Shown: piece by piece, positions 1 to 43,845 of the stretch
Layout: every line of letters starts with the position of its first letter
Numbering within the stretch: the stretch's first letter is position 1
NCBI GenBank assembly: GCA_031257675.1
Contig: JAIROG010000049.1
Span: 1-43,845 of the forward strand
From: Treponema sp.
Lineage (GTDB): Bacteria > Spirochaetota > Spirochaetia > Treponematales > Breznakiellaceae
Length of the DNA stretch: 43,845 nt
Direction: 5' to 3'
The notes under the pieces: model-generated
Databases searched by the model: none
The model's input: the letters and a program-made list of their open reading frames with translations, nothing else
Told to the model about the DNA's origin: nothing
Made by a program: the position numbers and the translations under genes

Positions 1-375
1 CGACACTCGCAAGCCTACGAGACACGCGAACAGAAACAAATGCCGCAAGGGGCGCGGAAATTTTTTAGTGTCGCCATAGTCAAGGATTCATTACAGGAAG
101 ATATACGCACGCGCCGCCAGATCGTATTGCGAGAGGCAGTCTATAATGGTTTTGAAACTTATGCTGTAACTGACATCCCCTTCCCGGGCGTTGTTGAAAA
201 TCATGCCTTGATACAAGCCGGCTTCGCTGACCGGCATGTTCCAGTATTGAAGCAGAGAGGCGGTCGCCGCTATGCCGCAAGACGTGTCGGCGCCCTGCTT
301 GCTGTTGTACGCGAACCGCAACTCCTCTTCGGAAAGAAGCGCCGTTGTCAAAAGGCTGAACAAAAACACAGTCAT
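1..375 (-). pseudogene. stand-alone C39-type cysteine peptidase with signal peptide, broken
   Basis: The frame opens at ATG 375 with a short hydrophobic signal peptide (MTVFLFSLLTTALLS). It then shows a C39-like start: Q at about residue 27, and a TSCGIAATASLLQYW motif whose Cys would be the nucleophile. A VSEAGLYQGM helix and a GDVSYSISFKTI segment follow, as seen in stand-alone C39 domains. Two adjacent stop codons (TAA TGA, 88-93) interrupt the frame. It stays open beyond them to the window edge with LDYGDTKKFPRPL and then RHLFLFACLVG, resembling the region that normally carries the catalytic His. C39 domains cut bacteriocin leaders after a double glycine. Most sit in the cytoplasm on ABC exporters, whereas this one would be periplasmic. 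It begins 9 bp after the lipoprotein gene in the same operon. Assignment to C39 is by motif only, and the catalytic His and Asp are not visible here. Confidence 0.5.
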
Positions 376-384
376 AGCGCCATT

Positions 385-747
385 CTAATCAAAATAGGCG
401 GCATAAACGCTTGCGCCGTTGTCAAGAACCCACTCGCCGCTTTCAAGATACGCGACCGTAACGGTTATCGCCATCTTCCCGCCCGGGTTTATTTTAACGG
501 GCAACCCCATTGTTTGCAGGTATTCATGTTTGTCTGTGACCGCTTTGACCGTTATAACGCCGCTTGTTATTGACGCGCCGCTCGTGTTGTGAACAGTCAG
601 CGTTATCGCCAGCGCTGTTCCTCCTGTCTGCGCCGTGTATTCGTAGCAGTTGAACACCTCCACATCCGCTTCGGGATACCATCGCCCCTCGTTTTCGCAT
701 GAGAAAAACAACGCGCCTAATGCGCATACGATAAAAATCCGTTTCAT
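385..747 (-). CDS. small lipoprotein of unknown function
   Basis: A 120-residue protein with a lipoprotein signal (MKRIFIVCALGALFFSC) and Cys17 as the lipidation site. The rest is a single beta-rich domain (alternating ITLTVHNTSGAS, GVITVKAVTD, KMAITVTVAYLESGEW) resembling small Ig-like or FxLYD-type extracytoplasmic folds; this is inference from pattern. Its ATG overlaps the TGA of the upstream membrane-protein gene (ATGA, 744-747), so the two are translationally coupled. The C39-like relic follows after 9 bp. Two decayed copies of its 5' end lie at 4066-4197 and 5706-5827, so the gene belongs to the duplicated cassette array. Confidence 0.6.
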   Translation of the reverse strand: MKRIFIVCALGALFFSCENEGRWYPEADVEVFNCYEYTAQTGGTALAITLTVHNTSGASITSGVITVKAVTDKHEYLQTMGLPVKINPGGKMAITVTVAYLESGEWVLDNGASVYAAYFD

Positions 748-1244
748 TTCTCTATCCCCAGAAGACTTAAAAAGCGTTTGTATTTATCTGGCATACGTGT
801 ATGTATCGCTTCTGATAAATAAGAGCTTATTTTATTGTTGCGATAAAAATAGAGAATGATTCCGAAGGCAAACCCATACAGCAAATAAAATATACAAAAC
901 TTTATGACTAAATCAGTTTTATAAATTTCCAAAAGAGACGCCGTTATGGGCAGGAAGAAAAAAAGCAGGGGTATTCCCATATAGAGAACGCCTAAAAAAG
1001 AATATGCGAGACATTTTAGGAATCCGTCCTTTATTATTTTATTGATATTTTTCAATGCAATGCGTTTACGCAACACAAATATGTATACAACAAGCAAGAA
1101 AGCCGCCGCCGTCGCTATTCCGCAGTAAAAAACGGCGCTTTTCACAGAAAATTTCCCGGTTATAGCGTCAATCGCCAGTTTGCCTATTGATTGCGTTCCA
1201 ATGGCTAAAGACATGATTAAAGTCATAACAACAAATTTACGCAT
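744..1244 (-). CDS. four-helix membrane protein, partner of a peptide gene remnant
   Basis: The start is ATG 1244 (MRKFVVMTLIMSLAIG); an in-frame GTG at 1280 lies inside a stem-loop and is less likely. The 166-residue product has about four hydrophobic segments: residues 3-20, 37-60 (YCGIATAAAFLLVVYIFVL), 80-103 (GVLYMGIPLLFFFLPITA) and 112-134. It ends in a basic tail, and no family was recognised. It follows the headless peptide remnant at 1313-1466 and a stem-loop, and overlaps the lipoprotein start by 4 bp. Small multi-spanning proteins coded directly after a peptide gene are typical of bacteriocin immunity or accessory proteins. That role is inferred from position only. Confidence 0.6.
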   Translation of the reverse strand: MRKFVVMTLIMSLAIGTQSIGKLAIDAITGKFSVKSAVFYCGIATAAAFLLVVYIFVLRKRIALKNINKIIKDGFLKCLAYSFLGVLYMGIPLLFFFLPITASLLEIYKTDLVIKFCIFYLLYGFAFGIILYFYRNNKISSYLSEAIHTRMPDKYKRFLSLLGIEK

Positions 1245-1260
1245 AGCGTCTAAATGCCCT

Positions 1261-1287
1261 GCAACGGATTTTAAGATCACCCGTTGC
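1261..1287 (-). promoter_or_regulatory. intercistronic stem-loop 1
   Basis: GCAACGG (1261-1267) pairs with CCGTTGC (1281-1287). No U-run follows on the minus strand, so it is not a standard terminator. It lies between the peptide remnant ending at 1313 and the membrane protein starting at 1244, the same place as the stem-loops at 1741, 2750, 3488 and 5355. Confidence 0.5.
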
Positions 1288-1312
1288 GGGGCGCTTCCCT
1301 CCTCAATCGCGG

Positions 1313-1466
1313 TTATGGACCGTAAATCGCGCCAAGTATAGCGCCGCCGGAAGTAGCTCCAGTAACGCCTCCAACAACAGCTCCGATTATACCGCTAATG
1401 AGAGCGTTAAACCAGCCCTCGCCTTCAACGGTTTCCGCTTCGGCGTCAGAGAGTTGAGTTGCGGCG
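1313..1466 (-). pseudogene. headless glycine-zipper peptide gene (unit A')
   Basis: The frame reads LSDAEAETVEGEG and then WFNALISGIIGAVVGG and VTGATSGGAILGAIYGP before the stop. It is nearly identical to the leader end and first half of the core of the intact gene at 3522-3920. An in-frame TAA lies just upstream and there is no ATG, GTG or TTG, so the signal peptide and start are gone. The 5' part has been replaced by the tail of the 1446-1724 gene, whose stop codon TGA lies within the leader sequence. The remnant is followed by stem-loop 1 and a membrane protein gene. It shows that the leader region is a recombination joint. Confidence 0.7.
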
Positions 1467-1724
1467 TTTTAATTTATTCCGTAGTTTTAGAACAATACGG
1501 GTATATAGATACATAGTATATCCAGCCAAACAACCAGCCGACATGCCGAAAAAAACCATAAAAACTACGGCTCCTAGAGGCGTCAGGTTTATTATCATTT
1601 CTGATTGCGCCAGATCCTCCCAAAATAGTATGCTCAGTATAATTACAACAGGCAATCCCCACCCGAACATTCCAACGACAAGCCATTTCTCTAATGACCA
1701 TTGTTTCACTTCTTTTTTACCCAT
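1446..1724 (-). CDS. two-helix membrane protein, partner of peptide gene A
   Basis: Start ATG 1724 (a GTG one codon upstream is possible), with AAGGG a few bases before. The 92-residue product has two hydrophobic helices (WLVVGMFGWGLPVVIILSIL and a second around LGAVVFMVFFGMSAGCLAGY) and a strongly basic tail (LRNKLKRRN). No family was recognised. It lies 64 bp after peptide gene A with a 13-bp perfect stem-loop between them, and its last codons run into peptide remnant A'. Size, topology and position fit an immunity or accessory protein, which is inference. Confidence 0.55.
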   Translation of the reverse strand: MGKKEVKQWSLEKWLVVGMFGWGLPVVIILSILFWEDLAQSEMIINLTPLGAVVFMVFFGMSAGCLAGYTMYLYTRIVLKLRNKLKRRNSTL

Positions 1725-1740
1725 CACACCCTTACTTTGA

Positions 1741-1773
1741 AGAATAGTTTTCCTATTAAAGGAAAACTATTCT
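1741..1773 (-). promoter_or_regulatory. intercistronic stem-loop 2
   Basis: AGAATAGTTTTCC (1741-1753) pairs perfectly with GGAAAACTATTCT (1761-1773). It sits between the stop of peptide gene A (1788) and the start of its membrane partner (1724). There is no following U-run, so processing, mRNA protection or attenuation is likelier than plain termination. Confidence 0.6.
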
Positions 1774-1787
1774 ATAACAAATTTGCT

Positions 1788-2148
1788 CTAGAACGGAGAC
1801 AACGCCCCCACAATGCCTCCAAGGACAGCGCCTATTGCCGCGCCGACTTGCATGCCTCCATTTAGATTGCCAACCATGGCGCCGATTCCCAGTCCGACAT
1901 ATCCTCCAAAACCCGAGCCAACTAATGCGCCTCCAATAGCTCCAGACACTAACCCGCCTTCAACGGCTTCCGCTTCGGCCTCAGAGAGTTGGGGCGCGTC
2001 AACGTCCGCAAAGAGGGCGTCGGCCTCGAAGGATTCTCCGGTTTGGAAAGCGGGCGGCCGCGCCGGGCGCGCCAGAAACCGGAACCGCGAAGAGCGCGGC
2101 GGATGAAAAGACCGCCAGCGCGACAAAGAAAGCGATGATCTTTTTCAT
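1788..2148 (-). pseudogene. Sec-signal plus GG-leader glycine-zipper peptide gene A, frameshifted
   Basis: ATG 2148 has an excellent AGGAGG site. The first frame gives a Sec signal peptide (MKKIIAFFVALAVFSSAALF then AVPVSGAPG). One extra base in the GC-rich linker near 2058-2065, by comparison with the intact copy, shifts the frame. The other frame then reads FQTGESFEADALFADVDAPQ, LSEAEAEAVEGG and a 60-residue core with GxxxG repeats (LVSGAIGGALVGSGFGG, GYVGLGIGAMVG, GAAIGAVLGGIVGALSPF). The leader end with GG resembles class II microcin and bacteriocin leaders, and the core resembles colicin-V-like glycine-zipper peptides. The gene follows a broken beta-barrel gene and lacks its own promoter block. 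Confidence 0.7.
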
Positions 2149-2178
2149 AAATATCCTCCTAAAATAAGATGTATTCCG

Positions 2179-2726
2179 TTACAGATGCCATCTAGAACCC
2201 ATTCCAAACTTCTGTACCATAAACTGCTCGTCTCCTAAAAACTGAAACAACACCCCAGCTTCAAAGAAGCATACGCTCCTGCGATCCACGAGAAATTCAA
2301 AGCCGCATCCAAAACCAGCTGAATATGCCAAAGGCGTTTTCCAAATATCTTTTGAATCATTGGCGAACAATCCGACGCCGCCTTCCAAAAAACCATAAGA
2401 ACGCGCGAAGCCGGAATCATTCGTCTGTCCAAAAGTAAGTTTGTCCCATAGATTTAGGGTAGAATTATTGTTCTTTTTTCATCGGTTATTTTATAACCAT
2501 TCAACAAAATATAATTTCTAACATCCCATCTGTTGGCGTGGACTATTAAAAATCCAAATTCAAACCCCGCCCCCATATCCAGCGCCCCTCCGAAATTGAA
2601 ATGGGCTCCGAAATCGAACCGTTGAATTTCCGCTTTTTCCTGAGGGGCGTTTCCGCCGTCCTCCTCTGAAAACACGCAAAGATTAAAAGCCGGTAAAAGT
2701 AAAAAAAACAAGACAATTCTATTCAT
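2179..2726 (-). pseudogene. exported beta-barrel-like protein, frameshifted
   Basis: ATG 2726 has a good GGAGAG site. A signal peptide (MNRIVLFFLLLPAFNLCVFS) is followed by an alternating hydrophobic/Gly pattern (FDFGAHFNFGGALDMGAGFE, FGFLIVHANRW). The frame breaks after GYKITDE at an A6 run; with one more A it continues KKNNNSTLNLWDKLTFGQ, then SYGFLEGGVGLFAND, GCGFEFLVDRRSVCFFEAG and a C-terminal GSRWHL. The layout matches the second barrel-like gene at 5824-6629, which shares an ITYGF/SYGF segment. It was probably a ~180-residue outer-membrane or periplasmic protein of unknown function. Confidence 0.6.
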
Positions 2727-2749
2727 GTCTATTCTCTCCTGCTGTTAAG

Positions 2750-2781
2750 AACGCTCTTGCTCATAATTAGACAAGGGCGTT
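2750..2781 (-). promoter_or_regulatory. intercistronic stem-loop 3
   Basis: AACGCTCTTG (2750-2759) pairs with CAAGGGCGTT (2772-2781), with one G-U pair. It lies between peptide remnant B and the start of the 2726 gene, in the position occupied by a stem-loop in the other units. Confidence 0.5.
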
Positions 2782-2795
2782 GACTTAGATTTGAT

Positions 2796-2965
2796 TTAGA
2801 AGGGAAGTAAATTCATCCCTAATGTACTGCCTCCAGCCGCGCAAGTTATAACAAGAGCGGGGCCAAGAGGAGGCGCGCACAAACCAACAAGCGCCAAGCA
2901 ATGCTCCCCGCCACCCCTCGCCTTCAACGGGTTCCGCTTCGGCGTCAGAGAGTTGGGGCGCCTCA
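2796..2965 (-). pseudogene. headless, frame-scrambled peptide gene remnant (unit B)
   Basis: The frame shows EAPQLSDAEAEPVEGEGW, the leader end shared by the family, but no start codon, because the 5' part is joined to the stop of the 2972-3472 gene. The core is no longer in one frame. Another frame gives a Gly-rich end (AAGGSTLGMNLLPF) before the stop at 2796. It is a decayed member of the peptide family. Confidence 0.6.
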
Positions 2966-2971
2966 ATCCAA

Positions 2972-3472
2972 TCACCTGATCGGAATCCCCATTATGGAAA
3001 GATTGTAATTGTCAACCGCCCGCGCTATTTTATTATTCGCGGTCATTCCAGCCCAAAATGTAAGACCGAATCCCGCCACTTCTCCGAAATACGCAACCAG
3101 CATTATGGCGTCCCTGTTGGGATAATCTGAAAAAAGATAGGCGGAATGCGCTGCGGTCGATGCCATACACAGCGCGCCGAAAATATACGCCATCGTCCGC
3201 CATCCCTTCTCCTGCCTGAGCAGCTTTTTATTCTCAGGAACTGCGCCCAGTATTTGACGCAATTTATCCCTGAATATCAGCGGGGTTCCGTCAAGAAATT
3301 GATAATTGAAAGGGAAAAACATCATGCTGTTTTGGCGTACCACGATAGGGAGGCTCTCCGCGGCATCGAATGGAGGCGGCGGCTTTTCGCCGCCAAAAGC
3401 CCCTGAAACATCTTCCGCAAAAACACATGCCGGGAGTATAAAAAGAATAATTAGTAATTTAGCGCTATTCAT
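2972..3472 (-). CDS. exported or lipoprotein-like membrane protein, partner of peptide gene C
   Basis: ATG 3472 is chosen because GGCGG lies 7 bp upstream; an in-frame TTG at 3496 overlaps a stem-loop. The 166-residue protein has an N-terminal signal (MNSAKLLIILFILPACVFA) whose LPAC could be a lipobox. A hydrophilic stretch follows with a conserved-looking PFNYQFLDGTPLIF, then two hydrophobic helices at about residues 100-120 (YIFGALCMASTAAHSAYLF) and 126-150. No family was recognised. It is the gene directly after the only intact peptide gene, so an immunity or accessory role is the main hypothesis. Confidence 0.6.
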   Translation of the reverse strand: MNSAKLLIILFILPACVFAEDVSGAFGGEKPPPPFDAAESLPIVVRQNSMMFFPFNYQFLDGTPLIFRDKLRQILGAVPENKKLLRQEKGWRTMAYIFGALCMASTAAHSAYLFSDYPNRDAIMLVAYFGEVAGFGLTFWAGMTANNKIARAVDNYNLSIMGIPIR

Positions 3473-3487
3473 AACATCCGCCTTTTT

Positions 3488-3512
3488 AGGCCGCAACCGC
3501 TGGTTGCAGCCT
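3488..3512 (-). promoter_or_regulatory. intercistronic stem-loop 4
   Basis: AGGCCGCAACC (3488-3498) pairs with GGTTGCAGCCT (3502-3512) with one mismatch. It lies in the 49 bp between the stop of peptide gene C (3522) and the start of the next gene (3472). It overlaps no coding sequence if ATG 3472 is the start. Confidence 0.55.
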
Positions 3513-3521
3513 GTAAAGAGT

Positions 3522-3920
3522 TTACTTGAAAGTGACGCTTCCCTTTATGACAATATTATCTGTTGGGTATGCGGCGAAGGCGGATGAAGCGCCGCCTGCT
3601 ATAGCTCCGGCAATCCAACCAGGAATTGTCAAAACTCCCAATGATACGCCTCCCCCAAAAGCAGCTCCAGTAGCGCCTCCAACAACAGCTCCGATTATAC
3701 CGCTAATGAGAGCGTTAAACCAGCCCTCGCCTTCAATAGTCTCCGCTTCGGTGTCAGAGAGTTGGGGCGCATCGACATCCGCGAAGAGCGCGTCGAGATC
3801 GAAGGATTCTCCGGTCTGGGAAGCGGGGGCCGCGCCGGGCGCGCCAGAAACCGGAGCCGCGAAGAGCGCGGCGGAAGAAAAGACCGCCAGCGCCACAAAG
3901 AGAGCGATGATCTTGTTCAT
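3522..3920 (-). CDS. intact Sec-signal plus GG-leader glycine-zipper peptide (unit C)
   Basis: ATG 3920 has AGGAGG 7 bp upstream and codes for 132 residues. Residues 1-26 form a Sec signal peptide (MNKIIALFVALAVFSSAALF, then AAPVSG). A Pro/Ala linker leads to an acidic leader-like stretch (DLDALFADVDAPQLS, DTEAETIEGEG). The core of about 67 residues is hydrophobic and glycine-zippered (WFNALISGIIGAVVGGATG, AAFGGGVSLGVLTIPGW, IAGAIAGGASSAFAAYP) with a polar tail NIVIKGSVTFK. Class II microcin and bacteriocin precursors have such leaders and cores, but without a Sec signal. This hybrid suggests export by Sec and later trimming near Gly-Glu-Gly, possibly by a periplasmic C39 peptidase (inference). 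It is the only member whose whole frame is open, and it has its own promoter with TGACAC repeats. Confidence 0.75.
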   Translation of the reverse strand: MNKIIALFVALAVFSSAALFAAPVSGAPGAAPASQTGESFDLDALFADVDAPQLSDTEAETIEGEGWFNALISGIIGAVVGGATGAAFGGGVSLGVLTIPGWIAGAIAGGASSAFAAYPTDNIVIKGSVTFK

Positions 3921-3990
3921 AAAGATCCTCCTAAAATAAGATATATTCCGTTTCGCGCCCAAAAGAGCGCGTCCACAAAACTTGATCTAT

Positions 3991-4020
3991 ATCATATCCA
4001 ATTTAGAGCGCCTTTGTCAA
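3991..4020 (-). promoter_or_regulatory. promoter of peptide gene C
   Basis: On the minus strand TTGACA (4015-4020) and TATGAT (3991-3996) are 18 bp apart, a good housekeeping-type promoter. The leader of about 65 nt ends in the AGGAGG of peptide gene C. Confidence 0.65.
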
Positions 4021-4030
4021 TAAAATTTGA

Positions 4031-4068
4031 GTGTCAAAAAGTGTCATTGGGTGTCATTGAGAGTGTCA
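4031..4068 (-). promoter_or_regulatory. four TGACAC iterons upstream of the peptide promoter
   Basis: GTGTCA (TGACAC on the minus strand) occurs at 4031, 4041, 4051 and 4063, spaced 10, 10 and 12 bp, ending 10 bp upstream of the -35 box. Helically phased direct repeats in this position are typical of activator sites such as those of LytTR-type regulators in bacteriocin loci. The regulator itself is not in the window. Confidence 0.55.
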
Positions 4069-4197
4069 TAAAACCACTGTGAAGCGGGAAGGCGTTGAAA
4101 AAGAGGGTTTGCGCTTGCAATCGGGATGCCTCCGCTCCTCGTTCTCGCGCGAGAAAAACAAAGCGGCCAATGCGAATAAGACAAAAAGCCGTTTCAT
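4066..4197 (-). pseudogene. decayed lipoprotein gene copy 2
   Basis: ATG 4197 gives MKRLFVLFALAALFFSREN, aligned with MKRIFIVCALGALFFSCEN of the 385-747 gene. The lipobox Cys codon TGC has become CGC (Arg), and the frame drifts after about 26 residues to stop at 4066, where it runs into the TGACAC repeats. The ATG overlaps the TGA that ends a barrel-like remnant (WNMHRELAEFDKREQKKK). Confidence 0.65.
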
Positions 4198-4298
4198 TTC
4201 TTTTTTTGCTCCCGTTTGTCAAACTCCGCCAATTCTCGATGCATATTCCAGCGCCCGCGCCAGCTAATGCGGGCAAAGCGGCGCATGCTCCCGCCGGA

Positions 4299-4517
4299 TT
4301 ATTTTTCTCGCAAAAGATACGTAATGTTTCTAAACATAAATCCGCCGATCAAGGAGAATGTATAGGCCTTAATAATCATATTCGGTATAAGCGGAAAATT
4401 AGCGAAAGACCCGGTTGCCGCCGTCATAAATAAAATAAAAAAAGCTCCCATGCCTACAGCCCAATAGACAGCGCCATAAAGAACGGGGTCTTTGCCCGTT
4501 TCACCCCAATTTTTGTT
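4299..4517 (-). pseudogene. in-frame membrane-protein tail after a TAG stop
   Basis: Directly after the TAG of the 4518-5009 gene the same frame stays open for 72 codons. It reads WGETGKDPVLYGAVYW, then AVGMGAFFILFMTAATGSF, FPLIPNMIIKAYTFSLIGG and FMFRNITYLLREK. The two hydrophobic helices are protein-like. Either a nonsense mutation split a ~236-residue membrane protein, or this is a separate small gene starting at an internal ATG. Confidence 0.5.
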
Positions 4518-5009
4518 CTATATCTCTTTATTTGCGCGGAAGAAACGCCTCAATTTGACAAGCCGCGCCTGCCATGTTGAATATTCCCATTTAAGATATC
4601 TCTTCATGTCTTTTTTAACGGAAAATTTATTTAAAACATCCATGTTTTGCATAACAGATTGCAGTAAACAAGAGAATCCTATCAGTATATAGGCATCTTT
4701 TATATCAAAAATACAGAGCGCGTATATCTCTATATAATCATAACCATACTCATAAATAAGCGTGTTAAGCGCCGAACAAACAAATCCCGCGATATAAAAG
4801 AAAGCGGACATTACGAGAAGCGTCCGTTTCCGCTCAAAAAAATAAAGAATCCGCGCCACATAATAACCAACCGATATTCCCAAGAAACAAACAAGCAAGT
4901 GAATGGATATGTCTAATTCTCCTTTCGACAGGTAAACTCCTTTATAATACTGCGGCATAGACTTTATAGACTTTGGAGATATTTCGAGCCAGCCTTCTAT
5001 AATTGACAC
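4518..5009 (-). CDS. multi-spanning membrane protein of the peptide array
   Basis: A 163-residue product with three hydrophobic segments: HLLVCFLGISVGYYVARILYF, LLVMSAFFYIAGFVCSALNT and a third around IKDAYILIGFSCLLQSV. A basic C-terminus follows (LVKLRRFFRANKEI). Its start overlaps the end of the upstream membrane gene by 13 bp, so the two are co-translated. The TAG stop at 4518 is followed in frame by another 72 open codons with more helices, so the protein may be truncated. No family was recognised; an immunity or accessory role for the upstream peptide is inferred from position. Confidence 0.55.
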   Translation of the reverse strand: MSIIEGWLEISPKSIKSMPQYYKGVYLSKGELDISIHLLVCFLGISVGYYVARILYFFERKRTLLVMSAFFYIAGFVCSALNTLIYEYGYDYIEIYALCIFDIKDAYILIGFSCLLQSVMQNMDVLNKFSVKKDMKRYLKWEYSTWQARLVKLRRFFRANKEI

Positions 5010-5344
5010 TCTATTGTCTCATGGCGCTGTACCACTAAAAATTGTATTGTTTGATCTATGGCAATAAGAATCGCCGTCATCACTATAAATTTAAGCCAGG
5101 GGACGTGTTTTTTATTGACAACGCATAAATTTATAAGCGCTCCAATACAGAAGAGCGCGGCGGCAGGCAGAAAGTTGCGCCAAAACCACGGACTCTGAAG
5201 ATACAGCGCCAGTCTTTGCCAAAAAGCGCCGCCCCAAAAGTAATATATTTCTTTCCCCAAAAAGAGAAGCAAAAAAAATAACAGCCACGGGACGCTAAAA
5301 CAGATAAAAATTTGCATGTATTTTATATGGATTCTACTGCTCAC
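4997..5344 (-). CDS. membrane protein, partner of peptide gene D
   Basis: GTG 5344 is chosen because a perfect GAGGAGG lies 4 bp upstream, placed just after stem-loop 5. The 115-residue product has three helices: IFICFSVPWLLFFLLLFLG, FLPAAALFCIGALINLCVV and WLKFIVMTAILIAIDQTI. It ends in HETIECQL and overlaps the next membrane gene. No family was recognised. It follows the broken peptide gene D, as the other membrane genes follow their peptide genes. Confidence 0.55.
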   Translation of the reverse strand: MSSRIHIKYMQIFICFSVPWLLFFLLLFLGKEIYYFWGGAFWQRLALYLQSPWFWRNFLPAAALFCIGALINLCVVNKKHVPWLKFIVMTAILIAIDQTIQFLVVQRHETIECQL

Positions 5345-5354
5345 ACAACCTCCT

Positions 5355-5383
5355 CGCTTTACCCTCAAATTGAGGGTAAAGCG
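5355..5383 (-). promoter_or_regulatory. intercistronic stem-loop 5
   Basis: CGCTTTACCCTC (5355-5366) pairs perfectly with GAGGGTAAAGCG (5372-5383) around a 5-nt loop. It lies between peptide gene D and its membrane partner and abuts that gene's Shine-Dalgarno sequence, so it could affect ribosome access. Confidence 0.65.
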
Positions 5384-5394
5384 GCAAGCAAATG

Positions 5395-5564
5395 CTATGG
5401 ACTATCTGGTATTAAGCTTATACCCAATACAGCAACCCCCGTTCCTATACCCGATCCAAGCAAAATTGCTCCAAGTATGACCCCTCGCCTTCAACGGGTT
5501 CCGCTTCGGCATCAGAGAGTTGGGGCGCGTCAACGTCCGCAAAGAGCGCGATAATCTTTTTCAT
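5395..5564 (-). pseudogene. peptide gene D, internally deleted and frameshifted
   Basis: ATG 5564 has AGGAGG upstream. The frame reads MKKIIALF directly followed by ADVDAPQLSDAEAEPVEGEG. The rest of the signal peptide and the linker are missing, consistent with recombination between the GCGCTCTTTG stretches found in both the signal and the leader. At the leader/core junction a G4 run, likely G5 before, throws the frame off. The next frame reads GVILGAILLGSGIGTGVAVL and ends ISLIPDSP at 5395. Without the slip this would be a classical-looking double-glycine precursor with no Sec signal. Confidence 0.65.
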
Positions 5565-5631
5565 AAAGCTCCTCCTGCAATAAGATGTATTCCGCTTTGC
5601 GTCCAAAAGGGCGCGTCCACGAAACTTGATC

Positions 5632-5698
5632 TATATATCCGATTTAGAGCGCCTTGTCAATAAAATTTGGGTGTCAAAAAGTGTCATTGAGAGTGTCA
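5632..5698 (-). promoter_or_regulatory. promoter and TGACAC iterons of peptide gene D
   Basis: TTGACA (5655-5660) and TATATA (5632-5637) are 17 bp apart on the minus strand. Upstream are TGACAC repeats at 5671, 5681 and 5693, spaced 10 and 12 bp. This is the same design as at 3991-4068 but with three repeats instead of four. Confidence 0.6.
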
Positions 5699-5705
5699 TA
5701 AGACC

Positions 5706-5827
5706 ACTGTGAAGCGGGAAAGCGTTGAAAAAGAAGGGTTGCGCTTGCAAGCGGAATGCCATCGCTCCTCGTTCTCGCGCGAGAAAAACAACGCGGCTCA
5801 TGCGCATGACATAAAAAATTGTTTTAT
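5706..5827 (-). pseudogene. decayed lipoprotein gene copy 3
   Basis: The stretch AALFFSRENEERWHS is recognisable, but the start codon has become ATA, an in-frame TGA interrupts the signal peptide, and the lipobox Cys is Arg as in copy 2. It is a dead copy of the 385-747 gene. Confidence 0.6.
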
Positions 5828-6629
5828 GTTCTTTTTTGCTTCGGTTTGCCCAACCCCGCCCATTCTCGATACATATTCCACCCGAATCCTATATATGGTT
5901 TTATACCAATACAAGAGTTGAATGTCCAGCGAGACGAATCGTTTGACGGGGACTCAACGAGCATCCAATCTATACATGTCCATGCTATATGTACGCCCGC
6001 CGCTATATGAAAAGCGTCCGTTATATTCAGCTTCACATGGACGTTTCCGCCGATTCCTAAATCTACAGACAACAGGGAATATTTTTCACCGCCGCTCTTA
6101 CGGTACTCCGAACCTTCTGACAAAAAGTTAAATCCAACGCCGTATTCAAACGTTACGGATCGGTTTGGTTCACATTTAAATCCGGCGCCTGCCGTCAATT
6201 CCAGCATCGCCCTTTGATAATCAAAGACAGCGTCACGCAATGTTTTTGACGAAGGCGACAATCCGCTGAAATAAAAAAAAAGACCCGGCTGTTTGTTGTC
6301 CCAAAATCCGTATGTAATCAGATTAATCCCCAAGGCTCTTGAGGATCTTCCGGCTGGTTTCGCCGTATTTTCATTTAAATCAAAAACACCCCATACGAGA
6401 ACCCTAGAAAAGCGTCATTTTCTTCAAATGAAAAGGCGTGTGAAACAATTACAAAAAGAAATATAAATAGATGCTTTCCCAAAACGCGCGGATCGGCAGT
6501 TTTTGGGAAAGCGTCATTAGATTTAAAAGAAAGAGCGGGCTTTTGACCGCTCTTTCGAAAGCCTTTCCCAAAACCAACTCGAACGCAGCCAGCGTTTTGG
6601 GAAAGGCTCAATATACTAAAGTCTTTCAT
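5824..6629 (-). pseudogene. exported beta-barrel-like protein, interrupted by a palindromic element and a frameshift
   Basis: ATG 6629 (MKDFSI) begins a signal peptide that resumes after a ~135-bp palindromic insertion as LFIFLFVIVSHAFSFEEN. The frame then breaks at a T5 run after FLGFSYGV; with six T it would continue FFDLNENTAKPAG and GINLITYGFWDNKQPG. The later part has alternating strands (LELTAGAGFKCEP, VTFEYGVGFNFLS, LLSVDLGIGGNVHVKL) and ends IKPYIGFGWNMYREWAG. This looks like an 8-strand outer-membrane barrel or OmpA/OprF-like porin fold, by pattern only. It shares the SYGF/ITYGF region with the 2179-2726 relic. Confidence 0.55.
6473..6607. mobile_element. MITE-like palindromic insertion
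   Basis: Terminal inverted repeats GCTTTCCCAAAACGC (6473-6487) and a matching GCGTTTTGGGAAAGGC ending at 6607 enclose three hairpins: 6473-6487 with 6500-6512, 6529-6538 with 6547-6556, and 6561-6574 with 6594-6607. It interrupts the signal-peptide codons of a barrel-like gene. No transposase is coded. A target duplication could not be defined with confidence. Confidence 0.6.
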
Positions 6630-6711
6630 ATTTTTTCCTTTCCAGATGCGCCGGATGTATGATACGCGCTAATCCAAAATCAATGGATTAACACGCCGCT
6701 TTTCTTTTGAA

Positions 6712-7064
6712 TCAGAACGAGAGGCTCACTTTTACGGCGTCCGGCGACGGAACCAAATCAGAAATATTTCCTTCATATTCGCTGACAATGCCGGTTAATT
6801 CAGTTTCCAACGTGTTCTCGCCAATAGCGCCGCGCGTGGCGGCGTCGGTTTCAAGGTTAACCCCGTTCCTTTTGCCGCTTCCAAACTGCCGCGCGCCGGC
6901 TTTACCGTAAGAAAAGCCGCTTTTGCAAAAATGGTGAAATTCAGACTGATTTCCGGATTATTCGGGATAGGCGGAAAAATCGAATCCCCGGCTTCTTGTT
7001 CCATGGTAGACCTCGCAATCAGACAAAAAACAGCGACAACAGCCAGCGTTAAAAAGCTCTTCAT
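6712..7064 (-). pseudogene. exported protein, frameshifted
   Basis: ATG 7064 begins a signal peptide (MKSFLTLAVVAVFCLIA). The frame shifts within the next 40 residues. A neighbouring frame gives FDFSAYPE, a stop, then SEFHHFCKSGFSYGKAGARQ, NLETDAATRGAIGENTLETE and VPSPDAVKVSLSF ending at 6712. The beta-rich end closing in Phe suggests an outer-membrane protein. At least one frameshift and one stop make it a pseudogene as read. It is the first gene of the minus-strand array region. Confidence 0.45.
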
Positions 7065-7435
7065 ACAACCTTCATATTACATTCTATAGGACTCTCCATT
7101 TCTAATCCCTACCGGGTCATATTATACAACACAGGGCTTCTCAAAGCATAATATAATAACAGTCTGTCTGACGTTATGTGTAAAGCGGCTTTTCGCCGCT
7201 TTTCTCATTTTTTGCACAGGCGCAACGGGTGGAGACTGCTTCTAAAGAGTTTCGGGAAACTTTCTCAAACGAAAAGGATTTAACCGCAAACCACATGAAC
7301 GGCGTGGGGCAACCTTCATGCGCCGCGCTTCCCAAGCAAAAGTTCGCGCGGCTCGCGCTTATTCTGTGGGTCAAGTTTAGCTCTAAACTTTTGGGGTGGC
7401 GTCAACGGCGCCTCTAACGCGTTTGCGGACGAAGG
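7065..7435. other. intergenic region with one hairpin
   Basis: No convincing gene on either strand. AAAGCGGC (7182-7189) pairs with GCCGCTTT (7195-7202), followed on the plus strand by TCTCATTTTTT, a weak terminator candidate with no obvious plus-strand gene before it. The rest looks like non-coding or decayed sequence. Confidence 0.3.
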
Positions 7436-8746
7436 TCATCTTACGGATAACCGTCGTCCTATGAAAGGCTGAGAACACGCCCGCCGTACACACGCGATTA
7501 CAGAGGCGGCGTCTTCCTCCGTCATGCCGGGCCATAGGGGGAGCGAAACCTCCCGCTTAAACATCTTGAGCGATTCGGGCAAGTCGCTGTCTTCAAAGCC
7601 GTATCTGTCTCTGTAATAGGGCATGGTATGGAGTGGAATGAAATGCACGGATACGCCCACGCCCAGATCCCGCATTGTTTGGATAAAGCCATCCCTGTCG
7701 ATTGGCTGGCGCAGGCGCAACGGGTACAGGTGTCTGGCATCGCTCTCTCCGGTCGCCGGAATAATGAAACGCTCGTCGCCAGAGAACGCCGCGTCGTATT
7801 GGGCGGCTAAACGCTTTCGCATAGACAGCAGTTCCATGCACCGCGAAAGCTGAACCCGCCCCAGCGCGGCAAGAACGTCCGGCAGGTTGTACTTATACCC
7901 CGGAGCCACCACCTCGTAGCGCCATGACGCTCGTGTGTCCGTGTACCGGTTCCATATAGTTCTGTCTATGCCGTGTGAACGCATGATGGAGATGCGATCC
8001 GCCAACTCTCTACGGCGCGTCACCACCATGCCGCCTTCGCCTGTGGCAAGCGGTTTTGTCGCATAAAAAGAAAAAACTCCCACATCTCCGACAGTCCCCG
8101 CAAAACCGGCTTCCATTGCTGATGGAAAACTATGAGCGGCGTCTTCAATCACTTTGAGATCGCGCCGCGCCGCAATAGCCTTGATTGCATTCATGTCACA
8201 GGGAAGCCCTCCGTAATGAACCGGCAACACGGCCTTAGGCGTCCCTCTAGGTCCAAAGCCGCCTCGCGCCGGATACGCGTATTCACCCGCTGACAGCCTT
8301 TGTATCACAGCTTCCAGCGCGTTGGGATCCAGATGAAAAGATCCCGGCGCCGTGTCAACAAAGACCGGTTCCGCGCCCAGATAGCGGACTACTTCCGCAG
8401 TCGAAGCGAAGGTATAAGACGGCGTCAGCACGAGGTCGCCCTTTCCTACCCCGCAGGCTTCCAGCGCCAAATGCAACCCGCTTGTCGCGGAGTTCACCGC
8501 AAGGCACCGCACTGCGGCGCCGTCCGCGCATCTGTCAGGGGGTTCCAAAGGCTCACTGTTCGCGGAATGTAAGAATTCAGCGGTGTCTCGCAGCGTTCCG
8601 GACGTTAAAAACACCGCGAATTCGTTCTCAAATGCAAGCGTTTCCCCGCCTGTGGTCAGCCAGCCTGATCGGAGAACTCTGACACAGGCGGCTTCTTCTT
8701 CTTTTCCAATAAAAGGACGTCCAAACGGGATGTTTTTATGGTCCAT
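7436..8746 (-). CDS. DegT/DnrJ/EryC1-family sugar aminotransferase
   Basis: A PLP enzyme that transaminates nucleotide-linked keto sugars for surface glycans. It starts at MDHKNIPFGRPFIGKEEEAA, typical of the family. Visible motifs are SATSGLHLALEACGVGKGD (cofactor phosphate), TPSYTFASTAEVV, VIEDAAHSF (the Asp that binds the PLP ring nitrogen), FSFYATKPLATGEGG with the Schiff-base Lys, and EVVAPGYKYNLPDVLAALG. An unusual insertion of about 35 residues (SGTLRDTAEFLHSANSEPLE and onward) lies between EFAVFL and the phosphate-binding segment. It starts 10 bp after the hydrolase gene and ends the operon. Confidence 0.85.
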   Translation of the reverse strand: MDHKNIPFGRPFIGKEEEAACVRVLRSGWLTTGGETLAFENEFAVFLTSGTLRDTAEFLHSANSEPLEPPDRCADGAAVRCLAVNSATSGLHLALEACGVGKGDLVLTPSYTFASTAEVVRYLGAEPVFVDTAPGSFHLDPNALEAVIQRLSAGEYAYPARGGFGPRGTPKAVLPVHYGGLPCDMNAIKAIAARRDLKVIEDAAHSFPSAMEAGFAGTVGDVGVFSFYATKPLATGEGGMVVTRRRELADRISIMRSHGIDRTIWNRYTDTRASWRYEVVAPGYKYNLPDVLAALGRVQLSRCMELLSMRKRLAAQYDAAFSGDERFIIPATGESDARHLYPLRLRQPIDRDGFIQTMRDLGVGVSVHFIPLHTMPYYRDRYGFEDSDLPESLKMFKREVSLPLWPGMTEEDAASVIACVRRACSQPFIGRRLSVR

Positions 8747-8756
8747 AGTCCTAAGT

Positions 8757-9719
8757 CTATGTAGCGCCGGCGCGACTGTCAAGGGCGCCCGCCCGCAACG
8801 CTGTCGCTACACTGTCGCAATATTTTGCTATATACTCGTTCATCGCTTTGACTACACGCGCCTCCACAGTCTTGTCATAGCGGCCCGCCCCGCCTTTAAC
8901 CGTCTTTGCCCCCAAGTAATGCCCGATGCCGGAGTATAGGGCGATAAAACAATGGTCAACGCCATACACATCGAATACACTGTGCAGAGCTGCGGAATTG
9001 GCGTACGGCACTATCTTGTCCACCACATCGTGGACGATGATGGTGGGAGGGGTGTCGCCCGCGACAAAAGCGAGGGGAGATATGGCGGACATAAGGCGCA
9101 GGGCGTTTTCGCTGTACCCTTCCTCCGTAATGTCGCCTTCCGCCGGATGATAGCCAGTGGCTTTTTCGGCTGTCTGATAAAATAGTTTGATCCACCCCAG
9201 CTTCTTGAAACTATATATATAGGCAAGGTCGCTCAAATCCGTTGGTCCGGCCATGCTTACGCAGAACGCCACCGGTATCGGGGCGGTCTTGTGGTGTTGA
9301 TAAGCGTATAACATCGAAAGATGCCCGCCTGATGAATGTCCCATAATGATCAGTTTCTTGGCGCCCGCATTGTGTTGCGAGCAGAATTCTCGTATATAGG
9401 CGACTGCGGCGGACACGTCATCCACCAGATCAGGGAAGTGCGTATGTTCGTCAATATACCGGTGGTTCATGGACGCGACAATGAGCCTGTCCCTGAATGT
9501 GTCAAGGAAGGTGGGGCGATTCTTTTTGTCGCCGTACATCCATATCCCGCCGTGAATGAACAAGATGACATTGTAGACGCCGCCTACAGACGCCGCTTGC
9601 GGAATTGAAATGTCCAGTGTGTTCCGCGTGTGGGAACCGTACCGCATATCCGTATACGCCGCGCAATGCATATCCTGTGGCGGCGCCTTTTTGAATAAAC
9701 CTATGTTACACTTTTTCAT
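8757..9719 (-). CDS. alpha/beta hydrolase (carboxylesterase / acetyl-esterase type)
   Basis: ATG 9719 (MKKCNIGLFKK) fits the spacing to the previous gene. The oxyanion motif ILFIHGGIWMYGDKK, the nucleophile elbow MGHSSGGHLSMLYAYQH, a late Asp (IVHDVVDKIVPYANS) and His (SGIGHYLGAKT) form a complete triad of the BD-FAE/esterase-lipase type. There is no signal peptide, so it is probably cytoplasmic, deacylating small esters, perhaps acetylated sugars. It lies between an exported protein gene (14 bp upstream) and a sugar aminotransferase (10 bp downstream). Confidence 0.8.
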   Translation of the reverse strand: MKKCNIGLFKKAPPQDMHCAAYTDMRYGSHTRNTLDISIPQAASVGGVYNVILFIHGGIWMYGDKKNRPTFLDTFRDRLIVASMNHRYIDEHTHFPDLVDDVSAAVAYIREFCSQHNAGAKKLIIMGHSSGGHLSMLYAYQHHKTAPIPVAFCVSMAGPTDLSDLAYIYSFKKLGWIKLFYQTAEKATGYHPAEGDITEEGYSENALRLMSAISPLAFVAGDTPPTIIVHDVVDKIVPYANSAALHSVFDVYGVDHCFIALYSGIGHYLGAKTVKGGAGRYDKTVEARVVKAMNEYIAKYCDSVATALRAGALDSRAGAT

Positions 9720-9732
9720 GGGAATATTCTTG

Positions 9733-10527
9733 CTACCGCTCAATGGCGTTGATCGGCTCAATCCGGTTCCGGACAATATCGCACACGTTCCACCGGCGCC
9801 CGTTGCCGCCCGAAGACGGAACCGTGAACGTGTATAAAAGCCGCTCGCTGTTATACACCCGAATAGTCGCCCCTGAACGCGACAGGGCTACAGACGATCT
9901 GTCGTTCCTGTTGGTGTAGTCGATCACATAGAGGTGATAGACCCCGTTGCCTTCAGCGCGGGCGACGGTGATGGTTTCGGGACCATAGCCGCTCCTATCA
10001 TCCCGATCCAGTTTCGCGCTCCCGTCCGCCAGAGTTCGCATATTCCAGTATGAAATATGGTAGCCCCCTTGTTTCTCAAAGTGAATGTCCAAGTCAGCGG
10101 GCTTTTCCCCCCAATCCAGCACGAACCGGAAATCGCCATCCATTCCCGGAGAAATGGAGAACCAGTTGTTAATCACCGTGGAAACCTGAATCCTAAAGGG
10201 AATCGATGTGGTGATGAAGCCTTCTTTCGCAAAGACCATAGTGAAACCGCCATCCTCCCGCTTGGGGAACGCGATGACACCCCGGCTGTCCGTAACAAAA
10301 CTGCCGATTCCCGGTATATCCACTGTCGCGCCCGCTATGGGCTTCCCGTCCAGCGCATTGGCGAAGCGCATGGGAATGAGTCCATCCAGCTTCATTATCG
10401 CCATATCAGATAGTATCATGGCTTTTTCCACATCCGTTCCCGCAAAGGAAAAATCCATGCTTTGGCTGTACGCCGCCGCCCCAATCCACAGCGCCGCACA
10501 CAATAAGACGCTCTTTTTTTTCGACAC
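9733..10527 (-). CDS. exported protein with carboxypeptidase-regulatory-like and YfaP-like domains
   Basis: A signal peptide (MSKKKSVLLCAALWIGAAAY) is followed at about residues 55-115 by a CarbRegD-like beta sandwich (GKPIAGATVDIPGIGSF, VTDSRGVIAFPKRED, FAKEGFITTSIPF). Residues 130-260 resemble the YfaP/DUF2135 domain (FVLDWGEKPADLDIHFEKQG, YHLYVIDYTNRND, ATIRVYNSERLLYTFTV). It is likely periplasmic or surface-associated with unknown function. It is the first gene of the operon with the esterase and aminotransferase and has a clear promoter at 10575-10603. Confidence 0.65.
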   Translation of the reverse strand: MSKKKSVLLCAALWIGAAAYSQSMDFSFAGTDVEKAMILSDMAIMKLDGLIPMRFANALDGKPIAGATVDIPGIGSFVTDSRGVIAFPKREDGGFTMVFAKEGFITTSIPFRIQVSTVINNWFSISPGMDGDFRFVLDWGEKPADLDIHFEKQGGYHISYWNMRTLADGSAKLDRDDRSGYGPETITVARAEGNGVYHLYVIDYTNRNDRSSVALSRSGATIRVYNSERLLYTFTVPSSGGNGRRWNVCDIVRNRIEPINAIER

Positions 10528-10574
10528 AGACCGCTCCTTTCTTCAATTATACGCATTACTCTCTTTGTAACTAT

Positions 10575-10603
10575 ATAGTATAATACGATACATTATAAGT
10601 CAA
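10575..10603 (-). promoter_or_regulatory. promoter of the exported protein/esterase/DegT operon
   Basis: TTGACT (10598-10603) and TACTAT (10575-10580) are 17 bp apart on the minus strand, about 50 bp before ATG 10527. Confidence 0.55.
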
Positions 10604-10757
10604 GGTTTTTCATGACAGGCGGACTGCAACTACGCCAACAGATCCAACGGCGTCTATGGCAAATTGCCAAACCAAATTAAAAATATGACTGTCGCAGAGA
10701 AGAAAAGGGCTATAACCCGCGCCGCCATTGCGCGCGGGCTGCGGGCTGCGCTTGGCG

Positions 10758-11801
10758 TTACCGTCCGCTCATAAGCGCCGCCCACTCGTTTATGTCCGAC
10801 TGCGCAACCGGCGCCGGATGATCGAGCGGCTTGTCGCTCTTGGGAGCTATTCTGAACGAAGGCGGCAACGGAATGTCTATAACCGGATACATCCAGTTTG
10901 TAAGCGGGATGACTTCCTGAAACGAAGGCGAAAGCATGAAATCCAGAAAGCGCTTGGCGTTGTCCTTATTTTTCGCATTGCCCAACAGCCCCGCGACCTC
11001 AACCTGAATCACATGCCCGTCTGTGAAAATGGCGGCTTTGTACCGTTCAGTTCCCTCGTATTCAAGGTGATACCCCGGGCTGGTCGTGTAGGAAAGCGCA
11101 AGCGGCGCCTCGCCTGCGGTAAAAAGCCCGTAACCAGTGTCCCAGCCTTCCGCAATGGTCAAAATGGACGGAGAAAGCCTTTTCCAATACTCCTTCCAGC
11201 CGTCCCCGTACGCCGTCTTTGTCCACGTCAGAAATCCAAGACCGGGCGAAGATGTGCGCGGATCCATGAGGATGAGTTTTTTCGCATATACAGGATCAGC
11301 CAAATCCTCAAGACTTTGGGGAGGGTTGGGGATTTTTTCACTGTCGTACACAATGGCGAAATAGCTGTAATCAAAGGGAATGAGGCGGAAGGTTTTGTCA
11401 ATAACAATTTCATTGGGAACGCCGCCGGCTCCCGCAGGTTTATACGCTTCCAAAAAACCGGAATTCAACGCCCTTTCCGCGTAGTTTTGATCAATGCCCA
11501 GTATAATATCGGCGTCCGCAGATTTCCCCTCCAGAAGCAACCGCGACAACATGGAACCCGCATCGCCGTGGCTCACCCATTTGATTGCGACGCCCGTTTG
11601 CTCAAGAAAGCGTTTGCCTATCTCCGCGCCTGGACCCCATTCCGAGTTGAATGAATCGTACGTCCAAATGACCACTTCTTTGGCGTCCGCTTCCGCATCC
11701 GTGTTTTTCTTTGCGCAGCCGAATGCAAGAACCGAAAAGACAACCGCCAATAAAAGAAGCGGCCTTGAAAGAACAGGGCTTGTTTTCGCTGTTTTCAGCA
11801 T
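10758..11801 (-). CDS. thiB: thiamine-binding lipoprotein of an ABC importer
   Basis: ATG 11801 is chosen because GAGGAG lies 6 bp upstream; the longer frame from 11819 would code through that site. The 347-residue product has a lipoprotein signal ending LAFGC, then VVIWTYDSFNSEWGPGAEIG, GDAGSMLSRLLLEGKSADAD, IILGIDQN and PFDYSYFAIVYDSEKI. These segments are typical of TbpA/ThiB. It would bind thiamine or its phosphates outside the membrane and pass them to ThiP/ThiQ. Neither thiP nor thiQ is adjacent: downstream there are 230 bp without a gene and then an unrelated operon. A TPP riboswitch precedes it, which supports the substrate call strongly. Confidence 0.88.
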   Translation of the reverse strand: MLKTAKTSPVLSRPLLLLAVVFSVLAFGCAKKNTDAEADAKEVVIWTYDSFNSEWGPGAEIGKRFLEQTGVAIKWVSHGDAGSMLSRLLLEGKSADADIILGIDQNYAERALNSGFLEAYKPAGAGGVPNEIVIDKTFRLIPFDYSYFAIVYDSEKIPNPPQSLEDLADPVYAKKLILMDPRTSSPGLGFLTWTKTAYGDGWKEYWKRLSPSILTIAEGWDTGYGLFTAGEAPLALSYTTSPGYHLEYEGTERYKAAIFTDGHVIQVEVAGLLGNAKNKDNAKRFLDFMLSPSFQEVIPLTNWMYPVIDIPLPPSFRIAPKSDKPLDHPAPVAQSDINEWAALMSGR

Positions 11802-11892
11802 ACATATCTCCTCTTCCATGCCTCACGCATGGTTTTAACGTTTTATCGGAGTAAGTATGATCATACGAAAAACTTGTAAGAAAAGCTTGTTT

Positions 11893-11985
11893 TTCCCTGC
11901 GCCGGTATTATCCGTATCAGGTTCAAAGGGTATAATCTCAGGCATCCCGTTGGTCATGCGTAACAACCAACCGGTCAACCACCCC
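11893..11985 (-). promoter_or_regulatory. TPP riboswitch controlling thiB
   Basis: On the minus strand the conserved cores CTGAGATTATACCC, GAACCTGAT and GGATAATACCGGCGCAGGGA appear in order after a GGGGTGGTT stem strand, the hallmark of the THI-box aptamer. Between it and thiB a stem CCATGC/GCATGG (11816-11832) abuts the GAGGAG ribosome site. Control could therefore be at translation, by hiding or exposing that site (inference). Confidence 0.92.
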
Positions 11986-11999
11986 GATAAAATTTTACT

Positions 12000-12027
12000 A
12001 AAAAATCATGATTCCATACAGGAATCA
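12000..12027 (-). terminator. terminator of the tRNA transcript
   Basis: On the minus strand TGATTCC and GGAATCA form a 7-bp stem around TGTAT, followed by TGATTTTTTA. It lies immediately after tRNA-Gly and before the TPP riboswitch. Confidence 0.6.
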
Positions 12028-12030
12028 AAG

Positions 12031-12102
12031 AGCGGGAAACGGGAGTCGGACCCGCGACATCGACCTTGGCAAGGTCGCGCTCTACCACTGAGCTATTCCC
12101 GC
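12031..12102 (-). tRNA. tRNA-Gly (GCC)
   Basis: The 72-nt cloverleaf has acceptor GCGGGAA/TTCCCGC, D arm AGCTCAGTGGTAGAGC, anticodon stem CGACC/GGTCG with loop TTGCCAA (anticodon GCC) and T loop GGGTCCGACTCCC. CCA is not encoded. Confidence 0.95.
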
Positions 12103-12195
12103 AAGCATAGCATATCTATATCATAGCAATTTTTTTCTAATGTGTCAAGCGGTTTTAAGCGAAAATACACACATTCGCACAACCCGCTTGCAAAA

Positions 12196-12268
12196 TGAGC
12201 CGCGAAGGGATCGAACCTTCGACCCACAGATTAAGAGTCTGTTGCTCTACCAGCTGAGCTAGCGGCCC
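12196..12268 (-). tRNA. tRNA-Lys (CTT)
   Basis: The 73-nt cloverleaf has acceptor GGGCCGC/GCGGCTC with one G-U pair, D arm AGCTCAGCTGGTAGAGC, anticodon stem ACAGA/TCTGT with loop CTCTTAA (anticodon CTT) and T arm AAGGTTCGATCCCTT. CCA is not encoded. Confidence 0.95.
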
Positions 12269-12339
12269 CCATCTCATCAAGTTGTAGGAGATAGTATAGA
12301 AAAAACCGCGATCTGTGTCAAGCGCCTTGCCGGTCTTCT

Positions 12340-13572
12340 TTACAGAAAAATTGCGTTGGCATGACATTCTATTTCTGTACTATCAACAAGCAAGGCGTTG
12401 GTTTTTTTATCCCGTTTTTCAGGTTTTGGAACATGAAGCGAAACCAGCGTACCGGCGGACAGCCGCCCAATCGCCTCTTTCCCGCCTCGTATAAGCACAA
12501 GACCCTTCTCCGAACAGGCGTATCTGCCGGATAGAGGCTTTTGCCTCGTTGCAAAAGACGGAAGTGGAAAAGCGTCCGACAGTACACGCGCCTGAATTCC
12601 GGCGCGCGCATGGGGAGCCGCCGTCTCATGCTCCGCTTTGGTCGCGCCGGCGCCGGCAAGCAGGAAGCTCAACGCTGCCCGCTCCTTGGGAAGTCCGGCG
12701 TCCGCAGACAATCTGAGGAGGGCTTCCGGCGCGTCGAGGGTGGAGAACGCGAAGTGGCACCATTTGGCTTTTGTGGCGCCTATGGCGCCGCCGGAAGACC
12801 GGGCGTGGGGCGCAAGGGCGCAGGCGCCCTGCTGGGGGCAAGGCGATTGCGGAACGAAACCGTTGCGTATGAGGGCGTTCCTCAATGCAACGATGAATTC
12901 GCCTGATCGGGGGACGCCGGGTTCCATAACAAACGCCTGCGGAGCTAACATGGCGAGCCTTTTTCCTATGTTGTCCGCTTCATTTTGCAAGGGAACCGTA
13001 TGGGGCAGTTTTTGATGTGTTTCGTTGAACACATTGACGGCGGCGGCCAACACGGGTCTTTTGCCGTAAACCAGCGTGTATATATCGCCTTTAATCGTTT
13101 TGATCGTCCATGATGTCCCGGCGCCCGCAAGCGCGAAGAATATTTTTCTCCCTGCGTCAAGAACGGTTTGCGTATGATCGATGCATCTGAATTCGAGCGG
13201 CGCGTTCCGCAGTTCCGGCTTTGCAATCCAGAGGGCGATAGCAAACGTCAGAGGCCCCGAACCCAGATCAACGATCACGTCATCCGGGTTCAAGCGCAAG
13301 GGCAAAGACGGGAGCAACCGGCAAAGCCTATACACATTCCACGGAAGAAAATAACGAAGGTACGCGGACAACAGGGCTGGTTTTCCCAGATAGGAGGCCG
13401 TACGGCTTCCTCTGTTGTTGGTGAGCAAGCGGGAAAGCTCTGCAATGTCATCCGGCAATGCGCGGCGGAACTGTCCGGGCAACGGGAAAACCCTGTCGAC
13501 AAGCGGAGGAATACTGTCAACAAGCGCGCGGACATCGGCGGATAAGGGGGGAAAAAGCGTCATATTGTGCAT
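12340..13572 (-). CDS. Rsm22-like methyltransferase-fold protein
   Basis: The start is taken at ATG 13572 (or 13563); no clear ribosome site is seen. The first third has the family's lead-in (YLGKPALLSAYLRYFLPWNV). A Rossmann methyltransferase core follows (VIVDLGSGPLTFAIALW, FRCIDHTQTVLDAGRK, AAAVNVFNE). The central CPQQGACAL and KWCHFAF segments resemble the Cys motif that binds a metal or Fe-S cluster in Rsm22 proteins, followed by ALSFLLAGAG. In eukaryotes Rsm22 helps assemble the mitochondrial small ribosomal subunit; the bacterial role is not settled. It lies at the end of the tcdA-like/ttcA-like/radC gene string. Confidence 0.7.
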   Translation of the reverse strand: MHNMTLFPPLSADVRALVDSIPPLVDRVFPLPGQFRRALPDDIAELSRLLTNNRGSRTASYLGKPALLSAYLRYFLPWNVYRLCRLLPSLPLRLNPDDVIVDLGSGPLTFAIALWIAKPELRNAPLEFRCIDHTQTVLDAGRKIFFALAGAGTSWTIKTIKGDIYTLVYGKRPVLAAAVNVFNETHQKLPHTVPLQNEADNIGKRLAMLAPQAFVMEPGVPRSGEFIVALRNALIRNGFVPQSPCPQQGACALAPHARSSGGAIGATKAKWCHFAFSTLDAPEALLRLSADAGLPKERAALSFLLAGAGATKAEHETAAPHARAGIQARVLSDAFPLPSFATRQKPLSGRYACSEKGLVLIRGGKEAIGRLSAGTLVSLHVPKPEKRDKKTNALLVDSTEIECHANAIFL

Positions 13573-13707
13573 GGTACTGTTAGTCGCGCAAATATGCAAG
13601 AGGCAAAGCAACTTCTTGCATATTGGACGCATGGTTGTGTGTACTGCGGAACGCCATAGGATTGCCGTTGCCAAGTCTTGTTCGCGCCGCAGGATACAGG
13701 GTCCCGA

Positions 13708-14424
13708 TTACGTTTCTCCCTGCAACTTTCCGGTCTGCCGGTAGCTGAAAAAGGCTCTGTCCGAAAAAATGATGTGATCGAGAAAGTTGACGCCCAGAAT
13801 TTCAGCGGATCGTTGCAGCCTTTCGGTGATTTCATCGTCTTCCGGCGAAGGAGCAAGCCGCCCGGACGGATGATTATGCGCGCAAACCACAGCGCTGGCG
13901 CGGTCAAGCAGAGGATCCGCAAACACTTCACGGGGGTGGACGATGGTCTTGTTTACAAGCCCTATGGTAACGATGCGCACCGCAAGCGCCTCATGCGCCC
14001 CGTTCAGGGAAATGCAGATGAACCGCTCCTGACGCCTGTCCGCGTGGTGCCGTATCAAGTCAAAAACATCCTGAGGACGGCGTATTCGCGTCCCGGCGAT
14101 ACCCCACCGCCTCCTCCCGAATTCCAGCATGGCAACCACAGAGCAAGACTTGATCTTGCCAAGACCGGTCATCCCGGCAAGCTCATCCACACCGGGTATG
14201 CCCTTTTCTTTGTCCAGCCGTTCCAGCAACTCCGCCGCAAGGACGCTCACGTTTTTTCCCTTTATCCCCGCGTTAAGGAGAATCGCAAGCAATTCCTTGT
14301 CCGAAAGCGAAGCGGGTCCATGTTCCATGAGTTTTTCTCTTGGACGGCATTCAAGCGGAAGCGAGAGCGGTCCCGGCGCTTTTCCATTTGAATCGCGGAC
14401 TTCGCTGTTCCGGTCTATATTCAT
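13708..14424 (-). CDS. radC: RadC family JAMM-domain protein
   Basis: ATG 14424 is chosen because it overlaps the upstream TGA (ATGA). The 238-residue product has an N-terminal UPF0758/HhH part (LSDKELLAILLNAGIKGKNV, GMTGLGKIKSC) and a JAMM domain with HPREVFADPLLDRASAVVCA and the metal motif HNHPSGRLAPSPEDDEIT. RadC/YeeS proteins are linked to recombination and competence, but their activity is unproven. Confidence 0.88.
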   Translation of the reverse strand: MNIDRNSEVRDSNGKAPGPLSLPLECRPREKLMEHGPASLSDKELLAILLNAGIKGKNVSVLAAELLERLDKEKGIPGVDELAGMTGLGKIKSCSVVAMLEFGRRRWGIAGTRIRRPQDVFDLIRHHADRRQERFICISLNGAHEALAVRIVTIGLVNKTIVHPREVFADPLLDRASAVVCAHNHPSGRLAPSPEDDEITERLQRSAEILGVNFLDHIIFSDRAFFSYRQTGKLQGET

Positions 14425-14885
14425 ATAATCGTAGTTGTCCACATATTCATAGAAGGAAGTGGCGCGTGATTTGCTTGACGTTTTTTCTCCAAAACGCCGC
14501 AACCGGGCCCGCTTGCGCTTCGCCGTCTACGGAGGTTGATGTAAATGGAAACTGCCTCCATCCATTTTCCTACGATTCCTTCTATACGCGCGTCTGCCGC
14601 GAACGCTATGACGGCAATGATGGGAACGGATTTTGCGCGGGAGAACGTGAATTTGCTCTGCAAGGCTTCGACCGCGCTTTCAAACGGATTCGACAGCGAG
14701 GCAGGCGCGGTGAAAATAACCGCCGCAAAGAAAATGATTATGAACGCTCTACGGTCCGGCTTGTTTTTGAAGACTTCCAGCACGGTGATGAACACCAAGG
14801 GAATAACCGCGAGCGCGGCAAGCAACGCCGCATTCCGCGCCGCGCCGATCACATCTTCTCGCTTGCTCAAATGAGAGCCATACAT
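14421..14885 (-). CDS. membrane protein of unknown function
   Basis: ATG 14885 (MYGSHLSKREDVIGAARN) gives 154 residues with three hydrophobic helices: NAALLAALAVIPLVFITVLE, AFIIIFFAAVIFTAPASLSN and a weaker one around VPIIAVIAFAADARI. The tail is basic and polar. It overlaps the preceding membrane gene by 19 bp and the radC start by 4 bp, so it is part of that operon. No family was recognised. Confidence 0.5.
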   Translation of the reverse strand: MYGSHLSKREDVIGAARNAALLAALAVIPLVFITVLEVFKNKPDRRAFIIIFFAAVIFTAPASLSNPFESAVEALQSKFTFSRAKSVPIIAVIAFAADARIEGIVGKWMEAVSIYINLRRRRSASGPGCGVLEKKRQANHAPLPSMNMWTTTII

Positions 14886-15049
14886 ATTGAAACGCCGGCT
14901 GTCATAACGGCAAAGACGATGACAAGCCCGGTGATAGTCCATGTCGCGCCGTCAAAAGAGGAGGACAATGCGCCGAAATCCGCAGGCGTAAAGCGCATCG
15001 CCGCTCCAGCAACCGCGCTGACCAGGCGCCGCAGTGTCCAGCCCGCCAC
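14867..15049 (-). CDS. small membrane protein, start uncertain
   Basis: From GTG 15049 the frame codes for 60 residues ending in a hydrophobic helix (GLVIVFAVMTAGVSICMALI). The same frame stays open back to about 15187 with protein-like sequence (EVAFGGVAGGGGPIAAFGFA, LRLIPAIGCPVVAGWTLRR) but has no ATG, GTG or TTG there. The true start may be an unusual codon or lost. It overlaps the next gene and lies right after the TtcA-like gene. Confidence 0.4.
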   Translation of the reverse strand: MAGWTLRRLVSAVAGAAMRFTPADFGALSSSFDGATWTITGLVIVFAVMTAGVSICMALI

Positions 15050-15190
15050 GACCGGGCAGCCGATGGCCGGAATAAGTCTCAGGGATTCACATGGCTTGCG
15101 GCAACCTTTCTTCTCAAGCGCAAACCCGAACGCGGCGATTGGACCGCCGCCGCCGGCAACGCCTCCGAAGGCGACTTCTTCTTTATGGGA

Positions 15191-15910
15191 TCATTCTCCG
15201 GCGAGCAACCCCGCCCTGTCAACGCTCCGCAATATCCGTCGTTTTACGGCGCCCGAATTGCCGGTAAAGTCGGCGATTCGCTTGCGTATGATTTTCCGGC
15301 TTGAATTCACGCCGAAAGGACACGTGCATGCGGCTTTGAGTATGCCTTTTTCTTCAGCGCAGGCTATGATCTGCCGTTCCTCAACAAAACAGAGGGGGCG
15401 TATAATGGACACCGGGTATTTCCGGTATTTGAGCAGGATCGGCATGGCGGAAAGCTGGCCCTTTGCGGTCATGTTCATAAAAAACGTCTCAATAATATCG
15501 TCAAGATGATGTCCAAGGGCGATCTTGTTAAAACCGCGCTCACCCGCATATTTCAGCAGTTCCATGCGCCTCTGGGTTGAACACCAGTAGCAGTTCATCG
15601 TGCGTCCCGGTTTGAGCCGCCCGATGATAGGCACGGGTATATCCGTAAAAGACACGCCCCATTCGGCAAGCCGTTCTTCAAGCGCGGCTTTTTTGCAACA
15701 CGCGCAAAAATCGCTCGCTATATGGACAGCCGCAAGCTCGTAGTTTTTCCGTATCGCCGGACGGACGCGGGAAAGCGCCCACGCCATAACCGTTGAATCT
15801 TTGCCGCCGGACGCGGCTACGAGTATGCGGTCGTCTTCTTCTATGAGGTTCCGCTCTATAACGGCTTTGGTTACGAGTTTTTCTACAATGCCACTCCGCG
15901 CCGCGTTCAT
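15191..15910 (-). CDS. TtcA-like tRNA thiolation ATPase
   Basis: ATG 15910 overlaps the TGA of the TcdA-like gene (ATGA), which fixes the start. The 239-residue product has the PP-loop LVAASGGKDSTVMAW and two Cys pairs (FCACCKK; MNCYWCSTQRRMELL). It also has GFNKIALGHHLDDIIETFFM, typical of TtcA, which adds sulfur at C32 of tRNA using a 4Fe-4S cluster, and a late CTCPFG. It would act on tRNA in the cytoplasm, or it may be a related PP-loop enzyme. Confidence 0.75.
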   Translation of the reverse strand: MNAARSGIVEKLVTKAVIERNLIEEDDRILVAASGGKDSTVMAWALSRVRPAIRKNYELAAVHIASDFCACCKKAALEERLAEWGVSFTDIPVPIIGRLKPGRTMNCYWCSTQRRMELLKYAGERGFNKIALGHHLDDIIETFFMNMTAKGQLSAMPILLKYRKYPVSIIRPLCFVEERQIIACAEEKGILKAACTCPFGVNSSRKIIRKRIADFTGNSGAVKRRILRSVDRAGLLAGE

Positions 15911-16449
15911 GGCTCCCCGCAACTCCCGGCTTTGGCGTATACATCCTGAACCGCCAGATCCGCCAGTATCATGCCGGCGCTTGCCGTCACCGTAACGCCG
16001 CGCCCGATGAAATGCCAGTCGAATCCGCGCTTCCGCAAGCCGTAACGCACAAGCCGCGCAAACGGACAGCCATGCGTGTCCCATATATCGGCTGTTTTTA
16101 ACCGGACAGGATCGAGTTTCCGCGCCATGCCCACTGAGGAGTTTGAAAACACCTGTTCAAATATATCACGGAACAATTCGGGTTTATGGCGAGGAGACTG
16201 CCTCTCAACGCTTCGACTTTTAGGCTTCCCTATGGTTGGGGGCGCAGTCTGAACCTGCCCGTTTATGTTGGCGCCGCACACCGTGTCCGAGTCAACAATG
16301 GCAATAAGTCCCACGCCGGAACGCGCCAGCGCTTCGGCAGACCAACTGCCCACGCTTCCAACTCCAAAGACAATGACCCGTAACCGATCAAGCGCGGCAA
16401 TCGCTTCACTTCCGGCCATGAGCGCAAGACGCTGAAAAAGAGGATTCAT
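15907..16449 (-). CDS. TcdA/ThiF-family protein with degenerate active site
   Basis: An E1-like adenylating fold: FQRLALMAGSEAIAALDRLR, nucleotide loop VIVFGVGSVGSWSAEALARS and IVDSDTVCGANI. TcdA normally makes cyclic t6A in tRNA at position 37 and is about 240-270 residues; this is 180. The usual NINRQ is NINGQ, so the adenylation Arg is missing. The region that should hold the DAID motif is absent, with VERQSPRHKPELFRDIFEQV running straight into SSVGMARKLDPVRLKTADIW. The C-terminal GCPFARLVRYGLRKRG and AGMILADLAV are family-like. It is probably not active in catalysis. It is translationally coupled to the TtcA-like gene. Confidence 0.65.
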   Translation of the reverse strand: MNPLFQRLALMAGSEAIAALDRLRVIVFGVGSVGSWSAEALARSGVGLIAIVDSDTVCGANINGQVQTAPPTIGKPKSRSVERQSPRHKPELFRDIFEQVFSNSSVGMARKLDPVRLKTADIWDTHGCPFARLVRYGLRKRGFDWHFIGRGVTVTASAGMILADLAVQDVYAKAGSCGEP

Positions 16450-16612
16450 ATCAGCGTCTTATTGTGCGTTTTTTGGAAGTCGTAGTCAAGAGGGAGCGTT
16501 GCCTCATTGAAAGCTGACCTTGCTCGACGAATTCACCCGGCTGACCGGATGTCACCGGAAATCCGCCGTCCATTCTCAACTTTCAATTCGGCTCTGCCGC
16601 CATTACCCGCCA

Positions 16613-16887
16613 TTACTTTAACGCCCGGCTGACCGCATAGGCGATCAAAATATAGACCAACGCTAAAATGCCGTTGGCGATTATATAGGCGGCCGGTTTT
16701 GCCATGCTCCCAAAACTGAACAGTACATTACTGATTATTTCCAGCGCGAAAAACACAAGCGGCAGGGCGCGGATGTCGCCTTGCGCGCCTCGCTCGCCAG
16801 ACGACAAGGCAAGCGACCCGCACAAGGGCAGAAAAATTGTAAACCCGCGCAATAAGCAAAAACACCCCATTGATTTTCATTTGTCAT
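16613..16887 (-). pseudogene. small membrane protein, frameshifted near its start
   Basis: ATG 16887 gives MTNENQWGVFAY, then the frame shifts. The second frame reads GFTIFLPLCGSLALSSGERG, ALPLVFFALEIISNVLFSFG and YIIANGILALVYILIAYAV with three helices, ending VSRALK. Two frames are needed for one sensible protein of about 90 residues. It follows the GYF-domain relic with a short overlap. Confidence 0.45.
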
Positions 16888-17238
16888 CTCTAAATTCCGG
16901 CGGAGACAAAGCCGCCAGCCGTAAAATTTCCGGCGCATTCTCCGCAGTCTTCCATCATGGAGTCCCGGGCGCCAGACATAGGTTTCCTTTGACAGCTTCT
17001 TGTCGTTAACAAGGCGGACAAGCTCCGTTTCGGAAAATGGACCCGCCTGCTTGCCGTCAAGGACAGCATAGTAAATCCGTTCAAGTTTCGGTGGATGATC
17101 CGGCGGATTTCCCGCTCCGGGAATATACATGTTCCGCATAGTGTGATTCATCGTATTCATCATTTGCCGGGCGATAGCCATGCCCATGCCAAATTCCACC
17201 AAACAGTCTATCGAATAAAAGCTCATCTTATCGTACAT
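16877..17238 (-). pseudogene. GYF_2-domain protein, frameshifted
   Basis: ATG 17238 (MYDKMSFYSIDCLVEFGMGM) leads to a GYF_2 domain: IYYAVLDGKQAGPFSETELV, RLVNDKKLSKETYVWRPG. At the TGG after LHD one T seems lost. The next frame supplies KTAENAPEILRLAALSPPEF and RDDK before the stop. GYF_2 domains act in protein binding and often accompany SPFH/virion-core-type proteins, as here with the relic 12 bp upstream. Confidence 0.6.
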
Positions 17239-17249
17239 AGATTTTCTCC

Positions 17250-18221
17250 TTATGACGCGGACGGCGGCAGTGAGGGGGGGGGGCTGTATGAAAACCGCAG
17301 CCAGTTCTGCAACCGTTCCTGCGGCAACCCACCAGCCGACACACCCTGCTTCCAGACCTGCGACTGCGGGGCGAATTGCCCGGACTGCGCCATTTGCGCG
17401 AGCTGTTGCAAGGCGAAGGGGACGGTGGTTTGTCCGTTCACCGCCACATTGTACTGGACAACAGGCAGAGGGGAGGCGCGGGATTCATGCCTGCGCCCAT
17501 GTTCATGGCGCCGCTCTGGACCATCCGCCCCAGCGCCGCTTCCATATTTTGCGCGTTGATCCGCCGGGTGTCCTGCAAGTTCTGAATATTGACGGCGGAC
17601 TGCGCCTGTGTTGTTTGGGCGGTAATATACTGGGTGACGGACATCAACTTCTTATACCCCCTCGCGCTCTCTATTTGCTTCAATTGCGTCAGTATCAACC
17701 GACGAAACAGTTACGCCGAATTCGCCCTCCATACGGAGCTTGACATAGTTTTCCGCGAGTTGACTTGTCTCAAGTGTTTTCCGTTCAAGTTGCGCAACCG
17801 GAATGCTGGTATCGAAGGAAGCGTTTGAACGTGTCGAGGTTGAAATCTATCAGGCGATGCAATTTTATAAAAGTCTTGTAATCTCTCAGGCGAAATGCAA
17901 GCGTTCCGCGTACCGCGACAGGAACGGCGAAATCCATAAAGCGCGGATCAAAAACATAAGGAACGCCAAACCGTATATGAAGAATAGCGCGTTTATAGAT
18001 TGTTACGCTTTTTTGAAAAAACGCGCTAACCACGCTAAAAAAGAAACATCTCTTGTCCAAACGTCCGCATCTATGACATCAACCAGCTTTCCAAGCTGAA
18101 ACGTGTTCACACAACGCGAACTGACAGCGGTGACCGCCACGTAACTAAAGGCGATAGACATGACATCCAGTTTGTCATAACGGGTACGCGCGTGGGCCCC
18201 TTTATTCGGCGAAAAAACCAT
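17250..18221 (-). pseudogene. SPFH-domain (YdjI/virion-core-type) protein, decayed
   Basis: Pieces in several frames line up in family order: LGKLVDVIDADVWTRDVS (N-terminus), then after a loss YVFDPRFMDFAVPVAVRG, TLAFRLRDYKTFIKLHRLID (SPFH core), LETSQLAENYVKLRMEGEFG, then MSVTQYITAQTTQAQSAVN and the C-terminal GYF-like AVNGQTTVPFALQQLAQMAQ with a Pro-rich end. At least three frameshifts are needed, and the first SPFH strands are missing. A C10 run (17274-17283) codes the proline tail. It once formed a pair with the GYF gene downstream. Confidence 0.6.
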
Positions 18222-18433
18222 TCCGCTTCATTCCGCCGCTTGCTGATGTTCATACCCCTAGTATATCATATTCCACTTGTGTGAACATGACCTAGCCGAA
18301 ATCAGACCGCTTCGGACCGTTTTCCCGCGCCTACGCCAGCGGCTCGCGCCAGGCGAACCGCACTCAGATGCAGAACGGGTGTGTTTCTCCACTCCCAAGC
18401 GACCTTTTTCCAGCGATTTTCACATTTTCACCC

Positions 18434-18462
18434 TTGCAGAAATTTACGTTCAATTGTATGAT
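18434..18462 (+). promoter_or_regulatory. promoter of cheW
   Basis: TTGCAG (18434-18439) and TATGAT (18457-18462) are 17 bp apart, 28 bp before ATG 18491. Confidence 0.5.
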
Positions 18463-18490
18463 ACAAGCAGGTAAACAGAAGGGGGGCGCT

Positions 18491-18967
18491 ATGGCTGATC
18501 AAAACCACCAATTAGTTACATTTCAATTAGGCGAAGAACTGTATGGAATAGATATTATGGATGTTAAGGAGATCGTCAGGGTACAGGAAATCCGGGCTAT
18601 CCCGAACGCGCCGCCATACGTGGAAGGCATCTTCCACCTGCGAAGCGAGATAATACCTATCATTAATCTGCACAAGCGGTTTCATCTTAAAAAACTCGTG
18701 GCATCCGAAGAAGACAAGTTGTTGTCGGGTTTTGTCATTCTGGATATTGACGGAATGAAGCTGGGGGTGGTCATTGACCGTGTTTCCCGGGTGGTCACCA
18801 TAAACCACGAGCAGGTTCAGCCGCCGCCTCAAATGGTGAGCGGCATAGGATCCGAGTATATTTATGGGGTGGTGCGTCAGGAGCAGGGCGGCTATCTTGT
18901 CATTTTGAGCATACGCAATCTCTTTAATCCTAAAGAATTGCAGAAAATTGTAGAACTCCAGCGCTAA
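18491..18967 (+). CDS. cheW: chemotaxis adaptor CheW
   Basis: ATG 18491 follows AAGGGGGG. The 158-residue CheW domain is complete: LVTFQLGEELYGIDIMDVKE, IVRVQEIRAIPNAPPYVEGI, FHLRSEIIPIINLHKRF, and MKLGVVIDRVSRVVTI. It couples methyl-accepting receptors to CheA in the cytoplasm. It stands apart from other chemotaxis genes and is followed after 9 bp by a DegT-fold gene and maf. Confidence 0.92.
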   Translation: MADQNHQLVTFQLGEELYGIDIMDVKEIVRVQEIRAIPNAPPYVEGIFHLRSEIIPIINLHKRFHLKKLVASEEDKLLSGFVILDIDGMKLGVVIDRVSRVVTINHEQVQPPPQMVSGIGSEYIYGVVRQEQGGYLVILSIRNLFNPKELQKIVELQR

Positions 18968-18976
18968 ATTTACGGC

Positions 18977-19996
18977 ATGATAGAAGTTTATTCTCCGACT
19001 ATCCGGCGCAAGGAAATGGACGCCGTGTTGACTGTGTTGGTTGAAGAGAAGATCGGCTCCGGAGCGCGGTTGGAGGCGTTTACTCAGAGTGTAAAGGAGC
19101 AGGTGGGATTCGATTATTGCATTGGTTTTCGCAGTCCCGCCTTTGCGTTGTATTTCGCTCTGAAAGCGCTCGACATTGAAGACGGCAGGGAAGTGATCAT
19201 TTCCGCCCTGTCGCCCGTGTATTATGTCCGGATAATCAAATCTTTGCGGCTCAAGCCGGTTTTCTGTGATACGCCTCCTTCCTGCGCGGTTGTTGACAAG
19301 GATTGCGTTCACGCCTTTATTTCACCTGAAACAAGGGCGATTGTTGTACACCATACATTAGGCTTCGTTCCAGATGCGGCTTCCATCGCGGAACTGGGGC
19401 TGCCGGTCGTTGAGGACTGTTCCCAGAGTTTTGGCGCGATTTCGGGCGACAAGCTGTGTACCCCCGCAGGCGTTTTCACCATAATGGGACTGGAAGAACG
19501 GGATGCGCTTACAGGAGGCGGGGGCGCGTTGCTTTTTGCCATGAAACGCCGCGATGGAGCGGTTCTGCGAAATTTGGGAAAACTGCCCGGTGAATACGCG
19601 CTGCTCGACATGAATGCGGCGATGGCCGCCGCGCAGCTCAAGGAAATGCGCAGAAATCTTGCCAAGGTGAAGGAAATCGCGCAGGCTTATGCGCAGGCGA
19701 GCCTCCGCACCCGCCACAAACGGTTTATCTTCCGTGACGATGTGGAGTACAACAACTATGCTTTCCCGCTTGTTCTTGAGACCGGTATGAAGGACGTGAC
19801 GGCATACGCCAAAAAAAAAGACATAGCGGTTGAAAACCCGTTTGTTGACACGGTTGCGGGAAATGGGCTTGTCGCCGGCGATCAGTGTCCTGAGAGTCAT
19901 TCCCTTTCGATGAGAACCGCGCTTTTTCCAATCTATCCCCGGCTTATGAGCGCTGAAATTGAAAAAGTGGCGAAACTCATCGGAACCTTGCCTTGA
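18977..19996 (+). CDS. DegT/DnrJ-fold protein lacking the PLP lysine
   Basis: The 339 residues follow the DegT fold: EEKIGSGARLEAFTQSVKEQ, YCIGFRSPAFALYFALKALD, REVIISALSPVYYVRII, PVVEDCSQSFGAI and GGGGALLF. The Asp that contacts the PLP ring is kept (VVEDCSQ). The catalytic segment, normally ...TK.L..GEGG, is TIMGLEERDALTGGGG with no Lys and with GEGG changed to GGGG. It may have become a dehydratase-like, regulatory or binding protein, or a dead enzyme. It is co-transcribed with cheW (9 bp) and maf (13 bp). Confidence 0.7.
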   Translation: MIEVYSPTIRRKEMDAVLTVLVEEKIGSGARLEAFTQSVKEQVGFDYCIGFRSPAFALYFALKALDIEDGREVIISALSPVYYVRIIKSLRLKPVFCDTPPSCAVVDKDCVHAFISPETRAIVVHHTLGFVPDAASIAELGLPVVEDCSQSFGAISGDKLCTPAGVFTIMGLEERDALTGGGGALLFAMKRRDGAVLRNLGKLPGEYALLDMNAAMAAAQLKEMRRNLAKVKEIAQAYAQASLRTRHKRFIFRDDVEYNNYAFPLVLETGMKDVTAYAKKKDIAVENPFVDTVAGNGLVAGDQCPESHSLSMRTALFPIYPRLMSAEIEKVAKLIGTLP

Positions 19997-20009
19997 TGGA
20001 AATGTGTAT

Positions 20010-20648
20010 ATGGAAACGATAGCCCTCGCTTCGGCTTCGCCTAGACGCCACGATTATTTCAGGTTGCTGGGGATTCCGTTTATTGTCAAACCGTCAACAA
20101 TAGAAGAAACATGGGATGAAAATCTCCCGATCGAGGAGGCGCCAAAAGCGATAGCCATGCGGAAGGCGCTGTCTGTGGCGGAAGCGTTGCAAACGGACGG
20201 CGTTGGAACGGTGGAGGCCTGTCCTCGCTGGGTTTTTGGGGCTGACACCATTGTCGCCATAGACGGGCGCGCTCTCGGAAAACCCAAAGACCGCGATCAG
20301 GCGAAGACCATGCTTGTCCGCCTGCAAAACCGCGTCCATAGGGTTATTAGCGGCATAGTCCTGTGCCGGCTGGAGGACAGACGCATCAGCGCCAAAACCG
20401 TTATAAGCGAGGTGGCTTTTGCGCCCATGTCCGCCATTGAAATTGAATGGCTCCTTGATACGGGCGAATGGGAAGGAGTTGCGGGCGCGTACAAGGCGCA
20501 AGGCATTGCGAGTTGCTTTATTTCAGGCATACAAGGCTCGTTCAGCAATGTGGTGGGGCTGCCCCTGCGGGAATTTTACACGTTGCTTAGGGAAAACGGC
20601 TATGAATACAAGGCAAGGCGCGTACGCGCGCGCGAGGCGGCTTCTTGA
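20010..20648 (+). CDS. maf: Maf-family nucleotide pyrophosphatase
   Basis: ATG 20010 (METIALASASPRRHDYFRLL) gives 212 residues. Family motifs are ASASPRR, VKPSTIEETWDENLP, WVFGADTIVAIDGRALGKPK, GEWEGVAGAYKAQGIASCF and SFSNVVGLPLREFY. Maf proteins hydrolyse non-canonical or methylated nucleoside triphosphates (dTTP/UTP or m7GTP types). A small insertion (DGVGTVEACPR) precedes the ADTIV motif. Confidence 0.9.
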   Translation: METIALASASPRRHDYFRLLGIPFIVKPSTIEETWDENLPIEEAPKAIAMRKALSVAEALQTDGVGTVEACPRWVFGADTIVAIDGRALGKPKDRDQAKTMLVRLQNRVHRVISGIVLCRLEDRRISAKTVISEVAFAPMSAIEIEWLLDTGEWEGVAGAYKAQGIASCFISGIQGSFSNVVGLPLREFYTLLRENGYEYKARRVRAREAAS

Positions 20649-20743
20649 CCGCGCCAATAGCGCGCGGGGCGGCTGAACCGGGCGGACGCCGCCAGCGCCT
20701 TCCAGCGTGAAGCGGCTTCGCGGCTTCGCTGGGAAAAAAACGC

Positions 20744-21865
20744 TCACACGTCTTCAAACCTGACGCCTTCGCCAGCCGGAATGAACGACCTGGCGCGGCG
20801 TCCTATAATTTTTTCTTCCCACAAGGGCGGCAAACCCGGACGCAACACTTTTTCCGAGCGAAGGCAGGCTGTCATCCCTCTGGCAATAATTTCCCCTTCC
20901 CGTATGTCGCAAAGCGCGTGGACGGAACGGTTGGTGCGCGTGTAGTTGGCTTCTTCCGAAAAGGCGAGACGTTTTACGCCGTCTCCCAAAATCGCTTCCA
21001 CCATCTCTTCGCCCCTTTCGCGTTTGATTTCTTCAAGCGCGGCGTGGTCTCCCCGCGAGCGCGCCGCGGACTCCGTCTCCCGTATGGCTTTTACCATGAC
21101 CGCAAAATTTTTTGGATCAAGGGCGATGGGATCGTCAAGTCCGGCGTCTTTCCGCGACAAGCAAAAATGCTTTTCAACGGCGACGGCGCCCGCGGCGACG
21201 GCGACGCTCGGCACAAGCTCCGCGTCCATGCTGTGATCGCTCACGCCGGATGGAACGCCGAACACAGCGGAAAGGCTGCGCAATACGCGAAGGTTGTACT
21301 CACGCGGCGGTGCCGGATAAGCGGTGACGCAGTGGAGAAGACAGACCGGCGCATTTGAAAGCGCGGACAATGCTTCTTCTATATCAGATAATTTTGACAC
21401 GCCTGATGAGAGGAAGACGGGCAGGTTGTATGACGCGATTTCCCGCAAAAGGGCGGTGTAGTTGAGTTCCGGGGACGCGATTTTCAACACGGCGGGCTTT
21501 AAGGCGCGTACATCGCGGGCGCTCTGTATGCCGAAAGGGGTGCAGAGAAACAAAAGCCCTTTTTTTTCCACTCGTTCCTTCATCTCCGCAAAAAAATCAA
21601 CCGGCGCTTCCAGTTGTTTGAAGCGGTCGTAGAGCCGTATGCGTCCGCCCGGAAGCGGCGTTTCGCCGGTATTGGGATGGAGTATCTCATCGGCGTACAC
21701 CATCTGGAATTTGATGCAGTCCGCGCCCGCTTGGGCCGCGGCGTCTATGAGTTCGACTGCCTTCGCCCGATCCGCGCCGTGTCCGGTGCCTAGCTCCGCT
21801 ATGACAAGCGCATGGTACGCGCCATAGCTTTTATCGCCTATACGAAATTCCGCACTCTGTTTCAT
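20744..21865 (-). CDS. NeuB-family nonulosonate (sialic/pseudaminic acid) synthase
   Basis: ATG 21865 gives 373 residues with the NeuB TIM barrel (VIAELGTGHGADRAKAVELI, GADCIKFQMVYADEIL, PFGIQSARDVRALKPAVLKI, LHCVTAYPAPPREYNLRVL, GVSDHSMDAELVPSVAVAAG, AVAVEKHFCLSRK). A C-terminal SAF/antifreeze-like domain follows (EANYTRTNRSVHALCDIREG). The enzyme condenses phosphoenolpyruvate with an N-acetyl-hexosamine to make a nine-carbon sugar acid for surface glycans or flagellin. NeuB and PseI/LegI subfamilies cannot be told apart by eye. It points away from malQ. Confidence 0.85.
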   Translation of the reverse strand: MKQSAEFRIGDKSYGAYHALVIAELGTGHGADRAKAVELIDAAAQAGADCIKFQMVYADEILHPNTGETPLPGGRIRLYDRFKQLEAPVDFFAEMKERVEKKGLLFLCTPFGIQSARDVRALKPAVLKIASPELNYTALLREIASYNLPVFLSSGVSKLSDIEEALSALSNAPVCLLHCVTAYPAPPREYNLRVLRSLSAVFGVPSGVSDHSMDAELVPSVAVAAGAVAVEKHFCLSRKDAGLDDPIALDPKNFAVMVKAIRETESAARSRGDHAALEEIKRERGEEMVEAILGDGVKRLAFSEEANYTRTNRSVHALCDIREGEIIARGMTACLRSEKVLRPGLPPLWEEKIIGRRARSFIPAGEGVRFEDV

Positions 21866-21941
21866 GCCGCTATGATAGCATATATCCGCGTATTGGCGTA
21901 AGGCCGCATGGTTGCGTCGCTTCAAATTTTTCAAATTCTTC

Positions 21942-21970
21942 TAGACATCTTTATACTCTCATAGTATACT
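21942..21970 (+). promoter_or_regulatory. promoter of malQ
   Basis: TAGACA (21942-21947) and TATACT (21965-21970) are 17 bp apart; GGAGG and ATG 21996 follow. Confidence 0.55.
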
Positions 21971-21995
21971 GTACTCGAAGTATGGAGGTGTTGCT

Positions 21996-24038
21996 ATGAC
22001 TCAAAAGGATTCTTTTGGAGAACGGAGAATAGGCGCGGTCATTCCTGTGGGATCCTTGCGCGGAGAAAAGAGCGGCGGCGTAGGCGAATTTGCTGATTTA
22101 GCCGAATTTGCGAGGCTTGCCGTCAAGATGGGCATAGGGCTTATCCAGATTTTGCCGGTGAATGACACGGGGTATGAAAGCTCTCCTTACAGCGCGCTGT
22201 CGGCGTTCGCTTTGCATCCTCTTTATATAAGAATAGCGGATCTGCCCGAAGCTCAGGGATTCGCGCCAAAAATTGACGCTCTGGCAAAACAATTCGACAA
22301 AAACGCGCGTTTTTCATATTACGCTCTACTGAAAGCTAAATTGGACCTGCTGTGGGACATATACGCCGCGCATGAGAAAGACATCGCGGCGCGGCCCTCG
22401 CTCGCCGCATGGATAGAGGAAAATCCGTGGGTCAAGCCGTACGCCGTTTTCCGCAGGCTGAAACAGGCGAATCAGGAAAAGAGTTGGCAAGAATGGGGCG
22501 ATCGCCGGAATGTCACGAAAGGAGAGATAGAGGCGCTATGGGGCGATGCGGCGCTGAAGAAAGAGCATCTGTTCTGGGCGTGGATACAGGAGGCGCTTGA
22601 CAGCCAATTCCGCAAAGCCGCCGAAGCTGTGGCACACGCGGGCATACTGCTGGAAGGCGATCTGCCCATCCTGATAAACGACGATTCGTGCGACGTCTGG
22701 GCGTACCCCGAATTCTTCCACTTAGACCTATCCGCCGGCGCGCCGCCGGATATGTACAGCCCGCAGGGGCAGAACTGGGGTTTTCCGGTGTATAATTGGA
22801 AGGCTTTGGCAAAGGACAACTACTCATGGTGGAAGAACAGGCTCGTTGTTGCGGAAAAATACTACAAGGCGTACCGCATCGACCATGTGCTGGGTTTTTT
22901 CCGCATCTGGGCGGCTTCACGGCAGGATCTCGCCTCATCATCGATGTCAGGCAGATTCATCCCTTCCACCCCCATAACGGCGAAAGACCTTGAAGACATC
23001 GGGTTTAGCGACGGGCGCATCCGGTGGGCTTCTTGTCCCCATATCCCCACCCATGAAGTGTGGGACGCTTTTGCCGGCATACAGAACGCCGATGGAAGCC
23101 AGAACCACGCCGCCGCCCAATGGGAAGCGGGAAAAGTCTTTTCGCAGGCGCTTGATCGCCTCAACAACGAAGAGCTGTGGCTCTTTAAGGATGCGATCAA
23201 GGGTGAAAAAGATATAGAAGCGCTTGACATTCATCCTTTCGCAAAAAACTACCTCATCTCCGCATGGCGCAACCGCGTGTTTTTGGAGTACGAAAAAGGA
23301 ATGTTCGCGCCCATGTGGTTTTACAGAAACGCGAGAGCGTATGCGTCTTTCTCGCATGAGGAAAAAGAAAGGATTGACGCTCTTATAGAGGCGCGTAAGC
23401 TTGAATCCGAGAAAGTATGGGAAATCCACGGCAAGAAGTTGCTTGCCATGCTGACAAAATCCTCCTCCATGTTGCCGTGCGCCGAGGATTTAGGCGACGT
23501 GCCGGCGTGTGTGCCGAGAGTTCTCGCCAACCTCAATATTCCCGGGCTGCGCGTTGTGCGCTGGGCGCGGAGATGGGACGCGGAAGGCGAGCCGTATATC
23601 CCGTTTGAAGAGTATCCTGAATTGAGCGTTTGTACGCTTGGCGTTCACGACAGCTCTACGGCGCGTGAATGGTGGGAAAAAGAAGCGAATCAGGCGATGT
23701 TCTCAGGTTTCATTGGCGAACCTTCGCTTGCCAACGTGTACAATCCGGGTGTGGCCAAGAAAATTCTACAGAAAACGGCCGCGGCCGCATCCCGCTTCCG
23801 GGTGTTTCAAATTCAGGACCTGCTCCACCTTTCCCTGAAATACTACGCGGACGATCCGGCTTCGGAACGGATAAATGTGCCGGGTTCAGTTACGGACTTT
23901 AACTGGACGTACCGGCTTCCCGTCTCTATAGCGGAACTTGAACAAGATGAAGAGCTTATCCGCGCCGTACAAGAGATCGCCGCAGTAAAACCGACGGTGA
24001 AACTGGCGGCAAAGAAAAAAGGCAGAGCAAAAAAATAA
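21996..24038 (+). CDS. malQ: 4-alpha-glucanotransferase (GH77)
   Basis: 680 residues with GH77 features: IGLIQILPVNDTGYESSPYS, SAFALHPLYI, LFWAWIQEALDSQF, GILLEGDLPILINDDSCDVW, YRIDHVLGFFRIW (nucleophile Asp), LPCAEDLGDVPACVPRVL (acid/base Glu) and CTLGVHDSSTAREWW. The C-terminus is extended and ends in a Lys-rich tail (KLAAKKKGRAKK). The enzyme moves maltosyl units between glucans in glycogen or maltodextrin turnover. It lies 14 bp before the GH13 gene, so the two are probably one operon. Confidence 0.92.
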   Translation: MTQKDSFGERRIGAVIPVGSLRGEKSGGVGEFADLAEFARLAVKMGIGLIQILPVNDTGYESSPYSALSAFALHPLYIRIADLPEAQGFAPKIDALAKQFDKNARFSYYALLKAKLDLLWDIYAAHEKDIAARPSLAAWIEENPWVKPYAVFRRLKQANQEKSWQEWGDRRNVTKGEIEALWGDAALKKEHLFWAWIQEALDSQFRKAAEAVAHAGILLEGDLPILINDDSCDVWAYPEFFHLDLSAGAPPDMYSPQGQNWGFPVYNWKALAKDNYSWWKNRLVVAEKYYKAYRIDHVLGFFRIWAASRQDLASSSMSGRFIPSTPITAKDLEDIGFSDGRIRWASCPHIPTHEVWDAFAGIQNADGSQNHAAAQWEAGKVFSQALDRLNNEELWLFKDAIKGEKDIEALDIHPFAKNYLISAWRNRVFLEYEKGMFAPMWFYRNARAYASFSHEEKERIDALIEARKLESEKVWEIHGKKLLAMLTKSSSMLPCAEDLGDVPACVPRVLANLNIPGLRVVRWARRWDAEGEPYIPFEEYPELSVCTLGVHDSSTAREWWEKEANQAMFSGFIGEPSLANVYNPGVAKKILQKTAAAASRFRVFQIQDLLHLSLKYYADDPASERINVPGSVTDFNWTYRLPVSIAELEQDEELIRAVQEIAAVKPTVKLAAKKKGRAKK

Positions 24039-24052
24039 GACATGGAGGACGT

Positions 24053-27000
24053 ATGTTTTTGAAGATTGCATTAACCGCATTCGAGGGCAATGACGCGCGG
24101 GGCGTTCCTTTGCAAAAAATGGAGTTTCATATTTGCGGCGAGGTTCGGAGCGAATGTGGCGTTGAGAAAGACCTGTTTTCCATAACCGGCAATGTTGTGT
24201 TTACAGATTTTCCAGCGGTGCGCACTCTGGCGCAGAAACTGAGTCAAAAGGGCTACAAGGTGAGCGCCGGACAGCTTAACGCTATGGGGCTTATTGATGA
24301 AATCCTGCATTACCTCGTGGGTCTGTACCGTACGCAGGTGCAGTCCGATGTGTTTGACACCGCGCTTGTCCGCCTCAATCGCAACTTGGGGGAATCCGGC
24401 GTATTGGAGTTGTTGCAACGGTTTTGCGTACGCTTCCCGCCCCGAAAAGTGTATGCGGGCGAAACCACGGCTGATGAGTACCTTGAAACAGCCGAAGGCC
24501 CGGTGAGCCATAAGGCGATGTCCCTTGAAGAGATACTTATGCTTGCCATTGCCAATCTCAATCCCGCATTCAAACCGTTCTTGTTCATGTTTGACGACAA
24601 ACCGCTCGCAAAGCAGTCCGTCTATGACGATGCTCTTGTGGAATTGCAGGAGCATCTCAAAGGGCTTCCGGTTTTTGGTCCGGACGGACAGAACCTGTGG
24701 GATTTGCTTCGCGCGCCGGCTCTCGCGGCCCCCGATTCTTTAAGCGAACAACTCGCGTTTATGCGCCGGAAGTGGGGCTTGCTCCTCAAGAAATTTCTTG
24801 CGCGTATGCTTTTGGGTATGGACGTTATCAAAGAGGAAGAAAAACCCCAATGGGGAGGAGCGCCCGGACCTACCGAAGCCATCATCTTCGGCAACCGCGA
24901 TGTTGAATACGAAAAGTACAGCCCGGATCAGGAGTGGATGCCGAGAACCGTACTTATAGCGAAATCAACGCTCGTGTGGCTGTACCAGCTTTCCAGAAAG
25001 TACCGCCGTGAGATTACGAGGCTCGATCAGATACCCGATGAAGAATTGGACGAGCTTGCGCGGCGCGGATTCACGGGGCTTTGGCTTATCGGTCTGTGGG
25101 AGCGGAGCAACGCCAGCAAGACCATCAAGCAATGGACAGGCAACCCCGAGGCCGCAGCAAGCGCGTACAGCCTGTACGATTACGATATTGCCGCAGAGTT
25201 GGGCGGATGGGAGAGCTTGAAAAACCTGCGTGGACGGTGCTTCCAACGCGGCATACGGCTTGGCTCGGACATGGTGCCAAACCATACGGGCATTGATTCC
25301 CGCTGGATAATCGAACACCCGGAGCGCTTCCTGCAACTGCCCTATCCTCCCTTCCCCTCTTACAATTACAATTGCGGCAACCTGTCCGGCAGGGATGATA
25401 TTACGGTGCAGATAGAAGAGCATTATTTTACCAGAAACGACGCTGCGGTTGTGTTCAAGCGCATCGACAATCGTACCGGCGAAACGCGCTACATTTACCA
25501 CGGCAATGACGGAACTAGTATGCCGTGGAACGATACGGCGCAAATCGACTTCCTCAACCCGGAAGCCCGCGAAGCCGTTATCCGTACTATTGTCGGCGTG
25601 TGCCAGCAGTTCCCCATTGTGCGCTTTGACGCCGCCATGACTTTGGCGAAGCGGCACATACAGAGGCTCTGGTACCCTGAGCCGGGACGGGGCGGCGACA
25701 TAGCGAGCCGCGCCGAACACGCCATTTCCAACGATGAGTTCAACCGCCGCATCCCCAATGAGTTTTGGCGTGAGGTGGTCGACCGGTGCGCTGCGGAAGC
25801 GCCGCATACCTTGCTCCTTGCGGAAGCGTTTTGGATGATGGAAGGGTATTTTGTGCGCACCTTGGGCATGCACCGGGTGTACAATTCGGCGTTTATGAAC
25901 ATGCTGAAAAAAGAGGAAAACTCCAAATATCGCGCAACCATAAAAAACACGCTGGAGTTCGACCCTGAAGTTCTGAAACGGTTCGTCAACTTTATGAACA
26001 ATCCGGACGAAGACACGGCGGTCGCCCAGTTCGGCAAGGGCGACAAATATTTCGGCGTCTGTACCCTCATGGTGACCATGCCCGGACTGCCCATGTTTGG
26101 ACACGGGCAGATCGACGGGTTTGAAGAGAAGTACGGCATGGAGTACCGCCGCGCCTACCGCGATGAAACGCCCGACGAGTGGCTAATCCAGCGCCACGAG
26201 CGGGAAATTTTCCCCTTGATGAAAAGACGGCTTCTTTTCTCCGGCAGCGAGCATTTTTGCCTGTTTGATTTTTATAAACAAGACGGCTTCATTGATGAAA
26301 ATGTGTTCGCGTATTCCAACCGCGTTAGCGGCGGCGGCGAGCGTTCGTTGGTGTTTTACAACAACTCCTATTACGGGACAGCCGGCTGGATACATAACAG
26401 CGCCGCCAACATCCCTCAAAAAGACGGCGGCTTCCGCAAGGACAGCCTTTTCCAGGCGCTCGGTCTTGACGGAGATTTCGTTCTTTTCCATGAGCAGCGT
26501 TCAGGGTTGTGGTTCATACGCTCGGTTCAGGAAATCAGGGATCGGGGCTTTTTCGCCGTGCTTAATGGCTACGAAGCGCAAGTTTTCCTTGACATTCATT
26601 CGGTGCGGGATACGGACGGACGCTGGTCCAAGATATGCAATGAACTCAACGGCAGGGGGATTGAAGACTTGGGCGCGGCAATGCAGGACATCTTCCTTGC
26701 GGAGCTTTACGCCCCGTTTGCCGCGCTCTTCGAGCAGATGTACATCAACGCTTTTGGACAAGCTGTCGCCGATTGCGCCGCATCGGGCAAGATCGATGCG
26801 GGGGACGGCTTCATCATCACAATAAAAGACGGCGTTCTTGCCTTCATCACTATGGCGCTAAAGTATATCGGCGGCGCCGACGGCAAATTCGAAGCCTTTA
26901 CAAGCGCATCTTACTACCCGCGAGAGAGCGAAATGCCCGCGCCTGAAACCGTATGGAAAGACTTTGAAGCCTATGCGCAACGAATCTTCCACTATTCCCT

Positions 27001-27748
27001 TATGCGCAAAAAACCGGGCGCAAAGAGCGCGCAAAGCGAGCGAAACCCGGCTGACGCCGCCGCTGTTTTCACCGCTGAAACCACCGGCAAAAACAGTGGA
27101 ACCGGCGATTCCGGGCAGGCGCGGTACGCGGCGGCTTTCTTATTGGGCTACGGACTGTTCTCCCTGCTCCGCTCCATTTTGGGCAAAAAGGCGCATGGCG
27201 CGGACGCGGCCGCCCTTATTCGCCATTGGCAACTTGATCGCAAAGCGCGCAACGCCTACGTCAAAGCGGGCGTACCAAGCGACATCGCCTATAACGCCAC
27301 TGAATTGATGAAAGCGGTGATAACCCGCACGGCGCCGGGCGCAGCGTCAGCCGAGCCTTTGCACACAGTTGACAGCTTGCCCGCGTCAATCATAACGGAA
27401 AACTACCAGAAGGAAGATTTCAGACAGCTTCTCGGTGTCAACGTGTTTGACGACGCGACATGGTTCAACAAGGAGAAATTTGATTTTGCGCTTATGTACG
27501 CTTCGTTGTTCCTGACTTTTGAGAGTGAAGACGCCTTTACAACGCGCCTTGCGGTTCAGCAAGAAGGAAAAACCAAATCTGACGGCAAGACTTCCGCAGC
27601 TAAAGGCGGCAAGAAAAACGCCGCCCAAACCTCCGAATCCGCGTGGAGCGCCCGGCTCAAGATCATTATGGATATGCGGGAAAAATTGCGGCAAGCTGAG
27701 GAAAAATCGGCGTATAGGTTTGACAAGCTGATAGAAGCGCTGGAGTAA
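24053..27748 (+). CDS. very large GH13 alpha-glucan enzyme, 1231 residues
   Basis: The N-terminal ~300 residues are unlike a catalytic domain. The GH13 barrel starts about residue 310 (ELARRGFTGLWLIGLWERSN). Conserved regions are I (GSDMVPNHTGIDSRW), II (IVRFDAAMTLAKRHI, nucleophile Asp), III (HTLLLAEAFWMMEGY, acid/base Glu) and IV (NFMNNPDEDTAVAQF, Asp present). In region IV the usual NHD His is replaced by Pro. Domain C follows (VFAYSNRVSGGGERSLVFYN), then about 350 residues without a recognised fold. There is no signal peptide, so it is cytoplasmic. With malQ it probably remodels storage glucan; debranching or maltosyl transfer are possibilities. Confidence 0.75.
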   Translation: MFLKIALTAFEGNDARGVPLQKMEFHICGEVRSECGVEKDLFSITGNVVFTDFPAVRTLAQKLSQKGYKVSAGQLNAMGLIDEILHYLVGLYRTQVQSDVFDTALVRLNRNLGESGVLELLQRFCVRFPPRKVYAGETTADEYLETAEGPVSHKAMSLEEILMLAIANLNPAFKPFLFMFDDKPLAKQSVYDDALVELQEHLKGLPVFGPDGQNLWDLLRAPALAAPDSLSEQLAFMRRKWGLLLKKFLARMLLGMDVIKEEEKPQWGGAPGPTEAIIFGNRDVEYEKYSPDQEWMPRTVLIAKSTLVWLYQLSRKYRREITRLDQIPDEELDELARRGFTGLWLIGLWERSNASKTIKQWTGNPEAAASAYSLYDYDIAAELGGWESLKNLRGRCFQRGIRLGSDMVPNHTGIDSRWIIEHPERFLQLPYPPFPSYNYNCGNLSGRDDITVQIEEHYFTRNDAAVVFKRIDNRTGETRYIYHGNDGTSMPWNDTAQIDFLNPEAREAVIRTIVGVCQQFPIVRFDAAMTLAKRHIQRLWYPEPGRGGDIASRAEHAISNDEFNRRIPNEFWREVVDRCAAEAPHTLLLAEAFWMMEGYFVRTLGMHRVYNSAFMNMLKKEENSKYRATIKNTLEFDPEVLKRFVNFMNNPDEDTAVAQFGKGDKYFGVCTLMVTMPGLPMFGHGQIDGFEEKYGMEYRRAYRDETPDEWLIQRHEREIFPLMKRRLLFSGSEHFCLFDFYKQDGFIDENVFAYSNRVSGGGERSLVFYNNSYYGTAGWIHNSAANIPQKDGGFRKDSLFQALGLDGDFVLFHEQRSGLWFIRSVQEIRDRGFFAVLNGYEAQVFLDIHSVRDTDGRWSKICNELNGRGIEDLGAAMQDIFLAELYAPFAALFEQMYINAFGQAVADCAASGKIDAGDGFIITIKDGVLAFITMALKYIGGADGKFEAFTSASYYPRESEMPAPETVWKDFEAYAQRIFHYSLMRKKPGAKSAQSERNPADAAAVFTAETTGKNSGTGDSGQARYAAAFLLGYGLFSLLRSILGKKAHGADAAALIRHWQLDRKARNAYVKAGVPSDIAYNATELMKAVITRTAPGAASAEPLHTVDSLPASIITENYQKEDFRQLLGVNVFDDATWFNKEKFDFALMYASLFLTFESEDAFTTRLAVQQEGKTKSDGKTSAAKGGKKNAAQTSESAWSARLKIIMDMREKLRQAEEKSAYRFDKLIEALE

Positions 27749-27793
27749 AAGAAGGAATTGCGGCAGTGAATCCCGGCGCGGCGCCCCATCTGG

Positions 27794-27864
27794 GGTTGCG
27801 CCGGCGGCTCAAGCCGCAACCTGCCAGTTTCAAATCCCGGTGTGGCGAGCGCCGGGGTTTGAAA
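27794..27864. repeat. twin hairpin element
   Basis: GGTTGCG (27794-27800) pairs with CGCAACC (27815-27821), and GTTTCAAATCCCGG (27827-27840) pairs with CCGGGGTTTGAAAC (27851-27864) with one mismatch. The element lies after the GH13 stop and cuts the 3' end of a minus-strand relic. It resembles a small palindromic repeat rather than a terminator, as there is no U-run. Confidence 0.5.
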
Positions 27865-28150
27865 CAAGCTCAACTTGTCACCGGGCGGCATATCTTGGAA
27901 TATATTTTGCGCTTCTTCTTTTGATATTTTTTCAAAATGTGTATCCGCTATAATTTGATAATAATCTTGCTGACCGGCAACCCGTTCTCCTTTTTCTTCA
28001 TTAAATATAAGTGTCATCCTCGTTTTTGGTCTTGTCGCAATCGTCAATTTAATGGACATAATGTGAAATGTACTGTCTCTTCTTCACTCATAATAGCCTT
28101 TAACTTATCATCTTCAACCAAATTGCCGCAAGCTCCCTTTTCTCTCCTTA
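27865..28150 (-). pseudogene. short hypothetical protein, frameshifted and truncated
   Basis: Two frames join into protein-like sequence: KGACGNLVEDDKLKAIMSEE and ETVHFTLCP, then IKLTIATRPKTRMTLIFNEE, KGERVAGQQDYYQIIADTHF and EKISKEEAQNIFQDMPPGDK. A one-base change near 28050 separates them. The 3' end runs into the twin hairpin element without a natural stop. Family not recognised. Confidence 0.35.
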
Positions 28151-28207
28151 GCGTTCTAACGTGTTGACAGTGGGAGTCTCTTCCAACTTAGACGCCCTTC
28201 GCCCCTC

Positions 28208-28236
28208 TTGCGCTATCAGGAAGTTTTTCATATAAT
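28208..28236 (+). promoter_or_regulatory. promoter of the purine permease gene
   Basis: TTGCGC (28208-28213) and a perfect TATAAT (28231-28236) are 17 bp apart. A small hairpin GATGC/GCATC follows before AGGAGG. No purine riboswitch sequence is visible. Confidence 0.55.
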
Positions 28237-28280
28237 ACGCTATGATGCTGTTAAAGCATCTATATTTAGGAGGTTTTATA

Positions 28281-29585
28281 ATGGCAATACAAAAGAAAAA
28301 AGGCGTTTTTGACTTGCAAGCGAATAATACGACTGCGGGACGGGAGATTCTCGCGGGAATCACCACGTTTCTGACCCTCGCGTATATCTTGATGGTTAAT
28401 CCAGATATACTCAGCGCCGCGGGCATGCCCAAGGAAGGCGTGTTTACGGCGACGGCGCTGGCATCCGCGATAGCGACTCTGGTTATGGCGTTAGCCGCGA
28501 ACTTGCCCATAGCGCTTGCGCCCGGCATGGGTCTCAATGCGTTTTTCGCCTTTTCCGTAGTTATCGGCATGGGATATTCATGGCAAATCGCCCTGACCGC
28601 GGTGTTTTTTGAAGGCATCCTGTTTATTATCCTCTCATTGTTCAATGTTCGGGAAGCCATCATCAAGGCGATACCCGACAACTTGAAGAAAGCGGTCGCT
28701 GTAGGGATCGGGCTTTTCATAGCGCTCATCGGTTTTAAGAACGCGGGCATTGTGATAGGCGATCAGGCGACCTTGGTAGCGCTGGGCGATTTGGCGTCCG
28801 GTTCAGCGTTGCTTGCAATCATCGGACTTGTCATCACCATCATCCTGTATGCGTGGAAGATCCCCGGTTCGATCCTCATTGGAATCCTCGCAACCACCGC
28901 CATAGGCATCCCGCTTGGCGTCACTGATGTGAGCGGATTCGGCTCTCCGTTTAGCCTTCCGGCCGCGCCCCTATTGTGGGAGTTTGACTTTTCAAACATT
29001 TTCACGTTCCAATTCTTTACGGTCTTTTTCACCTTTCTCTTTGTGGATGTTTTTGACACCGTTGGCACTCTGGTCGGCGTCACATCGCAAGCGGGTCTCA
29101 TCGACAAGAATGGCGAAATCCCCCGCGTAAAACAGGCGCTTCTTGCTGACGCAGTAGGTACCGTCGCCGGCGCCGTACTTGGAACTTCAACCGTAACCAG
29201 CTATGTGGAAAGCACCGCGGGCGTGGCTGTGGGCGGGCGCACTGGTCTTGCCGCGCTCACCACAGCGCTTCTATTCGTAGTCGCCCTTTTCTTCGCGCCG
29301 CTCTTCCTTCTGATCCCCGGCGCGGCGACGGCGCCCGCCCTTATCGTAGTCGGATTCTTGATGATGCAGGCTGTGGGCGGCATCAACTTCAAGGATCCCA
29401 CCGAAGGCATACCGGCGTTCTTTTCCATCGTGATGATGCCCTTCGCCTACAGCATCTCCGAAGGCGTGGTGTACGGTTTGCTTTCCTATGTCATTCTCAA
29501 GGCGGTGACCCTTAAATTCAAGGATATATCCATTATTACATGGATTCTGTTTGTGGTATTCATTTTGAGATTTTTTATCGAATAG
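28281..29585 (+). CDS. AzgA/PbuG-type purine (adenine/guanine/hypoxanthine) permease
   Basis: ATG 28281 has AGGAGG 7 bp upstream. The 434-residue protein has 12-14 helices and the AzgA subfamily marks: REILAGITTFLTLAYILMVN near the start, LPIALAPGMGLNAFFAF, FVDVFDTVGTLVGVTSQAGL and AVLGTSTVTSYVESTAGVAV, then GGRTGL. It imports purine bases with protons across the inner membrane. Its stop overlaps the start of the ChrA-like gene by 1 bp. Confidence 0.88.
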   Translation: MAIQKKKGVFDLQANNTTAGREILAGITTFLTLAYILMVNPDILSAAGMPKEGVFTATALASAIATLVMALAANLPIALAPGMGLNAFFAFSVVIGMGYSWQIALTAVFFEGILFIILSLFNVREAIIKAIPDNLKKAVAVGIGLFIALIGFKNAGIVIGDQATLVALGDLASGSALLAIIGLVITIILYAWKIPGSILIGILATTAIGIPLGVTDVSGFGSPFSLPAAPLLWEFDFSNIFTFQFFTVFFTFLFVDVFDTVGTLVGVTSQAGLIDKNGEIPRVKQALLADAVGTVAGAVLGTSTVTSYVESTAGVAVGGRTGLAALTTALLFVVALFFAPLFLLIPGAATAPALIVVGFLMMQAVGGINFKDPTEGIPAFFSIVMMPFAYSISEGVVYGLLSYVILKAVTLKFKDISIITWILFVVFILRFFIE

Positions 29586-30133
29586 TGAACCTTTTTTTAC
29601 TGTTTTTTGAATTTTCTAAAATAGGCTTGTTCGCCGTGGGCGGGGGGCTAGCAACCCTGCCTTTTCTTTTTCACTTGGCTGAAAACTATACATGGCTCAC
29701 GGCGGAAATCATTGGAAACGGACAGGCGCTAGCCCAGTCCGCGCCCGGCGCGATAGGCGTAAACATGGCGGCAAACGCCGGTTTTTACGCCGCCAGTGTT
29801 CCGGGCGCGTTTGTCGCCGCGGCGGGGCTTGTCTTTCCATCGATCATCATCATCACGATCATAGCGCACATGCTTGCTTTCAACGAGAACCGGTTGGCGC
29901 GGGCGGTTTTTATGGGGCTTAAACCCTGCGCGACAGGCTTGCTCGCGGCGGCCGGTTTCGGCGTAATACGCTTGTCGCTCTTCAACAACGCGGCTTCCAT
30001 TTGGTACGAGATGTTCCGCCTGCGCGAATGCATCCTGTTCAGCGTTCTCTTCGTCCTGATTCTCAAACTGAAGTTCCATCCTGCCGTCTATATCGGTCTT
30101 GCGGGCGCGGCGGGCGTTATTCTGAAGCTGTAA
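29585..30133 (+). CDS. half-size chromate transporter family protein
   Basis: GTG 29585 overlaps the permease stop (TAGTG). The 182 residues form one CHR domain: FFEFSKIGLFAVGGGLATLP, GQALAQSAPGAIGVNMAANA, GLVFPSIIIITIIAHMLAF and RAVFMGLKPCATGLLAAAGF. Short ChrA proteins normally occur as two adjacent genes of opposite topology; only one is here. The real substrate may not be chromate. Confidence 0.8.
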   Translation: MNLFLLFFEFSKIGLFAVGGGLATLPFLFHLAENYTWLTAEIIGNGQALAQSAPGAIGVNMAANAGFYAASVPGAFVAAAGLVFPSIIIITIIAHMLAFNENRLARAVFMGLKPCATGLLAAAGFGVIRLSLFNNAASIWYEMFRLRECILFSVLFVLILKLKFHPAVYIGLAGAAGVILKL

Positions 30134-30214
30134 TGCCGCAAGAGACACATACTCTTCGCCTACGACGAGGCTTATTGAAGGATAATGAGTTGCCCCTCTC
30201 TGAAAGGCGGCGAA

Positions 30215-31027
30215 TTAAGCCCCGCAACGATTAAAAGAATTAAAAAAGAACGCGACGCTGGCGTTGAATGTCTCTTCCGCCAGAACCTCAGGGTCTTTTC
30301 CCACAATGTCTGCAATATACCGCGCGATATGCGTCAGATGTTTCGGCTCATTGCGCCCCGACCGTTTTTTGTCGCCCATGTTGCGCGGCAGAAGATACGG
30401 CGCGTCTGTTTCAAGCAAAAGCCGGTCAGATGGAATCTTCTTGACTAACGAAAGAAGGTTCGTCCCTCGGCGTTCGTCGCAAATCCATCCCGTTATGCCA
30501 ATGTAACAGCCCAGCGAAAGGTAGGCGTCAAGCTCTTTTTCTCCGCCGGTAAAGCAATGCACGACTTTTTTTGCTATGGGATATTTTTTTAGAATAGCGT
30601 AGAAATCATCACATGCGTCGCGTTCGTGGAGAAAGAGCGGCATATTCAACGCCGCGGCAAGCTCAACCTGCCTCTCAAACCACAATCTCTGTTCAGCGCG
30701 CGGGGAAAAATCGCGGTTATAATCAAGACCGCACTCCCCTATTGCGACCACTTCAGGGCATTGCGCCAATGCGCTCAGTTCCGCAATAGTGTGTTCGCCG
30801 CACATTTTCGCGTCATGCGGGTGTACGCCCGCTGTGGAAAAGCACCGTCTCACTGCCGCCGTATTGTGGGACGCCGCATACCTTTGGGCGTTTTTGCTTT
30901 CCTCCACAGTTGTTCCGGTGATGACGACCGGAGAGACGCCGGCCGCTTCGGCGTCCTGCAACACCCGCTCCCTGTCCTTGTCAAACGAGGAATGGGTAAG
31001 GTTTACGCCAATATCAATTAAACGCAT
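30215..31027 (-). CDS. tatD: TatD-family metal-dependent DNase
   Basis: 270 residues with TatD motifs: LIDIGVNLTHSSFDKDR (an Asn replaces the usual second His of the HxH metal ligands), STAGVHPHDAK, VVAIGECGLDYNRDFSP, MPLFLHERDACDDF, KKVVHCFTGGEKELD and RLLLETDAPYLLPR. It is probably a 3'-5' exonuclease or D-aminoacyl-tRNA-type hydrolase of the cytoplasm. It stands alone, converging with the ChrA-like gene. Confidence 0.88.
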   Translation of the reverse strand: MRLIDIGVNLTHSSFDKDRERVLQDAEAAGVSPVVITGTTVEESKNAQRYAASHNTAAVRRCFSTAGVHPHDAKMCGEHTIAELSALAQCPEVVAIGECGLDYNRDFSPRAEQRLWFERQVELAAALNMPLFLHERDACDDFYAILKKYPIAKKVVHCFTGGEKELDAYLSLGCYIGITGWICDERRGTNLLSLVKKIPSDRLLLETDAPYLLPRNMGDKKRSGRNEPKHLTHIARYIADIVGKDPEVLAEETFNASVAFFFNSFNRCGA

Positions 31028-31148
31028 GTCTGTATGGTATCATACGCGCCGCTCTTTTACAATGATGCGAGGCTGTTTCAAAACGCGCCAGTATATTTTT
31101 GATTTTTCCCTCAGAAAAGCAGTTTAATTTCATCGAAATCACGTTGCA

Positions 31149-31790
31149 TTACATCTCTTGCAGGGCGTTATAGCAAACGCCCGCTTGAAGCGTCATGTGT
31201 CTTTGTTTCGCCAACTCGCCTACGCTCATTATTGCGTAGCCCCGCAAACGGAGCGCATTGACAATGACCGGCAAGGCGGCGCGGGTTTTCTCATACGGCT
31301 CATGAAGCAGGATGACACCGCCGTCCTTCGCCGAGGACAGCACGTTTTCCACTATGTTCGCCTCGTCCACGGCTTCTTCCCAATCATGCCCGATGACATC
31401 ACACCCGACAACCGGCATGTTCATGTTCATGGCGGCCTTGAACACGGACTCGCTGTAGGAAACGTACGGCACGCGAATGAAGGGAGGCTTCTTGCCGGCG
31501 ACCTCAACAATGGCGCCTTCCGCCTGTTTGAAATTCCTGTATATCGCCTCTTCCTCAAGCTCATTCATATATACATGATCATACGAATGATTGCCAATCT
31601 CATGTCCGGCGTCCGCTATAGCCTTCGCTTCATTGGGAAAAACGCGGATGCGTTCTCCGCATAGAAAAAAAGTGGCGCATACCTGCAATTCTCTCAGGAT
31701 TGCAAGCAGTTTGCCTGTTGTTGAATCGGGTCCATCGTCAAAGGTAAGCGCTATACATTTGTCAGCTTTATCAGCTTTGCCAACTATCAT
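31149..31790 (-). CDS. NodB-type polysaccharide deacetylase
   Basis: ATG 31790 has AGAGG 4 bp upstream; an ATG at 31805 is possible. The 213-residue NodB domain has CIALTFDDGPDSTTGKLLAI (metal Asp pair), GHEIGNHSYDHVYMNEL (two His), FIRVPYVSYSESVF and GGVILLHEP (base His). It removes N- or O-acetyl groups from polymers such as peptidoglycan, chitin or acetylated xylan. No signal peptide is present, so it may be cytoplasmic or exported in another way. It lies 91 bp after xylA on the same strand. Confidence 0.82.
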   Translation of the reverse strand: MIVGKADKADKCIALTFDDGPDSTTGKLLAILRELQVCATFFLCGERIRVFPNEAKAIADAGHEIGNHSYDHVYMNELEEEAIYRNFKQAEGAIVEVAGKKPPFIRVPYVSYSESVFKAAMNMNMPVVGCDVIGHDWEEAVDEANIVENVLSSAKDGGVILLHEPYEKTRAALPVIVNALRLRGYAIMSVGELAKQRHMTLQAGVCYNALQEM

Positions 31791-31881
31791 TGCGCCTCTA
31801 TACATGAAACAGGCGATGACGCAAGACTGCCTTGCGCCCCGCCCATAAAGGATGCGCCTTTTCAGGCGGACTCCTTCAATC

Positions 31882-33222
31882 TTATTTTCCCAACACAATA
31901 TCAGAAAGGATGTTCTCGTACAGTTCCTGTTTGCCGCTTGTCCACCCAACCTTGCCGTAATCCTTTGCAAGAGCCGCGATCGCTTCAAGGGTAAGCTCGC
32001 CCTTCTCGAATTTCGCGCCATCGCCTGAATCAAAGGACGCATACCGTTCCTTGAGCAGTTTCGGAAGCCGCCCGTCTTCAAGGATCGTGACCGCTTTTTC
32101 AAGACCGTAGGCAAAGCTGTCCATACCGCCGATGTGCGCGATAAACAAGTCTTCGGGATCTACAGAGTTGCGCCGAATTTTCGCGTCAAAGTTGAGGCCG
32201 CCGGTTTTGAAGCCGCCCATACGAAGAATGGCAAGCATCGCCTGGGTTGTCTCGTATGCGCTTGACGGAAATTGATCCGTGTCCCAGCCGTTGCGAGGTT
32301 CGCCGCGGTTTGCGTCCACGGACCCGAGCATGTCGTTGTCAACGCACACGTTCAGTTCGTGGGCGAAATCGTGTCCAGCAAGCTCCGCGTGATTCGCTTC
32401 AATGTTGAGTTTAAAGTCCTTGTCAAGACCGTGTGCGCGGAGAAAGCCGATGACGGTTTCGGAATCAAAGTCGTACTGGTGTTTGGTGGGTTCCATAGGC
32501 TTCGGTTCGATGTAAAAACACCCCGTAAAGCCTTGTTTGCGTCCATAATCGCGGGCAATGGTGAGAAGCCTTGCGAGATGCTCTTTCTCGCGTTTCATAT
32601 CGGTGTTAAGCAGGCTCATGTAGCCTTCACGCCCACCCCAGAAAGTGTAGCCCTGCCCTCCCAGTTTAATGGTTCCGTCAATGGCGTTCTTCACCTGATT
32701 CGCGGCGAGGGCGACCACAGCAAATTCAGGATTGGTTGCCGCGCCATTCATAAAGCGGGGATTGGTGAACGTATTGGCGGTTCCCCAGAGCAGTTTCACG
32801 CTGGTCGAATCCTGACGTTTTTTCAGTTCGTCAATGACAGCGGCAAGATTTTTCGCGGACTCGTCCGGGTCCTTGCCTTCAGGCGCAATGTCACGGTCGT
32901 GCCACGCATAAAATTCCGCGCCGATCTTGGTGATGAACTCAAACGCCGCGTCAGCCTTGTTCACCGCGTTCCGCAAGGGGTCATCGCTGGAATTCCACGA
33001 GAAAAGATGGGTCGCCGCGCCGAAAGGATCCGCCCCGTCGCCGCAGAAGCTGTGCCAGTATGCGATGGCAAACCGGAGCCAGTCCTTCATTTTCTTGCCG
33101 CGCACAACTTTTTCCGCGTCGTAATATTTAAATGCAAGCGGATTTTTGGAAGCCGCTCCCTCAAATGGAATTTTCCCAATACCGGGAAAATATTCCTTGT
33201 TGCCGATAAAATAATTCGCCAT
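31882..33222 (-). CDS. xylA: xylose isomerase
   Basis: 446 residues with AAAGGAG before ATG 33222. Hallmarks are [36 protein letters not shown] (catalytic His/Asp), [60 protein letters not shown] (metal Glu) and [20 protein letters not shown]. It converts D-xylose to D-xylulose. It follows xylB in the same direction with a 193-bp gap. Confidence 0.95.
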
Positions 33223-33415
33223 AAAAGGTCTCCTTTGCTAATAAAGCTCTGTATAAGGCCGCTTCAAACACGCCATCAGGCGGCGTCTGATGCGGCGGTT
33301 TTGGAACACGTTCACATGACTATCGCCTGAGACGCCGCTTTCGATCCGCTCGAAAAGCCTCCCTCGCCAGTCTTCCTGCCGCCGGACAGCGGCAATCAAA
33401 AAACAAACAGCCTGT

Positions 33416-34903
33416 TCATTTATAAAGCGGCGCCAGCGCTTTCAAATACGTGTTGTAGCCGGCGTACGCCTTGTCGTACTTTGCCGCGGTTCCAGCGTCA
33501 GGCGCAATATTTTCATCTTCCCGAATATGGATATGCTCATCGGCTAACTCGGCGATGCCCACGCTCTTGCCCTCCAGTTTGAGCAGGCACCACAACGCCT
33601 GAATCGCGCCGCCCATTGCGGCGGCTTCCGGGCTTATGGGACGCTTTACGGGCAGATTCATAATGTCCGTAGCCATCTGCCGCCACAGCGGGCTTTTGCT
33701 CCCGCCACCCGTGATTCTGATTTCCCGCGCCTTGAAGCCAAGCGCCTGAAACGCCTCAAGCCCAATCCTCATGCCGAATATGGCGGACTCAAGCGCGGCG
33801 CGGGCTATGTTCTCTCGTGAACAATTCGCCGCAGTTATGCCCATAACGCTCGCCTTGGCATTCGGAAGGTTGGGCGTACGCTCGCCGTTAAAAAAGGGCA
33901 GGAACACCACGCCGTTCGCGCCAGCCGGAGCTTTCGCCGCCAATGCGTCGAATTCTTTTACGTCAAGAGCGAAGAGTTTCCGCGCTTCTTCCGAGGCGAC
34001 CGTACAGTTCATCGTACATAAAAGAGGCAGATAACCGCCTGTCGAGGAATTGAAGCCGGAAAGCCCATTTTTAGGATCCGCCAATGGGACATCCGAATAA
34101 CCGAACAACGTACCCGATGTGCCGAGGCTCATGGTAAGAAAGCCGTCTCTCACGGTACCGGAGCCGATAGCGCCCATCATATTGTCGCCGCCGCCAGAGG
34201 AAACGGGAATCCCCGCCGGAATTCCAAACCGCGCCGCCGCTTTTTCCGTAACAAAGCCGTTCGGTTCATCGGAAGCTATAAGGGGCGGCAATAAATCAAG
34301 CAGCCTTTCGTCAATAATGGCGCACATTTTCTTTGACCATGTACGGGTCTTGCCGTTAAAGACAGCCGTACCAGAGGCGTCGCCGCATTCGGTCTTGTAT
34401 GCGCCAGTGAACATATAGTTGAGGTAATCGTGCGGCAACATGATATACCGCAACTTGGCGAAAGCTTCCGGTTTGCGCCGTTTGAGCCATAGGATCTTCG
34501 GCGCCGTGAATCCCGGCAACATCAGGTTGCACACCTCGGCAATAACGGCGTCATCTCCCCCCGCCGCTTCCGTGATGATGCGACATTCTTCGACTGTGGA
34601 GGTGTCGTTCCACAGCTTCACGTTGTACAGCGGCTTGCCGTTCCCATCAAGCGGCGCAAATCCATGCTGATGGCCTGAAATTCCAATTGCCGCTATGCTG
34701 TTTTTATCAGCTATGGGAAGAGAGGCAAAACATTTTTCCACAGCGGCATCGTACCACTCGGTTTTCTGCTCGCGTGTGCCATCGTTTTCGGCGATGAGAT
34801 CAATAGGTTCCTGAAAACTTGAAATGATCCTATGCGCTTCCCAGTCGTAGAGCGCCACCTTGACGCTCTGAGTTCCCATGTCTATTCCCGCTATTGTTTT
34901 CAT
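33416..34903 (-). CDS. xylB: xylulokinase
   Basis: 495 residues of the FGGY kinase family: IAGIDMGTQSVKVALYDWE (phosphate 1), AIGISGHQHGFAPLDGNGKP, VKLWNDTSTVEE, PVSSGGGDNMMGAIGSGTV, FLTMSLGTSGTLFGYSD and EIRITGGGSKSPLWRQMATD. It phosphorylates D-xylulose for the pentose phosphate pathway. It is separated from the sugar importer genes by a degenerate insertion. Confidence 0.93.
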   Translation of the reverse strand: MKTIAGIDMGTQSVKVALYDWEAHRIISSFQEPIDLIAENDGTREQKTEWYDAAVEKCFASLPIADKNSIAAIGISGHQHGFAPLDGNGKPLYNVKLWNDTSTVEECRIITEAAGGDDAVIAEVCNLMLPGFTAPKILWLKRRKPEAFAKLRYIMLPHDYLNYMFTGAYKTECGDASGTAVFNGKTRTWSKKMCAIIDERLLDLLPPLIASDEPNGFVTEKAAARFGIPAGIPVSSGGGDNMMGAIGSGTVRDGFLTMSLGTSGTLFGYSDVPLADPKNGLSGFNSSTGGYLPLLCTMNCTVASEEARKLFALDVKEFDALAAKAPAGANGVVFLPFFNGERTPNLPNAKASVMGITAANCSRENIARAALESAIFGMRIGLEAFQALGFKAREIRITGGGSKSPLWRQMATDIMNLPVKRPISPEAAAMGGAIQALWCLLKLEGKSVGIAELADEHIHIREDENIAPDAGTAAKYDKAYAGYNTYLKALAPLYK

Positions 34904-34916
34904 ATTACTTTTATTC

Positions 34917-35037
34917 CTTGAGCATTATGTAGAGAGGGTACTATAATTTCATACTATCGTAAAATCGGTAATATTCCCTATCGCCCCAAACCAACTTTCC
35001 TGCGGGTATACGCCTCGTAGGAAACCGCGAGAAGGAG
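34917..35037 (-). repeat. diverged direct repeat, copy 1 (duplicated permease 3' end)
   Basis: This ~121-bp stretch matches 35731-35855 at roughly 75-80 percent by eye. It codes a second permease tail (LLLAVSYEAYTRRKVGLG) with the same downstream bases, at the xylB side of the inserted Rpn fragment. Confidence 0.6.
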
Positions 35038-35099
35038 GGCGCCAACGCCTGATTCCGCATCTCCGGACTTCTTTCAAACACTCTTTCCAACGCGGCTTC

Positions 35100-35582
35100 A
35101 TTTGCTCTTCAAGCGCTTTGATCAAGCATTTTCAACGTTTCCATCTCATAATCATAACAGCCTTTCACGGAAAATTCAAGCCGCAACGCCATCGTCTTGT
35201 CCTCGTCGATTTGCGCCTCCAGCAAATACGCCTCATTTCCAACCGCAAGAATGACATCTAAAATGATCTTCTCCAGCTTGCCGCTCCACGCGCTCGCGCT
35301 TTCAGACGGCAGGAATGGACGGCGCTGCTGTCAGGTGAATGGCTTTTCCCAAACAGCCCATTGATAGCATACGCCTCCGCCTGAGGACCCGCATCCTTCA
35401 GCGTATAGTTGAACAGCAGTCCGGATAACCGCGTAGTCTCGCGCCCCGCCTTCCGCGATTTCCCCTTTCCCTTGCCGCCGTGTATAGCCCGCCTTTTTCA
35501 AGTCATTGTATCGGCGATTATATGCCATTAGCATATTCAGCGAATGTTTTTTAGATCCCCCCATGTCGCAAGGAACTGGCAA
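35100..35582 (-). pseudogene. Rpn/PD-(D/E)XK family transposase-associated protein, fragment
   Basis: In one frame GLLFNYTLKDAGPQAEAYA and INGLFGKSHSPDS match the N-terminus of the Rpn-like family, which also occurs broken at 40406-41350. Further on the minus strand, degraded pieces corresponding to the QID/EYG and DYEMETLKMLD regions can be seen out of frame. It carries at least two frameshifts and no complete catalytic core. Confidence 0.55.
35372..35449 (-). repeat. 78-bp repeat, copy 1 (Rpn N-terminal codons)
   Basis: Matches 40289-40366 with two mismatches seen by eye, codes part of the Rpn N-terminus, and shows recent shared origin of two Rpn fragments 4.9 kb apart. Confidence 0.75.
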
Positions 35583-35656
35583 TTCTCTCCAAGAGCCTGT
35601 TCCAGAATTAACTCAAATGCAACGCGCGTTTTGGAGCAAGCTCAAATATATAAAGA

Positions 35657-35682
35657 AAAACCCCGCCGCAGAGCGGGGTTTT
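35657..35682 (-). terminator. terminator downstream of the sugar importer genes
   Basis: AAAACCCCGC (35657-35666) pairs with GCGGGGTTTT (35673-35682); on the minus strand the stem runs into TTTTTCTTTATA. It lies 117 bp after the permease stop and should separate the importer genes from xylB. Confidence 0.65.
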
Positions 35683-35730
35683 AGAATTGCGCACTGTGCG
35701 CCTTGCGCGTGCATTACAGACTCTTTTGCC

Positions 35731-35855
35731 CTTTGAGCATCGAGTATGTAGAGAGTGCGCTATAACTCCAATGATCGTAAAACCGGCAATTCTCTCTATC
35801 ACCCCAAACCAGTTTTCCGGCGGGTATACACATCGTAGAAGACCGCGAGAAGGAG
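35731..35855 (-). repeat. diverged direct repeat, copy 2 (original permease 3' end)
   Basis: It contains the last codons and stop of the importer permease (YTRRKTGLG) and about 70 bp beyond. Copy 1 is at 34917-35037. Confidence 0.6.
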
Positions 35856-36983
35856 AATGACCGCCTTGACGACGTACTGCCAGTGCGCCCCCAGATTCAT
35901 CAATGACATGCCGTTGTTGATTGCCGCCATGACCAAGCCGCCGACAATGACGCCAACCACCGTGCCGATGCCTCCGGATGCGGAAACGCCGCCGATATAA
36001 CAGGCCGCAATGGCATCCATCTCAAACATATTGCCGGCTTGGGGCAAGGCGCTGTTCATATAGCCTGTGGAAACAACAGCGGCAAGACCGGTCAATCCGC
36101 CCATAATACAGTACACGGTAAAGGAAACCATTTCCGAGTTGATGCCGGAAAGTTTGGCAGAACGGGCGTTGCCGCCTACCGCATAGATGTAACGCCCCAG
36201 AACGGTGTTTCTCATCATATAATTAAACGCAAAAATGGCGATGCCCAGCGCCGCTACGACAATCGGGAGTCCGCGGTACGTGGCAAAACGCTGGCACAAC
36301 GCCATAACCAGAACGGAAATAAGAACGAGCTTCGCCACAAAGAGTGGAGCCGGAATAACTTCAAAGTTATTGCGCTTTTTGTCGCCCCGTGAAATAATTT
36401 CCATGATGATGAACACGACAACAATGAAAAACCCTATGACAAGCGGCGTCAAGTCTACACCACCGGCATACAGATTCGGGAAGAAACCGGATGCCAATTG
36501 CTTGTACCCTTCGTCTTTCAGAGAGATGGGACTGATATTGGTAATGATGTACGTCAACCCTCTGAAAAGGAGCATACCCGCCAGCGTAACGATGAACGCG
36601 GGAATCTGCAAAACGGCGATCCACAAGCCCTGAAACGCGCCGATAGCCACGCCCGCGATCAAAGAAATAATCACTGTGGGAACCATGCCTATGCCGGTAT
36701 TGTACAGCATGGCGCTTATCGCCCCGACAAAGGCGCACACCGATCCGACCGACAGGTCAATGCCGCCGATGATAATCACCTGAACCATGCCTGTGGCAAG
36801 AATCAACACATAACCGTACTGAATAAAAATATTGGTAAAATTGCGGGAATTGAGATTGGTTCCCCGTGTCAGCGCGGCAAAGACAATCATAATCAGCGCC
36901 AGCATCAGGAACATCGAATAGCTCCTGATATTGGTCTTAATCAATCCGCCGACGCTGGTTTTCTGTTTCTGTATATCACTCAT
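35799..36983 (-). CDS. multiple-monosaccharide ABC transporter permease (MmsB/GguB/XylH type)
   Basis: AGGAGAG precedes ATG 36983. The 394-residue protein has about ten helices and the family marks MVQVIIIGGIDLSVGSVCAF (near TM3), IPAFIVTLAGMLLFRGLTYI, MRNTVLGRYIYAVGGNARSA and GGVSASGGIGTVVGVIVGGL. It forms the membrane channel for xylose and related sugars with the adjacent ATPase and binding protein. The gene starts 27 bp after the ATPase stop. Confidence 0.88.
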   Translation of the reverse strand: MSDIQKQKTSVGGLIKTNIRSYSMFLMLALIMIVFAALTRGTNLNSRNFTNIFIQYGYVLILATGMVQVIIIGGIDLSVGSVCAFVGAISAMLYNTGIGMVPTVIISLIAGVAIGAFQGLWIAVLQIPAFIVTLAGMLLFRGLTYIITNISPISLKDEGYKQLASGFFPNLYAGGVDLTPLVIGFFIVVVFIIMEIISRGDKKRNNFEVIPAPLFVAKLVLISVLVMALCQRFATYRGLPIVVAALGIAIFAFNYMMRNTVLGRYIYAVGGNARSAKLSGINSEMVSFTVYCIMGGLTGLAAVVSTGYMNSALPQAGNMFEMDAIAACYIGGVSASGGIGTVVGVIVGGLVMAAINNGMSLMNLGAHWQYVVKAVILLLAVFYDVYTRRKTGLG

Positions 36984-37010
36984 ATTTCTCTCCTGAGATG
37001 TTGCGCGGCC

Positions 37011-38534
37011 CTAATCCAAAAGGGCAATCCGCATAATTTTTTCCTGGTCTGCCTCATCGCACGACAGTTCCCCTTTGATCTTCCCCTCGTTCATCACGTA
37101 GATTCTGTCAGCCATGCCCAGCGCTTCGGGAAGTTCCGAGCTGATTATGATGACGCTTTTGCCTTGCGCCACGAGGTTGTTGAGAATCTCGTAGATTTCC
37201 GACTTGGCGCCCACGTCAATGCCGCGAGTTGGCTCGTCTATAATAAAGATGTCCGGATCCGCAAGCAAGGCGCGGCTTACCGCCACTTTCTGCTGGTTTC
37301 CGCCGGAAAGATTTCTGACAAGCTGATTGATGGACGGCGTTTTAATGTGGAGATCGCGCCGGTATTTTTCGGCTTCCCCAATTTCCTTCGCTGCATCTAC
37401 AACGCCTAGTCTCGACAGTTTTTTCAGAGACGAAGCGGATATGTTTATCTTGACGCTCTGAATAAGGATAAGCCCCAAGGTTTTGCGATCTTCTGAGACA
37501 TAGCCCAAACCGTTGTTAAGCGCCGCGCGCGCGGATTTCAGCGCAACCCGCTTGCCATGCAGGTATAACGCACCCTCGCTGCGGAAGCCGTAAGACTGCC
37601 CGTACAGGCTCATCATCAATTCGGTGCGCCCCGCGCCCATTGGCCCGCAGAAGGCGATGATCTCGCCCTTGCGCACATGGAAGGAGGCGTCGTCCGCCAC
37701 CTTCATACTATGATACTCTGGATGGTAGACTGACCAATTCTTCACCTCCATGAGCGTCTCGCCAGGATGGGATTTCCGCTCCGGAAACCGGTGCGTTAAA
37801 TCGCGCCCAACCATGTCTCTTATGATCATCAATTCCGTCAAATTGTCTTTTTTAACATCGTACGAGGAAATGCTCTTCCCGTCCCGCAGCACCGTAACCG
37901 TATCGGCGATTTTCAGCGCTTCGTTCAGTTTATGCGAAATCATAATTGACGTGATCCCCTGTCGTTTGAACTCAAGGATCAAATCAAGGAGTTTTGAGCT
38001 TTCCTCGTCATTTAACGAAGAAGTCGGCTCATCGAGAATGAGAAGTTCAACCCGCTTGGAAAGTGCGCGCGCAATCTCTACAAGTTGCTGCTTGCCCACA
38101 CCCAGTTTGCTTACAATCGCAACCGGATTTTCTTTTAAACCGACCCTATCCAAAAATTTTTTGGATTCTTTTATGCAATGATTCCAATTGATAATGCCGC
38201 AGGTGGTTTTCATGTGGCCAAGGAAAATATTTTCATATATAGAAAGATACGGGCTGAGCGCGAGTTCCTGATGAATAATGGCAAGCCCTTCTTTCTCGCT
38301 GTCTTTAACGCTATGATAATTGGTTTCCCGGCCATTGTAGAAAACTTTGCCTTCATACGCGCCCTTGGGATACACCCCGCTGACAACACTCATCAGGGTG
38401 GATTTTCCCGCGCCGTTTTCTCCGCATAAAGAGTGAATTTCCCCTTTTTTTACCTTTAAATTGACACTATCAAGCGCCCGGACGCCGGGAAATTCCTTGG
38501 TAAGATTCTTTATCTCCAGTATATAGTCACTCAT
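37011..38534 (-). CDS. multiple-monosaccharide ABC transporter ATPase (MmsA/GguA/XylG type)
   Basis: ATG 38534 has GAGAGG 6 bp upstream. It is a tandem double ATPase: domain 1 with CGENGAGKSTLMSVVSGVYP, LGVGKQQLVEIARALSKRVE and LLILDEPTSSL; domain 2 with the family's altered Walker A GPMGAGRTELM, LSGGNQQKVAVSRALLADPD and FIIDEPTRGIDVG. It powers sugar uptake from the cytoplasmic face. It follows the binding-protein gene after a strong stem-loop. Confidence 0.9.
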   Translation of the reverse strand: MSDYILEIKNLTKEFPGVRALDSVNLKVKKGEIHSLCGENGAGKSTLMSVVSGVYPKGAYEGKVFYNGRETNYHSVKDSEKEGLAIIHQELALSPYLSIYENIFLGHMKTTCGIINWNHCIKESKKFLDRVGLKENPVAIVSKLGVGKQQLVEIARALSKRVELLILDEPTSSLNDEESSKLLDLILEFKRQGITSIMISHKLNEALKIADTVTVLRDGKSISSYDVKKDNLTELMIIRDMVGRDLTHRFPERKSHPGETLMEVKNWSVYHPEYHSMKVADDASFHVRKGEIIAFCGPMGAGRTELMMSLYGQSYGFRSEGALYLHGKRVALKSARAALNNGLGYVSEDRKTLGLILIQSVKINISASSLKKLSRLGVVDAAKEIGEAEKYRRDLHIKTPSINQLVRNLSGGNQQKVAVSRALLADPDIFIIDEPTRGIDVGAKSEIYEILNNLVAQGKSVIIISSELPEALGMADRIYVMNEGKIKGELSCDEADQEKIMRIALLD

Positions 38535-38600
38535 ATACAACCTCTCCGCAAAAATTTTAGTGCCGCAAACAATCCGCTTTACTAAAGCGCAATAAACAGA

Positions 38601-38645
38601 AGCGATCTGGTTGTAATGTAAACTGCGATTTACAACCAGATCGCT
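38601..38645 (-). promoter_or_regulatory. intercistronic stem-loop between binding-protein and ATPase genes
   Basis: AGCGATCTGGTTGTAA (38601-38616) pairs perfectly with TTACAACCAGATCGCT (38630-38645). It lies 7 bp after the binding-protein stop, has no U-run, and probably protects the upstream mRNA so that the binding protein is made in excess (inference). Confidence 0.7.
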
Positions 38646-38651
38646 ATGAGA

Positions 38652-39773
38652 TTATTTCAGGTTGTTTTGAGCTATCTCTTCCTGAGTATAGAACCCGGCG
38701 TTCACCGGATCACTCCAATTTTCCCTGTAGATGATCACCGGATCAAGAAGGTACGCTTTAACTACTTTCTTGCCAGTGTCGCCGATGCTTTCAAGCCCAA
38801 TGGAAGAAGCGAGAACCGCGCCCGGAATATTCGGCGTCGTCCCTTTTACCGCACTTTCGGCAAGAATAATCGCGGCTTCGGCAAGTTTGGTGGTGTCTTT
38901 GAATACGGTCATGTACTGCTCGCCGTTTTTAATGGACGCAGTGGAAGCGGCTTCAGCGTCCTGACCGGTAACAACCGGCAACTTGTTGGCGTATTTGGCG
39001 TCCGCTTTGCAGGCTTCAATGATCGCGCGGGCAAGCGTATCGTTCGGAGCAAGAACCGCGTCAAGCGTCACGTCCTTCGCGTCGCCGTTCAGCAGGTTTT
39101 CCATGCGGGTTTTGGCAACGGACGCCTGCCAGTTCTCAGTGGCGATACGCTGGAAATTCGCCGTGTCTTTTGAGGTCTTGGGATAGGGTCCAACGACAAT
39201 GAGAGCGCCGCTTTCAACATAGGGGTTAAGCGCGCTCATTGCGCCGTCATAGAAAAAGAAGGCGTTGCCGTCTGTGGGAGAACCGGCAAAAAGAGTGATG
39301 TACTTGGGAGCGGCGGCGGTGGCGCTCTTGAGATCCAAACCCTTCTCAATTCCCTGCCCCTGAAGCTGACCGACTTTGAAATTATTAAAGGTGATATAGT
39401 AGTCATAATCAGCGGACTCCGGAATGATGCGGTCGTACGCAATAACCGTAACCTTGTCACGGGCGGCGTCCGCAACAGCGGCGGCCACGCCGTCATTCAC
39501 GCAACCGACAACGATGGCTTTCGCGCCTTGGGTAAGGAAGTTCTGAATCTGCGTGTTCTGCATGTTTTGATCCGCATTGGCATACTGATCCTGCGCGCGG
39601 AATCCTCTCGCTTCGGCAAACTTCTTGAGAGAAGCGCCGTCCTTTATCCAGCGCATCACATGGGTTTCTGGCATAGCGATGCCAATAAGCGTACCGCCAG
39701 CGGCGCCGCATCCCGCAAAAACCGTACCAGCGACAAGAATAGCCGCCGCTGCGGCAAACGATGATTTTCTCAT
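38652..39773 (-). CDS. multiple-sugar-binding lipoprotein (ChvE/XylF type)
   Basis: ATG 39773 has GGAGG 7 bp upstream. The lipoprotein signal ends VFAGC. The periplasmic-binding fold follows (LIGIAMPETHVMRWIKDGAS, YANADQNMQNTQIQNFLTQG, KAIVVGCVNDGVAAAV, VIAYDRIIPESADYDYYITF, LDAVLAPNDTLARAIIEAC, KLPVVTGQDAEAASTASIKN). It captures xylose, glucose, galactose or similar sugars and, in relatives, can also signal to chemotaxis. It is the first gene of the importer operon, whose promoter lies about 400 bp upstream. Confidence 0.9.
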   Translation of the reverse strand: MRKSSFAAAAAILVAGTVFAGCGAAGGTLIGIAMPETHVMRWIKDGASLKKFAEARGFRAQDQYANADQNMQNTQIQNFLTQGAKAIVVGCVNDGVAAAVADAARDKVTVIAYDRIIPESADYDYYITFNNFKVGQLQGQGIEKGLDLKSATAAAPKYITLFAGSPTDGNAFFFYDGAMSALNPYVESGALIVVGPYPKTSKDTANFQRIATENWQASVAKTRMENLLNGDAKDVTLDAVLAPNDTLARAIIEACKADAKYANKLPVVTGQDAEAASTASIKNGEQYMTVFKDTTKLAEAAIILAESAVKGTTPNIPGAVLASSIGLESIGDTGKKVVKAYLLDPVIIYRENWSDPVNAGFYTQEEIAQNNLK

Positions 39774-40028
39774 TTTTTTCCTCCAAAATAAAACTTCTAT
39801 ATTAGCCGCCCATGCGGGCAAGTCTCCCATGTTACCCGATCCGTCTGTGAATCCCGCGCACAGCCATTGACTAGCGGCGTCTCCTTTCCGCATGCGCCGG
39901 ACGCATACAGGGCGCGGCGCAAAAAACTGCCCCAGAGTCTGAGGAAACGGGCGAAAATATGCCGGCGCTTGCGTCAACGCTTGCCGGCTTGCTTGTATAG
40001 TGGTTGTTTTTCTTTCTGGTGTAAAAAG

Positions 40029-40121
40029 TTACTTTAAGAGAATATGGGGGGGGGGGGGGAATCTGCCGGACACACGTGCATTGGCGGCGGCGCGGCTATT
40101 CACATAGTACGTCTCTTTCAT
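40029..40121 (-). other. possible upstream mini-ORF with a C14 tract
   Basis: In the long leader of the sugar importer operon ATG 40121 opens a 30-codon frame (MKETYYVNSRAAANARVSGR, then FPPPPHILLK) that runs across 14 consecutive C (40046-40059 on the plus strand is G14). The frame downstream depends on the tract length. The ribosome site is weak, so translation is uncertain. Confidence 0.3.
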
Positions 40122-40171
40122 TTCTTGCTTTATGCAACACTCCTTTTAACAGTTTTGATATTATTCCAAAA

Positions 40172-40200
40172 ATGCTATATCCTTTCCGGTTGGTTGTCAA
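40172..40200 (-). promoter_or_regulatory. promoter of the sugar importer operon
   Basis: TTGACA (40195-40200) and TAGCAT (40172-40177) are 17 bp apart on the minus strand. The transcript would carry a leader of nearly 400 nt before ATG 39773, in which I see no known riboswitch. Confidence 0.6.
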
Positions 40201-40288
40201 GCGTTATTTTTAAATTTTTTCGCTGTTTTTTCAAAAGAATGAACCGCCAGCAGCGCTGAAGCTAACTTTGCGGTTTGGCGGAGGCGCG

Positions 40289-40366
40289 CGCCTCCGCCTG
40301 AGGACCCGCCTCCTTCAGCGTATAGTTGAACAGCAGTCCGGACAACCGCGTAGTCTCGCGCCCCGC
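40289..40366 (-). repeat. 78-bp repeat, copy 2 (Rpn N-terminal codons)
   Basis: Two mismatches to 35372-35449. Here the frame GLLFNYTLKEAGPQAEA breaks off at about 40285, so this is a third separate Rpn N-terminal fragment, next to the 3' end of the Rpn pseudogene at 40406-41350. Confidence 0.7.
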
Positions 40367-40405
40367 ATTTCAGCGGGGGTTAAGCTTGCTATTTGCGCGG
40401 GCGCG

Positions 40406-41350
40406 TTACAGTTTCTTTATTGTCACTGTGGTGAACTTAATGGTTATAGTCCGCGTTGACGCCGCTTTGTCCACCAGCGCCGCCTGCAACAGGGGGATGT
40501 CCCTGTCCGCCACGCCGGCAAGGCGTATTTGATACTTGTCGCCGGTCTTTATGGGCGCGGAGAATTGCTTCTTAATCGACCCTTGGTCAAACATTTTTTC
40601 CAGCGCGGCCTTAATCGCTCCTCCAGCTTCATATAAACCTCCTCAAATTCGGCGCGCCCGCCGTACAATTCCCTGTTACGGCTCCGCTCAATCGCCGCCT
40701 CCAGTTCCAGCAACAGTCTTTCCAGCCGTTCGGCTATTTCTTTGCGCTTCCTCCCGTCGTCGCCGCTTTTTTCATCTCCTTGCGGAATTTAAGCGGGCAA
40801 AACGGCAACAGCAACGCCATATTTCGCTCTTCCAGCGACTCAACGCTTTGATCAAGCGTTTTAAACGCTTCCATCTCATAATCACAATGTCCATTTCCCG
40901 GAAATTCCATGCGGAGCGGCGCCACATCAGGCGTCTTGCCAGTGCTTTCCCGGTAAATTGTCCGCGTTGCGGGCATCGTCAGTGTAATGCGGCTTCCGTC
41001 TTTCGACACACGCCTCCCTTGTCGCGCAACGGCGAAGCCGTATTGAAAAACCCGCATGGCTATGGTTTGTCCTCATCAATTTGAGCCTCCATCAAATATA
41101 TCTCCGTTTCCACAGCGAGGATAATCGGAGATGATCTTTTCCAGTTTGCCGTCTCGCTCAGCCACGCTTTCGCGGACAAGAATGTAACGGCGCTACCGGG
41201 CGGGCGGCTTTTTCCGAACAGCCCGTTGATGAAATGCGCGATAGCCTGGGGACTCGACTCTTTGAGCGCATGCTTAAACAGCACGTCGAACAGATGCATG
41301 GTTCCACGCCCCGCCGCGCCGCCGGCTTTGCCAATTTTATCAGGCGTCAA
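40406..41350 (-). pseudogene. Rpn/PD-(D/E)XK nuclease family protein, multiply frameshifted
   Basis: Fragments in family order are HLFDVLFKHALKESSPQAIA and HFINGLFGKSRPPGSAV, then a neighbouring-frame DGKLEKIISD, AVETEIYLMEAQIDEDK, MRVFQYGFAVARQG, TRTIYRESTGKTPDVAPLRM, EFPGNGHCDYEMEAFKTLDQ, LLLPFCPLKFRKEMKKAA, KEIAERLERLLLELEAAIER and a tail MFDQGSIKKQFSAPIKTG. At least four single-base shifts are needed, several in short homopolymers. Rpn proteins are recombination-promoting nucleases related to PD-(D/E)XK transposases and are often numerous in spirochaete genomes. Confidence 0.65.
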
Positions 41351-41456
41351 ACGCTCCTAGGGCAAAGATTTCCGCATTCGTTACAAATTCAGAGGCAAAT
41401 TATGTCTCCCCGTCGTTTTTTCCATGCCTGTCTAAAACAAGCTTTTTTCTAATCTC

Positions 41457-41843
41457 TTGGGGTTTAACTCTCCGCCCTTTAGGAATGAAAAGATAGATAA
41501 AACGGTAAAAGAAACTTGTGAAGGGATAAGTAAAAGGTATGAAATAGAATTTCTTGAAATAGGGGCGGAAGGAGATCATGTACATTTTCTTGTCCAATCG
41601 ACGCCCGCGTATAGTCCGGCAAAAACAGTGACGGCGATAAAGGGCATTGTATCAAGGAAAGTGTTTGAGGAACATCCGGAAGTAAAGAAGCGGTTATGGG
41701 GAGGGGAATTCTGGAGTGATGGGCGCTTTGTAAGCGCGGCGGGCAAGTATGGGAATGAGGAAGTAACATCAAATTATGTGAGATCACAAGATACGGAAAG
41801 AGAATATAAACAAATTCAGAAAAAGCGATTGGAATTATTCTAA
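41457..41843 (+). pseudogene. tnpA: IS200/IS605 TnpA (Y1 HUH transposase), 5'-truncated
   Basis: The frame lacks the usual first ~25 residues and picks up at FRNEKIDKTVKETCEGISKR. The HUH motif (AEGDHVHFLVQSTP), a TAIKGIVSRKVF segment, LWGGEFWSDGRF and the catalytic Tyr (AAGKYGNEEVTSNYVRSQ) are present. No start with a good ribosome site is visible, so the enzyme is probably not made whole. Confidence 0.8.
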
Positions 41844-41900
41844 TCTTTCAAACAACAATCTTAAGACTCCCCGCCCTGAAGGGCGGGGTGGTTCATTAAC
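41844..41900 (+). mobile_element. right end of the IS200/IS605 element
   Basis: After the tnpA stop, CCCCGCCC (41869-41876) pairs with GGGCGGGG (41881-41888) around TGAA, the typical right-end hairpin. GGTTCATTAA follows, where the broken ABC gene begins. The left end was not found, consistent with the 5' truncation of tnpA. Confidence 0.65.
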
Positions 41901-42621
41901 GTGAGCTTTCGATATGGTAGCCGATCTCCGGTATATAAAGATTTATCGTTTCATATAGAGAGCGGGCAATGCGCTGGTTTTGTGGGGGGCTTCCGGTTGC
42001 GGAAAATCAACTATGGCAAAGCTGATGCTCAAGTTTTATGAGGCGGAGCAAGGGACGATCCGTATTGACGATCACGATATAAAGGATATTGACACGGCGA
42101 CACTCCGCTCGCGTATCGGTTACGTTCCGCAGGAGGTTTTCATGTTTTCAGGGAGCATAGCGGAAAACATATCGCTTCATAAGCCGTCCGCCGAATTAGA
42201 CGAAATAATAGAGGCGGCGAAAAAAGCGGGGGCGGATGAGTTTATAAGCGTATTGCCGGAACGGTATAACACAAAACTTGGGGAGCGGGGGTTTGCGCTA
42301 TCCGGGGGAGAACGGCGGAGGCTGGCTTTAGCGCGGGTTTTGCTGGGAAAACCGGATATTCTGATTTTAGACGAGGCGACCAGCAACCTTGATTCCATAA
42401 GCGAGAGGTTTATTTATCAAGCCTTTGAAGAACTGCGGGGGAAAATGACAGCTATTATGATAGCGCGCTGGCTGACTACGGTACGGAAATGCGATATTAT
42501 TTTTGTTATGGATAAAGGAAAATATTGTGGATCGGGAAGCCATAACGAGTTAATCGCCAGAGGCGCAAAACAATGTGGGACAGCCTGCTATGATACATTT
42601 TTCCAATATGACCGAATTTGA
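41901..42621 (+). pseudogene. bacteriocin-type ABC exporter, ATPase domain remnant
   Basis: Only the ATPase domain remains. VSFRYGSRSPVYKDLSFHIE is followed at a G6 run by a +1 shift, then ASGCGKSTMAKLMLKFYEAE (Walker A), IGYVPQEVFMFSGSIAENIS (Q loop), ALSGGERRRLALARVLLGKP (signature) and DILILDEATSNLDS (Walker B). The H-loop, normally IAHRLTTV, is IARWLTTV, so the switch His is lost. The last residues run out of the expected frame. The spacing and motifs fit exporters of the HlyB/peptidase-containing type that work with HlyD partners. The membrane and any peptidase domain were removed at the IS junction. Confidence 0.7.
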
Positions 42622-43726
42622 GCGGGGATATCAATTCTTTATGCTTCGCCTATCCCGGGCAATCAGCTTGTTTATTATCACGGTCGCGGGTATCGTCATC
42701 GCCGCGCTTATATGGGCGTCAATCGCAAAAATGGACGATGTAATAAAAGCGGACGCTCTTCTGCGTCCGCTGGAAACGAGCTCGTCCGTCAAAGCGCTTT
42801 CTGGAGGAGAAGCGCTAAAAAAAAAATTATACGCAAGATAGTTTTGTTATGGAAGGAGAACTGCTTCTGCAATTAGATGCGTCGGCGGACGTTCTTGAAT
42901 TGGAAAACTCAAAGAAACTTATGGATCGGATAGAAAACAGTATTATAATCTATAACGCGCTTCTTGAAACGATCAAGTCCGGGAAAAATAGAGCAAACTC
43001 TCAAAATGAAGAGGCGCATATCCGCTCTCAATCATACCTTGTTGAATATCAACGTTGGATAAATCAAATAGAAGGACTAGAATTGAGATTAGAACGGGAG
43101 AAATCCCTGCCGGAAAGCGCGATCATAAAACAAGAGCTTGAAACCAAAGAACAAGAGGTTAAACAAACAAAACTGCAATTCTCATTATGGAAAATAATCA
43201 AACAATAGATAATCTAAGAAATTTAACACAAAATAAAGAAACCCTAGAACGCCATATCTCCGATCTGGAGCGGACCATAAGAAACGCCACGATTTACGCG
43301 CCCATATCCGGTAAAATAAAAGAAGTCAGGCAATTCAATGTCAGGGATTACCTTTTACCCGGCGAAGAAATCCTTACAATTATTCCCACCGGCACAAATT
43401 TAAAAACGGAATTGTACGTATCGCCCGCTTATATAGCGCAAGTGAGAATTGGAGATAAAGTAACGCTTCGCTTTCCCGGGCTTCCACCCTCAAGATTCGG
43501 AAAACTGGATGCGGAGATAAGCCTGATACCGGCGGACTACGCCTCATACAGCGGATCGGAGCCAATTTTTATTGTAGAAGCGAGCATAAAAGAACCGTGG
43601 CTTACGTCAGCGCAAGGGGAAAGAATCTATCTACGCTCCGGCATAGGAGCGCAAGGGCGTATAATCATTAAACAAGACACAGTAATAGGAATGATACTTA
43701 AAAAGCTTGATTTTATATATGACTAG
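42608..43726 (+). pseudogene. HlyD-family membrane fusion protein, two frameshifts
   Basis: ATG 42608 (MTEFERGYQFFMLRLSRAIS) gives a cytoplasmic start and one helix (LFIITVAGIVIAALIWASI), then DDVIKADALLRPLETSSSVK. At an A10 run (42817-42826) the frame slips; the next frame gives MEGELLLQLDASADVLELEN and a coiled coil. A second slip near 43185 leads to NLTQNKETLERHISDLERTI, APISGKIKEVRQFNVRDYLL and IPTGTNLKTELYVSPAYIAQ. Repaired, this is a full adaptor linking an inner-membrane exporter to an outer-membrane channel. It overlaps the ABC gene end. Confidence 0.75.
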
Positions 43727-43845
43727 CTGCCAACCATTATACCCGTTTCCGCCGGCTTAATCAAGCCTGTTGTGATGTTTTGAATATTTCGCAAAACGGG
43801 CGCGCAACCTGTAAAGAAGAAAATGGTCATAATTGGCATGAAACA
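43727..43845. other. right edge, no supported gene
   Basis: A short non-coding stretch after the HlyD relic. A plus-strand ATG at about 43823 after AAAGAAGAAA could begin a gene that leaves the window, but only a few codons are visible. Confidence 0.25.

Follow-up and report, generated by a model that had tools for sequence, protein, structure and literature searches.

The array between positions 1313 and 5564 of the window, a stretch of 43,845 nt from the termite-gut spirochaete Treponema sp., is best explained as a copy of a peptide-export cassette that has undergone recombination and partial decay. In the reading that we prefer, with a probability of about 0.68, bacteriocin-like cores would be exported by Sec, trimmed by a periplasmic C39 peptidase and released through a FapF-like pore. 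Gene content, homology, leader register, the association between signal peptides and C39 peptidases and the barrel fold, all obtained from sequence or from models, form the basis of this reading, and from them we infer the C39 cut, the cargo of the pore, immunity and antibacterial action. As far as their sequences go, the cores and their partners look like bacteriocin/immunity pairs.

The array in the window

A repeat search of the window recovered five 54-nt copies of a leader-end sequence, matching the reference copy at 83-96% (5480-5533, 3722-3775, 2913-2966, 1949-2002 and 1414-1467), and a protein search of the array's own genome returned the identical five sites and one paralogue on contig C57, confirming that the common leader end described in the original prediction is real. 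Every gene in the array lies on the minus strand, and the array extends past position 1313 through a TM protein (1280-744) and a lipoprotein (747-385) to a C39 peptidase (375 to about 55) at the contig end. The features are as follows.

5478-5564, minus strand: unit A, peptide remnant in which MKKIIAL is fused to LFADVDAPQLSDAEAEPVEGEG (repeat and leader-model matches)
4518-5368, minus strand: divergent signal peptidase II-like membrane protein (PF01252, 7e-8)
4066-4197, minus strand: lipoprotein gene fragment corresponding to the start of the cassette lipoprotein (repeat D6)
3991-4020, minus strand: promoter-like TTGACA-18-TATGAT, 11/12, upstream of unit B (motif scan)
3522-3920, minus strand: unit B, the sole intact peptide, 132 aa (sequence, leader register, composition)
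2972-3496, minus strand: unit B partner, exported/membrane protein ending AVDNYNLSIMGIPIR (family comparison)
2890-2967, minus strand: unit C, leader and core fragment without a signal peptide (repeat match)
2160-2726, minus strand: disrupted gene encoding an exported protein, probably a beta-barrel (ORFs in different frames)
1788-2148, minus strand: unit D, signal peptide, then canonical VEGG leader and Gly-zipper core, with a frameshift between (sequence, leader register)
1446-1727, minus strand: unit D partner, 93 aa, two TM-like segments (ORF)
1313-1467, minus strand: unit E, leader and core fragment, 74% identity with unit B (repeat match)
744-1280, minus strand: 178-aa protein after unit E, three TM-like segments (ORF)
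385-747, minus strand: cassette lipoprotein with lipobox ..FFSC, predicted beta-sandwich (structure model)
55-375, minus strand: C39 peptidase with an N-terminal hydrophobic segment (PF03412)

Of the five peptide genes, four were truncated or frameshifted, leaving unit B (3920-3522) as the sole intact one. Unit B presented a signal peptide at residues 1-21, a GG-type leader up to G64-E65 and a Gly/Ala-rich core from G66, and the family of its partner also adjoins peptides in C57, G067 and G042. In unit A, as read from the letters, the signal peptide was mostly deleted and the Gly-zipper core continued in another frame, and a frameshift near 5010 interrupted the SPase II-like gene that follows it. 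This protein had intact relatives in G067 and G003 (1e-15 in G003). The claim that complete units start with a Sec signal peptide was borne out by unit B, while units A, C, D and E had decayed, and the claim that a membrane or exported protein gene follows each unit was retained in that an ORF was present, although the one after A was split and the one after C was broken. The units differed from each other in cores and in membrane partners. The array C39 was 88% identical to its C57 paralogue up to codon 92, after which it was broken before the contig end, and the fold search with the lipoprotein model returned a beta-sandwich, with a best match no better than E 0.004. Promoter-like sites in the region did not exceed the count expected from shuffled sequence, and the Rfam search of the window returned tRNAs and a TPP riboswitch only.

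Peptidase and barrel in related cassettes

The design of the cassette could be read from a paralogous cluster elsewhere in this genome and from ten more in genomes of related Treponema: one or more peptides with a signal peptide and GG leader, one or more membrane partners, a C39 peptidase and an outer-membrane barrel. Of the complete cassette C39s found in the family, which came from C57 and from seven further genomes, 11/11 adjoined the barrel. All 11 also had a signal-peptide peptide gene next to them or close by, in one case (L027) as a signal peptide remnant only, so that GG peptides, a stand-alone C39 and a FapF-like pore were found together in one cluster. In the array's own genome the array C39 and the C57 barrel were truncated, and three genomes of the family carried peptides with no C39 detected, two of them being 86-94% complete. 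Pfam searches with the partner proteins mostly gave no match, apart from SPase II and a CPBP protein (PF02517, 1e-22) that adjoins one cassette.

The stand-alone C39 passed the Pfam cut-off (PF03412), with Q27, C33, H120 and D136 invariant, and 10/10 cassette C39s matched the models of the stand-alone peptidases FapD and FilB. For FapD (NF058616) the best E was 7e-14, with the genome's own member scoring 41 bits where the cut-off is 330, and for FilB (NF050078) E reached 1e-13, the own member again lying far below the family cut-off. The barrel model, built on six sequences, presented 12 strands with a pLDDT of 77, and in a Foldseek search against 350,542 PDB chains the top 20 consisted entirely of FapF, the amyloid exporter of Pseudomonas, and the related 4rl8 (E down to 9e-14), with a TM of about 0.7 for FapF-type chains as compared with 0.3-0.5 for other barrels. 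This likeness is one of fold only, since sequence searches of Pfam and PDB with the barrel gave no match, FapF included.

The matches of the C39s to FapD and FilB, and of the barrel to FapF, would also be consistent with a Fap- or Fil-like surface fibre, whose structural subunits would be the peptides and whose assembly would be carried out by the C39 and the barrel. We consider this improbable, because the cores, with a Gly+Ala fraction of 0.26-0.46 in most, contained at most 0.09 (9%) N+Q and no amyloid repeats and varied between units, while the mature barrel in the model left no room for the FapF coiled-coil domain and no FapA/B/C/E-like genes were seen in the cassettes.

Leaders, signal peptides and the export route

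All intact peptides carried a signal peptide before the leader, ending A-P or A-E and lacking Cys. The leader kept the classical GG register (L-12, E-8, V/I-4, G-2), with position -1 relaxed in most, and this register was retained in 19 signal-peptide-type precursors, distant families included. Two marks of class II microcins, a Gly-rich hydrophobic core and the GG-leader register, were found in the cassette peptides; cargo outside the Gly-zipper type occurred in G015 and G070a, and distant cargo was large. Leader models built on one clade retrieved the peptides of the other, indicating that the homology of the peptides is not a selection artefact. Pfam and NCBIfam searches with the peptides gave no match above cut-off, and the match to the PRK11280 glycine-zipper model (E 0.001, below cut-off) was weak and driven by composition. 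This match is what would favour ordinary glycine-zipper envelope proteins that stay uncut, with the common leader end as a domain linker, a reading that we regard as very improbable given the leader register in 19 precursors and the linkage to C39. The ordinary Gly-zipper lipoprotein, named at the outset as the alternative, likewise does not agree with peptides that have no lipobox and belong to no Pfam family.

An earlier association between leaders and C39s was partly circular, as its model was built from C39 neighbours, and cross-clade and signal-peptide-blind tests were substituted for it. When signal peptides were ignored in picking the leaders, one preceded 14/14 leaders near a stand-alone C39 and 0/8 near a C39-ABC (p 3e-6, or 3e-4 when four doubtful ORFs count as failures). 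In agreement with this, the HCDIIA... cargo family lacked a signal peptide next to a C39-ABC (G028) and carried one next to a stand-alone C39 (G164 and G365), the relation between the two being supported by an E of about 6e-11. No C39-ABC, HlyD or TolC was found in the examined surroundings of the cassette C39s, which leaves the expected co-occurrence of the leader with C39-ABC, HlyD and TolC genes unsupported; the C39 stands alone, and a FapF-like barrel takes the outer-membrane step. A C39-ABC/HlyD/TolC exporter was rejected for the array, since the ABC/HlyD remnant at 41.9-43.7 kb of the window is frameshifted and lies 36 kb away.

A cytosolic C39 could also strip the signal-like segment and the leader together, leaving a distant ABC transporter to export the core. 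The N-terminal hydrophobic segments of the C39s were weak (KD10 2.1-2.7 in the family, most peptides reaching 3.0-3.6), and two distant C39s lacked one altogether. A periplasmic location of the C39s is therefore not certain, and C39-ABC loci exist elsewhere in some of the family genomes. Nevertheless, we find this route quite improbable: signal peptides were missing exactly where a C39-ABC adjoins, the cassette peptides carry textbook ones, the neighbouring gene encodes an outer-membrane barrel and not an ABC transporter, and G067, G003 and G099 had no further C39 match that could be a C39-ABC. Sec export followed by trimming of the leader in the periplasm, as first proposed, is well supported by the stand-alone C39, the GG register and the occurrence of signal peptides only beside stand-alone C39s.

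In the Sec-dependent route that we prefer, the small precursor would cross the inner membrane by means of its type I signal peptide, and the periplasmic stand-alone C39 would recognise the second leader and cut after G-X. The hydrophobic Gly/Ala-zipper core freed in this way would exit through the FapF-like 12-stranded barrel encoded beside the peptidase. The most likely role of the membrane proteins beside the peptides (small TM, CPBP/Abi-type and SPase II-like) is protection of the producer, which suggests that the cores are most likely bacteriocin-like. We see an even chance that Sec, a periplasmic C39 with relaxed -1 and a FapF-type pore make up a second GG-peptide route in Spirochaetia, parallel to C39-ABC, with cargo (bacteriocin-like peptides and larger proteins) switching between them by gain or loss of the signal peptide.

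Comparison with known systems

Class II microcins start directly with a short GG leader and have no Sec signal. The cassettes resemble them and the C39-ABC (PCAT) bacteriocins in the GG-type register, the Gly-zipper cores and the neighbouring membrane proteins, but differ in the Sec signal peptide and in the lack of C39-ABC, HlyD or TolC in the cassette. Searches for N-terminal GG leaders would miss such bacteriocin-like peptides, for which a signal peptide plus L-x3-E-x3-V/I-x-G provides a search rule. The bacteriocin-type signal domain proteins of T. denticola with TepA/B are also from Treponema and share tandem units with lipoprotein genes and the GG motif; in contrast, their GG lies at residues 17-18, too near the N-terminus to accommodate a Sec signal, two of the three proteins are large, and TepA/B is an ABC exporter (PMC11879956).

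The closest known system is the gonococcal nap island (2025), and the two-step export route has been sketched before only for a Neisseria island. Compared by description, the nap island (NapABC, NapP, NapF and NapI) shares GG-motif peptides, a stand-alone C39, a FapF homologue as exit channel and a putative immunity gene (PMC11798529). Periplasmic cleavage was proposed there, while the inner-membrane step was left open, with the holin-like NapH suggested (PMC11798529). The present cassettes differ in the Sec signal peptide before the leader, the multi-unit arrays, the relaxed -1, the lipoprotein and SPase II-like genes and their occurrence in spirochaetes. The nap peptides, which go with the C39 NapP and the FapF-like NapF, promoted autolysis and did not kill competitors (PMC11798529), and the T. 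denticola GG-leader proteins did not inhibit growth (PMC11879956), so that peptides exported by the same route could act on their own population in autolysis or signalling, as proposed for the gonococcal Naps. We judge this unlikely, as varied cores and partners in a recombining array are more typical of toxin/immunity diversification, and one partner is of the CPBP type.

The Fap system of Pseudomonas shares the stand-alone C39 (FapD) and the 12-stranded FapF barrel; FapD, the model for periplasmic C39 peptidases, has a Sec signal peptide, its substrate was still undetermined in 2017 and 2018, and co-localised fapD/fapF homologues occur in five further phyla (PMC5557850, PMC6173800). Unlike Fap, the cassettes have no amyloid subunits or coiled coil, and their substrates carry GG-type leaders, which are absent from Fap proteins. 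In the cassettes, precursors bearing a textbook GG-type leader as well as a Sec signal occur together with a FapD-like peptidase and a FapF-like pore, so that the FapD substrate and the inner-membrane crossing of the nap pre-peptides become directly testable with small genes. FilB of the Fil pilus (NCBIfam NF050078) is likewise a stand-alone C39, but in a pilus context.

The array in the window and intact cassettes in relatives

The original prediction had described an array of five peptide units (here called A to E) with a shared leader end. A repeat search recovered five copies of this leader end on the minus strand of the window, confirming that the array is real, while comparison with intact relatives identified unit B (3920-3522) as the only complete gene. 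In unit D a frameshift separates the signal peptide from the leader, unit A has mostly lost its signal peptide and has its core in a different frame, and of units C and E fragments remain; the array is therefore largely decayed. A frameshift also divides the window's SPase II-like gene between units A and B, which is open in the related genome G067. The array extends beyond the region first described, to a transmembrane protein, a lipoprotein and a C39 peptidase, the gene for which breaks off close to the contig end. Directly upstream of the array, an ORF at 5824-6333 overlaps a lipoprotein fragment and is probably exported and beta-barrel-like; by tblastn it did not match the cassette barrel.

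The genome itself (2.37 Mb, 83% complete, 133 contigs, the window being all of contig C79) has Treponema MAGs as its nearest named relatives; among the series names of these, Pcl387 comes from a lower-termite gut set (PMC12887300). Another of its contigs, C57, carries a paralogous cluster with the following components:

peptide
broken second peptide
YNLYIMG-type partner
lipoprotein
complete C39
barrel; a gap of 92 nt and the absence of an N-terminus suggest that it is truncated

A C39 search over 200 genomes of the family returned ten positive genomes. Among the loci retrieved, the same cassette was found in G067, G003, G042 and G461 and in a second clade made up of G070 and G015 (two loci each), G099 and G028; in this clade the peptide gene is adjacent or divergent, often with other membrane proteins next. 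The barrel gene adjoined the C39 gene in 11 of 11 complete C39 loci. In one further genome, G040, the C39 is more distant; its setting is ABC/CPBP-like and has no such peptide. Stand-alone C39s followed by an exported, probably barrel protein are found more widely in Spirochaetia, and at least in G213 this protein is homologous to the cassette barrel by sequence (2e-24). A recurrent Spirochaetia cluster (loci L033 6256-10750, L105 and L106) combines an ABC transporter, a signal-peptide C39 and an exported barrel-like protein, next to genes of LolA-like or CPBP-like type. In one Spirochaetia family (L100-L103), a stand-alone C39 and an exported ORF lie amid housekeeping-type genes, with no obvious peptide.

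The C39 peptidase and its barrel

The C57 C39 scored over the Pfam cut-off for PF03412, and the active-site Gln, Cys, His and Asp were invariant. All ten aligned C39s matched the NCBIfam models of FapD (Pseudomonas Fap amyloid) and FilB (Fil pilus), which are both stand-alone C39s, the one scored in full lying far below the cut-offs. For FapD, published work describes a Sec signal peptide and action in the periplasm and leaves the substrate open (PMC5557850, PMC6173800). At their N-termini the C39s are only weakly hydrophobic, and two distant members apparently lack such a segment; this is the softest link. A model of the G042 barrel, built on six sequences, had 12 strands (pLDDT 77, pTM 0.70), and its best matches among solved structures were all FapF chains and a FapF relative, 4rl8; no relation between barrel and FapF was detectable by sequence.

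Leader register and association with signal peptides

When the signal-peptide precursors of both clades and of distant families (G213, G164 and G365) were aligned on the glycine, they presented L/I at -12, E/Q/D at -8, V/I at -4 (A in one precursor) and G at -2, with E, A, T, K, D, R or G at -1. Judged from this alignment, they keep the classical GG leader register. A leader model built solely from the first clade recovered second-clade peptides with best E values of 3e-7 and 1e-4, others being weaker, and the second-clade model recovered first-clade peptides at 1e-5 to 0.06. In G206, a precursor with a signal peptide and the leader LGEKELNAIEGE, with A after the predicted cut, lies directly upstream of C39. 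The protein at L095 5262-5879, with a Sec signal and the LGEKELNAIEGE leader, is 205 aa long and encoded ahead of a stand-alone C39; an HG...GC motif at its end recalls, by eye, L,D-transpeptidases.

We scanned for leaders near C39 genes blind to signal peptides. Excluding the frameshifted window copy, all 14 genuine leaders near stand-alone C39s stood behind a hydrophobic signal, as compared with none of the eight, all canonical GG, near C39-ABC transporters. The pattern had four further hits near stand-alone C39s, which were dismissed as chance or unrelated; counting them as failures gave p 3e-4. Canonical GG-leader peptides without a signal peptide also lie beside broken C39-ABC-type remnants in the same genome as the window (contigs C113 and C66):

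L144 2080-2445
L144 3790-4107
L144 6265-6585
L145 5153-5404

Two classical ones (L146 8028-8249 and 9697-9918), one with a clear Gly-zipper core, adjoin a C39-ABC/HlyD pair in G015.

One cargo family carries the motif HCDIIA.N.A...G(L/I) and has an LRR-like protein next to it. It was found in G028, G164 and G365, and its loci include:

L148 7592-8182
L099 6230-6820
L104 5045-5764

The G028 cargo has an N-terminal GG leader and adjoins a C39-ABC gene split by a transposase-like ORF, while those of G164 and G365 have a signal peptide and GG-type leader beside a stand-alone C39, followed by an exported protein (weak barrel match in G365, 0.005; no sequence-based barrel call for G164). Similarity of the cargo across the two routes reached a BLAST E of about 6e-11. 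The simplest reading is that two machineries serve one kind of leader and that cargo can switch between them.

Cores, partners and the nearest described system

Most cores are 32-86 aa long and look membrane-active rather than amyloid, since they are rich in Gly, Ala and hydrophobic residues, with GxxxG motifs and few N/Q. Different peptides are followed by different membrane proteins, including one CPBP protein (PF02517), a type known from bacteriocin immunity. A divergent SPase II-like membrane protein recurs across cassettes, often adjoining the cassette lipoprotein:

window 4518-5368, one catalytic Asp apparently lost (D to N, by eye)
L023 5419-6378
L024 9654-10490
L024 5679-6539
L150 462-1316, assigned by position and look only

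This SPase II-like protein may pair with the lipoprotein in maturation, or the two may provide immunity. The route extends beyond bacteriocins, since some of the cargo lacks a Gly-zipper and the cargo of distant members is larger.

Of the systems described so far, the gonococcal nap island comes closest, with GG peptides, the C39 NapP, the FapF-like NapF and a LagC-like immunity gene; periplasmic cleavage was proposed, competitors were not killed and the inner-membrane step was left unexplained (PMC11798529). Homologues of fapD and fapF have been noted together in five further phyla (PMC6173800). The spirochaete cassettes add a Sec signal ahead of the leader, multi-unit arrays, a relaxed -1 position and the contrast to C39-ABC loci. 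There is good evidence for their export route, while that for antibacterial action of the peptides is circumstantial.

A decayed exporter lies at the opposite contig end (window 41457-43726), where an IS200/IS605-like TnpA adjoins what is left of a type I secretion ABC ATPase and an HlyD adaptor with a frameshift. Elsewhere, 11877-11996 and 12031-12268 (minus strand) hold a TPP riboswitch and two tRNA genes, the riboswitch preceding the gene of a thiamine-type binding protein (10758-11819).
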